DNA of 64,000 nucleotides from Paraconexibacter algicola (GTDB lineage Bacteria; Actinomycetota; Thermoleophilia; Solirubrobacterales; Solirubrobacteraceae). Position 1 is the stretch's first letter, and every line of letters begins with the position of its first letter. Below are positions 1 through 64,000 of the stretch, in pieces. Below the pieces are notes generated by a model. The model was not told the DNA's origin and did no database searches. It worked only from the letters and a program-made list of their open reading frames with translations. Made by a program: the position numbers and the translations under genes. The stretch spans positions 496,001 to 560,000 of the forward strand of contig NZ_PYYB01000001.1 of the NCBI RefSeq assembly GCF_003044185.1, in the 5' to 3' direction.

Positions 1-844
1 AGCCCAGGCCGACGAGTGCGTCGCGGATGTCCGCGACGAACCGCTCGACGTCCGTCTCGCGGTCGACCGGATCCTTCGCCAGAGCCCGATCGAGGACCTC
101 CTGGATCCGTCGCCCCTCGGGGCCGTCGAGCCCCGGAAGGCGCGGCGGGGGATCGGCGAGATGCGCCATGAGCACGGCCGCCTCGGTCGGACGCGGGAAC
201 GGCACCTGGCCGGTCAGCAGCTGACACGCGAGGCAGGCGAGGGAGTAGACGTCCGAGGCCACCGTGAGGTCCTCGGCCTTGATCTGCTCCGGGCTCGCGT
301 AGGCGGCCGTCCCGACGAACGCTCCCGTGGCGGTGAGCCCCGCGTCCGCGACGCCCTTGACGACCCCGAAGTCCGCGAGGTACGCCCACCCGGCGCGCGT
401 GAGGAGCACGTTCTGGGGCTTGATGTCGCGATGGACGAGTCCGGCGTCGTGTGCCGCGGCGAGCGCGCTGCCGACGGCGCGGAGCAGCTCGAGCGCTTCC
501 CGGCCGCTGAGCGGCCCCTGGCGCAGGCGGTCCCCGACGGTCCCACCGTCGACCAGCTGCATCGCGATGTAGAGGTGCCCGTCCGCCGATCCGAAGTCGT
601 AGACGGGGACGACGTGCGGATGCTCGAGTCCTGCGGCGGTCCGCGCCTCACGCTCGAACCGCTGGACGAACTGGGTGTCCGAGGCCAGGCTGCGGTCCAT
701 GACCTTGAGCGCGACCGGGCGATCGAGGGAGACCTGACGGGCGGCGTAGACGGTCGACATGCCGCCGAGTCCGACCAGGCGCTCGATCCGGTACGCGCCG
801 ACGACCTCCCCCGCCTGCAGATGTCTCCCGATCCCGACGCTCAC
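1..844 (-). CDS. Ser/Thr protein kinase, C-terminus beyond window
   Basis: The first 281 residues of a Hanks-type (PknB-like) kinase, which transfers phosphate from ATP to protein Ser/Thr. Visible motifs are the glycine loop GLGGMSTV (25-32), the ATP lysine in VALKV (K47), catalytic HRDIKPQN (D140), DFG (158-160) and a SPEQ activation segment (184-187). The catalytic domain starts almost at the N-terminus, so any sensor or membrane part lies past the left edge. The GTG start at 844 is chosen because the kinase fold begins at about residue 17. A TAGGTT -10-like box ends 8 bases upstream and no Shine-Dalgarno is visible, so the mRNA may be leaderless. Family is certain; the substrate is unknown. 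Confidence 0.9.
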   Translation of the reverse strand, partial: MSVGIGRHLQAGEVVGAYRIERLVGLGGMSTVYAARQVSLDRPVALKVMDRSLASDTQFVQRFEREARTAAGLEHPHVVPVYDFGSADGHLYIAMQLVDGGTVGDRLRQGPLSGREALELLRAVGSALAAAHDAGLVHRDIKPQNVLLTRAGWAYLADFGVVKGVADAGLTATGAFVGTAAYASPEQIKAEDLTVASDVYSLACLACQLLTGQVPFPRPTEAAVLMAHLADPPPRLPGLDGPEGRRIQEVLDRALAKDPVDRETDVERFVADIRDALVGLG

Positions 845-884
845 GCGACGGAAACCTACACGAGATTCTGGTGAAACTACAGGC

Positions 885-1637
885 TCATCTGGGGCGACGG
901 TAGGTCGCGGGCCTCCCGGGCCCGCGCGGCCGGAACCCGGCCAGCTCCACCGCGGCGTTCCACGAGCCGAACAGACGCTGAACCGAGCTCGCGGGCGGCC
1001 AGCCCTCTCGCTGGACGGCGTCGGCGTCCGCCTCCCGGCCGGCCCGGCGCAGGGCGGCCGGGGACCAGTCGGTCGACGTCGGCGGCTCACCGTGCCGTGC
1101 GGCCCACGCCTGCATCGCCTGGATCGTCCGCGCGCGTGCGTTTCCGCGGCGCAGCGCATGGGCGCAGTCCCAGCAGACCGCCGAGACGGCGGCACCCTCT
1201 GCGACCTTCGGTCCGCCGCAGCCCGGGCACGGCTCCTTGCGCCGCTCGCGCGCAGCACGCGCCTCGACGCGCTCCGGATCCTGCACGTCGCGGTACGCGG
1301 TGGCCCGGCTGACCCCGAGCGTGCGGCCGATCTCCGCGTACGAGACACCTTGCTCGTGCAGCGTCGCCGCACGCGCCCGGCGCGCGGCGACCTCCGGGTC
1401 GACGGCCGGGCCCGTCGGGCGGGCGACCGGGGCGGACTTCACGCGGCGGGGCGGCTGCAGCCCGGCGGCGAGGAGGACGAGCGACCACGCCCCATAGCAC
1501 GCGATGAGCGTCGCCGAGCTCAGCGCGGCTGCGTCGCGCGCCTCGTCCCACGCAGCCCGTGTCGGAGTCCGGCCGAGCTCAGCCGCCAGCGACGCCAGCT
1601 GGTCGAGGAAGAAGAGCTGCAACTCGGGAGCGACCAC
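885..1637 (-). CDS. Homing-endonuclease-associated-repeat DNA-binding protein
   Basis: A 250-residue protein with two copies of a short tryptophan-containing helical repeat resembling the homing endonuclease associated repeat (about 10-62 and 178-237, ending LLAAGLQPP and ELAGFRPRG). Between them are an HTH resembling site-specific recombinase/Hin helices (about 93-117, with YAEIGRTLGVSRATAYRDV) and a zinc ribbon-like knuckle C137-x2-C140 ... C155-x2-C158. All three modules suggest DNA binding; no nuclease catalytic motif is visible. It follows the kinase by 40 bases but reads toward it on the same strand. A DNA-binding regulator is inferred; the target is unknown. The GTG start at 1637 is the longest option. 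Confidence 0.7.
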   Translation of the reverse strand: MVAPELQLFFLDQLASLAAELGRTPTRAAWDEARDAAALSSATLIACYGAWSLVLLAAGLQPPRRVKSAPVARPTGPAVDPEVAARRARAATLHEQGVSYAEIGRTLGVSRATAYRDVQDPERVEARAARERRKEPCPGCGGPKVAEGAAVSAVCWDCAHALRRGNARARTIQAMQAWAARHGEPPTSTDWSPAALRRAGREADADAVQREGWPPASSVQRLFGSWNAAVELAGFRPRGPGRPATYRRPR

Positions 1638-1689
1638 GCATGCACAGTCTGACGCATGCGGCCCGCCGCCGGTTCACCGTCCGGAATTC

Positions 1690-2763
1690 TTACTGCTTGT
1701 CGCGGTTCCGGCGCTGCGTCGCGAGGTGGAGCTGGACCAGGACGTCCGGGTCGGACAGATCGACGTGCAGCTCTCGCTCGATGGTGCTCAGACGGCGGGC
1801 GAACGTGTTGCGGTGGATCGCCAGATCCTCGGCTGCCGCACCGCGGCGCGGCCACCGGCGCGCGAACGCCTCGAGCGTGGCGCGCAACGACGGATCGAGC
1901 GGCGCGAGCAGTCGCTCGGCCGCCGCCTCGAGGAGGCTCGGATGCTCGGCGAGGCCGTCGTCGAAACCGACACCGCCCCACGACTGCGTCACGCCGGTGC
2001 GCCTCGCGGCGGCGAAGGCCAGCGTCGCCTGGACCGCCGCGCGAGGCAGATCGCGCGAGGCCACCCGCGCGCTGACACCACCCAGCAGCTCCGCGTGTCC
2101 CTCGAAGGGCTCGTCGACGGTCGCCAGCCAGGCGACGTTGCCGCGGTAGCTCGTGCGTGCCGCCGTCACCTCGGGCCTCAGCCGGGCCGGTCGCTCCGTC
2201 GCCTCCAGGAGGCCGATGTACCACGAGGCCTGCGGGAGCCCGGCGAGGGAGATACGCGTCGCCGCGCCGGCGCTCGTCACGCGACCGGCGAGCAGATCCT
2301 CGAGCAGCGCACGAAGGGGATCGTTCCCACCGGCGGCCTTGCGCACCGCGTCCCCCTGCTCCCACCCTTCGAACAGACACCGCAGCGCGCGTGCGAGCCG
2401 CACGGTCTCGACGACGTAGTCGGCGGAGCTCCGCCGGACGGGGATCCCGCGTGCGGTGAGCTCGCTGCGCAGCACGCCGGGCAACGCGGCGCCACCCGCC
2501 GCGACGAGAGCGAGAGGCACATCGGCGCGCCCGAGCGCGTCGCCGATCTCGCGGAGCGACATCTCGTCGTCGGGACTGGGCGCGTCGACCTCCATCGTCC
2601 GGAGGATGGCGCGCTGATGCTGCGACAGGATCAGCCGGGCCGTGTCCGCCGGCAGATGGACCGGGACCATTCCGAGCCGCTCCAACACGCCGACGTAGCG
2701 CTCCACGAAGGCGCCTGGACGCTCACGCACCACGGCCAGGTCATCGGTCACGTCGCGGCTCAC
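1690..2763 (-). CDS. PucR-family HTH regulator (second of tandem pair)
   Basis: A 357-residue transcriptional regulator. The C-terminus carries the PucR-type HTH (about 300-350, DLAIHRNTFARRLSTIE), followed by the usual D-DP-x-V-LQL-like tail. The N-terminal two thirds is a poorly conserved sensory region. GTG at 2763 is chosen because it overlaps the upstream stop in a GTGA arrangement, indicating translational coupling with the preceding paralogue. PucR proteins commonly control catabolic or stress genes, but no adjacent target operon is obvious. The two coupled paralogues may act as a heteromer (inference). Confidence 0.75.
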   Translation of the reverse strand: MSRDVTDDLAVVRERPGAFVERYVGVLERLGMVPVHLPADTARLILSQHQRAILRTMEVDAPSPDDEMSLREIGDALGRADVPLALVAAGGAALPGVLRSELTARGIPVRRSSADYVVETVRLARALRCLFEGWEQGDAVRKAAGGNDPLRALLEDLLAGRVTSAGAATRISLAGLPQASWYIGLLEATERPARLRPEVTAARTSYRGNVAWLATVDEPFEGHAELLGGVSARVASRDLPRAAVQATLAFAAARRTGVTQSWGGVGFDDGLAEHPSLLEAAAERLLAPLDPSLRATLEAFARRWPRRGAAAEDLAIHRNTFARRLSTIERELHVDLSDPDVLVQLHLATQRRNRDKQ

Positions 2764-3893
2764 GACATCGAGGTCGCCGAGGCGACGAGGAGCGTTCGCA
2801 GGGCACAGAAGCCCCCCAGGCTCTCGAGGTCGAGGTCGAGAAGCTGCCCGACACGCGTCACGCGTCGCCGCACCGTCGTCTCGCTCGCGTTGAGCGCCTC
2901 CGCAGCCCCGCTGGCGACACCGCCACTGGCGGCCCACGCCTCGGCGGCCTCGCGCAGCTCGGGCGCGAGGTCGTCCAACCGTCCCCGACGCTCGCGCAGG
3001 AACCATCCCGTCGCACTTCCCGGCCGCAGCAGGACGGCCGGAGCGACGTCGACGCTGTCCCTGATGCCGGCCGCGACGCCGGGCGGGAGCGCCTCGAGGA
3101 CGAGCGACGCCTCCGCGAAGGCTCGTGGCAGATCTGTCGGCCCCGACGCGGCGGCGGTGGCACAGATGAGCCCGCCGTGACCGGCGGGCCGGGCCCCCGA
3201 GACCACCAGCAGCCGCCCCGCGAGGACCGTCTGCGCGCGCGGCCCGGCCGGCACGAGTCGTGGTGCGCGCGCATCGGAGGCGCCGAGCTGGACCCCCTCC
3301 GGCGGACGACCGACGGTGACCCACAGGGGCCCGGCCTCGAGCCCGAGCGCCGCGGCCGCGCGCTCGGCCGCACGCGGCTCGCGCCGCTCCCCGACCAGCC
3401 GCCGCACCAGTCGATCGGCCGGGCGCCCCGCCATCGCGAGGCGTTGCTCGCGGAACGCCTCGAGCGCCTGCGCCGAAGATCTGGCCGCGACGAGGGCGAG
3501 CGTCCGCGTCCCTCTGATCGCGGGGAGCAGACCCACGCCGTGCTGCTCGGCGCACTCCGCGTAGATGTCGCTCAACCGTGCCCAGAACTGCTGGAGGACC
3601 TCCTCCAGGACCATCTCCCCCGACTCGGCGAGCGCGATCGTGCGGCCCATCGCCCGCGACGCGCGCAGGACGCGGTACGGCTGGGTGTCCTCCTGTCCGA
3701 CGGCCGCCGCGAGGTTCGTGGCGATGACGGCCCAGCCGCTCACCAGGACCATGTCGTCGGGCAGCAGATGGGCACCGTCGATCGCCTCGACGAGCCGACG
3801 GCGAGCGGCCGGCCCCTCCTGGACCCAGGCGGCGGCCAGCGCGTCGACGAACGCCGCCGGCAGGGCCTGTGTCGGTTCGGTCGAGATCTCCAT
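2760..3893 (-). CDS. PucR-family HTH regulator (first of tandem pair)
   Basis: A 377-residue regulator of the same architecture as the next gene. It has a long N-terminal sensor-like region rich in Ala/Arg helices (RsbR/PucR-like around 20-170) and a C-terminal HTH near 320-370 (ALNASETTVRRRVTRVGQLL). ATG at 3893 is preferred over an in-frame GTG three codons upstream (3902). Its stop overlaps the start of the downstream paralogue by four bases, so the two are one transcript. The effector is unknown. Confidence 0.75.
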   Translation of the reverse strand: MEISTEPTQALPAAFVDALAAAWVQEGPAARRRLVEAIDGAHLLPDDMVLVSGWAVIATNLAAAVGQEDTQPYRVLRASRAMGRTIALAESGEMVLEEVLQQFWARLSDIYAECAEQHGVGLLPAIRGTRTLALVAARSSAQALEAFREQRLAMAGRPADRLVRRLVGERREPRAAERAAAALGLEAGPLWVTVGRPPEGVQLGASDARAPRLVPAGPRAQTVLAGRLLVVSGARPAGHGGLICATAAASGPTDLPRAFAEASLVLEALPPGVAAGIRDSVDVAPAVLLRPGSATGWFLRERRGRLDDLAPELREAAEAWAASGGVASGAAEALNASETTVRRRVTRVGQLLDLDLESLGGFCALRTLLVASATSMS

Positions 3894-4061
3894 GGTCAGC
3901 ACACGGGTGTCGCAGATCGAACCTGCGAGCTGACAGGATCGCGCGAACGTCGAAGGCTCCCGCGCAACATTTGACGCAGCGCGCGCACGCCAAGCGGTGC
4001 GAAGCCTGCAGCGCCCCCGCGCCAGCGGATTTCAGGAACGGCGACGCGCCTACAACGCCGT

Positions 4062-4409
4062 TCAGCTTCGTGATCGCGCCTGCGACGGGGCGGGATCCCA
4101 GGGCTGCCCTGCGTCCTGCTCGTACTCCGGCAGCAGGCCGAGGTCGAACGCAGCGAGGAACTGGCGGACCGCAGCGGGCAACCGCCGCCCCTGGTGGTCG
4201 AGCTCGGGCCCGATCGGTCCGGCGCCGACGCCCAGCGACACGGGACAGCCACCGGGATCGCAGGGGCGCCCGCGGGGCAGGGCGTCGATCGGGTCCCGTC
4301 CAGCGGCCATGCGCTGGCGATTGACCCACCCGAGCACCTCGATGTGCTCGTCACCCTGCAGACCTCCAGCACGCGACGCGTCTCGCACCTGACCTATCCC
4401 CACCCTCAC
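4062..4409 (-). CDS. Small hypothetical protein
   Basis: A 115-codon frame with believable protein character: WVNRQRMAAGRDPIDALPRG, a CDPGGCPVS stretch with two cysteines, and a helical end VRQFLAAFDLGLLPEYE. Similar short proteins (a WVNRQR helix, then a CPV motif, then AFD near the C-terminus) occur in Actinobacteria, but I know no function. The start is uncertain: GTG at 4409 gives the full frame, while the conserved-looking part begins about 20 codons later. The neighbours on this strand are the PucR pair downstream. Confidence 0.5.
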   Translation of the reverse strand: MRVGIGQVRDASRAGGLQGDEHIEVLGWVNRQRMAAGRDPIDALPRGRPCDPGGCPVSLGVGAGPIGPELDHQGRRLPAAVRQFLAAFDLGLLPEYEQDAGQPWDPAPSQARSRS

Positions 4410-4438
4410 TCCTGGACCACGCTCCCCGCGTGCGAGCG

Positions 4439-4457
4439 CTCATTGAACCGCAATGAG
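4439..4457. promoter_or_regulatory. Inverted repeat CTCATTG-N5-CAATGAG
   Basis: A perfect 7-bp inverted repeat with a 5-base spacer, 30 bases upstream of the small minus-strand gene starting at 4409. Its size and position fit a dimeric regulator operator, but no regulator can be assigned. Confidence 0.35.
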
Positions 4458-4740
4458 AAGTACTGGTCATAGTGCGACCCTTGCTGTTGTTCGACGAGTT
4501 GTGGTGCAGTCCGCGCAATTGTCAACTCGTCCGGTGGACAATGCCACGTAAGCGCCAACGGGGCACGGTCCGAGGACCGCGCCCCGCTGGACTCGGGAGA
4601 GCAGAATCGGAGTCGCGCTTCGCGACCGGGGGTTCCGCTCGATCGGTCCGGCGATCTCCGCCGACCCCTCCCCGCGAAGCGCCGTCTGGGTACGACGACG
4701 CTTTGCGCGGAGGGCGCCGGCGGCATCTCCGGGCCCCCCA

Positions 4741-4766
4741 CGGGGGCGCTCCGAGGAGCGCCCCCG
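4741..4766 (-). terminator. Hairpin after the RTX gene
   Basis: Perfect 12-bp stem CGGGGGCGCTCC / GGAGCGCCCCCG with a 2-base loop, 19 bases after the stop of the RTX gene. There is no T-run after it, so it would be a GC-hairpin terminator of the type common in actinobacteria. Confidence 0.5.
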
Positions 4767-4784
4767 TACCCCTGCCGTTCGTGG

Positions 4785-7700
4785 CTAGGCGGAGATGCGG
4801 GTGACCGTCACCGTGCCACGCTTGGCGACCTTGAAGGACGCGACGCCCTTCGCGTTCGTCTTCTTGCGCAGCGTCGTCTTGCCGACCCGCAGCGAGACGG
4901 TCACGTTCTTCGCGACGCGGCCGCGGCGGACGACCCGCACCGAGATGGTGCGCCCCGCCCGGGTGCTCCGCACCGTGATCGACGAGGTGAACCCGGGGTC
5001 ACCCTTCTCGCCCTTGTCGCCCTTCGCGCCGGTGGCCCCCGCCGGACCCGCCGGACCCGGCGTGCCGTTGGTGCCGTTGGTGCCGGCCGGCCCCTGCGGG
5101 CCCGCGGCCCCGTTGGTGCCGTTCGTGCCGTTCGCCCCGGCAGGCCCGGTGGCGCCGGGGGCGCCAGGGGCTCCGGTCGCGCCGGTCGCACCCGTCGGAC
5201 CGGCCGGACCCGTCGGCCCGACGGGCCCGGTGCCGTCGTTGCGCGTCACGACCTCGCAGTTGCCGGGCGTCTCGTCCAGCGGCAGCAGGTCCGCGATGAC
5301 CGAGTCGCTCCCGGTCCCGCAGTCGAGCGTGTCGTCGGTCAGGTCGCGAACGCGCAGGTCGTCCGGACCGGCGCCACCCTTGACGGTGTCCTCACCCTCG
5401 CCGCCGTCGAGCACGTCCGCTCCGGCCTCGCCGTCGACGGTGTCCATGCCTTCGGCGCCGTCGATGTCGTCGGCACCGCCGCCACCGAGCAGCGTGTTGT
5501 CTCCCAAGCTGCCGACGATGGAGTCCGGACCGGCACCGCCCGTCACGTTCTCCGTGATGACGTTGTCGTTCTCCGGGAAGTCCCCGAAGATCGTGCCGTC
5601 GTTGGGGTCGCCGTCCAGGGTGATCTGCATGCCGTCACCGCGACCGGCGTAGGACACGGTGTCCACGTCGGCACCGCCGGTGTACGTGTCGCTCGAGCCG
5701 CCGAAGTTGGTGGCGTCGCTCGCGAAGAACGTGTCGTTCCCCACCCCGCCGTCGACGGTGTCCGCGCCGTCGCCGGCCGTGACCTCGTCGTCGCCCGCGC
5801 CTGCGTTCACGACGTCGTCGCCGCCAGCCGTGCTGATGATGTCAACACCGCCCGCCGACTGGACGACGTCGTCTCCGCCGCGCGTGTTGATCGTCTCGGG
5901 CTCGTCGTCGCTCACGACGAGGTCGAACCCGCTGCCCGTCTCGATCTTCTCGAACGAGCCGTCCACGTCGTCACCCTCCCCGGCCTCGCCGTCGCTGCCG
6001 ACGAGGTTCGAGAAGTGGACGGTCACGCCACCCAGGCGCGCCGAGTAGTCGATGGTGTCGGCGGTCCCGTCGCCGCCGGAGAGGTCGTCGGCACCGTTCG
6101 CCCCGCCCTCCTCGTCGATGACGTCGTTGCCGAGCTCACCCTCGACGAGATCGTTCCCGGCGTTGCCACGCAGGATGTCGTCGCCGGCGCCACCGCCGAT
6201 GTCGTCACCGTCGTTGCCGCCGTTGATCGTGTCGTTCTCGGTGCCGCCATCGAGCGTGTCGGTGCCACCGAAGCCGTTGATCAGGTCGTTGCCGGCCCCG
6301 CCGTCGACGGTGTCATCCCCCTCACCCGCGTCGACCTCGTCGGCGCCGCCTCCGGCGCTGATGACGTCGATGCCGCCGAACGTGGTGATGAGGTTGTCGA
6401 CCCCGGAGGCGGTGACCGTGTCCGCACCGCCGTTGGCGGAGGTGGTGAGGACCTCGACGTTGGCACGGACGTTGTCCTGCTCGCCGATCGCGCCGTCGTT
6501 GGCCGTTCCGTCCTGGTTGATGACGATCGCGCCGGCCGCGCGCGAGCTGTAGCTCACGGTGTCCCGGTCGTCGCCACCGTCGAGGGAGTCGGCGCCGTTG
6601 GCCGCGCCGCTGCCGTCGACGTCCAGCTCGTCGTTCCCGGTCCCGCCGCTCAGCGTGTCGTTGTTGGCGTTGCCGAAGAGGTCGTCGTCGCCCCCGAGTC
6701 CGCTGATCGCGTCGTCGCCGTCGTTGCCACGCAGGTCGTTGTCGGCGGCGGAACCCGTGATGGTGTCGCTGCGCTGGCTGCCCAGCACGTTCTCCACCGT
6801 CGACCGGACGTCGAGCTGCTCGTTGATCGGGCTCGGCGTGGCGAGACCCGTGCCCCCGCCGTCGTTGTCGACGTCGTCGAGGCTCACCGCGACACTCGTG
6901 TTGCGGGCAGAGAAGTCGACGGTGTCCTCGCCCCCGCGGCCGTCGATGCGGCCGTTGGAGTGCAGGTTGCCGGCCGCGAGCACGTTCGGGACGAGGGTGT
7001 CGTTCCCGCCACCGCCGGTCAGCGACTCGATGTCGCGCGCGACACGGTCGTTCTGAGGACCGCTGGCGAGGTTGCCGTTGGCGTTGATGGTCACGCCGCC
7101 GTCGAGGATCGAGTAGGCCTCGTAGGTGACCTCGTCGACGCCGGCGCCGCCGATGTACTCGTCCTGACCGTCGCCGACAGCCTCGATGAACGTGTCGTTG
7201 CCGTTCGTGGACGCCGCCGTGGGGGCGAGCACGTCGTCGTCACCGGTGCCACCGGTGAACTCGTCGTTGCCCTCTCCCCCGTCGAGGTCGTCGTCACCGG
7301 CCTCGCCGAAGAGCCTGTCGTTGCCGTCGCCGCCCGCGAGGACGTCGTCGAGCGCGCCGCCCCGGAGCTCGTCGGCACCGGAGTCGCCGAACAGGGTGTC
7401 CGCCCCGCCCTGCCCCCGCAGGACGTCGGCCGCCAGGCCGCCACGGATCGTGTCGTTGCCGTCGTTGCCGAACGCGGAGATCGGGACGTCGATGTCGTTC
7501 GCCGGCGCATCCGCCGTCGGGTCGACGTCGTCGTTGCCGGTGCCGAGCAGGAGCTCGATCTCCGTGACACCGGAGCACACCAGGCGCTGCGCGGCCGTTC
7601 CGGGCAGGGTGTCGCCGACACCGCCGGCGGTCGGCGCGCAGCCGGCCGTGCCGGGCAGGATGCCGGTGCCCGCGGTGTTGCGGATGATGACCTCGTTGGC

Positions 7701-7904
7701 CGCGCCACCCTTTGCGAGGGTCAGCGCGGCGCCGACCGCGCTCGTGTCGTTGAACGTCAGCTTCCCGCCCTGGACGGCCGCGGAGCCGTCGGCGAGCGCA
7801 GCGCCCGGAAGCGCGAGGAGCCCGAGGGCCGCGAGTGCGGCCACACGGGTCTTGAAGAAGCCCTCAGCACTGATGTGCCGGGGACTACGCGGCAGTGCCG
7901 CCAT
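4785..7904 (-). CDS. Secreted RTX-repeat protein with collagen-like stalk
   Basis: A 1039-residue exported protein. A signal peptide (about 1-41, cut near ALPGAALADG) is followed by a small N-terminal domain and then about 750 residues of RTX-type calcium-binding nonapeptides (GGxGxDxLx, such as GGDGNDRLFGEAGDDDLDGG at about 195-215), interrupted by non-repeat blocks containing SYSSRAAG or DYSARLGG. Residues about 890-970 are roughly 27 Gly-x-y triplets (GPTGPAGPTGATG, ending GAKGDKGEKGDPG). The last 65 residues form a basic beta-rich domain. No LPxTG or membrane anchor is visible. ATG at 7904 follows an AAAGGGG ribosome site; an upstream in-frame extension was rejected. Likely a surface or matrix protein stabilised by calcium; the role is inferred. 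Confidence 0.85.
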   Translation of the reverse strand: MAALPRSPRHISAEGFFKTRVAALAALGLLALPGAALADGSAAVQGGKLTFNDTSAVGAALTLAKGGAANEVIIRNTAGTGILPGTAGCAPTAGGVGDTLPGTAAQRLVCSGVTEIELLLGTGNDDVDPTADAPANDIDVPISAFGNDGNDTIRGGLAADVLRGQGGADTLFGDSGADELRGGALDDVLAGGDGNDRLFGEAGDDDLDGGEGNDEFTGGTGDDDVLAPTAASTNGNDTFIEAVGDGQDEYIGGAGVDEVTYEAYSILDGGVTINANGNLASGPQNDRVARDIESLTGGGGNDTLVPNVLAAGNLHSNGRIDGRGGEDTVDFSARNTSVAVSLDDVDNDGGGTGLATPSPINEQLDVRSTVENVLGSQRSDTITGSAADNDLRGNDGDDAISGLGGDDDLFGNANNDTLSGGTGNDELDVDGSGAANGADSLDGGDDRDTVSYSSRAAGAIVINQDGTANDGAIGEQDNVRANVEVLTTSANGGADTVTASGVDNLITTFGGIDVISAGGGADEVDAGEGDDTVDGGAGNDLINGFGGTDTLDGGTENDTINGGNDGDDIGGGAGDDILRGNAGNDLVEGELGNDVIDEEGGANGADDLSGGDGTADTIDYSARLGGVTVHFSNLVGSDGEAGEGDDVDGSFEKIETGSGFDLVVSDDEPETINTRGGDDVVQSAGGVDIISTAGGDDVVNAGAGDDEVTAGDGADTVDGGVGNDTFFASDATNFGGSSDTYTGGADVDTVSYAGRGDGMQITLDGDPNDGTIFGDFPENDNVITENVTGGAGPDSIVGSLGDNTLLGGGGADDIDGAEGMDTVDGEAGADVLDGGEGEDTVKGGAGPDDLRVRDLTDDTLDCGTGSDSVIADLLPLDETPGNCEVVTRNDGTGPVGPTGPAGPTGATGATGAPGAPGATGPAGANGTNGTNGAAGPQGPAGTNGTNGTPGPAGPAGATGAKGDKGEKGDPGFTSSITVRSTRAGRTISVRVVRRGRVAKNVTVSLRVGKTTLRKKTNAKGVASFKVAKRGTVTVTRISA

Positions 7905-8214
7905 GGTGGAACCCCTTTTCGTCGTGCGGCGTGTCCTGCCGCTTGTCCTTGAACCCCGGGAACCCCGGGACGGCGGGTTTTCTACCACATCATTTGGCGG
8001 AACACGCAACTCAAGTTGGAGAAACACACCCAAATGCCGATGAACACTGGCCGAGTTTTCGTTCGGCTGACCTCGACATGACGTCGCAGAACCGCCTCCG
8101 ACGAGCCCCGTCGCCGCGGCGCGACGCCGCGCCGCCGACCGCATGGCCTCGCCACGCGAGCTGTCCCAGGGACGGCCGCGCGATGTCCGCAGGGCCGCGC
8201 CGGAGCGCCCGGCG
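7905..8214 (-). promoter_or_regulatory. Leader region of the RTX gene
   Basis: 310 bases without a gene between the sigma-fusion stop and the RTX start. It contains a tandem GAACCCCGG repeat at 7951-7968 and a small inverted repeat CAACT-CA-AGTTG at 8007-8018, which could mark a promoter or an untranslated leader of the RTX transcript. No clear -35/-10 pair could be fixed. Confidence 0.35.
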
Positions 8215-9741
8215 CTACGGCCGCCGGCCGACCGCGGGGACGCGCGCCCGCACGTCGTTCGTCGTGGCGAACCAGCGCAGGGTGTCGTCCTCGCCGGTCG
8301 TGCCGGTGCCGCGCAGCGCCCCGGTCGAGGGGTCGAACGCGAGGACGTCGAGCCCGTCGGCCGCCCAGGCCCGGTCGAGGCGGATCACGGCGACGCGCGT
8401 CCCGTCGGGCAGATGGCGCAGGCCCAGGCCGCGGGTCCTCGGCGTGCGGCGCAGGACCTCGACGAGCGCGGCCCGCAGCCGCGGCCCGGCCGCCGGGTAG
8501 CCCAGCAGCGTGATCGCGAAGCCGCTCGCGGTCCGGCGGACCTCGTCGCGGACGGCCGGCGGGCAGTCGGTCAGGGCGGCGGCCGACGGGCAGCCGCCGT
8601 CGCCGGCGTCGCGGCCCGACCAGGCCTTCTCGCGCAGCTGCCCGGCCAGGACCGTCGGGTCCTCGGAGAGCCCGCGGAGCGGATCGTCTCCCGCGAGCTC
8701 GTCGTTCAGGCCGTTGGCGCCGAGCAGCGCGGTCCCGGCCGCTCCCGCGGGGAAGGCGGAGCTGGCCGGGTCCGGCGACGGGACCTGCGGGATCAGCCGC
8801 TCGAGATCCGGGGAGCCCGCCGCGCGCCAGGCCGCCCGGTCGCGGGCCGAGTCGAGCCGCACGCGGCCGACGCCCGTGGCGGCGAACCGCCCGCTGCCGT
8901 CGGCGGCGACCCAGCGCTCCTCGACGACCCATCGGGACACGGAGAACGGCCTGCGCGCCCTCGCCAACGGGATCTGGTTGCCACGGTCCTCGCGCGGGGG
9001 GCCGCCGACGAGGAACGACGCGAGCGTCGTGCTGCCCCGCTCGTAGAGCACGTCGCCGCTGCCCGGCAGCGTCTGCAGCCCGGCGAGCAGTCCGACGGCG
9101 CGCAGGCACCGACCGGCGGGCCCGGGCTCGGCGCACGCGGCGGCGGCCGACACGGGCCCGCGGAGCGGCGTGCCGGGCACGCCCGGGCCCCGCCCGTCCC
9201 GGGTGGGCAGCAGCGCGAGGACCGCGACGAGCGCCACGCCCGCCGCGATGCCCGCGGCGAGCGCGGTGCGCAGGTGGCGGCGCGCACGGTGCAGGCGCGA
9301 GCGCACGGTCCCGACGGGCACGTCGAGCGCGGCGGCGATCTCCTCGTAGGAGAGGTCCGCCCACGCGCTCAGCAGCAGGACCTCGAGCTCCTCCCGGCGC
9401 AGGTCGCGCAGCGCCCCGGCGAGGAGCGGGTCGGCCGGGCCGGCCGGCTCGGGCGGCGCGGTGTGCCCCTCGGCCGGGAGCCGGTCCAGGAGCGCCTGCC
9501 GCCGGGTCCCGGCGCGCAGCTCGTCGCGGAGCAGGTTCGTGGCGATGGTGAACAGCCACGGCCGCTCGCCGTGGCCCTGGTCGACGAACCGGTCGTGGGA
9601 GGCGAACGCGCGCGCGAACGTCTCGGCGGTGAGGTCGTCCGCCAGGGCGTCGTCGCGGACGCGCGCCCGCAGGTAGCCGCGGATCGCGTCGTGGTGGCGC
9701 TCGTAGATCGCGGAGAACGCGCCCGCGTCGATGGTACTCAT
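8215..9741 (-). CDS. ECF sigma factor fused to membrane-anchored domain
   Basis: A 508-residue fusion. Residues 1-165 are a complete ECF sigma factor: region 2 (AIYERHHDAIRGYLRARV, then DDLTAETFARAF) and region 4 with the HTH LSYEEIAAALDVPVGTVRSRL. A single transmembrane helix follows directly (about 171-191, AAGIAAGVALVAVLALL). The remaining 310 residues would lie outside the membrane and resemble the CU044_5270-type domain found behind sigma or anti-sigma modules. Such a protein could be tethered and released by proteolysis, so no separate anti-sigma is needed (inference). The RTX gene lies directly downstream on the same strand and is a possible target. Confidence 0.8.
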   Translation of the reverse strand: MSTIDAGAFSAIYERHHDAIRGYLRARVRDDALADDLTAETFARAFASHDRFVDQGHGERPWLFTIATNLLRDELRAGTRRQALLDRLPAEGHTAPPEPAGPADPLLAGALRDLRREELEVLLLSAWADLSYEEIAAALDVPVGTVRSRLHRARRHLRTALAAGIAAGVALVAVLALLPTRDGRGPGVPGTPLRGPVSAAAACAEPGPAGRCLRAVGLLAGLQTLPGSGDVLYERGSTTLASFLVGGPPREDRGNQIPLARARRPFSVSRWVVEERWVAADGSGRFAATGVGRVRLDSARDRAAWRAAGSPDLERLIPQVPSPDPASSAFPAGAAGTALLGANGLNDELAGDDPLRGLSEDPTVLAGQLREKAWSGRDAGDGGCPSAAALTDCPPAVRDEVRRTASGFAITLLGYPAAGPRLRAALVEVLRRTPRTRGLGLRHLPDGTRVAVIRLDRAWAADGLDVLAFDPSTGALRGTGTTGEDDTLRWFATTNDVRARVPAVGRRP

Positions 9742-9797
9742 GCCTGCTGCAACGCCGGTCGCGCCTGCGGAGTTCCCGGCGAGCGCCGGTCCGCCGG

Positions 9798-11069
9798 TCA
9801 GCCGCAGACCACGACGCGCCGCACGACGCTGACGCGGCGGCCACGCGCGTCGGTGCCGCGGGCGCGGACGACGACGGTCGTGCCGGCGCGGCGGCGCAGG
9901 TCGAGCCGCACGCGGACCCGGCCGGTGCGCGTGCGCGTGACGGCGGTCCGCCGGCCGTTCACCGTCACGCGCACGCGGGCCAGCCGGGCGAGCGTCACGG
10001 TCGTGCGGCGGGCGGGCGTGCAGGCTGCGGCGGGAGCGGACCGCGGGCAGGAGGCGGTGGTGTAGCAGGCGAGCGCGGGCTCGGCGGGGACCGTGCGCGC
10101 CCGGTAGCTCTGGAACGAGATCGCGGCGGCAGCACCGTCGGCGGGCGCGGTCACGGGGTCGATGCCCGGGTGCAGGACCTGCAGGCAGACGCCGCGGTCG
10201 ATCCGCGCCGGGTCGGCCGGGCCGTCGTGGGTGAGGGCGTCGATCGCCAGCGCGTAGGCGACCGGGTCGACGAGGCCGATGAGCAGGTGCTCGTAGGCGG
10301 CGGCCGGGCAGATGTCCTGGGTGGCGACGTTCGTGCGCGCCCCGTCCCCGGTGCGCAGGGACGACGAGCCGGTCTCCGCGTCCTGGTTGGGCTGCACGGT
10401 CTCGTCGACGCGCGTGTAGATGCTCGTGTACGAGATCCCCGCGAAGGTCTCCTGCCGGGAGTTCAGCGCGCGCATGAAGTCGGACTCGTCGCGCTGCTGC
10501 CAGCCGGCCGGGCTGCACGGGTCCTCGGCGCTGCAGACCGCGCGGGTGGTGCCGTGGTTGGACGGCGCGAAGCCGACGAGGTCGTCGACGAGCGCGCGGG
10601 TGTCGGGCCACCAGCGCAGCGCCCAGCGCCCGACCATGCCGCCCTGGGAGTGCCCGACGATCGACACGCGCCGGCCGGCGCGTGCCGCCATCGTGCGCAG
10701 GGCGTGGACGACGTACTCGCCCGCCTGCTGGATGTCGGCGGTGGCGTGCTCGGGCAGGTCCAGCGCGCACCACGGGACGCCGAGCGCGTCGAACGCGGGC
10801 TGGTAGGTCCACGACCAGTTGTCCTTCGCGGTCGCGCCGGTCCCCTGGAGCAGCAGGACCGGCGTGCGGGTCGCGCCCGTCACGCCGGGCGAGCAGGCGA
10901 GCGCGCGCTCGACGGCGGCGGGGTCGACGGTGAGCGGCGCGCCCGGGGTGTCGACCGGCGCGAACGCGGCGTCCGTGACGGGGCCGACCGCGGTCGCGGG
11001 ACCGGCGCTCGCCCCCGTGCCGAGCAGCGCGGCGGTGAGCAGTGCGACGACCCGACCCCTCGTGAGCAT
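9798..11069 (-). CDS. Secreted alpha/beta-hydrolase, triacylglycerol lipase type
   Basis: A 423-residue exported hydrolase with a Sec signal peptide (about 1-27). Motifs are an oxyanion-loop region PVLLLQGTG and the nucleophile elbow GHSQGG with catalytic Ser, in the order seen in class I.7/CalB-like lipases. Paired cysteines suggest disulfides. The last 75 residues form a basic beta domain (TVTVNGRRTAVTRTRTG) like the C-terminal ends of other secreted proteins in this window. The ATG at 11069 lies 6 bases after a TACACT box, fitting leaderless expression. Likely hydrolyses acyl esters outside the cell; the substrate is not determined. Confidence 0.82.
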   Translation of the reverse strand: MLTRGRVVALLTAALLGTGASAGPATAVGPVTDAAFAPVDTPGAPLTVDPAAVERALACSPGVTGATRTPVLLLQGTGATAKDNWSWTYQPAFDALGVPWCALDLPEHATADIQQAGEYVVHALRTMAARAGRRVSIVGHSQGGMVGRWALRWWPDTRALVDDLVGFAPSNHGTTRAVCSAEDPCSPAGWQQRDESDFMRALNSRQETFAGISYTSIYTRVDETVQPNQDAETGSSSLRTGDGARTNVATQDICPAAAYEHLLIGLVDPVAYALAIDALTHDGPADPARIDRGVCLQVLHPGIDPVTAPADGAAAAISFQSYRARTVPAEPALACYTTASCPRSAPAAACTPARRTTVTLARLARVRVTVNGRRTAVTRTRTGRVRVRLDLRRRAGTTVVVRARGTDARGRRVSVVRRVVVCG

Positions 11070-11169
11070 CGCGGCAGTGTACGGGCGCGGCGACCGCTCG
11101 CGGCCCGGTCGGCGAGTCCCGGCACGCCCGATCGCCGCGCCGCGGCGCGTCCGCGCCCGTACTCCGGTC

Positions 11170-12444
11170 GTGGACGCCCTTGCCGGGATCGTGCTCGCGT
11201 GCCTGCTCGTGGTGGTCGTCGCCCGGGCGCTCGGCGGGCTGCTCGAGCGGTTCGGGCAGCCCCGCGTGATGGGCGAGGTGCTCGCCGGGCTCGTGCTCGG
11301 CGCCTCGCTGCTTGGTCTGGCCCCGGGCGATCCGTCGGCGGCGATCTTCACCGAGGACGCGCGCGACGTGATGAAGGCCGCGGGCCTCGTCGGCGTCGTC
11401 GCGTACCTCGGGGCGGTCGGCGCGTCGCTGGATCTCACGGCGCTGCGGCGCGACCGTCGGGCCGCCACGAGCGTCGCGCTCGCGTCGTTCGCGCTCCCGT
11501 TCGCCGCCGGGGCGGCGCTCGCGCTCGCGCTCCACGGCGAGGTGTCGGGTGATCCGCCGCTGGCGGCGTTCGCGCTGTTCGTCGGGACCGCGATCGCGGT
11601 GACGGCCTTCCCGGTCCTCGCCCGGATCGTCGACGCGCGCGGGCTCGGGGACCGGCTGCCGGGCCGGGTCGCGCTCGCCGCGGCCGCGGCGCAGGAGGCG
11701 CTGGTGTGGCCGGCGCTGGCGATCGCCGTGACGGTGAGCGGGCGCGACGGCGGGGTCGGCGACGGCCCGGCGGGAACGGTCGCCGCGGCGGTCGCCGGGG
11801 TGCTCGTCGTGGTGGCGCTGGCCCGGGTGCTCGCCCCGGTCGTGCTGCGCGCCGCGTCGGCGCCGGCGGGGCGGTTCGGCGTGCTCGTCGCGGGCCTCGG
11901 GCTCGCGGCCGCGGTGACCGAGGTGACGGGGCTGCATCCGGTCGCGGGTGCGTTCCTGTACGGCCTCGTGCTGCCGGCCGGTCCGCGCGCGGAGCTGGCC
12001 GCGGACTTGCGCTCGCGCCGGGCGGTCGTCGCGCTCGCCGTGCTGCTGCCGCTGTACTTCGCGGTTCCGGCGCTGCGCCTGGACGTCACCACCCTGGGCT
12101 CCGACGGTCTCGGGATGCTCGCGCTCGTCCTCGTGGTGGCGGTCGCCGCCAAGCTCCTGACCGCCACGGCGGCCGCGGCGTGGGCGGGGCTCTCCCGCTC
12201 GGACGCCCTGACGGTCGGCGTCCTGATGAACGCACGGGGCCTGGTCGAGATCCTCGTCCTCACGGTCGGGCTCGACGCCGGGCTGATCGACGAGCGGCTG
12301 TTCGCGGTGTTCGTGCTGGTCGCGCTGATCACGACGTTCGCGACCGGGCCGCTGCTCGGCCGCGTCCCGCAGGACCCGCCGTCCCCGCCCGCCGCCGAGC
12401 CGCCGGTCGCCCGGCCCCGGCGGGCGCTCGCCGGCCGCCGCTGA
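11170..12444 (+). CDS. Cation:proton antiporter (CPA2-like)
   Basis: A 424-residue integral membrane protein with about 12 hydrophobic segments in the Na+(K+)/H+ exchanger fold. Family marks are GQPRVMGEVLAGLVLG near the N-terminus, FVGTAIAVTAFPVLARI in the middle, and MNARGLVEILVLTVGLDAGL near the end. It would exchange monovalent cations for protons in the inner membrane. There is no C-terminal TrkA-N/RCK domain, unlike KefB/C types. GTG at 11170 is chosen because it begins the first transmembrane helix directly. It faces away from the lipase gene, and its product may help pH balance beside the bicarbonate-uptake operon (inference). Confidence 0.85.
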   Translation: MDALAGIVLACLLVVVVARALGGLLERFGQPRVMGEVLAGLVLGASLLGLAPGDPSAAIFTEDARDVMKAAGLVGVVAYLGAVGASLDLTALRRDRRAATSVALASFALPFAAGAALALALHGEVSGDPPLAAFALFVGTAIAVTAFPVLARIVDARGLGDRLPGRVALAAAAAQEALVWPALAIAVTVSGRDGGVGDGPAGTVAAAVAGVLVVVALARVLAPVVLRAASAPAGRFGVLVAGLGLAAAVTEVTGLHPVAGAFLYGLVLPAGPRAELAADLRSRRAVVALAVLLPLYFAVPALRLDVTTLGSDGLGMLALVLVVAVAAKLLTATAAAAWAGLSRSDALTVGVLMNARGLVEILVLTVGLDAGLIDERLFAVFVLVALITTFATGPLLGRVPQDPPSPPAAEPPVARPRRALAGRR

Positions 12445-12488
12445 GGCGCGCGCCGGACTCGACCGGCCGCGCCCCGGCGGCGGGCCGC

Positions 12489-13271
12489 TCAGGCGGACCG
12501 CACCGCGCCCGCCATCGCGTGGAACCCGGCGTCGACGTGCAGGACCTCCCCGGTGATGGCGCGGGACGCGTCGTCGAGCAGGAACAGGGTGGCGTCGGCG
12601 ACCGGCCCCGGGTCGGTGGCGTCCCAGCGCAGCGGGGCCTGCCGCTCCCAGGCGTCCAGGAGCGCGTCGAAGCCGGGGATGCCGCCCGCGGCGCGCGTGT
12701 GCAAGGGTCCGGCGGCGACGAGGTTGGCCCGCGCGCCGACCGTCCCGAGGTCGCGGGCGAGGTAGCGGTTGGTCGCCTCGAGCGCCGACTTGCACACGCC
12801 CATCCAGTTGTAGGTCGCCCACGCGCCGTCGCTGTGGAACGTCATGCCGACGAGCGAGCCGCCCCCGGCCGGGAACAGCGGGGCGACGGCGCGGGCGAGA
12901 CCGGCCAGGGACCAGGCGGACGTGCGGAACGCCAGCTCGACCCCGGCCTGCCCGGCCTCGACGAACGGCCCGTCGAGCGCTTCCGCGGGCGCGTAGGCCA
13001 CGGCGTGCACGGCCCCGTGCAGCGGCCCCCCGTCGGCGCGCAGGCGGCGCTGCAGCGCGTCGAGGTCCTCGGTCGAGGTCAGGTCCGCGCAGACGACCGC
13101 GACGTCCCCGGGCAGCGTGTGGGCGAGGTCGCGGCAGCGGTCGAGGTCGCGCGGCGGCGCGGTGAGGGTGACGTGCGCCCCGTCGTCGAGGGCGCGCTCG
13201 GCGACGGCGTAGGCGATGGACTCGGGTGAGGCGACGCCGGTGACGAGCAGCCGGCGGTCGGTGAGGGACAT
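12489..13271 (-). CDS. Enoyl-ACP reductase-like SDR (FabI/InhA type)
   Basis: A 260-residue short-chain dehydrogenase of the FabI/InhA class. It has the divergent NAD-binding start TGVASPESIAYAVAE (11-25) and the catalytic Y154-x6-K161 in ATYNWMGVCKSALE, very close to the InhA pattern. FabI enzymes reduce trans-2-enoyl-ACP in the last step of fatty-acid elongation. It is the last gene of the dab operon, 45 bases after the PII-like gene with a GGAGG-like site before the ATG. Whether it is the housekeeping enzyme or a specialised paralogue cannot be told from this window. Confidence 0.8.
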   Translation of the reverse strand: MSLTDRRLLVTGVASPESIAYAVAERALDDGAHVTLTAPPRDLDRCRDLAHTLPGDVAVVCADLTSTEDLDALQRRLRADGGPLHGAVHAVAYAPAEALDGPFVEAGQAGVELAFRTSAWSLAGLARAVAPLFPAGGGSLVGMTFHSDGAWATYNWMGVCKSALEATNRYLARDLGTVGARANLVAAGPLHTRAAGGIPGFDALLDAWERQAPLRWDATDPGPVADATLFLLDDASRAITGEVLHVDAGFHAMAGAVRSA

Positions 13272-13316
13272 CGGCAGGGTCCTCCTGGAGGGTCGGTGGT
13301 CGGTGGCGCGGACCGG

Positions 13317-13652
13317 TCAGGCCGGCGCGGTGAAGTGCTCGGAGCGGCAGACCGCGGTGGGCGAGACGAACAGCACGCCCGGGCGGTCCTCGAACAGCTC
13401 GCGCAGTCCGGCGATCGCCGCGTGCGCGCGGTCGTCGGGCATGACCGCGATGAGCAGCGAGAGCGCGTCGGTGTCGTTGAAGAGCAGGCGGCCCCCGTGG
13501 TAGCCGTCGTGCCCGAAGCCGGAGACGCCGTTGATGCTCGTGTAGCCGGTGGCGCCGGCGGCGCGCAGCAGCTCGACGGCGCTCGGGACGTCGGCGCCGC
13601 GCAGGACGACCTCGACCTTCGTCATCGGCGTCAGGGCGGTGGGGGTGCTCAT
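13317..13652 (-). CDS. PII-like protein of the dab operon
   Basis: A 111-residue protein with the ferredoxin-like beta-alpha-beta layout of PII/GlnB relatives: KVEVVLRGADVPSAVELLRAAGATGYTSI, then FNDTDALSLLIAVMPDD, and a final strand GVLFVSPT. PII-like proteins occur beside bicarbonate transporters (as SbtB with SbtA) and often next to DabA. Its ATG overlaps the dabA stop by four bases (ATGA), so it is translationally coupled. It probably senses a nucleotide or the carbon state and gates the transporter; this is inferred from family and position. Confidence 0.75.
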   Translation of the reverse strand: MSTPTALTPMTKVEVVLRGADVPSAVELLRAAGATGYTSINGVSGFGHDGYHGGRLLFNDTDALSLLIAVMPDDRAHAAIAGLRELFEDRPGVLFVSPTAVCRSEHFTAPA

Positions 13653-16453
13653 GCGATCTCCTCGAGGACGGGGGTGGCAGGGGTCCAGCGCACCCAGGGC
13701 CCGCCCGGGGTGCGCTGGTGGAACGGGTCGTCGGCGGACTCGCGGGCCGCGAGCGCGATCCAGCCGCCGTCGACGTAGTGCTGCAGCAGGTCGTTGCGCG
13801 CAATCAGCTCGTCGATGCGCGCGCGGGGGGCCTGCACGACGAACAGTGCGCGCAGCGGCTCGTGGTAGAGCTCGTCGCCGACGGCGACCGACTGCCACGG
13901 CAGCCCGATCCGCAGGTCCCCTCCGGGTCCCTCGAGGACGCCGACGTCCCCGACGACGTTGTGGAGCGCCTTGTCCCCCGCCCCCAGGACGTCCGGGTCG
14001 ACGGCGGAGAAGTAGTACTGGGCGTTGATCCACTGCACGACGAGCCCGGGCGCCGTGAGGATCGTCTCCAGGGCGGTGCCGTCCGGGTCGGCGCGCCAGT
14101 CGTAGGAGTGCAGGAACGTCCGGGTCTGGAGGTCCAGGCCGGCGACCATGTCCCCCGGTCCGATGACGAACGCGCCGTGGCGGGCGAGCCCCCACTCGGG
14201 CCGGATCTGCGCCCAGTCGCGGGCCCGCCGGCGCGGATGGTCGGGGCCGGGCAGCCGCCGTGCGCGCTCGGCGGCGAGCGCCTCCCCGGCCCGGTCGAGG
14301 TCGGCCTGCAGCCGGTCGACCGCGTCGCGGTGCCCGGCGGGGATCGCGTGACGGTCGAGGATCTCGACGCGGTCGGTGGCGGTGTCGTGGTGTCCGGCGA
14401 TCACGACCGTGTCGTCGGGGATGCGGATCCCGCGCTCGGCGAGGCCGACGCGGACGCTGAGGCGGTTGAGCAGCGCGGCGGCGATGCGGGCGTTGGGGCC
14501 GCCGTGCTGCCCGCCGCACGCGCCGCAGTCCAGGGCGGCCTCGTAGGCGTTGTTCTCGGTCCGGCTGCCGTGCCCGGTCAGCAGGACGACGGGGGCGAAG
14601 CGGTCCACGAGCCCGAACGAGCGCAGGGCGAACTCGGCCCAGAGGACCTGCTCGTCGCGGTCGAAGCCCAGCCGGGCGGCGTCGGCGAGCCGCTGCGCGT
14701 GGGCGTGCGGGGTCAGTCCGGCGCGGGCGGCGAGGTCGGGGGCCTCGCCGCGCAGGGCCTGCAGGCGCAGGTCCTCGCAGCGCTCCTCCGGGAGGCCGGG
14801 ACGGCCGAGCGCGGCGCGGATCGCCTGCCGCTCGGTCTCGGCGACGAGCGCGGCCGCCTCCTGCTCGTCGGGGGTGGCGACGGTGGGGTCGGCGGCGATG
14901 ACGCGGGTCCGGCGGGCGAGCCGGTCGCGCAGCCGCCCGACCCGTTCCGGGGCGGCGGTGCGCGCGGCCGCGAGCGGGCCCGCGAGCCAGCCGGACGCCT
15001 CGGCGAGCGCGAACGGGGAGGCGAGCCCGTGCCGGGCCCGGTGGAAGGCGTGGTCGAGCGCGTCGTAGTGCCCGGCGGTGGCCATCGCTCGGGCGGCGTC
15101 GCGTTCGGTGCCGGTGACGGGCCGCTCGGTGATCGCCTTGGTCGGCGTGACCGGGGCCGGGCACAGCCGCGCCTCGTGGTCGCTGCCGAGCTGCCGCCAG
15201 CGGATCACGAGCTGGTAGAAGCCGGCGAAGCCGAACGTCTCGTAGGCGCCGCGGTCGCCGAGGTGACGGCGCAGGCCCTCCGAGCGCGCGTCGATGCAGA
15301 AGACGGCCTGCGCGTCGGGCCGCCCGGACGGTGCCGGGTCCGGGTCGGGGGCGCGTGCCAGCTGCGCGAGCAGGCCGTCGCGGTAGTGCCACTCGAACGC
15401 GTCCTGCCAGACCCACGGCCGGTCCGCGGCGGGCAGCCGCTCGAGGACCGCGCTGCACGCCTCGAGCTCCTGCTCGGTGGCCGCGTGGGCGCCGAGCACG
15501 CGGGCGACGCGGGCGGCGCGGACGTGCCGTCCGATCGGGTCGACGGGTGCCGGGGCGGCGTGCGGGGCGAGGTCCTGCTCGACCAGTGCGCGCAGGCCGG
15601 CGGTCCCCTCGGGGAGGAGTCCGGCGGTGGCGGCGCTGACGAGCGGCGCCTCGTAGGAGAGCCGGATGGCGAGCAGCTCGACGAGGTCGGCCGGGTGCGG
15701 TGCCTGGTCGGGGTGCTCGGCGCACCACTTCACGTGCCCGGTGAAGCCGGGCAGCCGGGCGAGCTGTCCGCGCAGCTCGGCGCGGCGTTCGGCGTCGGGC
15801 ACGTGCAGCGCGGTCAGGGCGGCGAGCACGGCGTCCTCGGCGCGCACCGCGGGCGCGGCGAGCACGTCGCGCAGCCCGAGCCGGTCGAGCGCCGCGTCGT
15901 GCGGCACGAGCGCGCGCCAGGCGGCGTACAGGCCCCGTTCGCGGCCGGGCATCGCCCAGGCGGCGTGCCCGGAGTCGCAGAAGGCGGTGAGCCACTTGGC
16001 GACCTCCGCGTCGACGGCGGCGGCGATGTCGGTGCCCAGCAGCCGGTCGCACCATTCCCCGGCGCCGCGCGGGAGCACGGGCGGGGCGGGCACGTCGCGG
16101 CCGTGCAGGAGGTCGGCGCGCAGGGCGTGCACGGCCGGCACCGTGGTCCCGTCGAGCTCGAGGTCGGGGAGGCCGCCGAGCTCGGGCAGGCGCCGGTGGA
16201 GCGCAGCGTCGAGGTCGGCGCTGGTGATGCGACCGCGGTCGTGGTGGGCGCGGTAGTCGGTGAGCGGCAGGTGGCCGTCGATCCCGAGCAGGCGCCGGGA
16301 GCGCGCGACCGCCTGCTCGAACGGCTCGTGCTGGAGGCCGCCGAGCGGGTTGACGGCGATGAAGGTGCGCAGCGGCCAGATGGCGTGCAGCGCGGTGGCG
16401 GCGGAGGAGACCTGGGCGCGCAGGCGCACCCGGTCGGTGTCGGTGTAGCTCAT
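13649..16453 (-). CDS. dabA: Inorganic carbon transporter subunit DabA
   Basis: A 934-residue member of the DabA family (former DUF2309/UPF0753), the cytoplasmic carbonic-anhydrase-like subunit of the DAB proton-powered carbon-uptake complex. The zinc ligands expected from the beta-carbonic-anhydrase-like site are present: C and D in FCIDARSEG (near 385 and 387), H in LLTGHGSRT (near 627) and C in LDCGACGGQ (near 642). The H-to-C spacing of about 15 matches the family. The ATG at 16453 overlaps the dabB stop by four bases. CO2 is thought to be hydrated vectorially, driven by cation flow through DabB. Confidence 0.92.
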   Translation of the reverse strand: MSYTDTDRVRLRAQVSSAATALHAIWPLRTFIAVNPLGGLQHEPFEQAVARSRRLLGIDGHLPLTDYRAHHDRGRITSADLDAALHRRLPELGGLPDLELDGTTVPAVHALRADLLHGRDVPAPPVLPRGAGEWCDRLLGTDIAAAVDAEVAKWLTAFCDSGHAAWAMPGRERGLYAAWRALVPHDAALDRLGLRDVLAAPAVRAEDAVLAALTALHVPDAERRAELRGQLARLPGFTGHVKWCAEHPDQAPHPADLVELLAIRLSYEAPLVSAATAGLLPEGTAGLRALVEQDLAPHAAPAPVDPIGRHVRAARVARVLGAHAATEQELEACSAVLERLPAADRPWVWQDAFEWHYRDGLLAQLARAPDPDPAPSGRPDAQAVFCIDARSEGLRRHLGDRGAYETFGFAGFYQLVIRWRQLGSDHEARLCPAPVTPTKAITERPVTGTERDAARAMATAGHYDALDHAFHRARHGLASPFALAEASGWLAGPLAAARTAAPERVGRLRDRLARRTRVIAADPTVATPDEQEAAALVAETERQAIRAALGRPGLPEERCEDLRLQALRGEAPDLAARAGLTPHAHAQRLADAARLGFDRDEQVLWAEFALRSFGLVDRFAPVVLLTGHGSRTENNAYEAALDCGACGGQHGGPNARIAAALLNRLSVRVGLAERGIRIPDDTVVIAGHHDTATDRVEILDRHAIPAGHRDAVDRLQADLDRAGEALAAERARRLPGPDHPRRRARDWAQIRPEWGLARHGAFVIGPGDMVAGLDLQTRTFLHSYDWRADPDGTALETILTAPGLVVQWINAQYYFSAVDPDVLGAGDKALHNVVGDVGVLEGPGGDLRIGLPWQSVAVGDELYHEPLRALFVVQAPRARIDELIARNDLLQHYVDGGWIALAARESADDPFHQRTPGGPWVRWTPATPVLEEIA

Positions 16454-18102
16454 GCGGGCACGCTCCTGGGGGCGTCGTGGTGGGTGGTGCTGCGGTCGTC
16501 GAGGGCGCCGTCACGGACCCGCGGGGGCCGGGTGACGACGGGCGCATGGGCGCGGCGGGCGAGCGCCGGGTCGCGCCGCGGCCGGGGCGCGGTGCGCCCG
16601 GCCTCGAGCGCGCGGACGTACAGCCGGGCGCTCAGCTGCGCGCCGCGGCGGGAGCGCAGGACCGGCAGGCCGGCGGCCAGGATGGCGGCGGGCACCAGCG
16701 CGAACCAGGCGCTGACGGTGGCGCCGGGGTCCGGGAGCGCGGGCGCGAGCAGGGCGTCGGCGCCCGTGATCAGGCCGGTGTAGGCGAGGCACGCCGCCGC
16801 GACGGCGGCGAGGCCCAGCAGCGGTCGTCCGGGGGTGCTCGTGAGCCAGGCGTGCGCGGCGTGCGCGGCGGTGGCCCAGGCGAACGCGACGAGGACGAGC
16901 GTGCCGGGGTGGCCGAGCAGGTCGGCGGCGTAGGTCAGGAACGCGGCGGCGATCGCCACCGCCGGGACGAGGGCGGCGGCGGCGAGCTGGACGGGCGGCG
17001 CCCAGCGCACGCCGCGTGGGCCGGGCCGGGCGGCGACGGCCCGCCGCTTGTCGGCGTGCACGACGGAGCCCGACCCGAGGAACAGGGTGGCCTTGTACAT
17101 GCCGTGCGCGACGAGGTGCAGGAGCGCGGCGGCGTAGGCGCCGAGCGCGCACGCGAGGACCATGAAGCCCATCTGGCCGACGGTCGAGTGCGCGAGGGCG
17201 CCCTTGACGTCGGGACGGGTGAGCATCAGGGCGGTGCCGTGGACCGCGGTGGCCGCACCGGCCGCGAAGGCGAGGCCGAGGGCGAGTGCGGAGGCGTCGA
17301 CGAGCGGGGCGAGCCGCACCAGCAGGATGCCGCCTGCGTTGACGAGCCCGGCGTGCAGCAGGGCCGAGACGGGGGTCGGTGCGGCGAGCGTGGCGGGCAG
17401 CCAGCGGTGCAGCGGCAGCAGCGCGGAGCGCGCGATCGCGGCGAGCACGAGCAGGCAGGCGACGAGCGTCGCGGCGTCGACGCCGGCGACGGTCGCGGTG
17501 TCGAGCGCGGCGGCGGCCGCCCCGGGGTCGCGCAGCGACGGGTCACCGGCGGTGGCGAGGACGATGGCGACGGCGGCGAGCAGCGCGAGGTCGCCGATGG
17601 CGAAGGTCCGCGCGGTCCGCTGCAGGCCGACGCAGGCGGCCGGGAGGTCGGCGCGCTGCGCGAGCAGCGCGAGCAGGCCCAGGCCGGCGGCGCACCACGC
17701 GGCCGCGAGGACGGTGAGGGTGGCGGCGCCGACCATCGCGGCGGCGGCCGTGGTGGTGCCGGCGGCGGTGACGACGAGGCGCCGCTGGCGCGGGTCGCCG
17801 CAGAGGTAGCGGGCGGTGTAGGCCTGCACGACGGCGCTGACGCCGAGGACGAGCAGGAGCAGGAGGACCGAGACGCGGTCGGCGAGGAGGCCCGGCCCGT
17901 CCGGGCTGCCGCCGGGGGTCCAGGTGACCGGCCCGCCGCCGAGCACGTCGACGGCGAGCGCGACGGTGAGCGCGAGGCCCAGGAGCGAGCCGGCGGCCGC
18001 GGCGTGGGCGCCGCCGGACCGCAGCCACCGGGCGGGCGCCAGCAGGACCGCGATCCCGGCGAGCGCCGGGGCGCCGACCGCGAGGGGTAGGAGGGCGCTC
18101 AC
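16450..18102 (-). CDS. dabB: DabB, NuoL/MrpA-like membrane subunit
   Basis: A 550-residue protein with about 13-14 transmembrane segments and the proton-channel signature of NuoL/Mrp antiporter subunits: LLPLHRWLPATLAAPTPVSA, LLHAGLVNAGG and AHSTVGQMGFMV. It lies directly upstream of dabA and is coupled to it, which identifies it as the membrane partner DabB rather than a complex I subunit; the true nuo operon starts at 56 kb. GTG at 18102 overlaps the stop of the 102-residue gene (GTGA). The basic tail after about residue 500 lies in the cytoplasm and may contact DabA (inference). Confidence 0.9.
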   Translation of the reverse strand: MSALLPLAVGAPALAGIAVLLAPARWLRSGGAHAAAAGSLLGLALTVALAVDVLGGGPVTWTPGGSPDGPGLLADRVSVLLLLLVLGVSAVVQAYTARYLCGDPRQRRLVVTAAGTTTAAAAMVGAATLTVLAAAWCAAGLGLLALLAQRADLPAACVGLQRTARTFAIGDLALLAAVAIVLATAGDPSLRDPGAAAAALDTATVAGVDAATLVACLLVLAAIARSALLPLHRWLPATLAAPTPVSALLHAGLVNAGGILLVRLAPLVDASALALGLAFAAGAATAVHGTALMLTRPDVKGALAHSTVGQMGFMVLACALGAYAAALLHLVAHGMYKATLFLGSGSVVHADKRRAVAARPGPRGVRWAPPVQLAAAALVPAVAIAAAFLTYAADLLGHPGTLVLVAFAWATAAHAAHAWLTSTPGRPLLGLAAVAAACLAYTGLITGADALLAPALPDPGATVSAWFALVPAAILAAGLPVLRSRRGAQLSARLYVRALEAGRTAPRPRRDPALARRAHAPVVTRPPRVRDGALDDRSTTHHDAPRSVPA

Positions 18103-18407
18103 GGTGCGATGCCCTCCGCGCCGGGGGTCGCGAGTGCGCGGCCGTCGAAGCCGCCCAGGCGGGCCAGGATCTCCGGGTCGTGGACGACGCAGTAGAGCGA
18201 GCGGCCGCGTTCGAGCTCGGTCGCGATGTGGGCGCCGACCTGCTGGGCTGCGCGGGCGCGGGCGCCGGCCGGGGTGATCGTCATGGCGATGTCCGGCGGC
18301 GGCGCGACGTACTTGCGCGCCCACGGTCCGGGCGTGCTGCGCGGGGGCGCCGCGTCGGCCACGGCGGGCCGGGGAGCGGGCGGGGTCACGACGTCGGAAC
18401 GGTGCAC
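18099..18407 (-). CDS. Small protein leading the dab operon
   Basis: A 102-residue protein of unknown family and the first gene of the dab operon. The N-terminal 40 residues are rich in Pro and Ala. The C-terminal half is a compact helix-rich segment (ARARAAQQVGAHIATELERG, then CVVHDPEILARLGGFDG). No membrane segment. The GTG start follows a good GAAGGAG ribosome site 7 bases upstream, and the stop overlaps dabB. Position suggests a regulatory or assembly role for the carbon transporter, but nothing in the sequence proves it. Confidence 0.65.
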   Translation of the reverse strand: MHRSDVVTPPAPRPAVADAAPPRSTPGPWARKYVAPPPDIAMTITPAGARARAAQQVGAHIATELERGRSLYCVVHDPEILARLGGFDGRALATPGAEGIAP

Positions 18408-18429
18408 GGCAACTCCTTCGCAGAAGACG

Positions 18430-18460
18430 ACATGTATGACGCGAAGGACAATACATGTAT
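18430..18460. promoter_or_regulatory. Paired ACATGTAT boxes in dab/HTH intergenic region
   Basis: ACATGTAT occurs at 18430-18437 and again at 18453-18460, where it completes a perfect 10-bp palindrome ATACATGTAT (18451-18460). The pair is 23 bases apart, about two helix turns, in an AT-rich island between the dab operon and the divergent HTH gene. This fits an operator for the HTH protein (inference). Confidence 0.5.
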
Positions 18461-18563
18461 TTGCTGTCGTGTGTCACGAGTCGTGTGTTCTATGTCACGT
18501 TTCGCAAATCGCGTCACCGGAAGGACGGCTTGCCGACCCCTGTTGCCCGTAGGCTTGACGGAC

Positions 18564-18839
18564 ATGGCGGGCGACTGGACCTTCCTCACCAACCACGCGC
18601 ACGTCCTCCTCTGCGTCGCCCGTGACCCCGGCATGCGGATGCGCGACATCGCCGACACGGTCGGGATCACCGAGCGGGCCGCCCAGCGGATCGTCAGCGA
18701 CCTGATCGAGGGCGGGTACGTCGAGCGCGAGCGCGACGGGCGGCGCAACCACTACCGCGTCAACCGCCAGGCGCCACTGCGTCACCCGATGGACCGCGAC
18801 CACGCCATCGGCGAGATCCTCGAGCTCCTCGGCCGCTGA
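18564..18839 (+). CDS. Small winged-HTH (MarR/ArsR-like) regulator
   Basis: A 91-residue protein consisting of one winged helix: LLCVARDPGMRMRDIADTVG, then ITERAAQRIVSDLIEGGYVERERDGRRNHY, where the last part is the beta-wing. It is transcribed divergently from the dab operon, with ACATGTAT boxes between. It probably represses or senses for the carbon-uptake genes and itself (inference). ATG at 18564 is 8 bases after a TAGGCT box without a Shine-Dalgarno, which suggests a leaderless mRNA; longer in-frame starts would run back into the operator region. Confidence 0.75.
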   Translation: MAGDWTFLTNHAHVLLCVARDPGMRMRDIADTVGITERAAQRIVSDLIEGGYVERERDGRRNHYRVNRQAPLRHPMDRDHAIGEILELLGR

Positions 18840-18871
18840 CCCGCGGGGCCGGTGCCCCGCGCCGTCCCCCG

Positions 18872-18903
18872 TGATTCACCCCGAATGAGTCCTGATTGAC
18901 CCC
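18872..18903 (+). promoter_or_regulatory. Direct repeat TGATTSACCCC, 21-bp period
   Basis: TGATTCACCCC (18872-18882) and TGATTGACCCC (18893-18903) are 10-of-11 identical with a 21-bp period, exactly two helical turns. They lie 72 bases before the FAD oxidoreductase ATG. A two-site activator or repressor binding site is likely. Confidence 0.45.
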
Positions 18904-18974
18904 GCAGGGGCGATGTGCGGCGCACCGGCCGCGCCGTAGCGTCGGTCCGGTCACCAGCAGCCCCGGGAGCAACC

Positions 18975-20342
18975 ATGACCACCGAGCACATCGAGACCGA
19001 CTACCTCATCCTCGGCGCAGGCGCCATGAGCATGGGCTACGCGGACGTGATCCTCGCCGAGGACCCCACCGCGCAGATCGTCATGGTCGACCGGCACGCC
19101 AATCCCGGCGGCCACTGGAACGACGCCTACCCGTACGTGCGCCTGCACCAGCCCGCCGTCTACTACGGCCTGCAGTCCACGAGCCTCGGTCGCGGCGGCG
19201 AGGACCTCAGCGCCGGCGCGGACATCCTCGCCTACTTCCGCACCGCGATGGACCGCTTCGTGCGCACCGGCCGCGTGCGGTTCCTGCCGATGAGCGACCA
19301 CGTCGGCGACGGCCGGATCGTCTCGACCGTCGACTGCGATCGCGTCACCACCGTCACCGCGCGCCGCCGCGTCGTCGACGGCACGTACAGCGGCGTGCAG
19401 GTCCCGTCGATGTGCCCGCCGCGCTACGAGGTCGACCCCGACGTCACGCTCGTCCCGCCGAACGAGCTCGCGCGGCTGCAGCGGCCGTGGGAGCAGTACG
19501 TCGTGATCGGCGCCGGGAAGACCGGCATCGACGCGATCCTCTTCCTCCTGGACAACGGCGTCGCGCCGCACCGCATCCGCTGGGTGATGCCCAACGACGC
19601 GTGGCTGCTGGACCGCGGCGCGATGCGGCCGGACATCGTCCTCGACACGGTCGTGTCGATGCTGCGCAGCATCGCCGACGGCCGGGTCGTGCAGGACGCC
19701 TTCCACCAGCTCGAGCGCGAGGGGATCATCTTCCGCTTCGACGAGTCGCGCACGCCGACGAAGTGGCGCTGCGCGACGGTCGACCGCAGCGAGCTCGCGC
19801 AGCTGCGGCTCGTCGAGGACGTCGTGCGGCTCGGTCGCGTCCAGCGCGTCACGAGCGCGGGGATCGAGCTCGTCGAGGGCGAGGTCGCGTGCCCCGCCGA
19901 CACGCTCTACGTCGACTGCTCCGCCAACGGCCTGGCGAAGAACGAGCCGGTGCCCGTGTACGCCCCCGGGCGGGTCACGCTGCAGCCGATCTTCATGTGC
20001 CAGCAGACGTTCAGCTCGGCGCTGATCGCGCACCTGGACCTGATGGACCTCGACGACGACCGCCGCAACCGCGTCTGCCGTCCGGTCCCGCACCCCGAGC
20101 AGGCGATCGACCTCGCCCGCGCCCTCGTGGTCACCTCGCAGAACATGCTCGACTGCAACCGGCACATGCCGCTGTGGCTGCGCCGCAGCCGCCTGTTCCT
20201 GGGCAACCACGCCGCACCGCACCGCTACCTCGCGGCCTGCGCGCGGCTGGCGCTGACCCAGCGGCGCGCCAACGCGTCCTGGCAGGCGATGGAGCGCGCG
20301 GCGGCCGCGGCGCCCGCGCCGCGCGTCCCCGTCGGGGTCTGA
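18975..20342 (+). CDS. FAD/NAD(P)-dependent oxidoreductase
   Basis: A 455-residue flavoprotein. The N-terminal Rossmann fold binds FAD (YLILGAGAMSMGYADVIL, then the acidic strand end VMVDRHANPGGHW). A second dinucleotide site is at about 170-190 (YVVIGAGKTGIDAILFLL). The GGHW...YPYVRLHQPA block resembles flavin monooxygenases and related amine or steroid oxygenases. No membrane segment or signal peptide is seen. ATG at 18975 follows GGGAG; an upstream in-frame start lacks support. The substrate is unknown. Tandem TGATTSACCCC repeats upstream suggest regulated expression. Confidence 0.82.
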   Translation: MTTEHIETDYLILGAGAMSMGYADVILAEDPTAQIVMVDRHANPGGHWNDAYPYVRLHQPAVYYGLQSTSLGRGGEDLSAGADILAYFRTAMDRFVRTGRVRFLPMSDHVGDGRIVSTVDCDRVTTVTARRRVVDGTYSGVQVPSMCPPRYEVDPDVTLVPPNELARLQRPWEQYVVIGAGKTGIDAILFLLDNGVAPHRIRWVMPNDAWLLDRGAMRPDIVLDTVVSMLRSIADGRVVQDAFHQLEREGIIFRFDESRTPTKWRCATVDRSELAQLRLVEDVVRLGRVQRVTSAGIELVEGEVACPADTLYVDCSANGLAKNEPVPVYAPGRVTLQPIFMCQQTFSSALIAHLDLMDLDDDRRNRVCRPVPHPEQAIDLARALVVTSQNMLDCNRHMPLWLRRSRLFLGNHAAPHRYLAACARLALTQRRANASWQAMERAAAAAPAPRVPVGV

Positions 20343-20358
20343 GCGGGCCGGGTCGCAC

Positions 20359-20374
20359 CCGGGTCGCGACCCGG
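20359..20374 (+). terminator. Palindrome after the FAD oxidoreductase
   Basis: A perfect 16-bp palindrome CCGGGTCGCGACCCGG begins 17 bases after the oxidoreductase stop. It can fold into a GC hairpin; there is no U-tract, so the terminator function is tentative. Confidence 0.35.
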
Positions 20375-20442
20375 TCTCACGGGTCGCGCGGACGCCCTCT
20401 GGCGGCTAGGGTCGGCGCGTCCGCGCAACCGTTCGAGGTTCC

Positions 20443-22764
20443 ATGTCCGCTCTCCGTCGTGCCGTCCTGTCGAGCCTCGCCCTCCTCGCGGTGGTCGCGG
20501 GGTCGGCTCAGGCAGCTCCCGGCGACCGCGCGTTCGCGCTCGTCGCGGGTCCGCAGCTGCTCGTCTTCGACCCCGCCGCACCGCAGGCGACGACCGCCGT
20601 GTCGGTCACCGGGGTGGCCGCCGGCGAGACGCTGGTGGGGATCGACGTGCGCCCGCTGAACGGCACGCTGCTCGGTCTCGGCGTCAACGCGGGCGCGAAC
20701 ACGGGAACGCTGTACGCGATCGCGCCGCAGACCGGTGTCGCCCGGGCGATCGGCACCGTCGGCAACGTGCTGCCCGTCCAGGCCAACGGCGCGACGCCCG
20801 TCGACCTCCCGGACCCGGCCACCGTGCAGTACGGGGTCGACGTCAACCCCGCCGCCGATCGGGTCCGCGTCACGGCCGGGACGCTGAACTTCCGGGTCAA
20901 CCCGAACACCGGGCTGAACATCGACGGCGACTTCGGCGGAGCCCCCGGCTCCGCCGCGGGCGCCAATCCCGACGGCCCGATCAACGGTGCCAGCACCAGC
21001 GTGTCCGAGACCGCGTACACGGGCAGCCGGATCACGAACGCGGGCATCACGACCCAGTACACGATCGACGCCGGCACCCGCGCGATCGCGATCCAGAACC
21101 CGCCGAACGCGGGCACGCAGACCGGCTCGCGGCCGGTCACGCTGGGCGGCGCGCCGCTGAACTTCGCCGCGTCGGTCGGCTTCGACATCGACCCGGCGGT
21201 GAGCGCTGCGTCCAACGGCGCGGCGGCATCCGGGGTCGCGTACGCGACCCTGACCGTCGCGGGCGAGACCGGCCTCTACCGGATCGACCTGCCGACCGGG
21301 TCCGCGACGCTCGTCGGGCGGCTCGGGGACGGGACGCGGCCGGCGATCGGGCTGGCGCTCCAGCGCGACGAGGCGGACGGGTACCCGGTCGTCGGGCTGA
21401 GCAGCGACGGGACGACGCTCACGCGCATCACCTCCACCGCCCCGGGATCGGCGCTGGCCACCGGCATCCTGGGCATGGCCTCGGGCGAGACGATGGTGGC
21501 GGTCGCGTGGCGGCCGGCGGACGGCCTGCTGTACGGGATCGGCGTCAACCCGCTGGCCGACACCGGCACGCTCTACCGCGTCGACCCGGTGTCCGGCGCG
21601 GTCACGGTCATCGGGGGCACGAGCGTCCTCAGCTGGATCACGGCCGCAGGCGCAGCCGTCGACCTCGCCTCCCCGGCCGTGACGGGCTACGGGATGGACG
21701 TCGACCCGACGACCGATCGGGTGCGCCTGACGGCGTCCGCCGGCCTCAACGCGCGGGTGAACCCGATCACCGGCTTCCCGGTGGACGGGGACGCCGCCAA
21801 TCCCGGGGTCCAGCCGGACCCGGGCAGCGCCGGGGTCTCGGGAGCGTCGTTCGCCAACCCGTTCGCGGGTGCGGCGACCACGACCCTGTATGCGCTGAAG
21901 GCGGGGAACGACACGCTCGCGGTGCAGCTGCCCCCGAACAGCGGGACCCAGGTCGCGGAGCGGCCGGTGACGGTCGGCGGGGCGCCGCTGGACTTCAGCG
22001 TCCTGTCCTCCCTGGACCTCCCGCCGGACGCGACGGTCACGGCGGCGGGCGGCGAGTCCTCCGGGGAGGCGCTCGCGGCCCTGACCAGCGGAGGGACGAG
22101 CCGCCTCTACCGCCTGCGGCTCGCCGACGGGGCGGCCACCGAGATCGGGCCGTTCGGGGTGCCGCTGCGCTCGCTCGCGGTGGGCGCCGCGGCCCCCGAC
22201 CAGACCGCGCCGGCGGCCCCGGTGATCACCGCGCCCGTGGCGGACGCCGCCCTGACCGCCACCCCGGCGGTGACGGGCACCGGCGAGCCGGGCGCGACGC
22301 TCACCGTCACCGAGGGACCGCTGACGCTTTGCTCCACCGTCGTGGGCGGTGACGGTGGCTGGTCGTGCACGCCGACGGCGCTCGCGGTCGGCGCGCACAC
22401 GATCGCCGTCGCGCAGGCCGACCGTCGCGGCAACGTCTCGGCGACCGCCACCCGGTCGTTCTCGATCGTGGCGCCGATCACGCCGCCCGGGACCGCGCCG
22501 GCCCCGCCGACGCCGACGCCGACCGCCCCGGCGACCTGCCGGACCCGGACGGTGACCGTGCGGCTGCCGAAGGGCACGCGCCGGGCCACGGTGACGCTCG
22601 CCGGCAAGCGGGCGCGCGTCCGGCGCGTCAAGGGCCGACTGGTCGCGACGCTGCGGCTGCCGGCGACGCGGAGCGGCCGGGTGACGGTCCGGGTCACCCG
22701 GACGACGAAGGGTGGTAAGCGCCGCGTGAAGACCACGCGGTACGCGACCTGCAAGCGGGCCTGA
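20443..22764 (+). CDS. Secreted protein with two DUF4394 domains
   Basis: A 773-residue exported protein with a signal peptide (about 1-25, SAQAAPG). It contains two tandem DUF4394 domains (about 30-265 and 305-540), each with the same landmarks: GETLVGIDVRP / GETMVAVAWRP, YGVDVNPAADRVRVT / YGMDVDPTTDRVRLT, and a Thr-Gly-x5-DGD motif. A bacterial Ig-like domain (about 590-670) and a basic, Cys-flanked beta tail follow. DUF4394 is predicted beta-propeller-like with unknown function. A TAGGGT -10-like box lies at 20407-20412 and GAGG precedes the ATG. A surface or extracellular role is inferred. Confidence 0.85.
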   Translation: MSALRRAVLSSLALLAVVAGSAQAAPGDRAFALVAGPQLLVFDPAAPQATTAVSVTGVAAGETLVGIDVRPLNGTLLGLGVNAGANTGTLYAIAPQTGVARAIGTVGNVLPVQANGATPVDLPDPATVQYGVDVNPAADRVRVTAGTLNFRVNPNTGLNIDGDFGGAPGSAAGANPDGPINGASTSVSETAYTGSRITNAGITTQYTIDAGTRAIAIQNPPNAGTQTGSRPVTLGGAPLNFAASVGFDIDPAVSAASNGAAASGVAYATLTVAGETGLYRIDLPTGSATLVGRLGDGTRPAIGLALQRDEADGYPVVGLSSDGTTLTRITSTAPGSALATGILGMASGETMVAVAWRPADGLLYGIGVNPLADTGTLYRVDPVSGAVTVIGGTSVLSWITAAGAAVDLASPAVTGYGMDVDPTTDRVRLTASAGLNARVNPITGFPVDGDAANPGVQPDPGSAGVSGASFANPFAGAATTTLYALKAGNDTLAVQLPPNSGTQVAERPVTVGGAPLDFSVLSSLDLPPDATVTAAGGESSGEALAALTSGGTSRLYRLRLADGAATEIGPFGVPLRSLAVGAAAPDQTAPAAPVITAPVADAALTATPAVTGTGEPGATLTVTEGPLTLCSTVVGGDGGWSCTPTALAVGAHTIAVAQADRRGNVSATATRSFSIVAPITPPGTAPAPPTPTPTAPATCRTRTVTVRLPKGTRRATVTLAGKRARVRRVKGRLVATLRLPATRSGRVTVRVTRTTKGGKRRVKTTRYATCKRA

Positions 22765-22785
22765 CGGCGCGCCCGCGCCCGTCGC

Positions 22786-24549
22786 TCAGCCGGTCGCGCA
22801 GACCCGGAACGTCCGCACGGTCCGGACCACGCGGCCGGTCCGGGTGCGCACCGTGCCGCTGAGGCGGACGGTGCCGGGTGCGGCGCGCCGGAGGTCGACG
22901 ACCACCCCGAGCCGCCCGCCCCGGCGCACGACGGTGGCGCGGCGGCCGAGCAGCCGCGCGCTCGCGGTGCGGACCTTCGCGCCCTTGGGGACCTTCAGGC
23001 GGACGAAGCGCCGGTTGCGCGGGGTGCACGCCGGCCGGTTCGCGGGCCACACGCGGTCGGCGACGCGCACGACGGACAGGCCGCTGGCCCCGTCGGTGTA
23101 CCAGACCTCGCGCCGGTCCTTGACGACGACGGGCTTGCTCATCGCGAAGCTCGACTCGAGGCCGACGGTCTCGACCGCGGCCTTCGTGGGGGCGACGACG
23201 TAGGCGATCTCGCGGGGCTTCTCGAGGTCGGTGATGTCGAACACGCGCAGGCCGGAGGCGATGAACGAGCAGGCGACGACGGTCGGGTCCACGCGGGAGT
23301 CGAGGTCGCAGTAGTGCGCCGCGTAGCCCTGCACGGGGCTGGCCGCGCCCGGGTCGTTCTGGGCGGCGCGGTGCGCGTCGGGCTGGTTGACGGCAAGGCG
23401 CAGGTTGGCGATCTGGCGGGGCCGGGTCTCGTCGGCGATGTCGATGATGCGTCCGGCGCCGACGGCGTCGCGGTTCCCGCCGCCGGTGGTGCCCTGGGTG
23501 TACTCGTCGAACTCGAGCAGGTAGGGGCGCCCGCCGACGGTGAAGTGGATGGCGTTCTGCGGGATCGACGCGTTCGTCCAGGTCATGCGGCTGATCTCGC
23601 GGACCTGCGGGTCGGGCTTGCGCTGCTCGATCTCGTGGACGTCGAGGACGGCGGCCTCGCCGCGGCCGGTGTCGGTGACGTAGGCGCGGGTGCCGTCCGG
23701 GTCGAGGGTGAGGCCGTGGGAGGAGACCTGGCCCTGCCAGAGGACCTTCGGCCGGGCGGGGTCGACGACGTCGATGGCGGTGAGCGAGTCGGTGGCGGTG
23801 CCGGCCGCGTAGAAGGTGCGGCCGTCCTCGCTGAAGCCGCTCTCGTGCCCGAACCGGGCGACGAGCCGCGTGGACTTCAGGACGGGCTTGCGGCAGTCGG
23901 CGCTGGCGTCGTAGATCGAGACGAGGCCCGGGTAGGTCGCCGGGTTGCCGAGCACGGCGGCGAGGAGGCCGCGCCGCTGGTTGAGCACGAGCGACTCGTG
24001 CGGCGACATCATCGGCAGCTCGGTGAGGACCGCGGTGCGCCTGGGGTTCGTCGGGTCGGTCATGTCGAGGACCTGCACGCCGAGCGAGTCGCCCGCGCCG
24101 ACGCGCAGCGCGTTCAGCGGGAACAGCAGCGCGGTGTCGTAGTAGGCGCACTCGCGGCCCGTGCGGTCGACGTAGCGGTGGACCTTGAAGCCGCCGGCGC
24201 TGCCGTGGCGGCCGACGATCCGCGCGTTGCAGAACAGCCCGTTGCGGGCGCTGCCGGCGGGCACGCGGCCCTGGATGCCGGGCTCGGGCCGGTCGTCGGG
24301 CGCGCAGCCGACCTGCGGCGTGGGCTCGAACGGAAGGTCGTCGATGTCCTGGGTGGCCGCGCGCGGGACCACCTGCCCCTCCCCCTTGCCGAGCGCGAGG
24401 AGGTCGTTGAGCGGCCCGTCGAGCGCGGCGCCGGCCGGGACGACGAGCAGCAACGCCACGAGGGGTGCGGCGAGCAGCCCGCGCCGTCCGCGGCGGGTCC
24501 GCCCCGCGTCCTCGAGGTCCTCGTCGTGGTGCTGCTCGGTCCGGTCCAT
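22786..24549 (-). CDS. Secreted LVIVD-type beta-propeller protein
   Basis: A 587-residue protein with a charged N-terminus, one hydrophobic export segment (about 24-44) and a run of LVIVD-like propeller blades: GVQVLDMTDPTNPRR, LTAIDVVDPARPKVLW, AGRIIDIADETRPRQIAN and GLRVFDITDLEKPREIAY. The last 75 residues form a basic beta domain ending in VCATG, like those of the lipase and the DUF4394 protein. The ATG follows a strong GGGAAGGAG site; a TACACT -10-like box is about 35 bases upstream. It faces the DUF4394 gene with 21 bases between the stops. The function is unknown, likely cell-surface. Confidence 0.8.
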   Translation of the reverse strand: MDRTEQHHDEDLEDAGRTRRGRRGLLAAPLVALLLVVPAGAALDGPLNDLLALGKGEGQVVPRAATQDIDDLPFEPTPQVGCAPDDRPEPGIQGRVPAGSARNGLFCNARIVGRHGSAGGFKVHRYVDRTGRECAYYDTALLFPLNALRVGAGDSLGVQVLDMTDPTNPRRTAVLTELPMMSPHESLVLNQRRGLLAAVLGNPATYPGLVSIYDASADCRKPVLKSTRLVARFGHESGFSEDGRTFYAAGTATDSLTAIDVVDPARPKVLWQGQVSSHGLTLDPDGTRAYVTDTGRGEAAVLDVHEIEQRKPDPQVREISRMTWTNASIPQNAIHFTVGGRPYLLEFDEYTQGTTGGGNRDAVGAGRIIDIADETRPRQIANLRLAVNQPDAHRAAQNDPGAASPVQGYAAHYCDLDSRVDPTVVACSFIASGLRVFDITDLEKPREIAYVVAPTKAAVETVGLESSFAMSKPVVVKDRREVWYTDGASGLSVVRVADRVWPANRPACTPRNRRFVRLKVPKGAKVRTASARLLGRRATVVRRGGRLGVVVDLRRAAPGTVRLSGTVRTRTGRVVRTVRTFRVCATG

Positions 24550-24636
24550 CGTGCGCTCCTTCCCAGGTGCCGTGTGCGGCCGCCGAGTGTACGGCAGCGT
24601 TCACCCGGGGGCGCAGGCCCCGTGCAGGGACGGCGG

Positions 24637-25488
24637 TCAGGCGGCGCGCGCCCCGGCCAGCCGCATGTACCGCGACACCGCCTCGGCCCGGTTCGCGGCC
24701 TTGAGCCGCCGCAGGATGAGCTTGACGTGACTCTTCACGGTGCCTTCGCTGACGGTCAGCGCGTCCGCGATCTCGGCGTTGGTGCGCCCGGCCGCCATCA
24801 GCTCGAGCACCTCGAGCTGTCGTGCCGTGAGCAGCAGCTGCGCGCCGTTCTCGGCACGGGGCACCGCGGTGAGCGGCACCCGCGCGACGGACGCGCGGTC
24901 GGGCGGGCCGAGGCGCAGCACCGCGTCCTGCGACGGCGCGAGACCGGCGGCGATCGTGGTGGCGAACGCGCGGGCCCGGTCCGCGGAGGCGGCGAGCCGG
25001 GCCTCCAGCGTCGCGCGCTCGAAGAGATGCCCGAAGCCGGCCGCGAAGGCGTGGAGCAGGTCGCGGTCCTGCGCCGAGCCCGTCCCCGCGGGGACGGCGT
25101 GCAGCAGGCCGATGACGGAGGTCTCGGCGAGGACCGGCGCGACGACGGAGCACCCGGGGACGAGCGCGGGGCCGCGTCGTCGCACGACCTCGAGCTCGAG
25201 GTCGGTGAGGGCGCGCTCGCCCTGCGGCACCGGCGCGCGACCGGTCGACGAGGCGACCGAGAGCGTCGTGCACGTCGTGTGCTCGACGCGCAGCAGCGTC
25301 GCCTGCTCGAACGCCGACCAGCGGACCAGGACCGCGGGGGCGCGCTCGATCAGGTGCTCGGGCCGCCGGGCGCCGCCGAGCGCGAGGAGGGCGCGGGCGA
25401 GCGCCGCCTCGGGTCCGGGCGGATGGGCCGCGCCAGCCTTCGGGAAGACGGCGTCCAGCACCCGCACGGGAGCGTCGACGGTGCTCAT
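24637..25488 (-). CDS. LuxR-family transcriptional regulator
   Basis: A 283-residue regulator with an N-terminal GAF-like sensor region (about 30-200) and a C-terminal LuxR HTH (about 220-280: LTARQLEVLELMAAGRTNAE, then IADALTVSEGTVKSHVKLI). No receiver aspartate pattern is seen, so it is not a classical response regulator. ATG at 25488 is chosen over an in-frame TTG at 25524 because that TTG is part of an apparent -35 box and the ATG sits 6 bases after a CACAAT -10-like box. The adjacent secreted-protein genes are plausible targets. Confidence 0.8.
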   Translation of the reverse strand: MSTVDAPVRVLDAVFPKAGAAHPPGPEAALARALLALGGARRPEHLIERAPAVLVRWSAFEQATLLRVEHTTCTTLSVASSTGRAPVPQGERALTDLELEVVRRRGPALVPGCSVVAPVLAETSVIGLLHAVPAGTGSAQDRDLLHAFAAGFGHLFERATLEARLAASADRARAFATTIAAGLAPSQDAVLRLGPPDRASVARVPLTAVPRAENGAQLLLTARQLEVLELMAAGRTNAEIADALTVSEGTVKSHVKLILRRLKAANRAEAVSRYMRLAGARAA

Positions 25489-25494
25489 TCGGAC

Positions 25495-25524
25495 ATTGTG
25501 ACCGAACACTATGTCCACGGTCAA
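25495..25524 (-). promoter_or_regulatory. Promoter of the LuxR gene, leaderless
   Basis: On the minus strand TTGACC (25524-25519), an 18-base spacer and CACAAT (25500-25495) lie so that transcription would begin at or next to the ATG at 25488. There is no room for a ribosome site. Confidence 0.5.
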
Positions 25525-25629
25525 CCCGGAGCCGGCGACGAGCGGCCCGTGCAGGAGGTGACGGTCGTCACGCGCCTACTGTGCGCGCCGTCGCACCCGA
25601 TTCATGCGCGACCTGCGAGGGTCATCCCC

Positions 25630-27816
25630 ATGAACCGTGCCAGGGGGAGAGGGCGCGTGGTGCTCGGCACTGCGCTCGCCATCACGACGACGTGGACGAC
25701 CGCCGCGGGGGCGGCGACGATCCCGGTCACCGCGACGACCGACGACGGGACCGCGGCGGGGGTGTGCGAGCTGCGCGAGGCGGTGGCCTCGGCCAACGGC
25801 GACAGCGCCGTCGGCGGCTGCCCCGCCGGGTCGGGGGCGGACGTGATCACGCTCGGGTCGGGGACCTACCGCCTCGATCTCGGGGCGCTGGTCGTCACGA
25901 GCCCGCTGACGATCGACGGGGTCGGCGCGAGCAGCACGACCGTCCGCGCGTTCGGGGGGACGCGGGCGCTGACGGTGGGCAGCGGCGTCGCGGCGGTCTC
26001 CGTGACGGTGACCGACCTGCGGATCCAGGGCGCGCTCGACGGCACCGGCGAGCGGGACGGCGGCGCGATCCTCGTGCGGAGCCTCGCAGCGCTGGAGGGC
26101 GACCGGATCCACGTCGTCGGCACCGCGGGCGAGGGGACCCGCGGGAGCGCCGGGACCGCGGCGGCCGCAGGCGGCACCGGCGGGCAGGGCGGGTTCGGCG
26201 GGGCGATCGCGAGCCTCGGCACGCTCGATCTCGCCGACAGCTTCGTGACCGGCACGGCCGGGAGGGGCGGCGTCGGCGGGCGCGGCCTCAACGAGGTGTT
26301 CACGCCGCCGTCGACCCTCACCTCCGCGGCGACGAGCGGCGGGACGGGCGGCGCCGGCGGGCTGGGCGGCGCGCTGCTCAGCGCGGGGACGACGACGCTC
26401 ACGAACGTGACGGTGTCGGGCACCGCGGGGGCTGGAGGCATGGGCGGCCAGGGAGGCAACCAGGACATCGGTCCGATGGCGGCCAACGGCAACGGCGGCG
26501 ACGGCGGCAACGCCGGCGCGATCGCCGTCACCTCCGGCAGCCTCACCGCGACGCACGTGACCGTGACGGAGAGCACTCCCGGCCCGGCGGGCACCCCGCC
26601 CGCGAGCCCCAACCCGGACGCGACCCCGGGCGCCCCCGGGCAGGCCGGGACCATCGCCGGCGTGCTGCGCACCGCGGGCACGGCGACCTTCACCGGCTCG
26701 ATCCTCGGGGCGGGGACCGGCGCGGGCGGCTGCGCCGGACCGCTGAGCGACGGTGGCGGCAACCTCACGGGCGCGTCGAGCTGCCCGGGCCTCGTCGGCA
26801 CGCTCGCCCTCGGTGCCGTCGGCGCGAACGGGGGCCCGACCCCGTCGGCGGTGCCGGGCCCGACGAGCGCCGCCCTCGACGGCCGCACGAGCGGCTGCCC
26901 GGCGACCGATCAGCGCGGCCTGCCCCGCGCCGTGGCTGGAGCGTGCGACATCGGCGCGGTCGAGGTGCTGGCGCCGGTCGTGACGGTCTCCCCCGCCCAG
27001 GACGTCGGGGAGACGACCGCGACCGTGGTCGGCACGGTCGACGCCCGCTTGACGCCGACGACCGTCGCGTTCCGCGTGACCCCGAGCGGCGGGACGCCGT
27101 TCACGACGACGGCGCGGTCGGTCTCCAGCGACCCGCCCGGCGCGCGGTTCGTCGGCGAGCCCCTGTCCGGCCTGACCCCGGGGACCGATCACGCGGTCGT
27201 GGTCGTGGCGACCACCGCGTACGGCGTCGTGGAGAGCGCGGCGGGCTCGTTCCGGACGACCGGGACCGCGCCGGGGGGTAGCACGCCGGGGGGCGGCACG
27301 CCGGGCAGCGAGGCCCCGAGCGGCGGGGCGTCCTCGGGCGGTGGGTCGGGCACGACGACGCCGCCCGCGACGCCCGCGAGTCCGAGCTCCGCGCCCGCGC
27401 CGTCGAGCGACCCGGCCCCGGCCGTCGCCGCGGCGCCGCGCCTGAGCGGCCTCTCGGTCCGCGCCGCGACGCTGACCCGTCGCACGCGGTCCACCGTCCG
27501 CTACCGGCTGGACGTGGCCGCGCGCACGACGCTGACGATCGAGCAGGTCCTCCCCGGCCGGCGCAGCGGCGAGCGCTGCATCGCCGCGCGCCCCGGCCGC
27601 CGGATCGCCGCCGGCCAGCGCTGCTCACGGCTCCTGCGCCGCGCCACGATCACGCGCACCGACGCGGCCGGCGACCGCACGGTCGTCCTGCGCACGACGA
27701 TCGGCCGCGTCACGCTCGCCCCGGGCAGCTACCGGCTGACCGCGGTCGCCACCGCGGCGGGCAAGGCGAGCGCGCCGGTCAGCGCGACGTTCCGGGTGGT
27801 CGCGCCGCGGCGGTGA
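25630..27816 (+). CDS. Secreted CSLREA/parallel beta-helix protein
   Basis: A 728-residue exported protein: signal peptide (about 1-29), then a CSLREA-type motif (VCELREAVASANGD, about 41-54) that typically starts parallel beta-helix proteins. A long right-handed helix region follows with Gly-rich turns (GGTGGQGGFGGAI, GGAGGLGGALL, GGDGGNAGAI), then the CDIGAVE closing motif near 440. After it come a fibronectin-like domain, a Gly/Pro/Ser-rich linker (about 550-600) and a basic beta domain. Polymorphic outer-membrane and choice-of-anchor Q proteins share this plan. Likely a surface or extracellular adhesin-like protein; no enzyme site is evident. Confidence 0.82.
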   Translation: MNRARGRGRVVLGTALAITTTWTTAAGAATIPVTATTDDGTAAGVCELREAVASANGDSAVGGCPAGSGADVITLGSGTYRLDLGALVVTSPLTIDGVGASSTTVRAFGGTRALTVGSGVAAVSVTVTDLRIQGALDGTGERDGGAILVRSLAALEGDRIHVVGTAGEGTRGSAGTAAAAGGTGGQGGFGGAIASLGTLDLADSFVTGTAGRGGVGGRGLNEVFTPPSTLTSAATSGGTGGAGGLGGALLSAGTTTLTNVTVSGTAGAGGMGGQGGNQDIGPMAANGNGGDGGNAGAIAVTSGSLTATHVTVTESTPGPAGTPPASPNPDATPGAPGQAGTIAGVLRTAGTATFTGSILGAGTGAGGCAGPLSDGGGNLTGASSCPGLVGTLALGAVGANGGPTPSAVPGPTSAALDGRTSGCPATDQRGLPRAVAGACDIGAVEVLAPVVTVSPAQDVGETTATVVGTVDARLTPTTVAFRVTPSGGTPFTTTARSVSSDPPGARFVGEPLSGLTPGTDHAVVVVATTAYGVVESAAGSFRTTGTAPGGSTPGGGTPGSEAPSGGASSGGGSGTTTPPATPASPSSAPAPSSDPAPAVAAAPRLSGLSVRAATLTRRTRSTVRYRLDVAARTTLTIEQVLPGRRSGERCIAARPGRRIAAGQRCSRLLRRATITRTDAAGDRTVVLRTTIGRVTLAPGSYRLTAVATAAGKASAPVSATFRVVAPRR

Positions 27817-27850
27817 GGGCGGGGAGTCGTTCGCGCGGAGCCCGGAACGC

Positions 27851-28447
27851 TCAGCCGCCCGGGACGGGAGCGCCCGTGTCCTCCCGGAGGAGCCGTACGT
27901 CGACCTCGCGGTCCACGTACGTCCACTCCTCCGTGGAGCGCAGGGTCGCCACGAGGGTGTCGAACGCGTCGCGCGCGGAGGGCGCGAAGTCGAACCAGGT
28001 GACGAAGTCGAACGGCTCCGCCATCTCACGGCCGTGGAACAGTCGCCGCGCAACCTCCGGCAGGTACCGGGCGCCGGCGCTCACGTGCCGAGAGCGCTCT
28101 TCGAGCAGCTCCCGCCGTTCGTCCTGGGCCAGCGCCCACCACGCGGCGCTCTTGCGCACGAGGATCATGGCCCCGCAGGTCGCCTCCCGGCGGCCCAGCG
28201 GCGCCGAGCGCGCCGCGAGCTCGCGGGCTTCCGCAGCCGTCGCGTAGCGCGCGTGGCCGTGGACGCCGCGGACGCACCACGCCGCGTCCACCACGGGCGT
28301 GGCGGCCGGGGCGACGGTGAGTCGCGGCGCCACCGGCAGCCCCTCCCCGAGAACCGCCGTGCTGCTCTCGATCCGCCACGGGCCAGTGCGGCCTGCGGCG
28401 AAGACCGTGGGTTGCGGGACCATCCGGCTGCCGGCGGGCTCGTTCAC
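27851..28447 (-). CDS. Chlorite dismutase-family protein
   Basis: A 198-residue protein resembling the heme-binding chlorite dismutase/HemQ superfamily, C-terminal part best: RYLPEVARRLFHGREMAEPF, then DFVTWFDFAPSARDAFDTLV and LRSTEEWTYVDREV. GTG at 28447 overlaps the stop of the Rieske-TPP gene (GTGA), so the two are co-translated. Members that are not true chlorite dismutases act in heme metabolism or as peroxidases or unknown oxidoreductases. The Arg that marks chlorite-degrading enzymes cannot be assigned by eye, so activity is left open. Confidence 0.7.
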   Translation of the reverse strand: MNEPAGSRMVPQPTVFAAGRTGPWRIESSTAVLGEGLPVAPRLTVAPAATPVVDAAWCVRGVHGHARYATAAEARELAARSAPLGRREATCGAMILVRKSAAWWALAQDERRELLEERSRHVSAGARYLPEVARRLFHGREMAEPFDFVTWFDFAPSARDAFDTLVATLRSTEEWTYVDREVDVRLLREDTGAPVPGG

Positions 28448-30387
28448 GTGAGGAGCGCGTCGCTGCGGATCGACACCAGCGACGGCCCGTCCGTCGTCAG
28501 GGCGCGCTCGAGCGCGGGCACGAGACCCTCGGGCGCGTCGACGCGCTCGCCGTGCGCGCCGCACAGCGTCGCGAAGGCCGCGAAGTCCGGGTTCGTGAGG
28601 CGGGTCTGCCAGACGTCCCAGGACCCGGCGCGTTGCTCCTTGCTGATCTTTCCGAGCTCGCCGTTGTCGAGCAGGACGACGGTGATCGGCAGGCGGTTCC
28701 GGACGGCCGTGGTCATCTCCATCGCGTACTGGGCGAAGCCGCCGTCGCCGCACACCGCGACCACGCGCCGCCCCGTTCCGACGGTCGCGAGCGACGCCCC
28801 GAGGGCGGCGGGCAGCGCGAATCCGATCGACCCGAGGTAGCCGCTCATGAGGACGTCCTGTCCCTCCCGCGAGACGAAGTAGCGCCCGAAGCTGTATGCG
28901 TGGTTGCCGACGTCGACGCACAGGACCGCGTCGGCCGGCACCGCTTCGGAAAGCGCGGCGAAGACCACGGCGCTCGCGATTCCCTCGCCGCGGTCGTCGC
29001 GTGCGCGGGACTCCTTCTCGTCGCGCCAGAGCGCCCAGCGGTCGGCGACGTCGGCGCGCTGGTCGACGCGGCCGGGATCCGGGAGCGCAGCGAGCTCCGA
29101 GGCGAGCAGCTCGCACGTCATTCCAACGTCACCGAGGACCGGCGCGGCGACCGCGTGGCGCTCGCCGAGGCGCTGCGGGTCGTCGTCGACGTGGACGATC
29201 GGGTGGCCGGGGTAGATCCCGGTGTGGTTGGAGAACGACGCGCCGACGACCAGGAGCGCATCGGCTTCGTTCATGAGCCAGGAGGCGACGGGGGTCCCGC
29301 TCCGTCCGAGAACCCCGCCGGCGAGCGGGTGATCGTCCCCGACGAGGCCCTTCGCCTTGAACGTCGTGACGATCGGCGCGCCGAGTCGCTCGGCGAGCGC
29401 GCGCACCGCCTCGCGCCCGCCGCGAGCGCCGTGGCCGGCGACGATCACCGGGCGGCGAGCGCCGACGAGCACGTCCACCGCACGGCCGAGCGACTCCTCG
29501 GAAGGCCGGGCGGCGCGCGCGGACGTGCGACCGGCGTAGGTCGCTGCCGACCGCGTCGCCGGCAGGGTCTGCGCGTCGTCGTCGAGGATCAGGTGCGCGA
29601 CCCCGCGTCCGGTCGTCGCCCGCCGGACCGCTTGGACGGCGAGCTCGTCCGGGCGGGCATGTGGCGTGAGTTCGGCGGTCCACAGCGCGACGTCGCCGAA
29701 CGCCGCCGAGAGGTCGAGGTCCTGGAAGGCCCCGAGGCCGCGCACCGACGAGGACACCTGCCCGGTGAGCGCGACGACGGGAGCGCCGTCGAGATGCGCG
29801 TCCCACAGTCCGGTGATCAGGTTGGTGGCCCCGGGCCCGGCGATCGTGAGACACGCTGCCGGGCGGCCGGTGAGCTTGCCGTACGCGCTCGCGGCGAACG
29901 CGGCCGCGCCCTCGTGGCGGATGCCGACGTACGTGAGCTCACCGCGCTCGGCGCAGCGTCGCAGCGCGTCGGCCATCCCGAGGTTCGAGTGCCCGACCAT
30001 CCCGAGCACGTCGGTGACACCGCAGGCGACGAGCGTCTCGGCGAGGACGTCGGACATCGTCCGCTCATGCTCGGGCTCGGGATCGAGCGCCACGTAGATC
30101 CCGTCCGCCCGCTCTTCCACCGGGTGGCTCGGAACGCCGTCGCCGAACGCGCTGTCCCCCGTGAGCGGGCAGAAGTCGTATCCGTGCCAGGGACAGCGCA
30201 GGAGACCACGCTCGATCGTCCCCTCCCCAAGCGGCCCGCCCTGATGAGGGCAGCGGTTGTCGATCGCGCCCCAGCGCCCGTCGAGGTGCGTGAGCGCGAG
30301 GGAGCGGTGGCCGACGGTGACGGTCGTGACGCGACCGTCCGGGAGGGACGCGGGATCGTCGAGGACGCGGTGCCAGGTGACGGTCAT
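28444..30387 (-). CDS. Rieske [2Fe-2S] domain fused to TPP enzyme
   Basis: A 647-residue fusion. Residues 1-105 form a Rieske ferredoxin domain with C46-x-H48 (CPHQGG) and C65-x2-H68 (CPWHGYDF). Residues about 111-647 are a complete thiamine-pyrophosphate enzyme of the acetolactate synthase/pyruvate oxidase class: catalytic Glu159 in IRHEGAAAF, a central domain, and the TPP motif GDG (547-549) with N575 about 26 residues on. Pyruvate oxidase or 2-oxoacid decarboxylation linked to electron transfer is plausible, the cluster taking electrons (inference). ATG at 30387 is 8 bases after TACGGT. It is coupled to the downstream chlorite-dismutase-like gene. Confidence 0.85.
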   Translation of the reverse strand: MTVTWHRVLDDPASLPDGRVTTVTVGHRSLALTHLDGRWGAIDNRCPHQGGPLGEGTIERGLLRCPWHGYDFCPLTGDSAFGDGVPSHPVEERADGIYVALDPEPEHERTMSDVLAETLVACGVTDVLGMVGHSNLGMADALRRCAERGELTYVGIRHEGAAAFAASAYGKLTGRPAACLTIAGPGATNLITGLWDAHLDGAPVVALTGQVSSSVRGLGAFQDLDLSAAFGDVALWTAELTPHARPDELAVQAVRRATTGRGVAHLILDDDAQTLPATRSAATYAGRTSARAARPSEESLGRAVDVLVGARRPVIVAGHGARGGREAVRALAERLGAPIVTTFKAKGLVGDDHPLAGGVLGRSGTPVASWLMNEADALLVVGASFSNHTGIYPGHPIVHVDDDPQRLGERHAVAAPVLGDVGMTCELLASELAALPDPGRVDQRADVADRWALWRDEKESRARDDRGEGIASAVVFAALSEAVPADAVLCVDVGNHAYSFGRYFVSREGQDVLMSGYLGSIGFALPAALGASLATVGTGRRVVAVCGDGGFAQYAMEMTTAVRNRLPITVVLLDNGELGKISKEQRAGSWDVWQTRLTNPDFAAFATLCGAHGERVDAPEGLVPALERALTTDGPSLVSIRSDALLT

Positions 30388-30424
30388 GCGAGGGGACCGT
30401 ACGCCGTCGGGGAGGGCACGCCCA

Positions 30425-31072
30425 TCACAGCGCCGCCCGCACGGCCGACCAGAAGGCCAGCAGCGCGTCCTCGTCGAGGTCCTCGGTCTGCGCTCCGGTG
30501 AAGCCGACCGCGTTCCACATGTCCCCGGACGGAGGCGCGTTCCACGTGGCGACGTAGGCATACGGTCGCGGGTGGTTCTCGTCCCCGGGCGACACGCCGT
30601 ACGTGGCGCGACGATCCGCCGGGCCGAGCTCGATCGCGACGTCGAAGTGCTCGGGCCAGAGGACGACCTCACTCACGTCGTCGTCGTCGGTCGCGATCGC
30701 CCGGAGGCGCGTGAGGGCGCCCGCCCCGACGGCGTGCGCGGCGTGGACGAGCGCGGCGGCGTCCGGATCGACGGCGAGCTCCCGGTCGGGAACCGGGAGC
30801 GTCCGCAGGCCCACGTGGTCGGCGGCCTCGCCGAGCGTGCGGATCGGGGCGAGGTGCTCGGTGCCGTCGGGATCGGCGCGGAGCACCGACGTGCCCCGCA
30901 CGCCGACTCGCCCACCGGCCGGGAGCGGCGGTGTCGCGAAGCCGCCAGCAATGATCGTCAGCGCGATCTCGTTGCCGGTCTCCTGCACGCGGAGTGGCGC
31001 GATGACGTGCTCGGCGAGCTGGTGGAGGGCGGTTCGGGTCTCGACGAGGCGGGGGATGTCCATGTCGGTCAT
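30425..31072 (-). CDS. Conserved-looking hypothetical protein
   Basis: A soluble 215-residue protein without recognised domain. The N-terminal helix (RTALHQLAEHVIAPLRVQET) is followed by mixed beta segments and the C-terminal GDENHPRPYAYVATWNAP, a motif that looks conserved. No signal or membrane segment. ATG at 31072 is preferred; an in-frame start nine codons upstream (31099) is also possible, and neither has a clear ribosome site. It is 37 bases upstream of the Rieske-TPP gene on the same strand and may belong to that transcript. Confidence 0.6.
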   Translation of the reverse strand: MTDMDIPRLVETRTALHQLAEHVIAPLRVQETGNEIALTIIAGGFATPPLPAGGRVGVRGTSVLRADPDGTEHLAPIRTLGEAADHVGLRTLPVPDRELAVDPDAAALVHAAHAVGAGALTRLRAIATDDDDVSEVVLWPEHFDVAIELGPADRRATYGVSPGDENHPRPYAYVATWNAPPSGDMWNAVGFTGAQTEDLDEDALLAFWSAVRAAL

Positions 31073-31127
31073 GTCCGGCGGACGGGCGGGACGTTGCATC
31101 CGCGGGGACCCGTTTCGTGATCGTTCA

Positions 31128-31562
31128 TCACCGCGCGGACGAGGTGGCGACCGTCGCGACGCCGACGACGGTCTTGTGGACGAGCTCGCGGGCGACGTCC
31201 GCGCGGCTCCAGCGCACGGGTGACGCGGCGCCCCCGACGAGCGCGAAGAGCGCCGCGTCGACCGCGACGAGCGTCACGGCGATCCCCGCGGCCCGAGCGA
31301 CGGCCGGGCGGCTCGTGCCGAGGACCTCGTCGAGGACGACGGCCGTCGCCGTCAGCGAGAGCTGCATCGCGTGCGTGACGGGGCCGCGCAGTTGGCCTGG
31401 GATCTCGACGCCGAGCAGTCGACTCGCGACGTCCGCCGGGCCCGTGCTGGGCGCGCGCCCGCTCGCGCGCATGTCGACGGTCTGGCTCGCCAGCATGGCG
31501 GCGTCGACCAGGACGGCACGCCGGGCGAGGCGCGCCGGTGTCGCGGGGAGAGATGAGGTCAT
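31128..31562 (-). CDS. Small membrane protein
   Basis: A 144-residue protein with two or three hydrophobic helices (MQLSLTATAVVLDEVLG; VARAAGIAVTLVAVDAALFALVGG; possibly HKTVVGVATVAT). No known family was recognised. The weak ribosome context before the ATG leaves the start slightly uncertain. Confidence 0.5.
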   Translation of the reverse strand: MTSSLPATPARLARRAVLVDAAMLASQTVDMRASGRAPSTGPADVASRLLGVEIPGQLRGPVTHAMQLSLTATAVVLDEVLGTSRPAVARAAGIAVTLVAVDAALFALVGGAASPVRWSRADVARELVHKTVVGVATVATSSAR

Positions 31563-31733
31563 GGAGATCGTCGTCCCGCGAACCCGCCACAGCGTTACGC
31601 GCGACGTGGCGGCGGTGACCGGCTCGTTCTCGGCACGGGACCGGTCTGCCGCGTGTGAACCGGCGATCGTGCCGTCGCGGTCGCGCAGTTCGACACGGGC
31701 GAGTCGCGCCCCACTCCAGGCGCGGGGCGTCGC

Positions 31734-31985
31734 TCAGCGGGTCCGACGCCAGCGCTCGAACACCGCACCGAGGTCGGTCCGCATGCGCTCGTCGAGATCC
31801 GTGTCACGCAGCGCGCCGGCGGCGGCGATGGTCACGCGGATCTGCTCGAGGTAGCGGGTGCACGCCGGGCAGTCGGCGAGGTGCCGTTCGAGGCGCGCGC
31901 GGTCGTCCGGAGCCAACGCGTCGTCGAGGTACTCGGTCACGCGCTCGACGAGCTCGCGGCAGTCCATCTGGGGATCCGCCGTCAC
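31734..31985 (-). CDS. Zinc-finger anti-sigma factor
   Basis: An 83-residue soluble anti-sigma protein: a short helix DCRELVERVTEYLDDAL, then the H-x3-C-x2-C zinc motif (HLADCPAC) and a C-terminal helix. It lacks a transmembrane segment, so it is the cytoplasmic ZAS type that often responds to redox stress. GTG at 31985 overlaps the sigma-factor stop (GTGA), a standard coupled sigma/anti-sigma pair that keeps their ratio fixed. Confidence 0.85.
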   Translation of the reverse strand: MTADPQMDCRELVERVTEYLDDALAPDDRARLERHLADCPACTRYLEQIRVTIAAAGALRDTDLDERMRTDLGAVFERWRRTR

Positions 31986-32635
31986 GTCGCGAAGTCCTCC
32001 GCGAGCATCTCGCGGCACCGCGCCCGCGCGCGGTGCAGGAGCACGCGCTGATTGCCCGGCGTGAGCTTCAGCATCGAGCACACCTCCTCGGCGGGCCAAC
32101 CCTCGACGTCCCGCATCGTGATCACGAGACGTTGCGCCGCCGGAAGGGAGGCGATCGCCGTGGCGACGAGCCGCCGCGTCTCGTTGAGCGCCAGCGCCTC
32201 CTCCGGAAGGTTCTCCCAGCGCGACGGGGGTGCGGCCCAGTGGCGCGGCCACGACCGGTGGTCGTCCGGAAGGAAGCGCTCCGCCGGGACGGCCGGCGCG
32301 CCGTCGTCGAGCTCCGCGGCGACGAGGCTCGCGAACGGAAGCGCCCGTGCCTCCGACGCGCCCCGCGTCAACGCGCGGTTGACGAGGATCCGGAAGATCC
32401 AGGTGCGCAGCGACGAGCGGGCCTCGAACCGGTCGAGACCGCGCAGGACGCCGAGCCACGTCTCCTGGACGACCTCCTCGGCGACTGCCTGCGTGCTCAC
32501 GTAGGACCGCGCGACGCGCAGCAGCGCGGGCGTGTGACGCCGGACGAGCGCGCCGAACGCCTCCTCGTCCCCGCCGCGGAGCGCCGCGAGGACGCGTGCG
32601 TCGTCCGTCTCGACCTCGCGTTCGCGCAGCGGCAT
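31982..32635 (-). CDS. ECF RNA polymerase sigma factor
   Basis: A 217-residue sigma-70 family ECF factor. Region 2 has VRRHTPALLRVARSYV and AEEVVQETWLGVLRGLDRF; region 4 has the HTH VEGWPAEEVCSMLKLTPGNQRVLLHRAR. The linker between the regions is longer than usual (about 60 residues, Pro/Trp-rich). It is followed and bound by the overlapping zinc anti-sigma. A TATCCT box ends 9 bases before the ATG, suggesting a leaderless or nearly leaderless transcript. The target regulon is unknown. Confidence 0.88.
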   Translation of the reverse strand: MPLREREVETDDARVLAALRGGDEEAFGALVRRHTPALLRVARSYVSTQAVAEEVVQETWLGVLRGLDRFEARSSLRTWIFRILVNRALTRGASEARALPFASLVAAELDDGAPAVPAERFLPDDHRSWPRHWAAPPSRWENLPEEALALNETRRLVATAIASLPAAQRLVITMRDVEGWPAEEVCSMLKLTPGNQRVLLHRARARCREMLAEDFAT

Positions 32636-33128
32636 CCCGTGGTGAGGATACGAAGCCGACGCGCCGCGATCACCGGGCCGCCCTGAACGCCGCGGAACTC
32701 CTCGAAGGGCTGCTCCGGGCGCTCAAGCCGGCCAACAAGGCAGGAATAGATTCGTGCCGTCCAGCCCCCTGCGTTTGGTCCACTCGGGGTGTCGTGTTCC
32801 GCCCCCTGCTCTTTTGGAGAGGGAGATTTCACCGCCTGGTGACCGCAGCGCATGGAGCGCCGGGCCTGGTCCTCTGTGGTTGAGGGAAGTGACGCTCACC
32901 GGCTGCCCCGTCCGGCAGCGCGCGCGAAATTGTAGCCTGAGCGCTTGGGGTGGTAGCCCGGGGACGAGCCGCGCGCCGCGCGGCACGCCAAACCGCATCG
33001 GAGAAGTTCACCGAGCAGCGTCGAAGACGCCCGCGGCTCGCCCTGTCGAGCAGGGCGCCGGCCGACTTCTCGCCGCGCGCCTGGGACTCCGGGCCGGTTT
33101 CGTGCTTCGAGTCCGCCCCCGGAAACGC
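32636..33128. other. Gene-free region beside the island
   Basis: About 490 bases between the sigma gene and the island's left end without a convincing coding frame. It contains a perfect GC palindrome GCCGCGCGCCGCGCGGC near 32969-32985 and a hairpin CGCCCTG-N5-CAGGGCG at 33039-33057. These could belong to a structured RNA or be old tRNA-downstream sequence; I cannot match a known RNA family. Confidence 0.4.
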
Positions 33129-33155
33129 GAAAACCCCGCGATTTGCGGGGTTTTC
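33129..33155. terminator. Terminator left of attL (original tRNA-Arg terminator)
   Basis: Perfect 11-bp stem GAAAACCCCGC / GCGGGGTTTTC around GATTT, with A-runs and T-runs on both flanks so it can act in both directions. It lies 3 bases outside the left 46-bp repeat. Before integration it would have followed the tRNA-Arg gene. Confidence 0.65.
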
Positions 33156-33158
33156 TTG

Positions 33159-33204
<46 letters not shown>

Positions 33205-33287
33205 AGCCTAGAGGCCGAACAATGGCCCCCGGAACCAGGGTTTTAGCGGGTATTCTTCGAGTTTCCTCCGATTGCGTCGAGCTGCTT

Positions 33288-33311
33288 GGGGAGAAAAACG
33301 GGGAGAAAAAA
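33288..33311 (+). repeat. Left-arm repeats GGGGAGAAAAA
   Basis: Two adjacent copies of GGGGAGAAAA(A), starting at 33288 and 33300, lie between attL and the integrase gene. Matching GGGAGAAAA/GGGGAGAA copies lie inside the right end. They are probable integrase arm-type binding sites. Confidence 0.5.
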
Positions 33312-33343
33312 CATCCGCCCCATGCGGTAGCGTTCTTGAGGTC

Positions 33344-34552
33344 ATGGCGACCCTCGATCCGACCTTCTCCCGCTCCGTCTCCGGCCACGTGAAGCTGCGC
33401 CGCGGCAAGCTGCGCTCGACCTGGTACGCCAAGTGGCGCGACGCCCAGGGCGTGCAGCGCGAGCGCAAGCTCGGCCTGCTGTGGGACCAAAAGGGCACCG
33501 CCCCCGCCGGCTACCTGACCGAGAAGGACGCCGACGCCCAGCTGCAGGCGATCCTCACCGACGCCCGACGCGGCGCCGTCGAGCAGGTCCGCACCGGCGT
33601 GACCTTCGACGTCGTCGCCGACGACTGGCTCGCGTGGGGCCTGCGCGACCGCGACTGGAAGCCCTCGACCGCCTCCGACAACCGCTCCGTCGTAAACGCC
33701 CACCTGCTGCCAGCCTTTCGCGGCAAGCGCGTCGAGAAGATCACCCCCGAGGACATCGAGCAGTGGCGCGACGAGCTCGTCGACGACCGCGGCGCCAGCC
33801 GCCGCACCGCCAACAAGTGCCTGATCGTGCTCGGCGCGATCCTCGAGCGCGCCGTCAAGGTCCACGGCCTGCTGCGCAACCCCGCCCGCGAGGTCGCCAA
33901 GCTGCGCGTCCGCTACGACCCCAACCAGTACGACTTCTACTCGCCCGAGGAGATCGAGCAGCTCGGCAAGGGCGCGGCCTCAGACCAGGACCGCACCGTC
34001 TTTCTCACCGCCGCGTTCACCGGCCTGCGCATGGGCGAGCTGATCGCGCTGCGCTGGGGCGACGTCGACTTCGACACCGAGGCCCTGCACGTCTACGGCT
34101 CCTACTCCCTCGGAACGCTCACGGCCCCGAAGTCCGGCCTGACCCGGACCGTGCCGATGGCCGAGCAGGTCCGCGACCTGCTCAAGGACCACCAGAAGCG
34201 GGTCCCGCACGCGCGGACCGATCTCGTCTTCCCCGGCGAGCGCGGCGAGTTCCTCGACGGCTCAGCCCTGCGCCGCCGCTACAAGAAGGCCCTGGAGAAC
34301 GCCAAGCTCCGCAAGCTGCGGTTCCACGACCTGCGCCACACGTTCGGCTCGATCGCGATCAACCAGGCCACGATCGTCCAGGTCCAGGCGTGGATGGGCC
34401 ACGCCGACGTGCAGACCACCATGAAGTACATGCACCACCGCAGCCGCGCCGGCGACGCCAAATTGCTGTCGGCTGCATTCCGGCCCAAGAAGAAGGCCAA
34501 ACCACGATCGACCGCTGCCGCACACGCGAAGCCGACCACCGCCTCAGCGTGA
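33344..34552 (+). CDS. Tyrosine recombinase (integrase)
   Basis: A 402-residue phage-type integrase. The N-terminal arm-binding region (about 10-80, RSTWYAKWRDAQG) precedes a SAM-like core-binding domain (about 85-180) and the catalytic domain with R229 (TGLRMGEL), K263, H328-x2-R331 (HDLRHT), H353 (MGHA) and nucleophile Y362. The Lys-rich tail is typical. It catalyses integration into and excision from the tRNA-Arg site. ATG at 33344 is chosen because it starts right before the arm domain. Its stop overlaps the SIR2 start (GTGA), an unusual coupling of an integrase with cargo. Confidence 0.93.
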   Translation: MATLDPTFSRSVSGHVKLRRGKLRSTWYAKWRDAQGVQRERKLGLLWDQKGTAPAGYLTEKDADAQLQAILTDARRGAVEQVRTGVTFDVVADDWLAWGLRDRDWKPSTASDNRSVVNAHLLPAFRGKRVEKITPEDIEQWRDELVDDRGASRRTANKCLIVLGAILERAVKVHGLLRNPAREVAKLRVRYDPNQYDFYSPEEIEQLGKGAASDQDRTVFLTAAFTGLRMGELIALRWGDVDFDTEALHVYGSYSLGTLTAPKSGLTRTVPMAEQVRDLLKDHQKRVPHARTDLVFPGERGEFLDGSALRRRYKKALENAKLRKLRFHDLRHTFGSIAINQATIVQVQAWMGHADVQTTMKYMHHRSRAGDAKLLSAAFRPKKKAKPRSTAAAHAKPTTASA

Positions 34553-36054
34553 GCTTTAGCGCCTTCTCCCAGCCGCCGCTGCGCGACCTCATCAACGACG
34601 CACGGGACACCCCGAAGCTATCTCTGCTGCTCGGTGCCGGCACGTCGATCGAGGCTGGACTGCCAAGCTGGTCGGCGCTGATCGAGCGATTGCTGGTCCG
34701 CGCTGGCACCGCGAGCGGCACCCTCACCACGGCTGACGAGGACGGCACGAATCGCTGGGTCGCCGAGGCGGTTCGCCGTGACGGATATCTCGGAGCGGCG
34801 GCGATTGTTGAGGCGCTCGCCGAGGACGGACAGCTCGGCGAATGGATCCCCCTCGATCTCTATGGCGAACGTAGCCCGTCCGACTTCTTCCCGGGGCCTA
34901 TTGCGCAGCAGCTCCCTCGTCTGGTTGACGCGTTCGGTACTGACTTGGAGATCTTTACGACCAACTACGACGACCTCGCCGAGCAAGCACTCCGTGACGA
35001 TCCCGTCTCGCCCCGTCAAGCAGCGGCGTACGTCGGCGAGCATCTCGGCGTCGGTGCCGACGTCGTGCAGGTCCGTCACCTTCATGGCTATGCCGGGCGT
35101 GACGGGCAGGCCGGTACGCTGGTGCTCAGCGAAGCCGACTACCAGCGCATGCAGCAAGGCGCTTCGTGGCAGGCTAACCAAGTCGGCGCAGCGCTAGCGA
35201 ACAGCATGTTCGTGTTCGTCGGATCGAGCCTCGCCGATCCCAATCTGCTGCGCTACTTGTACGGCGAGCCGCCAGGCAACAAGCCCCCGCGCTACGCGAT
35301 CTTCGTTCGACAGGACACCTACGAACCCGAGGTTCCCGACGGGGTCCGTAAGGCGCGCGAGGCCGCCGTCCGTAGCCGATGGGGCGCCGTCGGCGTCACC
35401 GTCGTGTTCGTCGACCACTACGTCGAAGTCGCGCAGGCACTTTCCGAGATGGCCCGCGCCAAACGGCTCGGCGAGTCTTACGTTCCCCTTCCGGACCGTG
35501 CCGCCACCTGGGTCACCACCGTCAACGACCGCCTCCTCGGTCTCGCCGCCGACGAGACCTTCCAGCGAGCCCAATCGCAGATCGTCACGCGGCTGCGCGA
35601 AGCTCTCCAAGCCGCCGTCGCCGCGGCCGAACGTCTCGAACAGCGGCAGTGGGACGAGACGCTGGCCCTCACGCTGTGGCTCGTCGACGAGCCCGGCGAG
35701 CATCTCATCAACCGCGCCACGACCGACCGGCTGCACATCGACCGCGCCACCATCGAGCCAGTCCATATCGATGAGTACGCGCGCTGGGTTGCCGTCCGCG
35801 CGTACTGCCGAGGCAAGATCCTGGCCGAATCCCGCGAGACCTACGCGTCGCGATGGCATTTCATTCGCGGACTCCCACTCGTCATCGATGACGACGAGTT
35901 CGGTCGTATCCCCGTCGGTTGCGTGACCGTCACCTCCATGAAACGCCGCGACGAGACGATGTTGAACGCGATCGACGACGCCGTCGAAGCCGGCTTCAAC
36001 CGTGCGCTACGCACCGCCATCTACGAACTACTCGCCCAACCTTTCCGCCACTGA
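34549..36054 (+). CDS. SIR2-like domain protein, probable defence NADase
   Basis: A 501-residue protein with an N-terminal SIR2_2-type NAD-binding domain (about 20-290): GAGTS (29-33) with AGLPSW, TTNYD (137-141), H179 in HLHG and GSSLADPN (225-232). The C-terminal 210 residues are helical with acidic patches and match no domain I know. Bacterial SIR2 proteins of this layout (ThsA, DSR, SIR2-APAZ, SIR2-HerA) deplete NAD+ during phage infection. This one stands alone, its trigger presumably in the C-terminus (inference). GTG at 34549 overlaps the integrase stop. The codons are visibly less GC-rich than those of the integrase. Confidence 0.85.
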   Translation: MSFSAFSQPPLRDLINDARDTPKLSLLLGAGTSIEAGLPSWSALIERLLVRAGTASGTLTTADEDGTNRWVAEAVRRDGYLGAAAIVEALAEDGQLGEWIPLDLYGERSPSDFFPGPIAQQLPRLVDAFGTDLEIFTTNYDDLAEQALRDDPVSPRQAAAYVGEHLGVGADVVQVRHLHGYAGRDGQAGTLVLSEADYQRMQQGASWQANQVGAALANSMFVFVGSSLADPNLLRYLYGEPPGNKPPRYAIFVRQDTYEPEVPDGVRKAREAAVRSRWGAVGVTVVFVDHYVEVAQALSEMARAKRLGESYVPLPDRAATWVTTVNDRLLGLAADETFQRAQSQIVTRLREALQAAVAAAERLEQRQWDETLALTLWLVDEPGEHLINRATTDRLHIDRATIEPVHIDEYARWVAVRAYCRGKILAESRETYASRWHFIRGLPLVIDDDEFGRIPVGCVTVTSMKRRDETMLNAIDDAVEAGFNRALRTAIYELLAQPFRH

Positions 36055-36087
36055 TCCGTCCGCCCCTTACGCTAAGAAGAGACAGCA

Positions 36088-36258
36088 ATGACCGAGCACG
36101 ACAAGATCGAGCACGAACTTCCTAACGGCGACGTCCTCGTCGAGGACTCGACACGCGTCCGGCCTGACGTCGACGATGTCTTCCGCGAGGTCGAGGAAGA
36201 GATGGCCCGCGAGGCCGAGAAGATGTACCGCTCCCTTCGCGAAGCCGCCGCGGCCTGA
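36088..36258 (+). CDS. Small acidic protein (56 residues)
   Basis: A short frame starting ATG at 36088 after an AAGAAGAG purine-rich ribosome site, 33 bases after the SIR2 stop. The product is strongly acidic and helical (VFREVEEEMAREAEKMYRSL), without cysteines or HTH. It is too acidic for a typical excisionase. An inhibitor or antitoxin-like partner of the SIR2 protein, or of the convergent PIN protein that ends 28 bases away, is possible but unproven. Confidence 0.6.
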   Translation: MTEHDKIEHELPNGDVLVEDSTRVRPDVDDVFREVEEEMAREAEKMYRSLREAAAA

Positions 36259-36286
36259 CCCCGACTCCTGGGGTTCCGCCTCCAGG

Positions 36287-36820
36287 TCACGATGGTGACG
36301 AGGCGCGGGACCACCACGGCGCCAACGGGTGGGTGTTTGGCGGCCGGTACCGCGCGCGGGTCTCGATGCGCTGAAGCACCGACGCGAGCTGCGCGTCGTC
36401 GGCGTCGACGGCGTCGGCCCACCAGCTCAGGATGTCCGGCGTGGTCACGGTCTCCACGACCGGATCGCCGTCCGCCGCGATCTTTAGGGCGAGTCCGTCA
36501 TCGGTCGCCAGCACCAGACCTCGGTGCCGAGCTGCAGCAAGCGACGCCGCCTCGCCGTCGCCGAGTCGTGGCACCAGACTGAGGAACGTCGTCAGCTCTT
36601 CAGCGCCCGAGAGCGAGACGGCGGTCACCGTGCCCTCGGCGCTGAGCGGCTCCCACTCCAGCGCCTCGCGATCATCTCCCTCGTCATCGACGTAGAGCAC
36701 CTCGGCGGTGACTTGCTCGACGACGATCAGCTCGGAGCCGGCATCGGTCGAGAGCGAGCGGAGGATGCCGCCGGCGAAGACGTTGATCACGACACAGGCG
36801 TCGAGCAGGAGCCGTTCCAT
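36287..36820 (-). CDS. PIN-domain nuclease, last gene of the QueC-like operon
   Basis: A 177-residue PIN-domain protein. Acidic positions expected for metal-dependent RNA cleavage are D7 (LLLDACVV), E40 (VTAEVL), D88/E90 (GDGEAASLAAA) and D107/D108 (LATDDGLALKIA). It starts 11 bases after the ImmA/IrrE gene. PIN proteins paired with XRE-COG2856 (ImmA/IrrE) proteins are a known toxin-antitoxin-like arrangement, so this is the probable toxin or effector. The C-terminal 45 residues (SWWADAVDADDAQLASVLQR) are an extra helix. Confidence 0.8.
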   Translation of the reverse strand: MERLLLDACVVINVFAGGILRSLSTDAGSELIVVEQVTAEVLYVDDEGDDREALEWEPLSAEGTVTAVSLSGAEELTTFLSLVPRLGDGEAASLAAARHRGLVLATDDGLALKIAADGDPVVETVTTPDILSWWADAVDADDAQLASVLQRIETRARYRPPNTHPLAPWWSRASSPS

Positions 36821-36831
36821 CGGGCCTGCGG

Positions 36832-38001
36832 TCAGCGCGCGTCGAGATCGGGGGCGTCGTCCAGGTCGAAGTCGAGCTCTTCGACCAGGCGCCGGGCGGC
36901 GACGCGATCCCGGCGAAGGAATCGCGCGACGCGCTCTTCGGAGATCAGTCCTTTTCGATAGGCCGTGACCGTGAGCAGCACGTAGCGCCGCGGGAGCAGC
37001 ACGGTGTCGGCTTGTCGCGGCTGTAGACCCAGAAGCGCGCGTCCTTCCTCGGGCTTGAGGCCACGTCTGACGAGCTGGTCCCAGGCGCCTGACTTGATCA
37101 GCTTGAGGTCCTCCAGCCGACGGGCCATCGCCTCGGCCGACACGTGCCAGAAGTCCGCCTGGCCGAGCAGCAGCGCGGGCGTCACGCGGCCGCCCGATGC
37201 GGTCTTGGCAGCTTCAAACCGACGCGTGACGCCGCCGGCCGGCATCAACAGCCGTTGCGCGAACGCGTCGGCAAAGCGCTCAGCCGCCGGTACGCGCCGG
37301 TAGCCGGCGATGACGACCGTGATCTCCGCGCGATCGCGCCGCGTCAGGAAGTGCGCGAACTCATGCGCCAGCGAGAATCGCTGGCGCTCCCAACGGTGGC
37401 GACTGTTCATCGCCACGCACGCGCCGAGTTGCTCGTCATACGCGAACAAGCCGCCGAATCGGGACGGCAGCGGGACGGAGAACACGCGAAGCCCAACGTC
37501 GTTCTCGAGCAGCTCGCGCAGATGCGGTAGCGGTCCGTCACCAAGATGCAGGCGTCCCCGCTCCTCGGTAGCCAGCCGCTCGGCGCCGGCGACCGGGTCG
37601 GTGGGCACGGTTTGCGGGCTCGGGAAGCTCGTAGGAAGCGGAGCGTCCAGCAGGCGCTCAAGTTCGACGTAGTCTTCGGCGAGTTTCTGAAGCGCGAGCG
37701 TCGCGTGCCGAAGGTCGTCCTCCTCGGGCATCCTTCCCGCCGACTCGCGGAACTGAGCAGCGAGCTCACGGGGTGGTTCGCTGGGTCGAAGGAGCTCGTC
37801 CAGCCGTTGCCCGTACAGACCAGCCAGAGCGACCATCTCCTCGGGCTTGAGCCGGCGCTCGCCGCTCTCCAACGCGACCAGCGAGGTTCGCGCCATGCCC
37901 ATCTGCTCAGCCACCTGCGCCTGGGTGAGCCCGCGATCTTGGCGAGCGCGCCGCAGCCGCTCAAGAAGCCAGCTGTACTGACCTCGTTCGGACGTGCTCA
38001 C
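36832..38001 (-). CDS. XRE HTH-ImmA/IrrE metallopeptidase
   Basis: A 389-residue two-part regulator. The Cro/C1-type HTH is at about 12-68 (RGLTQAQVAEQMGMARTSLV); the COG2856 zinc peptidase domain follows with HEFAH (213-217) and the downstream Glu in ERFADAFAQRLLMP (241-254). The C-terminal 90 residues hold a second helical region. Such proteins bind their own promoter and cleave a repressor or antitoxin on a stress signal (known from ImmA of ICEBs1 and IrrE/DdrO). Its ATG overlaps the QueC-like stop (ATGA) and it precedes the PIN gene, so it likely controls the toxin. Confidence 0.88.
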   Translation of the reverse strand: MSTSERGQYSWLLERLRRARQDRGLTQAQVAEQMGMARTSLVALESGERRLKPEEMVALAGLYGQRLDELLRPSEPPRELAAQFRESAGRMPEEDDLRHATLALQKLAEDYVELERLLDAPLPTSFPSPQTVPTDPVAGAERLATEERGRLHLGDGPLPHLRELLENDVGLRVFSVPLPSRFGGLFAYDEQLGACVAMNSRHRWERQRFSLAHEFAHFLTRRDRAEITVVIAGYRRVPAAERFADAFAQRLLMPAGGVTRRFEAAKTASGGRVTPALLLGQADFWHVSAEAMARRLEDLKLIKSGAWDQLVRRGLKPEEGRALLGLQPRQADTVLLPRRYVLLTVTAYRKGLISEERVARFLRRDRVAARRLVEELDFDLDDAPDLDAR

Positions 38002-39401
38002 GCCGCGACTCCGGTCCGCTCGCCCTGGGGCAGGTAGCGCACCGTCAGAGGGTGCTCAAACCTGGCCCACTCTTCGACGTAGGTCGTCAGGAGTCCTTGG
38101 GTCAGGCCGACCGGGTCGTGGTAGCCCTGAGCGAGCAGTGCATCGTGGATGCGGCGCAGGTCCGGGAACGCTCGCACGAGCGCGTCGACCGGCGTGGGCT
38201 CCCGTAGGGCCCGATCCATCTGCGCGGCCTGGTTGAGCATGTAGTGCAGCCGAAGGGCGCGCTTGTCCGACCCGGCGGCGACCTCGCGGACGTCGGTGCG
38301 ATAGAGGCTGGCCTCGGCATCGTCCTCGTCGGCCAAGCCGCCGGCGCGCAGCGCTTGGCGCCGCAGCAGACACGACGTGCAGGTTCCACATAGGTGGACC
38401 TTCGAGGCGCGATGCGTCAGACCCGTATCGCACGACACCGTGGTGCGGATGCCATTCCGCACCACGCCCTGGAGGAGAGCGCACATCTGTGCCTTGGTCT
38501 TCGTGAACGACGGGTTGACGATGTCGAATGCATCCTCGAGCACGAGGCTCATCAGGCCACTTGCCTTGACCAGGGTTTCGGGGCGCATCGCACGGGTGTT
38601 GTGGCTTCCGTACTGCGCCTCGGTGAGTGGCAAGTTCATCGCCCCGACGCCGTTCTCGTAGACGCGCAGCTCGCGCCCGCCGGCGGTCGCGGCGCTCACG
38701 GCGCCGAGCACCAAGAACACCAGCCCCCTAGTGCGTTGGCTGGCCTCCGGTGCATCGCGGCGTCCTGCCAGGCGAGCGATCGCCTCCCCGCGCAAAGCCA
38801 CCGGGACCTGGAGCGCGCGGATCGAAGCAGGCGAGCTGGCCTTCAGCGCGGCGAGGGTCCGCTGCTGCATCGCGCCCATCGGCTTGCTCGTCGTGGCCGA
38901 GACGAGCACCAGCTCTCGATCCGCCTCAGCCGCGTCTGAGGCGGCCCCGGCGTAGGAGTCAAGGCCTCCGCTGTAGAGGCCGAAGCGCGCGTTGGGAATC
39001 GGGTCCATCCCGAAGAGCGGGTCTTGACTCTCTGCGAAACGGTGTTGCCGACGCCCACCGAGAAACTCGAAACCCCAGACGTCGTCGGTCAGCCACTCGA
39101 GCAGGTCGCGGAGCGCCTCGGCTACGTCGGCTTGGCGCCAGAACGCCTCGTCGCGCACGGCGATACGCACCGGCAGTTCCCGGCTCCAGTCCTCGCTGCC
39201 GCGACTTCCGGGCGGTCGACGCGGGCGCAGCCGGTCGGTGACATACGCGGACATCGCGATGTCGAGCAGGTCCGACAGGCGCGGCGACAGTGCCCGACCC
39301 AGGCCGAATGCGATCTGCTGATCGTCGAGCCGGAATCCCGACTCCCAATCCACGCGGGGGCCGTCCCCGCCGTCAAAGTTCAGAGGTTCGTAGCGCTGCA
39401 T
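37998..39401 (-). CDS. QueC-like PP-loop protein of a defence-type operon
   Basis: A 467-residue protein, about twice the size of housekeeping QueC. A novel N-terminal region (1-135) precedes a PP-loop ATPase domain with SGGLDS (144-149), the helix TRGLVFLVLGAVSA, the motif ENGVGAMNLPLT (249-260) and four zinc cysteines C324, C338, C341, C344 (CGTCTSC). QueC makes preQ0; the long QueC-like proteins QatC and Cap9 belong to phage-defence systems, and Cap9 links a deazaguanine to a partner protein. No queD, queE or folE is nearby, so a queuosine role is unlikely. Its start shares one base with the upstream stop (TGATG). Confidence 0.85.
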   Translation of the reverse strand: MQRYEPLNFDGGDGPRVDWESGFRLDDQQIAFGLGRALSPRLSDLLDIAMSAYVTDRLRPRRPPGSRGSEDWSRELPVRIAVRDEAFWRQADVAEALRDLLEWLTDDVWGFEFLGGRRQHRFAESQDPLFGMDPIPNARFGLYSGGLDSYAGAASDAAEADRELVLVSATTSKPMGAMQQRTLAALKASSPASIRALQVPVALRGEAIARLAGRRDAPEASQRTRGLVFLVLGAVSAATAGGRELRVYENGVGAMNLPLTEAQYGSHNTRAMRPETLVKASGLMSLVLEDAFDIVNPSFTKTKAQMCALLQGVVRNGIRTTVSCDTGLTHRASKVHLCGTCTSCLLRRQALRAGGLADEDDAEASLYRTDVREVAAGSDKRALRLHYMLNQAAQMDRALREPTPVDALVRAFPDLRRIHDALLAQGYHDPVGLTQGLLTTYVEEWARFEHPLTVRYLPQGERTGVAA

Positions 39402-40042
39402 CAGCTCAGGTCCTCGTAGAGCAGGCTTTGCGTATCACGGGGGCGGATCTTGCGATCGGGGGCACGCAACCCGTCGCCGTCGGGCTTCCGCAGCAGACGG
39501 TCTGCGAGCTCGTCCAGCGACGCGTGCGCGTTGGCGGCGGCCTCGAAGCGCCTGGCCTCGTCGAAGTCTCCGTACTGCTCCAGCAGCAGGTCACGCCCGC
39601 GGCCCCACATGCGCTCATCGACCCACCGCGACAGCCCACCCTCGGTGATCTGCCGACATGCCTCTCCGTCGCTCATCGCAGCAAGTCCATCGCGGTCGCG
39701 GGCCAGCAAGTGCTCGGCCTCCCGTGCCATCGTCTGCGATAGGACGTTGCGGCCGTTGATGTCCAGAAACCGTCGCTGGGCCTGCTCCCACGCCGGCAGG
39801 TCGCCAAACACCGCGACGTATCGCGCGGCGTACGCCAGCTGCTCCAGCTCCGGGCAGCCGCCGGCGTCCCGCAGTGCCGCTGCGGTCGCTGCGCGGATCT
39901 CGTCGCCGACCTCGGCCGCCGACGCCCGGTCGAGAGCGGCCTGGAAGGGGCGGCGCCAGTGGCGAGGCAAGAGTCGGGGAACAAGGTCGTTGTCCGGCAC
40001 GATCGGGAACAGTGCCAGCACCATCGGACAGAATGAGATCAC
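39401..40042 (-). CDS. Unknown helical protein, first gene of the QueC-like operon
   Basis: A 213-codon gene with no domain I recognise. It is largely alpha-helical with conserved-looking patches: RHWRRPFQAALDRAS, RRFLDINGRNVLSQTMAREA and WVDERMWGRGRDLL. No signal or membrane helix beyond a mildly hydrophobic N-terminus. GTG at 40042 gives the full frame; ATG at 40024 is a good alternative since neither has a ribosome site. The stop overlaps the QueC-like start by one base (TGATG), so the proteins are made together. By analogy with CD-NTase/Cap9 and QatB/QatC, it may be the substrate or partner of the QueC-like enzyme (inference). Confidence 0.7.
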   Translation of the reverse strand: MISFCPMVLALFPIVPDNDLVPRLLPRHWRRPFQAALDRASAAEVGDEIRAATAAALRDAGGCPELEQLAYAARYVAVFGDLPAWEQAQRRFLDINGRNVLSQTMAREAEHLLARDRDGLAAMSDGEACRQITEGGLSRWVDERMWGRGRDLLLEQYGDFDEARRFEAAANAHASLDELADRLLRKPDGDGLRAPDRKIRPRDTQSLLYEDLS

Positions 40043-40163
40043 AAGACACGTTTTCGCGGCTCCATGTCAGGTTTCCTCTTCGCCACAGCCCACTAGTCGG
40101 CGACCGTGCGCGGGCCAGTTTGCTGCCCATAAGGGGTTCTGGATGCGCGCGTATCCTTGACGT

Positions 40164-40826
40164 ATGGCCCACGGTCCGGTGACGCTATTTGACGCCTTGG
40201 TCTCGATGGAGGTCGGTTCGCGGTTCGAGTCCCTTGGCGATTCCGAGCTGGATCTCCTGGTCCGGTACCACGAGGTCTGCTGCGGGCTGGGATCGTCGAC
40301 CTTTTTCTCCCAGCCAATCCGGTTCTCGGTGAAGGCCGCGCCAGAGGAGAGCTACGAGCGGCTTGACCATGCCGGTCGCGACCCGCTGCGTTCGATGACC
40401 ATGGACTTCCGCCAACTCTGGATGAAGAAGGAGCCTGCACGCTTCCACGCCATCCTCGGGCTACTACGCCAGCGGGTCGCCTCGCAAACAACCCTCGCCG
40501 ACAGCACCAAAGCGATCCTCGACCTCCTCGGACGTCGCCACCGCGACGAGCGCAACGTCGGCCTGATGAGACACGTCTGGGCCGACGACCCGATGGGGCC
40601 GCCTATCCGTGAGTTCACCGCCGAGCAGGTCATCAACGACTGGCTCTACGGAGGCGCGTTCCACTTCGATGCTGATGCCGCGAGTCGGGTCGCGGCCTGG
40701 TCGCCGGTCGCGTACGAGTGGTCGCTCGTCAAAGCAATCAAGGGGATCGCCGTCGTGTGCTGGGAGCTCGACGTCCTCGTCGGCGCGATCGTGGAAGATC
40801 AGCGACCGACCGCTTTGGCTGCCTGA
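40164..40826 (+). CDS. Hypothetical protein divergent from the QueC-like operon
   Basis: A soluble 220-residue protein of unknown family, helical, with motifs DLLVRYHEVCCGLGSSTFF and PIREFTAEQVINDWLYGGAF. Its ATG is 6 bases after a TATCCT box, a leaderless arrangement. It shares a 121-base intergenic region with the divergent operon. Codon use is A/T-richer than the chromosome. The final in-frame stop is followed directly, in the same frame, by a hydrolase remnant. It may be an additional defence or regulatory component of the island. Confidence 0.6.
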   Translation: MAHGPVTLFDALVSMEVGSRFESLGDSELDLLVRYHEVCCGLGSSTFFSQPIRFSVKAAPEESYERLDHAGRDPLRSMTMDFRQLWMKKEPARFHAILGLLRQRVASQTTLADSTKAILDLLGRRHRDERNVGLMRHVWADDPMGPPIREFTAEQVINDWLYGGAFHFDADAASRVAAWSPVAYEWSLVKAIKGIAVVCWELDVLVGAIVEDQRPTALAA

Positions 40827-40847
40827 GAACCACCAGCGCGCGGCGAG

Positions 40848-41111
40848 CGAACCGCCCGCCGGTCTCAGCAGCTCGGCGCGATCGTGAAGTCCGGCGACCG
40901 GACCGCCGAGCTGAGGAACATCTCTGCTCCGACACTGGTCATCCACGGCGACCGGGACAGGATGGTCCATCCGTCGGGCGGCCGCGCCACCGCCGGAGCC
41001 ATCCCTAAAGCTCGACTCCGGACGATCGCTGGCATGGGCCACGACCTCCCACCGGGTCTCGTGGCCACGCTTGTCGAGCTCATCGCGGAGCATTGCGACC
41101 AGTCCGCCTAA
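40848..41111 (+). pseudogene. C-terminal remnant of an alpha/beta-hydrolase
   Basis: About 88 codons that read as the end of an alpha/beta-hydrolase: an SGDRTAELR helix, APTLVIHGDRDRMVHPSGG with the catalytic Asp loop, and a final GMGHDLPPG with the catalytic His. The first 200 residues, including the nucleophile serine, are absent, so it is a broken gene. It lies inside the island near the right end, and probably marks a previous insertion boundary or captured chromosomal sequence. Confidence 0.7.
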
Positions 41112-41184
41112 TCGAGGTGACGACCGGCGCGCGAGAGGTGACAACACGCCACGGCTCTGCCGGCCGCCCCCGCCGCTTACGCTC

Positions 41185-41204
41185 GGGAGAAAATTCGGGG
41201 AGAA
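41185..41204 (+). repeat. Right-arm repeats GGGAGAAAA / GGGGAGAA
   Basis: Two copies (41185-41193 and 41197-41204) of the element found inside the left end, 58 bases from the right 46-bp repeat. Arm-type integrase binding sites are likely. Confidence 0.45.
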
Positions 41205-41234
41205 GTCGACCGACCCCTTCATCCGCGAAACTCA

Positions 41235-41259
41235 AAACCCCCCGATTTGCGGGGGGTTT
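41235..41259 (-). terminator. Terminator of tRNA-Arg, supplied by the island
   Basis: On the minus strand a 9-bp stem AAACCCCCC / GGGGGGTTT with a 7-base loop, followed by a T-run. It begins 5 bases after the tRNA 3' end. It replaces the original terminator that is now left of attL. Confidence 0.65.
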
Positions 41260-41261
41260 CT

Positions 41262-41337
<76 letters not shown>

Positions 41338-41418
41338 AGATCGGACGCTTGGCGTCCGGGTCGACCATGGTACGACACGCGGGCGTGCGTTGTCGGCCGA
41401 CCCGGGCGGGCGGGTGGG

Positions 41419-43380
41419 TCACGCGGGCATGTTGCGGTTCCACTCGATCCAGCCGACGCCCTGGCGTCCGTCCTCCGTGCGCAGGCGGGCGAGCGCGCGA
41501 GGGAACTCGGCGCGACGTCCGTCGTCGGCGGTGAAGAGCACGGCGCCGAAGCCGACGGGCTCGACGTCCACGACGGGCCCGTCGGCCTGGTGCTCCAGGC
41601 GGGCGCCGGTGGCGAGGCCGTCGTCGGCGAACGTGGCGGACATCTGCAGGCCGGTGAGCTCGTGGACGTCGCCGTCGCGCTGGACGTAGCCGATCCCCAT
41701 GCCGGGGATCGTGGGGACGCCGACGGCGTGGGTGCGCGTGCCGTCGTCGAGGTGGAAGCCGCTCCACATCCAGTCGCTGGCGAACCAGTCGCGGGAGCCC
41801 CACGAGTGGTCGCGCTGCCCGGGGCCGTCGAACGCGATCTCGGTGTCGTCGACGCGGATGGTGCCGGTGACGCGGCAGGGGATCTCGTAGCGGGTGGCGC
41901 CGCGCCACTGGTAGGGGACGGCGTCGGTCTCCCAGACGAGGTCGAACGCGACGTCGACCGGCTCGCCGGTCTCGCCGCGCAGCGGGCCGCTGTGGTCGGC
42001 GAAGGCGGCGGCTCGGCCGTCGAGGGTCACACGGAACCGCTTCAGCGGCTCCTCGCAGACCTGGGTGAGCGTCACGCCGTCGGCGCTCACGGACTGCTCA
42101 CGGTCGTCGGCGGGCGGGAGCGGCCCGGTGGGCAGGGCCACCATGATGGCGGGCCGGCCCTCGCGGACGATGCTCGCGATGACGTGCGTGTGGCCGCCGT
42201 TGACGACCCGGCCGATCCGCGCGTAGACGCCGACGGTCCCGTCGGCGCTGGCGGCGTCGAAGTACCAGGACTCGCTCCAGGTGGCCTCTGGTCCGGGCTC
42301 GTGGCAGCCCTCGTCGGCGGCGTCGGGCACGAGCGCGGTGAGCGCTCCCGGCTCGGGCAGCAGGTCGAGGGAGCCGAGGTCGAGGACCTGCTGGGCGTTG
42401 CGTCGCAGCCAGGTCATGAACATCTCGTCCCCGCGCTCGGTCTGCTCGACGACCATCGCGGCGACGACGGTCATCAGCAGTCCGCCGAACGCCTGGCGGC
42501 GGTACTCCTCCCAGCACAGCTCCCACGACAGGGCGCGGACGCCGTGGGCGAGCAGCTCGTCGTGGTAGAGCCGCACGAGCTCCTCCTCGTGCGCGCGCCG
42601 GACGTCGGCGTCGAACGCGCCGGCGAGGAAGTAGGAGACGTCGTAGAGCGCGGGCCCCCACTGCAGCGTCTGCCAGTCCACGACGGTGCAGCGGTCGGCG
42701 GAGAAGAGGAGGTTGTCGAGCCGGTAGTCGCCGTGCACGAGCCCGAGCGGCGGGCGACGGTCGGCGAACCACGCGTCGATCACGGGCACGAAGCGCTCGA
42801 GCACCTCGGCGTGCTCGGGCGCGACGCGGTCGCCGTAGCGCTCGAGGAATCCGGGGAGCAGCGCCCCGGCGAGCTGCTGGGTGAGCGGGTTGGGGACGTT
42901 GAGGAAGTCGAGCGTGCCGACGTGCAGGTCGCCCATGACGGGGGCGTGCACGCGGGCGAGGGTGCGCAGCGCGAGCCGCGCCTCCTCGACGCTGCAGCCG
43001 CGGATCTGGTCGCCCTGCTCGGCGCCGACGATGTCCTCCAGCACGAGCGTGAACCAGCCCTCGTCCTCGTCGTAGACCGCGAGGTGGCAGCCGGGCACGG
43101 CCCCGGTCGCACGGTCGGCGAGGTGCGCGTAGAAGGAGATCTCCCGCCGGTACGCGCCGAGCCCGACGCCGGTGGCGCGACTGTTCGCGTCGGTGGCGGC
43201 GAGCTTCACCACGACGGTCTCCCCCTCCCCGAACGTGACGCGGAAGCTGCCGCTCATCTGCCCGGTGCCGATCGGGACGATCGAGGCGATCTCGACCTCC
43301 CGCTGCAGCACGGCGCTGAGCCAGTCGGAGGTGACGTCGTCGACGGTCTTGGCGACAGGAACGGGGATCTGACTCGACAT
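41419..43380 (-). CDS. Aminoglycoside-phosphotransferase-like kinase fused to a DUF7064-like domain
   Basis: A 653-residue fusion. Residues about 20-345 are an APH/EcKinase-like small-molecule kinase with ATP-binding VVVKLAA, catalytic HGDYRLDN and metal-binding VVDWQTLQWGPA. Residues about 365-650 resemble the beta-rich DUF7064/CrtC-like lipocalin domain (RDHSWGSRDWFASDWMW). Both families are often neighbours in actinobacteria, in lipid or steroid contexts. The substrate is unknown; antibiotic resistance should not be assumed. ATG at 43380 follows TAGGGT by 8 bases (leaderless type). Confidence 0.8.
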   Translation of the reverse strand: MSSQIPVPVAKTVDDVTSDWLSAVLQREVEIASIVPIGTGQMSGSFRVTFGEGETVVVKLAATDANSRATGVGLGAYRREISFYAHLADRATGAVPGCHLAVYDEDEGWFTLVLEDIVGAEQGDQIRGCSVEEARLALRTLARVHAPVMGDLHVGTLDFLNVPNPLTQQLAGALLPGFLERYGDRVAPEHAEVLERFVPVIDAWFADRRPPLGLVHGDYRLDNLLFSADRCTVVDWQTLQWGPALYDVSYFLAGAFDADVRRAHEEELVRLYHDELLAHGVRALSWELCWEEYRRQAFGGLLMTVVAAMVVEQTERGDEMFMTWLRRNAQQVLDLGSLDLLPEPGALTALVPDAADEGCHEPGPEATWSESWYFDAASADGTVGVYARIGRVVNGGHTHVIASIVREGRPAIMVALPTGPLPPADDREQSVSADGVTLTQVCEEPLKRFRVTLDGRAAAFADHSGPLRGETGEPVDVAFDLVWETDAVPYQWRGATRYEIPCRVTGTIRVDDTEIAFDGPGQRDHSWGSRDWFASDWMWSGFHLDDGTRTHAVGVPTIPGMGIGYVQRDGDVHELTGLQMSATFADDGLATGARLEHQADGPVVDVEPVGFGAVLFTADDGRRAEFPRALARLRTEDGRQGVGWIEWNRNMPA

Positions 43381-43422
43381 GGTGTCGAACCCTACGCGGC
43401 CGCACGCGGCGGCGGGCGATCT

Positions 43423-44058
43423 TCACCGCGCGACGTAGATCCGTCGCGCGATCTCCGCGCCGACGAACGAGACGAGCACGAGCACGACGACGCCGGCGAT
43501 CGCGGCCGGGGAGGACGGATCGTCCAGCGACGCGCCGATCGCCGTGTAGGAGAACGCGCGGGGCGCGGCGCCGATCGCGGTCCCGAGCGCGATCTGCCAG
43601 ACCGCGACGCCGAGGACCCCGAACGCGTAGTTCATCGGGGCGTCGGGCACGGCGGGCAGCAGCCGCTGGAGCACGACGGCGCCGAAGCCGTGCCGTTCGA
43701 GCAGCCGTTCGGCGCGCGCGAGTCGCTCGCCGCCGAGGTCGACCGCGCCCTCGCGGCCGACGTGCCGGGCGACGAGCAGCGCGCAGACCGCGCTGAGGAC
43801 GGAGGCGCTGAGCGTGACGATCGTGCCGACCGCGGTGCCGAACAGCAGGCCCGACACCCCGGCGAGCACCGGTCCGGGCACGAGCAGCAGGCCGAGCAGC
43901 GCCGAGATCGGCACGTAGGCGACCGGGGCGAACGGGCCGAACGCGTCGACCCAGCCGCGCACGTCCTCCTTCGTCACGACGTCGAAGCCCCAGAACGCCG
44001 CGAAGCCGGCGAGGAGCGCGACGACGAGGATCGCGAGGCGCGCGCGGGGTCCGATCAC
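43423..44058 (-). CDS. TVP38/TMEM64-family membrane protein
   Basis: A 211-residue DedA/SNARE-associated family (VTT domain) protein with about five hydrophobic segments, the motif FGPFAPVAYVPISALLGLLL, and GLLFGTAVGTIVTLSASVL. The family handles lipid scrambling or transport; the bacterial role is not settled. GTG at 44058 is used. It lies 42 bases from the kinase fusion on the same strand. Confidence 0.8.
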   Translation of the reverse strand: MIGPRARLAILVVALLAGFAAFWGFDVVTKEDVRGWVDAFGPFAPVAYVPISALLGLLLVPGPVLAGVSGLLFGTAVGTIVTLSASVLSAVCALLVARHVGREGAVDLGGERLARAERLLERHGFGAVVLQRLLPAVPDAPMNYAFGVLGVAVWQIALGTAIGAAPRAFSYTAIGASLDDPSSPAAIAGVVVLVLVSFVGAEIARRIYVAR

Positions 44059-44121
44059 TCCGGGAGACGGTAGCGGGCCGCCGTCACCGCACCGTCACGC
44101 CCGGCACCGGTCCGGAACGCG

Positions 44122-44148
44122 GAAAGCCCCGCGGGCAGCAGGGCTTTC
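44122..44148 (-). terminator. Terminator after tRNA-Ser(GCT)
   Basis: 8-bp stem GAAAGCCC / GGGCTTTC with an 11-base loop, 8 bases downstream of the tRNA 3' end on the minus strand. Confidence 0.6.
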
Positions 44149-44155
44149 GGAAGAG

Positions 44156-44245
44156 CGGAGAGGGAGGGATTCGAACCCTCGATAGAGGTATCACCCCTAT
44201 ACCCACTTAGCAGGCGGGCGCCTTCAGCCACTCGGCCACCTCTCC
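44156..44245 (-). tRNA. tRNA-Ser (anticodon GCT)
   Basis: Minus-strand 90-nt tRNA with acceptor GGAGAGG/CCTCTCC, long variable arm (GTGGGTATAGGGGTGATACC), anticodon loop CTGCTAA and T-loop TTCGAAT. The long extra arm is typical of class II tRNA-Ser. CCA is not encoded. Confidence 0.95.
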
Positions 44246-44324
44246 GTGTCCGCGGAAGTGTATCCGCGCCGCGTCGCGCGCGTGGTCCTCGTCGTGGCGG
44301 CGCGCCGGCGCTACCGTGGCGCCC

Positions 44325-44602
44325 ATGCCCGATCCGGCCGTGCGTGCGGAGGACCGCTGGCCGCTGAGCGCGGCGGCGAGCGCGGTGCTCGCCGACCCGC
44401 GCGTCACGGCGCGGACCGTGGTCGCCCTGACGCCGCAGGACTGCGGCTTCCCCACCGTCAAGGGCAAGCGGTACAACATCAAGGCCGACCGAGCACAAAG
44501 CGCAAGCCCCAGGGCTGCACCTGCAAGCGCTACGGCGCCGAGACCAAGCTGAAGTTCCGCTGCGCCCGCGGCATCGAGAACTTCTTCGCGATCAAGCGTT
44601 GA
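44325..44602 (+). pseudogene. Frameshifted small cysteine-rich protein gene
   Basis: Two overlapping frames read as one protein. The first, from ATG 44325, gives PQDCGFPTVKGKRYNIKAD; the second continues STKRKPQGCTCKRYGAETK, then LKFRCARGIENFFAIKR to a TGA at 44600-44602. They are joined by a -1 shift near 44490. A TACCGT box 7 bases before the ATG supports real transcription. The stop overlaps the TTG of the following membrane gene. A sequencing error, a mutation or a true frameshift site cannot be separated. No classical slippery heptamer is visible. Confidence 0.5.
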
Positions 44603-46065
44603 CCCGGACCCCCCACCGCCGCACCACGCTCGCCGCCCTCGCGGCGGGCGCCCTCCTGATCCTCGGCCCGCCCGCCGCCGCGCACGCGCACGGGCTCGTG
44701 CAGCGCAACGACCTGCCGATCCCCGAGTGGCTGTTCGGATGGGGCGCGGCGGTCGTCCTCGTGGTCTCCTTCGTGGCGCTCGCCGTGCTCTGGCAGCAGC
44801 CGCGCTACGAGCGGCGCGGCGCCGCGTCGGACGCGCCGACGGCGTGGCGGCCTGTCCCGGGACCGGTCGGTCGCGCGCTCGGCGCCCCCGCGCTCGACAC
44901 CGCCGCCCAGGTGCTCGGGACGTTCCTGTTCGCGGTCGTCCTGTGGGCGGCGCTCGCGGGCACCGACACGCCGCAGGCCAACCTCTCCCCCACGTTCATC
45001 TTCGTGGTCTTCTGGGTCGGGCTCGTGTTCGCGAGCGTCCTCCTGGGGGACGTCTTCCACGCGCTCAACCCGTGGCGCGCGATCGGGCGCGCGACGGGCT
45101 GGCTCCTCGCCCGCGCGCGGGGCGGCCGCCTCCGCGCGCCGCGCGCGTACCCGCAGCGGCTCGGGCGCTGGCCGGCCGCGGCCGGGCTGCTGGGCTTCAC
45201 CTGGCTGGAGCTCGCCGAGAGCGGCGGCGAGCACCCGCGCACGCTCGCGACGGCGACGATCGTCTACAGCGCGATCACGTTCGCCGGGATGGCGGTCTAC
45301 GGGGTGCGGCCGTGGATCCGGCACGGGGAGGCGTTCAGCGTCTACTTCGGGCTGTTCGCCCGGCTCTCGCCGCTGGAGGTCCGCGACGGGCGCCTGGGGA
45401 CCCGGCGGCCGCTGGAGGGCCTCACCCGCCTGGACGTCGTGCCCGGAACCGTCGGCGTCGTCTGCGTGATGATCGGGACGGTCACGTACGACGGCCTCTC
45501 CAGCGGGTCCCTGTGGAAGGACGCGCAGAGGCTGCTCGACGGGCTGTGGGAGCCGCTGGGGCTGAGCGTCGTGACGGGCCTGAAGGCGTCGGCGACCGTC
45601 GGGCTCGTCGTCTGCGTGCTGCTCGTCGCCGCGTTCTACCGGCTCGGCATCGTCGGGATGCGCAGCGTCGGCGGGGGCTTCGACGCGGACCGCCTCTCGC
45701 GCGCGTTCGTGCACACGCTCGTCCCGATCGCCGTCGTCTACGTGGCGGCGCACTACCTGACGCTGCTGGCCTTCCAGGGGCAGGCGACGGTGTACCTGGC
45801 GTCCGACCCGCTCGGGCAGGGCTGGGACCTGTTCGGCACCGCCACGTCCACGATCGACTACTGGCTGGGGCAGAACCTCGCCTGGTACCTGCAGGTCGGG
45901 TTCGTGGTGCTCGGGCACATGGCCGGGCTCGCGCTCGCGCACGACCGCGCGCTCGTCCTCTACGGGGACGCCCGGCGCGCCGCACGGTCCCAGTACTGGA
46001 TGCTGTCGGTCATGGTGGGCTTCACGACCCTCGCGCTGTGGCTGCTGGCACAGGCGGGCGCATGA
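44599..46065 (+). CDS. Polytopic membrane protein
   Basis: A 488-residue protein with a cleavable-looking N-terminal signal (about 1-32) and about 10 further hydrophobic helices. Conserved-looking stretches are VFASVLLGDVFHALNPWRAI and AVYGVRPWIRHGEAFSVYFG. Related actinobacterial proteins are sometimes labelled fenitrothion hydrolase, which I would not accept as a function from sequence alone. The TTG start overlaps the preceding TGA (TTGA), and its stop overlaps the next lipoprotein gene (ATGA), so the three form one translational unit. Confidence 0.75.
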   Translation: MTRTPHRRTTLAALAAGALLILGPPAAAHAHGLVQRNDLPIPEWLFGWGAAVVLVVSFVALAVLWQQPRYERRGAASDAPTAWRPVPGPVGRALGAPALDTAAQVLGTFLFAVVLWAALAGTDTPQANLSPTFIFVVFWVGLVFASVLLGDVFHALNPWRAIGRATGWLLARARGGRLRAPRAYPQRLGRWPAAAGLLGFTWLELAESGGEHPRTLATATIVYSAITFAGMAVYGVRPWIRHGEAFSVYFGLFARLSPLEVRDGRLGTRRPLEGLTRLDVVPGTVGVVCVMIGTVTYDGLSSGSLWKDAQRLLDGLWEPLGLSVVTGLKASATVGLVVCVLLVAAFYRLGIVGMRSVGGGFDADRLSRAFVHTLVPIAVVYVAAHYLTLLAFQGQATVYLASDPLGQGWDLFGTATSTIDYWLGQNLAWYLQVGFVVLGHMAGLALAHDRALVLYGDARRAARSQYWMLSVMVGFTTLALWLLAQAGA

Positions 46066-47024
46066 CCGGGCGCGCGCGCACGGCCGCCGTGCTGCTGGCG
46101 GGCGCGACGCTCGCCGCGACGGGCGCGGGCTGCGGCTCGGACCGGCTGGCGGGCTCCAAGGGCGGCGCGGCGCCGCGCGAGGCGAAGACCCGCTCGGACC
46201 GGCTCGTGGACTTCCGCAAGCAGCCCCCGTACGTCAACAGCCTCGGCTTCGACCCGAAGTCCGACGACCTGCTGCTGACCACCAACCGCGGCTTCTTCCG
46301 CATCGCCCGCGACGGCTCGCGGATCACGAAGATCGCGGGCACCGTGAAGGCCGGGCAGCGCACCGCGCCGGTCGGGGAGTTCCTCGCGTTCCTGGAGGTC
46401 GACGGGGGCCGCCGGCTGATCGGCTCGGGGCACCCGGACTCCACCGCGCTGCCGAACTTCCTCGGGTTCATCGAGTCGTTCGACGGCGGCCGCTCCTGGA
46501 CGGTCCTCGCCCGGCTCGGGGAGGCGGACCTCCACAAGCTCGTGCTGCGCCACGACAAGCTCTACGCGTTCGACGCGGTGCTCGGCGCGATGCTGATCAG
46601 CGACGACGAGGGCAAGACCTTCGAGGAGTTCTTCACGCCGCGCGGCCTGGTGATCGACTTCGTCGTCGACCCTCAGGACGCAGACACGATCGTCGCCTCG
46701 ACCGAGGACCAGCTCTACCGCTCCACCGACGGCGGCCAGACGTGGCGGGCGCTGCTCAGCGGCACCGGCATCCGGATGGAGTGGCCGGAGCGCGGCGGCA
46801 TCGTCCGCGCCGACAAGGACGGCACGATCCAGCGGTCGACCGACCGGGGCGGCACGTGGACGCGCATCGGGCGCGTGCAGGGCGAGCCGTACAAGCTCAT
46901 CGAGGACCGTGACGGGCAGCTGCTGATGGCGCTCTCCGACGGCGCGATCCTCGAGTCCGCCGACGGCGGCGCGACCTGGCGCGACCTCTTCCGGCCCGAG
47001 CGCACCGCCCCGCCGACCACCTGA
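46062..47024 (+). CDS. Lipoprotein with BNR/sortilin-like beta-propeller
   Basis: A 320-residue predicted lipoprotein (lipobox around TGAGC, Cys near 24). Residues 40-315 form a propeller with BNR/Asp-box repeats: SFDGGRSWTVLA, SDDEGKTFEEFF, STDGGQTWRALL, STDRGGTWTRIG and SADGGATWRDLF. This resembles the F510_1955 glycosyl-hydrolase-like/exo-sialidase-fold family, but no catalytic set is evident. It probably acts on the outer membrane face together with the preceding membrane protein (coupled by ATGA overlap). Confidence 0.8.
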   Translation: MTGRARTAAVLLAGATLAATGAGCGSDRLAGSKGGAAPREAKTRSDRLVDFRKQPPYVNSLGFDPKSDDLLLTTNRGFFRIARDGSRITKIAGTVKAGQRTAPVGEFLAFLEVDGGRRLIGSGHPDSTALPNFLGFIESFDGGRSWTVLARLGEADLHKLVLRHDKLYAFDAVLGAMLISDDEGKTFEEFFTPRGLVIDFVVDPQDADTIVASTEDQLYRSTDGGQTWRALLSGTGIRMEWPERGGIVRADKDGTIQRSTDRGGTWTRIGRVQGEPYKLIEDRDGQLLMALSDGAILESADGGATWRDLFRPERTAPPTT

Positions 47025-47039
47025 GCGGCCGCCCGCCGA

Positions 47040-47055
47040 TGTGCGTCGACGCACA
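47040..47055 (+). promoter_or_regulatory. Perfect 16-bp palindrome TGTGCGTCGACGCACA
   Basis: A complete palindrome 15 bases after the lipoprotein stop and 34 bases before the next ATG. It may be a hairpin terminator of the upstream operon or an operator of the lipase-like gene; it precedes the TAGCCT -10-like box at 47078-47083. Confidence 0.4.
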
Positions 47056-47089
47056 CCGGATCCGTCATCGATCGGTGTAGCCTGCGGCG

Positions 47090-48394
47090 ATGCCGTCGCC
47101 GTCCCCGTCGAACCTGCCGGTCCCGCACGACACGGCCGGCCCGCTCGCCCGGCGCGGCGAGCCGGACCTCACCCGCCAGCAGGAGCTGCGCGCGCTCGGC
47201 GACCTCGGGGCGTTCGGGCTGGAGCTCGTCACCGACCGCGTCGAGGAGCTCCACCACGCAATCTCCCGCCGGTCGTTCGACGCGACCGGCCCGGTCTCCG
47301 ACCCGATCCGCGCCGTGCACGACGCGGTCAGCGCCGCGGTGTACGGCAGCGTGCGGTTCGCGACCGGCACGGCGGCGCGCGGGGTCGCCGCGGCCGTCGC
47401 GCGCTTCACACCCGACGACGCGGAGCCGCTGACCGAGACGCCCGCCGGCTCGGTGGCGCGCTCGGCGATCAACGGCCTGCTCGGCGACCTCCTCGAGGAG
47501 GAGAAGAGCCCGCTGGCGATCCCGATGGCCGTGCGCCTCGCGGGCCGCGACGTCCCGCCGACGCGCACCCTGCTCGCCGAGGCGTACCCGCGCGCGACGC
47601 CGCGGATCGTCGTGCTGATCCACGGGCTCGGCGAGAACGAGGGCGTGTGGTGGTGGCGCGCCCGCAAGGCCGGCCTGGGTCCCGTGATCCCGATGAGCGA
47701 GCGGCTGCACCGCGAGCTCGGCTTCACGGCGGTGCACGTCCGCTACAACACCGGCCTGCGGATCAGCGAGAACGGCGCCCGCCTCGCCACCCTGCTGAAC
47801 GCGCTCACCGACGCGTGGCCGGTCGACGTGTCCGAGGTCGCGCTCGTCGGCCACTCGATGGGCGGGCTCGTCGCCCGCGCCGCGCTGCGCGCCGGCGACC
47901 TCGGCGGCCACCCGTGGGTCGAGCGCGTCGAGCACATCGTCGGCCTCGGCACCCCCCACCACGGGGCGCCGCTGGAGAAGGGCGTCAACCTCGCCTCGTA
48001 CGCGCTGCGCAGCGTCCCGGAGGCCGCGCCGATCGCCTCGGTCCTCGACACCCGCTCCGTCGGGATCAAGGACCTCGCGTTCGGGGTCATCGCGGAGGAG
48101 CACTGGCGCGACCGCGACGGCGGCGCGCTGCTGGCCGACTACCGCGAGGCGATCACGCTGCCCGACCACGTGACGCTGCACGCGATCAGCGCGACGCTCG
48201 CGACCGATCCGCGCCACGCGATCAGCACCGCGTTCGGCGACATCCTCGTGCGGCTCGACAGCGCGTCGGGCGACCACCGCAAGCACGGGCTGGGGATCAA
48301 GGACGAGCACCGCGCGACGATCGGCGGGCTGACGCACTTCGACCTGCCGAGCGATCCGCAGGTCTACCGCCTCGTGCGCGACTGGCTGCGCTGA
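47090..48394 (+). CDS. Alpha/beta-hydrolase (PGAP1/lipase-like)
   Basis: A 434-residue cytoplasmic hydrolase: oxyanion part VVLIHGLGENEGVWWW, nucleophile elbow GHSMGG, then GTPHHGAPLEKG as in PGAP1-like and triacylglycerol lipases. The last His lies in GGLTHFDLPSD. The N-terminal 170 residues are helical and unlike typical lipases. No signal peptide. ATG follows TAGCCT by 6 bases without a ribosome site (leaderless type). The substrate is unknown. Confidence 0.82.
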   Translation: MPSPSPSNLPVPHDTAGPLARRGEPDLTRQQELRALGDLGAFGLELVTDRVEELHHAISRRSFDATGPVSDPIRAVHDAVSAAVYGSVRFATGTAARGVAAAVARFTPDDAEPLTETPAGSVARSAINGLLGDLLEEEKSPLAIPMAVRLAGRDVPPTRTLLAEAYPRATPRIVVLIHGLGENEGVWWWRARKAGLGPVIPMSERLHRELGFTAVHVRYNTGLRISENGARLATLLNALTDAWPVDVSEVALVGHSMGGLVARAALRAGDLGGHPWVERVEHIVGLGTPHHGAPLEKGVNLASYALRSVPEAAPIASVLDTRSVGIKDLAFGVIAEEHWRDRDGGALLADYREAITLPDHVTLHAISATLATDPRHAISTAFGDILVRLDSASGDHRKHGLGIKDEHRATIGGLTHFDLPSDPQVYRLVRDWLR

Positions 48395-48400
48395 GCCCGC

Positions 48401-48733
48401 TCAGGGCCGGCGGCGCAGCAGCGTCACGAACCGGTCCGCCTCGGTGATCGTGGTGCGCACGAGCTTCCAGTCGATCTCCTTGTAGGAGCGCTCGCCGTGC
48501 AGGACCTCGTGGCAGGACGTCAGCACCTGGCGCAGCTGGACCTCGTGGTGGGCGAGCCGCTCGAGCGCCGCCCCGGTCCGCGCGCCCCCCTGCCTCGCGT
48601 CGAGCGTGCGGTCGCGCGCGTTCTGCAGGCGCTCCATCACGACGGTCGCGCGCTCCCCCTGACGGTTGGCGGCCCGCAGCCCGAGCCCCCGGACCTCCTG
48701 CCCGCATCCGTCGTAGCAGCGCACGGTGCGCAC
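48401..48733 (-). CDS. Small hypothetical protein
   Basis: A 110-residue basic helical protein. It has two cysteines near the N-terminus (CYDGC), a central helix ALERLAHHEVQLRQVLTSCH and a C-terminal WKLVRTTITEADRFVTLL. No family recognised. It is convergent with the hydrolase gene (6 bases between stops). The GTG start at 48733 is weakly supported. Confidence 0.45.
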   Translation of the reverse strand: MRTVRCYDGCGQEVRGLGLRAANRQGERATVVMERLQNARDRTLDARQGGARTGAALERLAHHEVQLRQVLTSCHEVLHGERSYKEIDWKLVRTTITEADRFVTLLRRRP

Positions 48734-48766
48734 CTTCGCAGTTCCGCGACTACCCTGTGGTCCGCT

Positions 48767-48853
48767 GGAGAGGTGGCAGAGCGGTTGAATGCACCGGTCT
48801 TGAAAACCGGAGTCGTCGCAAGGCGATCGCGGGTTCGAATCCCGCCCTCTCCG
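48767..48853 (+). tRNA. tRNA-Ser (anticodon TGA)
   Basis: Plus-strand 87-nt tRNA with acceptor GGAGAGG/CCTCTCC, anticodon loop CTTGAAA, long variable arm and T-loop TTCGAAT. CCA is not encoded. It lies just before the acyltransferase gene and 2 kb from serS. Confidence 0.95.
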
Positions 48854-48855
48854 CT

Positions 48856-49563
48856 CTACCGCGCCGCGTCGAGCGCCCCGTACTGCTTGCGCACCTGCGC
48901 GAAGATCGCGCGGGCGGCGTCGAGCGCCTCGTCGCGCGTGGGCTCCTCGACGCGGTCGAAGCGCAGCGGCGCGCCGTAGCTGACGGTGATGCGCGGCAGG
49001 CGGCCGCGACGCCAGCCGCGCACGTCCTTGGAGCCGTGGATCGCGACCGGCACGACCGGCACGCCGGACTCGAGCGCCAGCCGGCCGATGCCGGCCTTCG
49101 GCTCCCCCAGGCCGCCGCTGCGCGACCGGCCACCCTCCGCGTACATGCCGACGCAGCCGCCGCGGTCGAGGATCGAGTGGGCGGTGACGAACGCCTCGTC
49201 GTCCTTCTCGCCACGCCGGACGGGGAAGTGGCCGGCCACGCGGAACACGTACGACAGCACGGGCTGCCCGCCGAAGAACTGCGACTTCGCCATGAAGCGG
49301 ATCTGCCGGCGCAGGTACACGCCGCAGAAGAAGTGGTCCATGTTGGAGAAGTGGTTCGGGGCGAGGATGAACCCGCCGTGCGCGGGCACGTTCTGCCGGC
49401 CGATCGCCCGCGTGCGGTACAGCAGCAGCGCCACCGGGGTCAGCAGCACCCGCGCGGCCGCGTACGTCCAGCCCGGCTCGTGCGTGCGCGCCCAGGCGTG
49501 GAACGGCGCGAGCGCGTCCGCGGCCCGCTCGTCACGGTAGACCTGCTCCTTGATCTCGGGCAC
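48856..49563 (-). CDS. 1-acyl-glycerol-3-phosphate acyltransferase family
   Basis: A 235-residue PlsC-family acyltransferase with the H-x4-D motif (NHFSNMD, H71/D76), the substrate-binding EGGRSRSG motif in the position of FPEGTRS, and a final LESGVPVVPVAIHG block. It transfers acyl chains to lysophosphatidate or a related acceptor at the inner membrane. GTG at 49563 is 6 bases after TAGGGT, a leaderless pattern. Acyl-donor specificity is not inferable. Confidence 0.82.
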   Translation of the reverse strand: MPEIKEQVYRDERAADALAPFHAWARTHEPGWTYAAARVLLTPVALLLYRTRAIGRQNVPAHGGFILAPNHFSNMDHFFCGVYLRRQIRFMAKSQFFGGQPVLSYVFRVAGHFPVRRGEKDDEAFVTAHSILDRGGCVGMYAEGGRSRSGGLGEPKAGIGRLALESGVPVVPVAIHGSKDVRGWRRGRLPRITVSYGAPLRFDRVEEPTRDEALDAARAIFAQVRKQYGALDAAR

Positions 49564-49590
49564 GAGCCGACCCTATCCGCGCCGCCCGTC

Positions 49591-49965
49591 TCAGTGCGCG
49601 GGTTCGTGCCGCAGCGTCTCGCCCTCGCGCAGGCCGACCCGGGCGGCGGTGCCGGCGGGCAGCTCGACGACGGTGCGCGCGCCGCGGCACGACGCCGTGC
49701 GCCACGGGGCGAGGTCCGCCACGATCCGCACGACACGGTCGTCCCGGTCCAGGAACACGGCGTCGATCGGGTAGCCCATGAAGAACATGTGGATCGAGGC
49801 CGCGGGCCGGATCCACAGGCCGGCGTCGGCGGCCAGCTCGCGGCCGAGCAGGCCACGCAGGCGCGTCCACGGGGTCTGGGCGACCGCGCAGCGCGCCACC
49901 ACGATCGTGCCGTCGGGACGACGCAGGTCGACCTGGGCGGGGAGCCGGGAGCGGGAGCGGCGCAC
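49591..49965 (-). CDS. DUF192 protein
   Basis: A 124-residue DUF192 member with the family block RLRGLLGRELAADAGLWIRP and AASIHMFFMGYPIDAVFLDRD, and the closing VVELPAGTAARVGLREG. The family is small and beta-rich; its role is unknown. GTG at 49965 is chosen because the family domain starts about 10 residues in. No signal peptide, unlike many members that are exported. Confidence 0.78.
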   Translation of the reverse strand: MRRSRSRLPAQVDLRRPDGTIVVARCAVAQTPWTRLRGLLGRELAADAGLWIRPAASIHMFFMGYPIDAVFLDRDDRVVRIVADLAPWRTASCRGARTVVELPAGTAARVGLREGETLRHEPAH

Positions 49966-50025
49966 CCGGCAAGGATCGCGCACGTCCGGCCGGACGGGGC
50001 GGGATGGCGCGTACGATCCCGGTGG

Positions 50026-50856
50026 ATGGCCGACCGCGACGCGCCCGAGGAGCCGAACCTGCCGCAGCCGCGCCCGGAGCCCGGCGAGCCCCTGCGCGTG
50101 CTGACCGTCGTACGCCGCATCGACTCCCAGCCGCTGCTCCTGCGCCTGACCGACAAGCTCCGCCGCCGCCTGCCCGGCGACGACCGCTTCGGCGACCCGC
50201 TGTCGGTCGCGGGGACCTCCCCCGCGGAGGTCGTCGGCCGGCAGGTGCAGGTCCTCTCCTCCGAGCGGCCGAGCGTCGCGCGCGAGCTCGGGCTGAGCGC
50301 CCTGCAGGTCTGGCAGGCGCTGTCGGAGTCGGCGGGCCGCGGCCGCGGCGACCGCGAGGTCGCGATGCTGTTCACCGACCTCGTCGGCTTCTCCTCGTGG
50401 GCGCTGCGCGCCGGGGACGAGGCCGCCGTGCAGCTCCTGCGCGAGGTCGGCATCGTCGTCGAGGGCGCCGTCTCCGAGCATCGCGGGACGCTCGTCAAGC
50501 GGCTCGGCGACGGGCTGATGGCCGTGTTCCCCACCGTCGAGGCGGCGACGCGCGCGGCGCTGGACGCCGACGCGGGCCTGCGCGACGTCGAGGTCGACGG
50601 GCACCGCCCGCGGCTGCGCGCCGGCGTCCACGTCGGGCGGCCCCGGAAGATCGGCGGGGACTACCTCGGCGTCGACGTGAACATCGCGGCGCGGGTCGCC
50701 GACCAGGCGCGCGGGGGCGAGCTGCTGCTGTCCGTCCCGGCCGTCGAGCAGCTCGAGCCCGACGCCTACCGCACCGGGCGCGCCAAGCGCCTGCGCGCCG
50801 CGGGCGCCCCGAAGGACCTGCGCGTGCAGAGCGTGCGCCGCGCGACCCGCGACTAG
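50026..50856 (+). CDS. Adenylate/guanylate cyclase-domain protein
   Basis: A 276-residue class III nucleotide cyclase homologue. The catalytic domain (about 115-270) has the metal-binding FTDLVGFSSWA, then KRLGDGLMAVF with the second Asp, and LGVDVNIAARVADQA near the base-binding region. The N-terminal 110 residues carry an unrecognised helical domain. Whether it makes cAMP or cGMP, or is a non-catalytic relative, cannot be decided. ATG follows TACGAT by 8 bases. Its stop overlaps that of serS within a shared CTAG. Confidence 0.8.
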   Translation: MADRDAPEEPNLPQPRPEPGEPLRVLTVVRRIDSQPLLLRLTDKLRRRLPGDDRFGDPLSVAGTSPAEVVGRQVQVLSSERPSVARELGLSALQVWQALSESAGRGRGDREVAMLFTDLVGFSSWALRAGDEAAVQLLREVGIVVEGAVSEHRGTLVKRLGDGLMAVFPTVEAATRAALDADAGLRDVEVDGHRPRLRAGVHVGRPRKIGGDYLGVDVNIAARVADQARGGELLLSVPAVEQLEPDAYRTGRAKRLRAAGAPKDLRVQSVRRATRD

Positions 50857-52106
50857 GTCGTCGCCCGCAGCACGGGCGGCGCGCCCGCGTCCACGAGACA
50901 CTGCGGGAGCGCGACGGTGCCGTCCTCCTGCTGGTGGTTCTCGAGGATCGCGATCAGCGTGCGGCCGACGGCCACGGCCGTCCCGTTGAGCGTGTGGAGG
51001 GTCTGCGGCTTGCCGCCCTCCGGACGCAGCCGGATGTTCAGGCGCCGCGCCTGGTAGTCGGTCGTGTTCGAGCACGACGTCAGCTCCCGGTACTGGCCCT
51101 GCGCGGGCAGCCAGGCCTCGCAGTCGTACTTCTTCGCGGCGCTCGCCCCGAGGTCGTCGACCGCGATGTTCACCACGCGGTAGGGGATCCCGAGATCGGT
51201 GAGGATCTCCTCCTCGATCGCCAGCAGCCGCTCGTGCTCGGCCTGCGAGGCGTCCGGCTCGACGAAGCAGAACATCTCGACCTTGTCGAACTGGTGCACG
51301 CGGAAGATCCCGCGCGTGTCGCGACCGGCGGCGCCCGCCTCGCGGCGGAAGCACGGGCTGAAGCCCGCGTAGCGGACCGGCAGGCTCGCCTGGTCGAGGA
51401 TCTCCCCCGCGTGCAGGGACGCGAGCGCGACCTCGCTCGTCCCGACGAGGTACAGCTCGTCCTGCGGCAGGTGGTAGATCTGCTGCTCGGTGTCCGGCAG
51501 GAAGCCGGTGCCGAACAGCGCCTCCTCACGGACGAGGACCGGGGGGATGACCGGCTCGTGGCCGTGGCCGCGGACCTTCTCCAGCGCCCACCGCACGAGC
51601 GCCATCTCGAGCATCACGAGGTCGCCCTTCAGGTACGCGAAGCGGCTGCCCGACAGGCGCGCCCCGGCCTCCATGTCGATCATGGCGCCGGCCAGCTCGA
51701 GGTGGTCGCGCGGCTCCGCGACCGGGCTGCGCGGCTCCCCGACCTCCCGGAGGACCGTGTCCTGCGGCGCCGCGGTCGGGTCCGGGAGGTTCGGGAGCTT
51801 CGCGAGCGCGGGCTGCAGCTGCGCCTCGACCTCGGTCAGCTCCTCCTGCAGCGCCTTCGCGCGCGCCTTGACGTCGTTCATCGCCTGGAGCGCCTCGGTG
51901 GCGTCCTCCCCGGCCTTCTTGGCGGCGGCGATCGCCTGGCCGGCCGCGTTCTGCTCCGCCTTCAGGCCCTCGACCTGCGGGATCAGCGCGCGGCGGCGCT
52001 CGTCGAGCGACAGGACGGCGTCGAGCCCGTCGGCGTCCCCCCGGCGGGCCAGCGCGGCCCGTGCGGCCTCGGTCTCGGTGCGCAGCAGCTTGAGGTCGAG
52101 CATCAC
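50853..52106 (-). CDS. serS: Seryl-tRNA synthetase
   Basis: A 417-residue class II aminoacyl-tRNA synthetase. An N-terminal coiled-coil tRNA-binding arm (about 1-105) precedes the catalytic core with motif 2 (SPCFRREAGAAGRDTRGIFR) and motif 3 (LNGTAVAVGRTLIAILENHQ). It charges tRNA-Ser, two genes for which lie within 8 kb. Length is normal. ATG follows TACCTT by 7 bases (leaderless type). Confidence 0.97.
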   Translation of the reverse strand: MMLDLKLLRTETEAARAALARRGDADGLDAVLSLDERRRALIPQVEGLKAEQNAAGQAIAAAKKAGEDATEALQAMNDVKARAKALQEELTEVEAQLQPALAKLPNLPDPTAAPQDTVLREVGEPRSPVAEPRDHLELAGAMIDMEAGARLSGSRFAYLKGDLVMLEMALVRWALEKVRGHGHEPVIPPVLVREEALFGTGFLPDTEQQIYHLPQDELYLVGTSEVALASLHAGEILDQASLPVRYAGFSPCFRREAGAAGRDTRGIFRVHQFDKVEMFCFVEPDASQAEHERLLAIEEEILTDLGIPYRVVNIAVDDLGASAAKKYDCEAWLPAQGQYRELTSCSNTTDYQARRLNIRLRPEGGKPQTLHTLNGTAVAVGRTLIAILENHQQEDGTVALPQCLVDAGAPPVLRATT

Positions 52107-52144
52107 CCGGAAGGTATCCGTGGCGGGAGGCGTACGCTTTCTCC

Positions 52145-52552
52145 ATGGACGCCAAGGTGCGAAAGACCGACCAGGAGTGGCTCGAGCAGCTCGGGCCCGA
52201 CCGCTTCCACGTGCTGCGCCGCGCGGGCACGGAGCCGCCGTTCACCGGTGAGCTGCTGACGGTGAAGGACGACGGGACGTTCGTGTGCGGGGCGTGCGGC
52301 GCGACGCTGTTCGGCAGCGACGCGAAGTACGAGTCGCACTGCGGCTGGCCGAGCTTCGTCGAGCCCGCCGACGAGTCCGCGGTGATCCTGCGGCCCGACA
52401 CGTCGCACGGCATGCTGCGCGTCGAGGTCCTGTGCGCCACGTGCGAGTCGCACCTGGGACACGTGTTCGACGACGGCCCGCGCGATCGTGGCGGGCAGCG
52501 CTACTGCATCAACTCGCTGTCGCTCGGCTTCGCGCCGAGCGACCAGGGCTGA
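52145..52552 (+). CDS. msrB: Peptide methionine-R-sulfoxide reductase
   Basis: A 135-residue MsrB with structural zinc cysteines C48, C51, C97 and C100, the resolving-type C66 (HCGWPSF) and catalytic C121 (RYCINSLSL). It reduces methionine-R-sulfoxide in proteins with thioredoxin. ATG follows TACGCT by 6 bases, divergent from serS by 38 bases. Alone, not fused to MsrA. Confidence 0.95.
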   Translation: MDAKVRKTDQEWLEQLGPDRFHVLRRAGTEPPFTGELLTVKDDGTFVCGACGATLFGSDAKYESHCGWPSFVEPADESAVILRPDTSHGMLRVEVLCATCESHLGHVFDDGPRDRGGQRYCINSLSLGFAPSDQG

Positions 52553-52561
52553 CGGTCCGGC

Positions 52562-52960
52562 TCAGGAGTTCGGGCCGGCGCTGACCTTGCGCTTGTAGCC
52601 GGCCCACTTCGCCAGGAACTCGGCGACGGCCTGCGCGTCCTCGCCGACGACGAGGTTCTCGGGCATGATCGCGCCCGAGTAGCCGCCGTTGCGGATCGCG
52701 TACAGGATCGTCTCCACGTCCTCCTTGCGGACGTTGAAGTTCGGGCCGTCGACGCGCTCGCGGTTGTTGATGCCGATGGCACCACCCTGCGCCCCGACCT
52801 TGTCGAGGGTGTGGCAGCCCGAGCAGCGCTCGACGAACAGACGGGCACCCTTGCCCTCGTTCCCGGCGGCGTTCTGGAGGCTGTTGCCCTCGGAGCCGCA
52901 GGCGGAGACGCTGCCGGCGATGGCGAGGAGGGCGAAGGCGGTGACGACGCGATGACGCAT
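52562..52960 (-). CDS. Lipoprotein cytochrome c
   Basis: A 132-residue class I cytochrome c. It has a lipobox (GSVSAC, Cys21), the heme motif C46-x2-C49-H50 (CSGCH) and an axial Met in GAIMPENL near 98. The chain is membrane-anchored by lipid on the outer side and carries electrons. A TATGAT box ends 9 bases before the ATG. It is divergent from the cupredoxin gene with only 23 bases between the starts, so the two promoters overlap and their products are probably partners. Confidence 0.88.
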   Translation of the reverse strand: MRHRVVTAFALLAIAGSVSACGSEGNSLQNAAGNEGKGARLFVERCSGCHTLDKVGAQGGAIGINNRERVDGPNFNVRKEDVETILYAIRNGGYSGAIMPENLVVGEDAQAVAEFLAKWAGYKRKVSAGPNS

Positions 52961-52983
52961 GGCCGCGGCATCATACGAAAGGA

Positions 52984-53412
52984 ATGGCCGACCGAGGCGC
53001 CACGTCCATACCGCTGCGGCGCCTGCTGCCCGCACTCGCCGTCACGGCCGCGCTCGGCTTGGGCGCGTGCGGCGGCGAGCCCGCGGCCGTCGTCGATCGC
53101 GACGGCACGCTGCGGCTGACCCTGTCCGAGTACCGGATCGACCCGCAGGTGATCCGCGTGCGGCCGGGCCGCATCCACATCGTCGCCCGCAACGAGGGCC
53201 GGCTGCCGCACAACCTGCGGGTGCGGTCGCTGGACCGCGAGCGCGGTGAGGAGGTCGAGGAGTTCGGCCAGTTCTCCCCGACCGCCTTCCCGGGCGGGCT
53301 GGTGACGGGCGACGTCGTGCTGCAGTCCGGCAAGTACGAGCTGGTCTGCACGCTGGGCAACCACGACGACCTCGGCCAGACCGGCACGCTGATCGTCGGC
53401 GACGGCTCCTGA
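52984..53412 (+). CDS. Lipoprotein cupredoxin with non-Met axial position
   Basis: A 142-residue blue-copper-like protein with lipobox Cys29 (LGLGAC). Copper ligands H76 (LPHN), C122 and H127 (VCTLGNHDDLGQ) fit the plastocyanin/sulfocyanin pattern C-x4-H-x4-M, but the last position is Gln132 rather than Met. Gln is the axial ligand in stellacyanin and lowers the potential. Likely an electron carrier at the outer membrane face, paired with the divergent cytochrome c. Confidence 0.8.
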   Translation: MADRGATSIPLRRLLPALAVTAALGLGACGGEPAAVVDRDGTLRLTLSEYRIDPQVIRVRPGRIHIVARNEGRLPHNLRVRSLDRERGEEVEEFGQFSPTAFPGGLVTGDVVLQSGKYELVCTLGNHDDLGQTGTLIVGDGS

Positions 53413-53452
53413 CGCGCGCGGGAAGGAGTTCGCGCCGCCGCGGCGAACCCCG

Positions 53453-53567
53453 GGAGCGACCCGGCGTTCGACCCGCGACCGGTCGCTCCAAGACTTCTTC
53501 GCGATCGCTCACGTACGGCGGCAACCACTGGTCGTCGCCGGGTCACCTTCTTCTCCCCGGCGACGAC
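53453..53567. terminator. Two hairpins between convergent genes
   Basis: GGAGCGACC/GGTCGCTCC (53453-53461 and 53481-53489, 9 bp) and GTCGTCGCCGGG/CCCGGCGACGAC (53531-53542 and 53556-53567, perfect 12 bp, 13-base loop) lie between the cupredoxin and protease stops. The second is the better bidirectional terminator. Confidence 0.55.
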
Positions 53568-53581
53568 CTCGCGACCGTCGG

Positions 53582-54760
53582 CTACTCGACGACGACGGTC
53601 TCCCGCACGGTCGGGCTGATCTGCGCACCGTCGCGGTTGTAGGCGGCGGCGCTGAGCGTCACGCGGCCGAGCGGCAGCAGCGTCGAGGCGCGGTACACGC
53701 CGGTCGCGGCGCGCTTGGCGCGGACGAAGCGCTTCGCGGGCGCCAGGCCCTCCTGGGCCGGACGCGACGCGCGCAGGATGACCTCGCGGACCTGGGAGCG
53801 GCCGCTGCCCGAGGCGCGCAGCGTCGTGCGGCACGTCGTGGCGCCGCAGCTGATCGAGCCGATCCGCAGGCGCACGGTCTTGCGCACCGTCGCCGGGGCG
53901 ACGACCGGCGCGGCCGGGGCCGTCGGTGCGGGCGCGGTGTCGGCGATACCGGCGGCCCCGAGGATCCACGAGCGCTCCGCGGTCACGCGGGCGTACACGG
54001 CCGCGTTGCCCTTCACGCCGCAGCTCGCGGGACCGTAGGAGACGATGCCGACGAGCCGGATCGCCTCGCCGACGCGCCCGACGAGCGGGCCGCCGCTGTC
54101 GCCCTGGCAGGTGTCCGGCCGGCCGTTGGGGGAGCTGCCGCACAGCTCCACCTCGGAGAAGTAGATCGAGCTGCCGAACTGGCTCTCGCAGACCGAGCCG
54201 GCCACCAGCGGGATGTCCGCCTGCTTGAGCACCGTGGGCTGGCTGTCGTCGTCGCGGTAGTCCGTGAGGCCCCAGCCGGTGGCCGACAGGACCGTGCCGG
54301 GCGCCTCGAGCGCCTCGTCCCCGGGGCCGGCGAGCTCGGCGGTCGGCGCGTTGATCGGCGCCGCGAGCTTCAGCACGAGGACGTCGTGCAGCGTGCGCTG
54401 GTCGTCGTACTGCGGGTGCTTGACGATCGACGCGACCTGCACGCGCTGCATGCCGGGATCGACACGGGAGATCGCCCCGCCGATGACGTCGATGCGCCGG
54501 GCGAGGTCACCGCCCTCTCCCTGGAAGGTGCCGAGGCAGTGCATCGCCGACACGACGACCTGCGGGGCGATCAGCGTGCCGCCGCAGAACAGCGCCTCCT
54601 GGGCGGACTGGCCGCGGATGACGAGGCCCACCTGGGCCGGGTTGTCGGTCGGCGTGGCCTGGCGGCCGCCGACGATCGCCGACGCCGGCGAGGCGAGGGC
54701 GAGGCTGAGGCCGAGCGTGACGACGGCCGGCGCGCTGCGCGCGAGTACAGAGGTCCCCAT
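53582..54760 (-). CDS. Secreted trypsin-like serine protease
   Basis: A 392-residue S1-family protease with signal peptide (about 1-28) and an immediate IVGG mature start (29-32), so activation may occur on signal cleavage. The catalytic triad is H74 (SAMHC), D126 (LHDVLVLKL) and S222 (GDSGGP). Cysteines fit the usual pairs. Residues 265-392 are a Pro/Ala linker and a beta-rich C-terminal domain of the sort seen in other exported proteins here. D216 in NGRPDTCQG, six residues before the Ser, suggests trypsin-like (Arg/Lys) specificity. ATG at 54760. Confidence 0.9.
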   Translation of the reverse strand: MGTSVLARSAPAVVTLGLSLALASPASAIVGGRQATPTDNPAQVGLVIRGQSAQEALFCGGTLIAPQVVVSAMHCLGTFQGEGGDLARRIDVIGGAISRVDPGMQRVQVASIVKHPQYDDQRTLHDVLVLKLAAPINAPTAELAGPGDEALEAPGTVLSATGWGLTDYRDDDSQPTVLKQADIPLVAGSVCESQFGSSIYFSEVELCGSSPNGRPDTCQGDSGGPLVGRVGEAIRLVGIVSYGPASCGVKGNAAVYARVTAERSWILGAAGIADTAPAPTAPAAPVVAPATVRKTVRLRIGSISCGATTCRTTLRASGSGRSQVREVILRASRPAQEGLAPAKRFVRAKRAATGVYRASTLLPLGRVTLSAAAYNRDGAQISPTVRETVVVE

Positions 54761-54866
54761 GCGGCGGCACCGTAGTCCGGTGCGCCAGCTTCGGCAATGG
54801 CCGAACGGGCAGCGGGCCGGGACGGCCGGGCGATGCGCGGCCCGGGCCGCGCGGCGGCTACCGTTC

Positions 54867-55349
54867 ATGGCCGTGACCCCGGACCCCACGAGCTACCGCG
54901 AGGCCATCGGCCGCTTCGCGACCGGGGTCGCCGTGGTCACCTGCGACGGGCCGCAGGGCCCGAGCGGCCTGACCACGAACGCGGTGTCGTCGCTGTCGCT
55001 CGACCCGCTGCTGCTGCTCGTCTGCTTCGACAACACCTCGCGCACGCTCGAGGCGGTCCGCGGCGCCGGGCGCTTCGCGGTGAACGTGCTCGCCGCCCAC
55101 CAGGCGGACCTCGCCTCCGTGTTCGCGTCCAAGCGCGAGCAGCACGAGAAGTTCGCCGAGGTCACGCACCGGGTCGAGCACGGGCTGCCGGTGCTCGACG
55201 ACGCGATCGCCTGGTTCGCGTGCGAGCTGCACGACCTGCTGCCCGGCGGCGATCACACGATCGGGCTGGGCCGCGTCACCGCGGTGCACCACGAGCCGCA
55301 GGCGGCGCCGCTGCTGTGGTTCGGCGGCGGCTACCGCGCGATCGGCTAG
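54867..55349 (+). CDS. Flavin reductase-like domain protein
   Basis: A 160-residue flavin reductase (DIM6/NTAB family): REAIGRFATGVAVVTCDGPQ, GLTTNAVSSLSLDPLLLLVC and a C-terminal GDHTIGLGRVTAVHHEP. It supplies reduced FMN or FAD to monooxygenases or reduces other substrates with NAD(P)H. ATG at 54867 is used; GTG two codons later (54873) is 8 bases after a TACCGT box and could be the true leaderless start. Confidence 0.87.
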   Translation: MAVTPDPTSYREAIGRFATGVAVVTCDGPQGPSGLTTNAVSSLSLDPLLLLVCFDNTSRTLEAVRGAGRFAVNVLAAHQADLASVFASKREQHEKFAEVTHRVEHGLPVLDDAIAWFACELHDLLPGGDHTIGLGRVTAVHHEPQAAPLLWFGGGYRAIG

Positions 55350-55371
55350 GCGCCCGGCCGGCGCCGCCCGG

Positions 55372-55824
55372 TCAGAGCCCGGCGGTGACGCCGAGCGCGC
55401 GCACGCAGAGGAAGGCGACGACGAACGCGGCCAGCGTCATCACGCCCATCTCCTTGCGCAGGATCTGCACGACGATCGACCGCTGGGTCGCCTCGTCGAG
55501 CTCACGCATGGCGTCGGCGCTCTCGAGCTCGCGGTCGTCCAGGACGGTCTGGGCGGACACCGCGCGCAGCTGCTCGGCGACGACGTTGACCGCGACCGGC
55601 AGCAGCAGGTAGAGCCACAGCAGCCCGTCGTCGGGCCGCGCACCCGAGGCCGCGGCGACCCCCGCGACGAGCGCGAGCACGCCACAGCCGACCTGGGCGA
55701 TGCGCACGAGCCGCCAGAACACCGCGCTCTGCTCGACCTGCCACCAGCGCACGGCGCCGAGCGCGCCCGGCACGAGGTTCATCGCGGCGACGGTGATCGC
55801 GGCGGCCTGGACGACGGTCTCCAC
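55372..55824 (-). CDS. Small membrane protein, function unknown
   Basis: A 150-residue protein with four hydrophobic helices (AAAITVAAMNLVPGALGAV; IAQVGCGVLALVAGVAAAS; LLWLYLLLPVAVNVVAEQL; GVMTLAAFVVAFLCVRALG) and an acidic loop between helices 3 and 4. GTG at 55824 is the probable start. Not a known transporter family as far as I can see. Confidence 0.6.
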   Translation of the reverse strand: METVVQAAAITVAAMNLVPGALGAVRWWQVEQSAVFWRLVRIAQVGCGVLALVAGVAAASGARPDDGLLWLYLLLPVAVNVVAEQLRAVSAQTVLDDRELESADAMRELDEATQRSIVVQILRKEMGVMTLAAFVVAFLCVRALGVTAGL

Positions 55825-55924
55825 GCGCAGGATGGTGGCACGGGCGCGCCGGGGGCCGCGCGCCCGGTCGCTTGACCCACCGCGCAGGTCGGATTTCCCG
55901 CATGGACACGTGCGTTCTGCCACT

Positions 55925-55943
55925 TTGTGACACGGGCGCACAA
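55925..55943 (+). promoter_or_regulatory. TTGTG-N9-CACAA inverted repeat before nuoA
   Basis: TTGTGACACGGGCGCACAA, 42 bases before the nuoA start. It recalls the redox repressor Rex consensus (TTGTGAA-N4-TTCACAA), which controls complex I genes in some actinobacteria, but its spacing is one base longer and the inner bases differ, so the match is weak. Confidence 0.25.
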
Positions 55944-55985
55944 GCGAGCACAGCCGAGCCCGCGAAGGTGATAGAAACCGGGTCC

Positions 55986-56348
55986 GTGCTGCGCTCCTAC
56001 GCCCCAGCCCTCGTCTTCCTCGGTCTCGGCACGATCGTGGGCGTCGCCTTCGCCTTCCTGAACACGCTGTTCGGGCCGAAGCGGAAGATGCAGGTCAACA
56101 ACAAGACCGACCCGTACGAGTGCGGTCTGCCGTCCGAGGTGCAGCAGAACTTCCGGTTCGGGATCAGCTTCTACCTGATCGCCATGCTGTTCATCCTGTT
56201 CGACATCGAGGTGCTCTTCCTGTACCCGGTCGCCGTACAGCTGAAGGCGTTCGGAACGTTCGCCCTGATCGAGACCATCGTCTTCATCACCCTGCTCTTC
56301 GTCGCCTTCATCTACGTGTGGCGGCGCGGCGCACTCGAGTGGCGCTGA
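55986..56348 (+). CDS. nuoA: NADH-quinone oxidoreductase subunit A
   Basis: A 120-residue NuoA with three transmembrane helices and the family loop [20 protein letters not shown], the Cys loop near the quinone site. First gene of the complex I operon. GTG at 55986 is chosen; an in-frame GTG six codons upstream (55968) is also possible and no ribosome site decides between them. Confidence 0.92.
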
Positions 56349-56376
56349 GGACGCAGGCAAGGAGGGAACGCGCACC

Positions 56377-57069
56377 ATGGAGATCATCCGCCAGCCGCTC
56401 ACCGGCCCCGGGCAGAGCCCGTCGGACTTCCGCTCCCAGCAGCTGAAGGCCCGCGACATGCTCCGCGGCGACCTCGAGGGCAAGGAGCTCGAGGAGTACG
56501 TCCAGTCGCGCATCATCACGACGACGCTCGACAAGGCCGTCGCCTGGGCGCGCGGGAACGCGATGTTCCCCGCCACCTTCGGCCTCGCCTGCTGCGCCAT
56601 CGAGATGATGAGCATCGTCGCCGCCCGCGTCGACGTCGCCCGCTTCGGCTTCGAGGCGTTCCGCGCGTCGCCGCGCCAGGCCGACCTGCTCATCCTCTCC
56701 GGGCGCGTCAGCATCAAGATGGCGCCGGTCGTGCGCCGTATCTACGACCAGATGCTCGAGCCGAAGTGGGCCATCGCGATGGGTGCGTGCTCCAGCTCGA
56801 TGGGCGTGTTCAACAACTACGCCGTCGTGCCGGCCGACAAGTTCATGCCGGTCGACGTCCACGTCCCCGGCTGCCCGCCCCGCCCCGAGGCCCTGATGCA
56901 CGGCATCCTCAAGCTCCGCCAGCAGATCCAGCTGGACCCGGCGCAGGGCTGGCGTACCCGCTACGGCGCCACCGACACGATCGAGGTCCTGCCCGACGAG
57001 GGCGACGAGCTCCTCAAGCGCGCCGACGAGCTGACCGTCATGGAGCCCGGGGAGGCCGACCGTGCCTGA
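56377..57069 (+). CDS. nuoB: NADH-quinone oxidoreductase subunit B
   Basis: A 230-residue NuoB carrying the N2 iron-sulfur cluster. Cys ligands are in [11 protein letters not shown], then [13 protein letters not shown] and [11 protein letters not shown]. Reduced N2 passes electrons to quinone at the NuoB/NuoD interface. ATG at 56377 follows a strong AAGGAGG site. The tail after the conserved core is about 40 residues longer than the minimal form. Its stop overlaps nuoC by 8 bases. Confidence 0.95.
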
Positions 57070-57574
57070 CGCCACCGGCCTCGAGCTCGTCGCCGGCGGC
57101 CTGCGCGACGCGCTGCCCGACGCCGTCCTCGGCACGCTGCACTTCCGCGGCAAGGGCACGCTGCTGATCGACCCCAAGCACGTCCGGGCCACGCTCGCGC
57201 ACCTGCGCGAGCACGACGGCTGGACGTTCCTCGCGAGCGTCCACGGGGTGGACTACTACCCCGAGGAGCCCCGCCTGGGGGTCCACTACGAGCTGCTGAG
57301 CATGCGCCGCCGCGACCGCCTGTCGCTGAAGGTCCGCGTGCACTCCGAGCACCCGCACGTCGAGTCCGTCACGCCCGACTGGCCGACCGCGGACCACCAG
57401 GAGCGCGAGGTCTACGACATGTTCGGCGTCGTCTTCGACGGCCACCCGGACCTGCGCCGCATCCTCATGCCCGAGGACTACCAGGGGCACCCGCAGCGCC
57501 GCGACTTCCCGATCGGCGGCGAGCCGATCCTCTTCACGCACAACGAGTCCTCGAACCCGGGGTGGACGCGATGA
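57062..57574 (+). CDS. nuoC: NADH-quinone oxidoreductase subunit C
   Basis: A 170-residue separate NuoC (not fused to NuoD). It has the conserved block [20 protein letters not shown], then [20 protein letters not shown], followed by the GEPILFTH tail. Part of the peripheral arm. GTG at 57062 overlaps the nuoB end; its own TGA overlaps the nuoD ATG. Confidence 0.94.
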
Positions 57575-58842
57575 CCGACGTCACGACGACCACCGAGGCG
57601 CCGCGCAAGTCCGCGTACCGCCAGATGGAGGACTCGGTCGACCTGGCCGAGCTCAAGCAGCCCGTCGGGGAGCTCGACAGCGAGCTGCTGACCCTGAACA
57701 TGGGGCCGCACCACCCCGCCACGCACGGCGTGCTGCGGCTGCTGGTGCAGCTCGACGGCGAGATCGTCCGCGACATCAAGCCGATCATCGGCTACGTCCA
57801 CACCGGCATCGAGAAGACCGCCGAGGACAAGAGCTACTGGAAGGCCATTCCCGTCGTCGAGCGGATGGACTACCTCTCCTACTTCTTCAACGCGTACGCG
57901 TACTGCGGCGCGGTCGAGACGCTGCTGGACCTCGAGGTCCCCAAGCGCGCGCAGTACCTCCGGGTGATCCACATGGAGCTGAACCGGATCATGAGCCACC
58001 TCGTGTGGCTCGGGACGTCCGCGCTGGACCTCGGCGCGATGTCGATGTTCTGGTACTGCTTCCGCGAGCGCGAGAAGATCCTCGACCTCTTCGAGCAGTC
58101 GACCGGGCAGCGCATGCACACGCGCTACTTCCAGGTCGGCGGCGTCATGGAGGACGTGCCGGACGGCTGGATCGAGAACGTCCGGAAGTTCACGGCCGAC
58201 ATGCCCGAGCGCGTCCGCCAGTACCGCGCGCTGCTGAACAAGAACGAGATCCTCCTGCAGCGCCTCAAGGGCGTCTGCCCGCTCGACGAGGAGACGCTGT
58301 TCGGCCTCGGCGTCACCGGCCCGCTGCTGCGCGCCGCCGGCAACCCGTGGGACCTGCGCAAGGCGATGCCGTACTCGTCCTACGAGGACTTCGACTTCCA
58401 GATCCCCGTCGGGACCGAGGGCGACAACTACGACCGCTACATGGTCCGCGTCCAGGAGATGCTCGAGTCGGTGAAGATCATCGACCAGGCGCTGGACAAG
58501 CTCCCCGACGGCCCGGTCATCACCGACAACCGCAAGGTGGCGCTGCCGCCGCGGCACGAGCTGGCGACCTCGATGGAGGCGCTGATCCACCACTTCAAGC
58601 TCGTCACCGAGGGTTTCCGCGTCCCGCCGGGCGAGGTCTACCACCCGTGCGAGGCGCCCCGCGGCGAGCTCGCCTGCTTCGTCCGCTCGGACGGGTCGTC
58701 CAAGCCCGCGCGCGTCCACATGCGCGACCCCTCGTTCGTGAACCTCCAGGCGACCGCGCCGATGTGCAAGGACGCGTACATCGCGGACCTGATCGCGACG
58801 CTCGCCATGCTCGATCCCGTCCTGGGAGGCATCGACCGGTGA
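57571..58842 (+). CDS. nuoD: NADH-quinone oxidoreductase subunit D
   Basis: A 423-residue NuoD (49-kDa subunit). It has the quinone-site loop LNMGPHHPATHGVLRLLVQL, VERMDYLSYFFNAYAYCGAV and an acidic C-terminus ending LDPVLGGIDR. Quinone reduction uses the His and Tyr of this region with cluster N2 of NuoB. ATG at 57571 overlaps the nuoC stop (ATGA). Confidence 0.96.
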   Translation: MTDVTTTTEAPRKSAYRQMEDSVDLAELKQPVGELDSELLTLNMGPHHPATHGVLRLLVQLDGEIVRDIKPIIGYVHTGIEKTAEDKSYWKAIPVVERMDYLSYFFNAYAYCGAVETLLDLEVPKRAQYLRVIHMELNRIMSHLVWLGTSALDLGAMSMFWYCFREREKILDLFEQSTGQRMHTRYFQVGGVMEDVPDGWIENVRKFTADMPERVRQYRALLNKNEILLQRLKGVCPLDEETLFGLGVTGPLLRAAGNPWDLRKAMPYSSYEDFDFQIPVGTEGDNYDRYMVRVQEMLESVKIIDQALDKLPDGPVITDNRKVALPPRHELATSMEALIHHFKLVTEGFRVPPGEVYHPCEAPRGELACFVRSDGSSKPARVHMRDPSFVNLQATAPMCKDAYIADLIATLAMLDPVLGGIDR

Positions 58843-59522
58843 CCCCGAAGCTGCGCGGCGTCAGCGCGCCCAACGACCTCGGACAGAAGGTCGCCGCCTT
58901 CGAGCCCGCCCCCGTCCGCGACCCGCAGACGGGCTCGCGCGTCCCCGGCTGGGACGACGCCGCCGACCTGACGAAGGACCCGTCGGTCGTCCCGGACCCG
59001 GCGACGACCGAGGTGCCCGCCGATCTCCGTGCGGAGATCGAGGACTACATGACCCGCTACCCGGACCGGCGCAGCGCGTCGATCCCCGCCTTGGCGGCCG
59101 CGCAGCGGCTGCACGGCTGGTGCTCCCCCACCGCGGTGGAGCAGGTCGCGTGCGTCATGCAGCTCACGCCCGGCTACCTCATCGCGGTCGCCGGCTTCTA
59201 CGACATGCTCGAGACGAAGCCGGTCGGTCGCAAGACCGTCTACGTCTGCACGAACATCTCGTGCTCGCTGCGCGGCGGCGACGAGCTGCTCGACGCGCTC
59301 CGCGGCGAGCTCGGTGACGACCCGGACGTGAACCTCCGCGGCTTCGAGTGCCTCGGAGCCTGTGACATCGCGCCGATGGCCTCGGTCAACGGCGTCTACG
59401 TGGGACCCGTCGACGACGACGAGATCCCGACCCTCGCCCAGCACATCCGTGACGGTGCCGACCCGCTGCCCGAGAAGCAGCTGGTCAAGCGCCGCTCGGT
59501 GGACCCGGGAGCGAACTCGTGA
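58839..59522 (+). CDS. nuoE: NADH-quinone oxidoreductase subunit E
   Basis: A 227-residue NuoE (24-kDa subunit) with thioredoxin-like [2Fe-2S] domain: first pair C-x4-C in VCTNISCSLRGG, second in ECLGACDIAP. N-terminal 70 residues are a longer, charged extension than in E. coli NuoE. It binds cluster N1a near the FMN of NuoF. GTG at 58839 overlaps the nuoD stop (GTGA). Confidence 0.94.
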   Translation: MTPKLRGVSAPNDLGQKVAAFEPAPVRDPQTGSRVPGWDDAADLTKDPSVVPDPATTEVPADLRAEIEDYMTRYPDRRSASIPALAAAQRLHGWCSPTAVEQVACVMQLTPGYLIAVAGFYDMLETKPVGRKTVYVCTNISCSLRGGDELLDALRGELGDDPDVNLRGFECLGACDIAPMASVNGVYVGPVDDDEIPTLAQHIRDGADPLPEKQLVKRRSVDPGANS

Positions 59523-60829
59523 GCAAGCACCTGATCTTCAAGGACATCGACCAGCCCGGGCTGCACACCCTCGAGGTGTACAAGCAGCGCGGCGGCTACG
59601 GCGACCGGCTCAAGCGCGCACTGCAGATGCCGCGCGAGGCGCTCGTCGAGGAGCTGAAGGCGTCCGGCCTGCGCGGCCGCGGCGGTGCCGGCTTCTCCAT
59701 GGGCATGAAGGCGTCCTTCATGCCGAAGGGCACGATGGACAAGTACCTCGTCTGCAACGCCGACGAGTCCGAGCCCGGGACCTTCAAGGACCGCGAGCTC
59801 ATGCAGAAGATCCCGCACCTCCTCATCGAGGGCATGATCATCGGCGCGTACGCCGCCGGCGCGAACCGCTCGTTCGTCTTCATCCGCGGCGAGTACGCCC
59901 AGCAGGCCGACATCCTCGAGGCCGCGATCGCCGAGGCGAAGGCCGCCGGCCTCGTCGGCGAGAACATCCTCGGCACCGGCTTCGACCTCGACATGTGGGT
60001 GCACCGCGGTGCGGGCGCCTACATCTGCGGCGAGGAGACCGCGCTGCTCGACGCGCTCGAGGGCAAGCGCGGCAACCCGCGCCTGAAGCCCCCGTTCCCG
60101 GCGAACCAGGGCCTCTACCAGGGCCCGACGCTGATCAACAACGTCGAGACGCTCGCGACCACCCCGTTCATCGTCGAGATGGGCGGCGCCGAGTACGCGA
60201 AGATCGGCGTGGACAACTCCACCGGCACGAAGCTCATCTCCGTCTCCGGCCACGTGCAGCGGCCCGGGAACTACGAGATCGAGCTCGGCATGTCCTCGCG
60301 AGACATCATCTACGGCCTGGCCGGCGGCCCCGGCGAGGGCCGCAGCGTGAAGCTGTGGTTCCCGGGTGGCTCGTCCTCCCCCGTGCTGACGGGCGACGAC
60401 CTCGACCTCTCCTACGACTTCGACACGCTCGCGAAGGCCGGCACCATGCTCGGCTCGGGCGCGATCATCGTCGTCGACGACACGACCTCGGTGGTCGACG
60501 TCGCGCTGAAGACCGCGTCCTTCTACAAGCACGAGTCGTGCGGCAAGTGCACGCCGTGCCGCGAGGGCACCAACTGGACCGTGAAGATGCTCCAGCGCGT
60601 CAAGACGGGTGAGGCCACCCCGATGGACCTCGACATCATCGCCTCGGTCTGCGAGCGCATCCAGGGCAACTGCCTCTGCGTGCTCGGCGACGCCATGGCG
60701 ATGCCGGTCGGCTCGATGGTCGCGAAGTTCCGCGGCGAGTTCGAGGAGTACATCGAGATGAAGCGCGACGAGGCCGAGCGGGCGCTGCTCGCGAGCCTCC
60801 CCGCTCCCGCCCAGCCGGCCGCCGCCTGA
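59519..60829 (+). CDS. nuoF: NADH-quinone oxidoreductase subunit F
   Basis: A 436-residue NuoF (51-kDa subunit). FMN/NADH-binding GLRGRGGAGFSMGMKASFMP and CNADESEPGTFKDRELM; the N3 cluster ligands are in HESCGKCTPCREGTNW with a further Cys in QGNCLCVLGD. Entry point for NADH electrons. GTG at 59519 overlaps the nuoE stop. Confidence 0.96.
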   Translation: MSKHLIFKDIDQPGLHTLEVYKQRGGYGDRLKRALQMPREALVEELKASGLRGRGGAGFSMGMKASFMPKGTMDKYLVCNADESEPGTFKDRELMQKIPHLLIEGMIIGAYAAGANRSFVFIRGEYAQQADILEAAIAEAKAAGLVGENILGTGFDLDMWVHRGAGAYICGEETALLDALEGKRGNPRLKPPFPANQGLYQGPTLINNVETLATTPFIVEMGGAEYAKIGVDNSTGTKLISVSGHVQRPGNYEIELGMSSRDIIYGLAGGPGEGRSVKLWFPGGSSSPVLTGDDLDLSYDFDTLAKAGTMLGSGAIIVVDDTTSVVDVALKTASFYKHESCGKCTPCREGTNWTVKMLQRVKTGEATPMDLDIIASVCERIQGNCLCVLGDAMAMPVGSMVAKFRGEFEEYIEMKRDEAERALLASLPAPAQPAAA

Positions 60830-63492
60830 TGCCGCGCCCCGAACCGAAGACGATCACGTTCTCGATCGACGGCCGGGAGGTCCAGGCCGACGAGAACATG
60901 ATGCTCGTCGACGCCGCCAAGCTCGGCGACGTCGAGATCCCGGTGTTCTGCTACGAGCCGAAGCTCGGCGCGCCCGTCGGCGCCTGCCGCATGTGCCTCG
61001 TGGAGATCGAGGGCATCCCGAAGCTCCAGACCGCGTGCTCCACGCCGGTCAAGGACGGCATGGTCGTCCAGACGCAGACCCAGCGCGTGAAGACCGCCCA
61101 GGAGGCGGTCGTCGAGTTCCTGCTCGTCAACCACCCGCTCGACTGCCCGGTCTGCGACAAGGGCGGCGAGTGCCCGCTGCAGGACATCTCCTTCGGCTGG
61201 GGCGGCGGCAAGAGCCGCTTCGTCGAGCCCAAGCGGCACTTCGAGAAGCCGCTGGCGCTCTCCCCGCTGATCGCGATCGACCGCGAGCGCTGCATCCTCT
61301 GCTACCGCTGCGTGCGGTTCTCCCAGGAGATCTCCGAGGACTACCAGCTGGTCCTCCACGAGCGCGGCGCCGCGACCTACGTCGGCACGTTCGACGCGCA
61401 CCCGTACGTCGCGCCGTTCAGCGGCAACATCATCGAGCTGTGCCCCGTCGGCGCGCTCACGTCGCGCCCGTACCGCTTCCGTGCCCGCCCGTGGGACATC
61501 GAGGGCGGCGGCACCGTCTGCACCCTCTGCCCCGGGCAGTGCAACGTCCACCTCACCGTCCGCGACGAGCGTGTCCTGCGCGCCCTGAGCCGCGAGAACG
61601 ACGGCGTCGACGACGGCTGGCTCTGCGACAAGGGCCGCTTCGCCTATCAGGCGATCCACGCGGACGAGCGCGTCACCGCGCCGATGGTCCGCGACGGCGG
61701 CGTCCTGCGCGAGGTCCCGTGGGAGCGCGCGCTGGAGGAGGCCGCCAAGGCCCTCGGCCGCATGGGCGGCAAGGTCGGCGCGCTCGTCGGCGGCGACAGC
61801 TCCAACGAGGAGGCGTTCCTCGTGCAGCGCCTCGTCCGCGAGGGCCTGCGCTCGCAGGCCGTCGACAGCGCCGCGGGCCTGCCCGCCGACGCGCTGCACG
61901 CGCTCGCCCGCCCCGACCTGCAGGCCACCGTGCCGGACCTCGAGTTCGCGCACACCGTCCTCGTGCTCGGCACCGAGCCCGTCGACGACATGGCCGCGCT
62001 GGACCTGCGCATCCGCAAGGGCGTGCGCCGCAACCGCGTCACGCTCGCGGTCGCGACCCCGCGCCCGTCGTCGCTGGACCCCAACGCCGCGCTGTCCGTG
62101 CGCTACGCGCCCGGCGGCGAGGCCGCGTTCGTCACCGCCCTCTCGGCCGCGCTGTTCGGCGGCGAGGTCGACGGTCCCGCCCGCGCGGCGGGCGCCGACG
62201 CCGACGCCGTCCGCTCCCTGGCCGAGCTGCTGCGCACCGGTGGTGCGGAGAACAGCGCCGGGGACGTCGTGGTCCTGTACGGGCAGCGGCTGCTCGCCGC
62301 CGGTCCCGGGGTCGCCCCCGCGCTGCTGAAGATCGCGGGCGGCCTGAACATCGTCGGTCGCGACGGCGCCGGCCTGCTGGCCGTGCCGCAGGACGCCAAC
62401 GGCCGCGGCATCGCCGAGGCCGGTGCGCTGGCGGGCCGTGGCCCGGGCTACACGCCCGCGGGCGACGGCGCGCTCGACGCCGCCGGGATCGCGCAGGCGC
62501 TGCGCGACGGCGACCTGACCGCCGTGCTGCTCGTCGGCACCGACCCGCTGCGCGACGCCGACGACGCCGCCGGCTGGGACCAGGCGCTCGAGAAGGCCTC
62601 GATGGTGGTCGCGCACGCCAAGTACCTCACCGCCGGCATCGCCGAGCACGCCAACGTCGTCTTCCCCGCCGAGAGCTACGCGGAGAAGGAGGGCACCGTC
62701 ACCCACCCGGACGGTCGCATCCAGCGGCTGCGTCCCGCGATCGGCCGCCAGGGCCAGATCCGGCCGGGCTGGCAGGTGCTCGACGACCTCGCCGGGCGCG
62801 TCGGGCTCGACCTCGGCGTCCTCACCGGCGCGATGGCGACCACGCAGCTCGTCGAGGCGGTCCCGTTCTACGCGGGCGTCACCCTCGACGCCCTCGGCGG
62901 CACCGGCCTGCGCTGGCCCGCGACCGACCCGGGCGTGCAGGCGTTCCCCGAGCCGCCCGAGCTCGCGGCGCCCACGGGCGACCTGCCGACGCTCGCGTCC
63001 CCCAACGGGCGCCTGCGCCTCGGCACGTACCGCTCGATCTGGGCGTCCCCCGAGGTCGAGGTCAGCCCCGCGCTGAAGTTCCTGACGCCCAAGCAGCAGG
63101 TCGAGATCTCCCCGGCGGACGCCGAGCACCTCGGCCTGCGCCACGGGCAGCGCGTCACCGTCGGCGAGGGCCGCGCCCAGGTCGCCGCCACCGTGCACCT
63201 GCGCGGGACCGCGCCGCAGGGCAGCATCTTCCTGCAGACCGGCATCGCCGACGGCTCCGCGAACCTGCTCGAGGGACCGCTGGTCCCCGTGGAGGCCCGT
63301 GAGCTCGCCGTCGTCGGCGCCCCTGCCGACGAGGCGGTCGCCGCCGCGGACGCCGCCCAGCCCGATCCGGTCGCCCCGGTGCAGCAGGCGCCCGAGGCCA
63401 CCGACGCGCACGAGACGTCCGAGACGGACGCGACCCCGGAGGGCACCGAGCCCTCCCCGACCGAGGGCGCAGGCCCGGAGGACCAGGCCTGA
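60829..63492 (+). CDS. nuoG: NADH-quinone oxidoreductase subunit G
   Basis: An 887-residue NuoG. N-terminal [2Fe-2S] ferredoxin (CYEPKLGAPVGACRMCLVEI), the NuoG-specific loop CPVCDKGGECPLQD, a 4Fe-4S region CILCYRCVRFSQE, then the molybdopterin-fold part with CTLCPGQCNV. The last 70 residues (after about 815) are an acidic, Pro/Ala/Thr-rich tail not needed by the family. ATG at 60829 overlaps the nuoF stop by one base (TGATG). Confidence 0.95.
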   Translation: MPRPEPKTITFSIDGREVQADENMMLVDAAKLGDVEIPVFCYEPKLGAPVGACRMCLVEIEGIPKLQTACSTPVKDGMVVQTQTQRVKTAQEAVVEFLLVNHPLDCPVCDKGGECPLQDISFGWGGGKSRFVEPKRHFEKPLALSPLIAIDRERCILCYRCVRFSQEISEDYQLVLHERGAATYVGTFDAHPYVAPFSGNIIELCPVGALTSRPYRFRARPWDIEGGGTVCTLCPGQCNVHLTVRDERVLRALSRENDGVDDGWLCDKGRFAYQAIHADERVTAPMVRDGGVLREVPWERALEEAAKALGRMGGKVGALVGGDSSNEEAFLVQRLVREGLRSQAVDSAAGLPADALHALARPDLQATVPDLEFAHTVLVLGTEPVDDMAALDLRIRKGVRRNRVTLAVATPRPSSLDPNAALSVRYAPGGEAAFVTALSAALFGGEVDGPARAAGADADAVRSLAELLRTGGAENSAGDVVVLYGQRLLAAGPGVAPALLKIAGGLNIVGRDGAGLLAVPQDANGRGIAEAGALAGRGPGYTPAGDGALDAAGIAQALRDGDLTAVLLVGTDPLRDADDAAGWDQALEKASMVVAHAKYLTAGIAEHANVVFPAESYAEKEGTVTHPDGRIQRLRPAIGRQGQIRPGWQVLDDLAGRVGLDLGVLTGAMATTQLVEAVPFYAGVTLDALGGTGLRWPATDPGVQAFPEPPELAAPTGDLPTLASPNGRLRLGTYRSIWASPEVEVSPALKFLTPKQQVEISPADAEHLGLRHGQRVTVGEGRAQVAATVHLRGTAPQGSIFLQTGIADGSANLLEGPLVPVEARELAVVGAPADEAVAAADAAQPDPVAPVQQAPEATDAHETSETDATPEGTEPSPTEGAGPEDQA

Positions 63493-64000
63493 TGCTCGCC
63501 GTCGTCGACTACTACGAGCCGTGGTGGATCCAGATCCTGAAGTCGATCGTGATCTTCGCGGTCGGCCTGCAGATCGTCCCCATCGTGCTCGTGGTCGAGC
63601 GCAAGCTCCTGGGCCGCTTCCAGCACCGCTACGGCCCCAACCGCGTCGGGCCGTTCGGCCTGCTGCAGCCGCTGGCGGACATCATCAAGCTCGCCACGAA
63701 GGAGGCCTTCCGCCCGAAGACCTCGATCGGCTGGCTGTTCCGGATCGCGCCGATCATCTCGATCATGACCGCGGTCGCCGCGTTCAGCGTCATCCCGTTC
63801 GGGGACACCGTCGACATCTTCGGCACCCAGGTCGGGCTCTACGGCGTCGACGTCGGGATCGGGCCGCTCTACCTCTTCGCGTTCGGCGCGGTCGCCTTCT
63901 ACGGGATCATGCTCGGCGGCTGGGCGTCCGGCTCGAAGTACTCGTTCCTCGGCTCGATGCGCGCCGCCGCGCAGCTCATCTCCTACGAGGTGGCGCAGGG
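63492..64000 (+). CDS. nuoH: NADH-quinone oxidoreductase subunit H, 5' part
   Basis: The first 169 codons of NuoH, the membrane subunit lining the quinone channel. A first transmembrane helix (about 14-36), then the conserved loop LVVERKLLGRFQHRYGPNRV, GPFGLLQPLADIIKLATKEA and AAAQLISYEVAQ at the edge. ATG at 63492 overlaps the nuoG stop by one base (TGATG). The remainder and nuoI-N are beyond the window. Confidence 0.95.
   Translation, partial: MLAVVDYYEPWWIQILKSIVIFAVGLQIVPIVLVVERKLLGRFQHRYGPNRVGPFGLLQPLADIIKLATKEAFRPKTSIGWLFRIAPIISIMTAVAAFSVIPFGDTVDIFGTQVGLYGVDVGIGPLYLFAFGAVAFYGIMLGGWASGSKYSFLGSMRAAAQLISYEVAQ

What the first reader, a model, noticed from the sequence alone, without database searches (positions are those of the whole stretch)
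36287..40042. Candidate new system: QueC-like enzyme with unknown partner, ImmA/IrrE regulator and PIN nuclease
Seen: four minus-strand genes joined by a 1-base overlap (TGATG), a 4-base overlap (ATGA) and an 11-base gap, on an integrated island. Family knowledge: long QueC-like proteins occur in the Qat and type IV CBASS defences; XRE-ImmA/IrrE with PIN is a known toxin-control pair. The combination of a 467-residue QueC-like protein and a new helical protein with this pair matches neither Qat (no QatA ATPase or TatD nuclease) nor CBASS (no CD-NTase). Inference: the QueC-like enzyme modifies the partner, phage attack triggers the ImmA/IrrE protease, and the PIN nuclease cuts RNA.
Basis: partly seen in the sequence, partly recalled or inferred. 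Interest (0 to 1): 0.88.

Follow-up and report, generated by a model that had tools for sequence, protein, structure and literature searches.

The report
Qat-like operon with toxin-antitoxin genes
This is a conserved four-gene cassette, probably for defence against viruses, found in soil actinobacteria and on plasmids of rhizobia and their relatives; it pairs the enzyme core of the known Qat defence system with a protease-regulator and a predicted RNA-cutting toxin instead of the usual Qat partners.

Summary
The four genes are real and lie on an 8.1-kb tRNA-Arg island. The same order (partner, QueC-like, XRE-ImmA/IrrE, PIN) occurs in 24 loci examined: the window, a second Solirubrobacteraceae genus, two alphaproteobacterial genomes and 20 alphaproteobacterial plasmids. 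None carries QatA or QatD. The QueC-like protein belongs to the QatC family. In a tree of 47 QatC-family proteins, gene architecture follows the tree exactly. Two corrections. The partner sits where QatB sits and has an aromatic at residue 15, but its conserved N-terminus is MxDGP, not QatB's essential MGTS; homology to QatB is not established. The XRE-ImmA protein resembles RosmerTA antitoxins, and TGTCAG/CTGACA half-sites precede the operons. The host lacks detectable QueD, QueE and canonical QueC, which argues against CDG as substrate. I rate it a new variant of a known kind. The mechanism (QatC-type modification of the partner, ImmA gating of a PIN RNase) is inferred. I found no published description, but the paper library searched is limited.

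The parts
33159..33204 (.). 46-bp direct repeat, left end of island (copy of tRNA-Arg 3' end)
   Evidence: identical copy at 41262-41307
41262..41307 (.). 46-bp direct repeat, right end of island, inside tRNA-Arg 41263-41337 (-)
33272..34552 (+). tyrosine integrase of the island (longest ORF)
   Evidence: Pfam PF00589 E 4.7e-28
39401..40000 (-). partner gene (QatB position); homology-supported start GTG 40000, open frame to 40042; N-terminus MPDND, aromatic (W) at residue 15
   Evidence: same gene in 24 loci; profile match to alphaproteobacterial partners P 2.6e-4, collinear from residue 1; AF2 all-helical, pLDDT 61.5
37998..39401 (-). QueC-like protein of the QatC family; SGGLDS loop 144-149, D56, R223/R225/F229, E249/G251, P297/T302/K303, Cys324/338/341/344
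   Evidence: NCBIfam QatC E 7.9e-49 (below equivalog cut-off), PADLOC QatC 2.5e-42, PDB QatC 9vlk 4.2e-28 for the two-sequence profile; motifs
36832..38001 (-). XRE-type HTH fused to ImmA/IrrE (M78) metalloprotease, HEFAH intact
   Evidence: Pfam M78 1.6e-14, HTH_3 3.9e-12; PADLOC RmrA 6.1e-29, CapP 1.6e-16, CapH 1.3e-7
36287..36820 (-). PIN-type protein, invariant acidic residues D7, E40, D88, E90, D107
   Evidence: Pfam PIN 4 of 10 family members, best 0.0019; PADLOC PDC-S70 9 of 10 members, best 2.3e-12; relative in L085 annotated 'PIN domain-containing protein'
40060..40070 (-). CTGACATGGAG: matches the operator half-site plus SD upstream of the alphaproteobacterial operons
   Evidence: TGTCA/TGACA 65 times in the upstream regions against 5.3 in shuffles (maximum 13); only one half-site in the window

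Best explanation
A QatBC-like core (QatC-family ATP-using ligase plus a small, probably helical partner) is welded into one operon with a RosmerTA-like control module (XRE-ImmA/IrrE protease and PIN toxin). Proposed working: the XRE-ImmA protein binds TGTCAG/CTGACA sites before the operon, keeps expression low and holds the PIN protein inactive. The QatC-type enzyme uses ATP to modify the N-terminal tail of the partner, whose MxDG tail with an aromatic at residue 15 reaches into the active site as QatB's tail is modelled to do. Infection (damage, ssDNA or a phage product, perhaps sensed through the partner) activates the ImmA protease or frees the PIN protein, which cuts RNA and stops growth. 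Shown here: gene order, conservation, family assignments, intact catalytic motifs in the window, enriched half-sites. Inferred: modification of the partner, its chemistry, sensing, RNA cleavage and phage defence.
For: Order partner-QueC-ImmA-PIN in 24 loci, none with QatA or QatD. Of 25 plasmid records found by the QueC protein alone, all have ImmA next to it: 20 fetched carry all four genes, 5 judged by coordinates. QueC tree: this architecture is one side of a branch (80/92), canonical qatABCD 96/96; label order perfect, 0 of 200 shuffles as low. QatC motifs kept (motif list from PMC13329287). Published: QatB-QatC alone defends, QatB tail and QatC ATP site essential (PMC13279940). ImmA antitoxins pair with PIN domains, and a RosmerTA system defends (PMC10440598). 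CapP is an ssDNA-activated protease that cleaves CapH (PMC13373217). XRE-ImmA with a PIN-family neighbour exists without QueC in L066, and next to a canonical Qat operon in L044, so the pair is a portable module. Half-sites.
Against: No experiment. Partner homology to QatB is not significant by profile (best P 0.006 against the MGH-type partner), and the fold search found nothing. The essential QatB Gly2 is absent. Alphaproteobacterial members change SGGxDS to S[DNEK]GxDS, which may weaken ATP use. The window has one half-site only and an ambiguous start codon. The PIN assignment rests on motif and weak profile matches, and the PIN model failed.
Confidence: 0.45

Rival explanations
1. Two independent modules side by side: a QatBC-like defence core and a RosmerTA-like XRE-ImmA/PIN toxin-antitoxin pair that only stabilises or guards the cassette on plasmids and islands, without signalling between them.
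For: XRE-ImmA with a PIN-family neighbour occurs without QueC (L066) and beside canonical Qat (L044); ImmA-PIN pairs are known toxin-antitoxin pairs; most relatives found lie on plasmids.
Against: Fixed four-gene order across two phyla at 24-50% identity, tight overlaps, QueC subclade and architecture coincide exactly: co-inheritance suggests coupling.
Confidence: 0.3
2. XRE-ImmA is only a CapHP-like damage-responsive transcription switch for the whole operon; the partner-QueC complex and the PIN protein are both effectors.
For: Matches to CapP 1.6e-16 and CapH 1.3e-7; half-sites upstream of the first gene; CapH+CapP control immune operons.
Against: HTH and protease are fused here, not separate as in CapH+CapP; the best match is RmrA, an antitoxin; the regulator is immediately before PIN, as in antitoxin-toxin pairs.
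Confidence: 0.2
3. The QueC-like enzyme makes or alters a 7-deazaguanine small molecule or nucleic-acid base, and is not a protein-modifying ligase.
For: PF06508 match (E 3.4e-5); most alphaproteobacterial members carry Tyr at the position aligned with QatC Thr278, as in Cap9/QueC.
Against: No QueD (PTPS), QueE or canonical QueC found in G000, G186 or G886, so no de novo CDG there; long QatC-type extensions; E. coli QatC does not restore queuosine (PMC13329287).
Confidence: 0.05

Closest known systems
qatABCD anti-phage system (QatB-QatC core)
   Same: QatC-family enzyme preceded by a small partner gene, near-overlapping genes; QatC motifs; aromatic near residue 15 of the partner tail
   Different: no QatA, no QatD; partner N-terminus MxDGP instead of MGTS; XRE-ImmA and PIN instead; separate branch of the QatC tree
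RosmerTA (RmrA/RmrT)
   Same: XRE-ImmA protein matches RmrA 6.1e-29 and is followed by a toxin-like gene
   Different: accompanied by a QatBC-like pair in all 24 loci; PIN protein not matched to a RosmerTA toxin model in PADLOC
Type IV CBASS (Cap9/Cap10/CD-NTase)
   Same: QueC-family enzyme with a protein partner
   Different: no CD-NTase found; QueC protein is long and QatC-like, not the minimal Cap9
CapH+CapP transcription control of immune operons
   Same: HTH plus ImmA-type protease controlling, by inference, its own operon
   Different: one fused protein, at third position of the operon
Other QatC-family layouts seen here: 'MGH' partner + ~620-aa QueC (L017, L027, L057, L079, L080) and 365-aa gene + QatB-like + QatC + 202-aa gene (L018, L042, L048)
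   Same: QatC family plus small partner, no QatA or QatD
   Different: separate QatC branches, N-terminal Gly kept in the partners read, no ImmA or PIN in the operon

Membership tests
QatC (QueC family PF06508, cluster 2) | SGGxDS ATP loop | tested here: met
   SGGLDS 144-149 in window and G186; S[DNEK]GxDS in the alphaproteobacterial members
QatC (QueC family PF06508, cluster 2) | motifs D(x)4R..WxR, DxWxxxF, RxRxxxF, ExG, P(x)4TK, four Cys with CGxCxxCxxRR (PMC13329287) | tested here: met
   invariant or nearly so in alignments; the HP motif is RP in the window, HP, NP or FP in others
QatC (QueC family PF06508, cluster 2) | NCBIfam QatC equivalog cut-off 280 bits | tested here: not met
   166.6 bits, E 7.9e-49: QatC family, not a QatC equivalog
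QatC (QueC family PF06508, cluster 2) | invariant Thr278/Thr280 at the substrate site | tested here: not met
   window T-R-A, G186 S-R-S, alphaproteobacteria mostly Y-R-N in the aligned stretch; alignment by sequence only
qatABCD system | QatA KAP ATPase in the operon | tested here: not met
   no match in 24 loci; found in all 16 loci classed as canonical
qatABCD system | QatD TatD nuclease in the operon | tested here: not met
   no match in 24 loci
qatABCD system | partner starts MGTS with essential Gly2 | tested here: not met
   M-x-D-G in 23 of 24 loci, MPDN in the window
qatABCD system | partner has the QatB fold | tested here: inconclusive
   profile comparison P 0.006-0.5; low-confidence model without PDB match
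RosmerTA | RmrA: HTH plus ImmA/IrrE protease | tested here: met
   PADLOC RmrA 6.1e-29; M78 and HTH in Pfam; HExxH intact in all 24
RosmerTA | neighbouring toxin neutralised by RmrA | not testable with these tools
   needs a toxicity assay
PIN domain | conserved acidic active-site residues | tested here: met
   D7, E40, D88, E90, D107 invariant in 10 sequences
PIN domain | Pfam PIN profile above gathering score, or PIN fold | tested here: inconclusive
   window E 0.084, 13.9 bits against cut-off 23.6; best relative 0.0019; structure model failed
Type IV CBASS | CD-NTase in the operon | tested here: not met
   no nucleotidyltransferase match among seven island proteins

The most novel reading that the evidence does not exclude
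A distinct immune system in which a QatC-type ligase, using a substrate other than 7-carboxy-7-deazaguanine, marks the N-terminus of an MxDG-tailed partner, and this marked complex controls an ImmA protease that releases a PIN RNase: covalent protein marking wired directly to a toxin-antitoxin switch.
Probability: 0.25. Interest if true: 0.85.

Novelty: new variant of a known kind. Interest (0 to 1): 0.66.

Why it matters
What QatC does chemically and how QatBC restricts phage are stated open questions (PMC13279940). This operon offers a natural comparison: the QatC core kept, QatA and QatD replaced by a protease-regulated toxin, and the supposedly essential N-terminal glycine replaced by a different conserved motif. 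In addition, 9 of 13 hosts of canonical qatABCD and 3 of 4 hosts of this operon had no PTPS/QueD match, which makes CDG an unlikely universal substrate of QatC enzymes and can be tested directly.

Tried and rejected
Viral contig scans with QueC proteins and a partner DNA pattern found nothing; no QueC relative in phage records. The genome-contig scan gave only G186's contig and a distant MGH-type locus. AF2 of PIN failed (pLDDT 40). AF2 of the partner reached 61.5, and Foldseek and VIA-align gave no meaningful match; absence of QatB from the lists proves nothing. PDB profile searches for the partner and PIN gave only chance-like hits or none. Housekeeping QueC rejected: QatC models score far better, and the host has no other queuosine synthesis genes detected apart from TGT. 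Homology of the partner to QatB considered and left open. The relation between the actinobacterial and alphaproteobacterial partners is weak by HMMER (E 0.36-0.4) and rests on profile-profile score 32 against a shuffled maximum of 21, collinearity and gene position. A frameshift at the partner's 5' end was considered because of the distant operator; it cannot be decided from one sequence.

Full report
Observation. Four minus-strand genes at 40042-36287 are present with the stated spacing, except that the QueC/XRE overlap is GTGA and not ATGA. They lie on an island of 8.1 kb between a perfect 46-bp repeat and tRNA-Arg, with a tyrosine integrase and a SIR2-domain gene. Its G+C is 67.6% against 73-75% outside. 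Seven other genomes of the same genus have no QatC-family match.

Families. The 467-aa protein is of the QatC family: NCBIfam QatC 7.9e-49 (166.6 bits, below the equivalog cut-off of 280), PADLOC QatC 2.5e-42, and solved QatC chains 9vlk and 9zee at 4e-28 and 5e-27 with a two-sequence profile. The 389-aa protein is HTH plus M78 peptidase; its best PADLOC model is RmrA (6.1e-29), with CapP (1.6e-16) and CapH (1.3e-7) below it. The 177-aa protein is PIN-like by invariant D7, E40, D88, E90 and D107, by weak Pfam PIN matches in 4 of 10 relatives (best 0.0019) and by the PADLOC candidate family PDC-S70 in 9 of 10. The window's partner matches no family in Pfam, NCBIfam, PADLOC or PHROGs.

Conservation. 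A Solirubrobacteraceae genome of another genus (G186, L004/L026) has the same four genes in order at 25, 41, 49 and 39% identity. A tblastn of plasmids with the ImmA protein, then with an alphaproteobacterial QueC, found the operon in Rhizobiaceae, Methylocystaceae, Boseaceae, Stappiaceae, Phyllobacteriaceae, Sphingomonadaceae and Acetobacteraceae. Of 25 plasmid records found by QueC alone, 20 were fetched and all carry partner, QueC, ImmA and PIN in order; the other five have ImmA next to QueC by coordinates. In 385 alphaproteobacterial genomes the two strong QueC hits (G883, G886) both have all four genes. In 232 genomes of the window's order only the window genome and G186 carry this subfamily. 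It is therefore rare but widespread. With profiles that exclude the actinobacterial sequences, the window's QueC, ImmA and PIN are found at 5.6e-37, 2.1e-83 and 2.1e-17, while the partner is not (E 0.4). Profile-profile comparison of the partner gives P 2.6e-4, score 32 against at most 21 in 40 shuffles.

Architecture and tree. Across all QatC-family loci fetched, four layouts appear: this one (24 loci, no QatA or QatD), canonical qatABCD, a layout with a 365-aa and a 202-aa gene, and a layout of an MGH-starting partner with a ~620-aa QueC. A tree of 47 QueC proteins needs the minimum of three changes of layout; the present layout is one side of a branch with support 80/92. The QueC cluster study reported qatA and qatD beside only about a third of cluster-2 genes (PMC13329287), which leaves room for such layouts; it does not describe this one in the sections I read.

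Partner tail. In 24 of 24 loci the partner has an aromatic residue at position 15; 23 begin M-x-D-G, the window M-P-D-N if the start is GTG 40000. QatB-like partners of two other layouts have Trp at 15 with MG at the start. QatB of qatABCD needs its MGTS tail, and G2D kills defence (PMC13279940). So tail length and aromatic are shared, the glycine is not. Homology to QatB is not shown by profiles (best P 0.006), nor by the fold search with a low-confidence model.

Enzyme site. The QatC motifs are kept across the family. The ATP loop is SGGLDS in the two actinobacterial proteins but S[DNEK]GxDS in the others. The substrate-site Thr278/Thr280 of QatC are not conserved. Three of four hosts tested (G000, G186, G886) have no PTPS/QueD, QueE or canonical QueC match, but do have TGT; G883 has matches to all four. 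Among 13 canonical qatABCD hosts, 9 have no PTPS match, including a one-contig genome rated 100% complete. Unless CDG is imported, the substrate in these hosts should be something else. This is inference; the QueE model used is of the B. subtilis type, and genomes may be incomplete.

Regulation. Upstream regions of the 24 operons hold 65 TGTCA/TGACA half-sites against 5.3 expected from shuffles (maximum 13), typically TTGACATTGTCAG and CTGACAT placed around a promoter and next to the SD. Many of these sequences are related, so the count is not 24 independent trials. The likely binder is the operon's own XRE protein (inference). In the window only CTGACATGGAG at 40070-40060 is present, and its distance to the homology-supported start is unusual.

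Mechanism. Best supported: a QatBC-like core plus a RosmerTA-like XRE-ImmA/PIN module under one operator. ImmA antitoxins paired with PIN domains are known in toxin-antitoxin networks, and a related RosmerTA system defends against phages (PMC10440598). CapP proteases of this kind are activated by ssDNA and cleave the CapH repressor (PMC13373217). Which step couples the two halves, if any, is not shown; XRE-ImmA with a PIN-family neighbour also occurs without QueC (L066) and beside a canonical Qat operon (L044), so mere co-location is the chief rival.

Novelty. I found no description of this operon in the open-licence papers searched; that is not proof of absence. I file it as a new variant of the Qat kind: QatC-family membership holds by motifs, while membership in qatABCD fails on QatA, QatD and the MGTS tail.

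Noticed in passing
window 34543-36054 (+): SIR2-domain protein (Pfam SIR2_2 4.5e-16) in the same island; 42% identical over 500 aa to a SIR2 protein beside a different QatC-family operon in L042 (2317-3924).
   Followed up: partly
L018, L042, L048: Undescribed-looking QatC layout: ~365-aa gene, QatB-like (MGTS) gene, QatC, ~202-aa gene; no QatA or QatD.
   Followed up: partly
L017, L027, L057, L079, L080: QatC-family proteins of about 620 aa with a C-terminal extension; in L017 and L027 they follow a partner starting MGH; separate starred branch of the tree.
   Followed up: partly
G076, G080, G113, G157, G231, G288, G370, G498, G739, G451, G881, G851, G1038: 9 of 13 canonical qatABCD hosts lack a PTPS/QueD match, arguing against de novo CDG as the QatC substrate.
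   Followed up: partly
L044:1408-2766 (-): PIN plus ImmA pair divergently adjacent to a canonical qatABCD operon.
   Followed up: no
L058:2504-3080; L086:4462-5848: Partner gene split into two ORFs in Sinorhizobium fredii, and QueC gene split in Mesorhizobium huakuii: probably broken copies or sequencing errors.
   Followed up: no
window 40164-40826 (+): 220-aa ORF divergent from the operon, inside the island, no family match.
   Followed up: no
C-terminus of partner, e.g. L053:2999-3577: Most alphaproteobacterial partners end in a conserved D[DEQ]G[VP]-type tail; role unknown.
   Followed up: no
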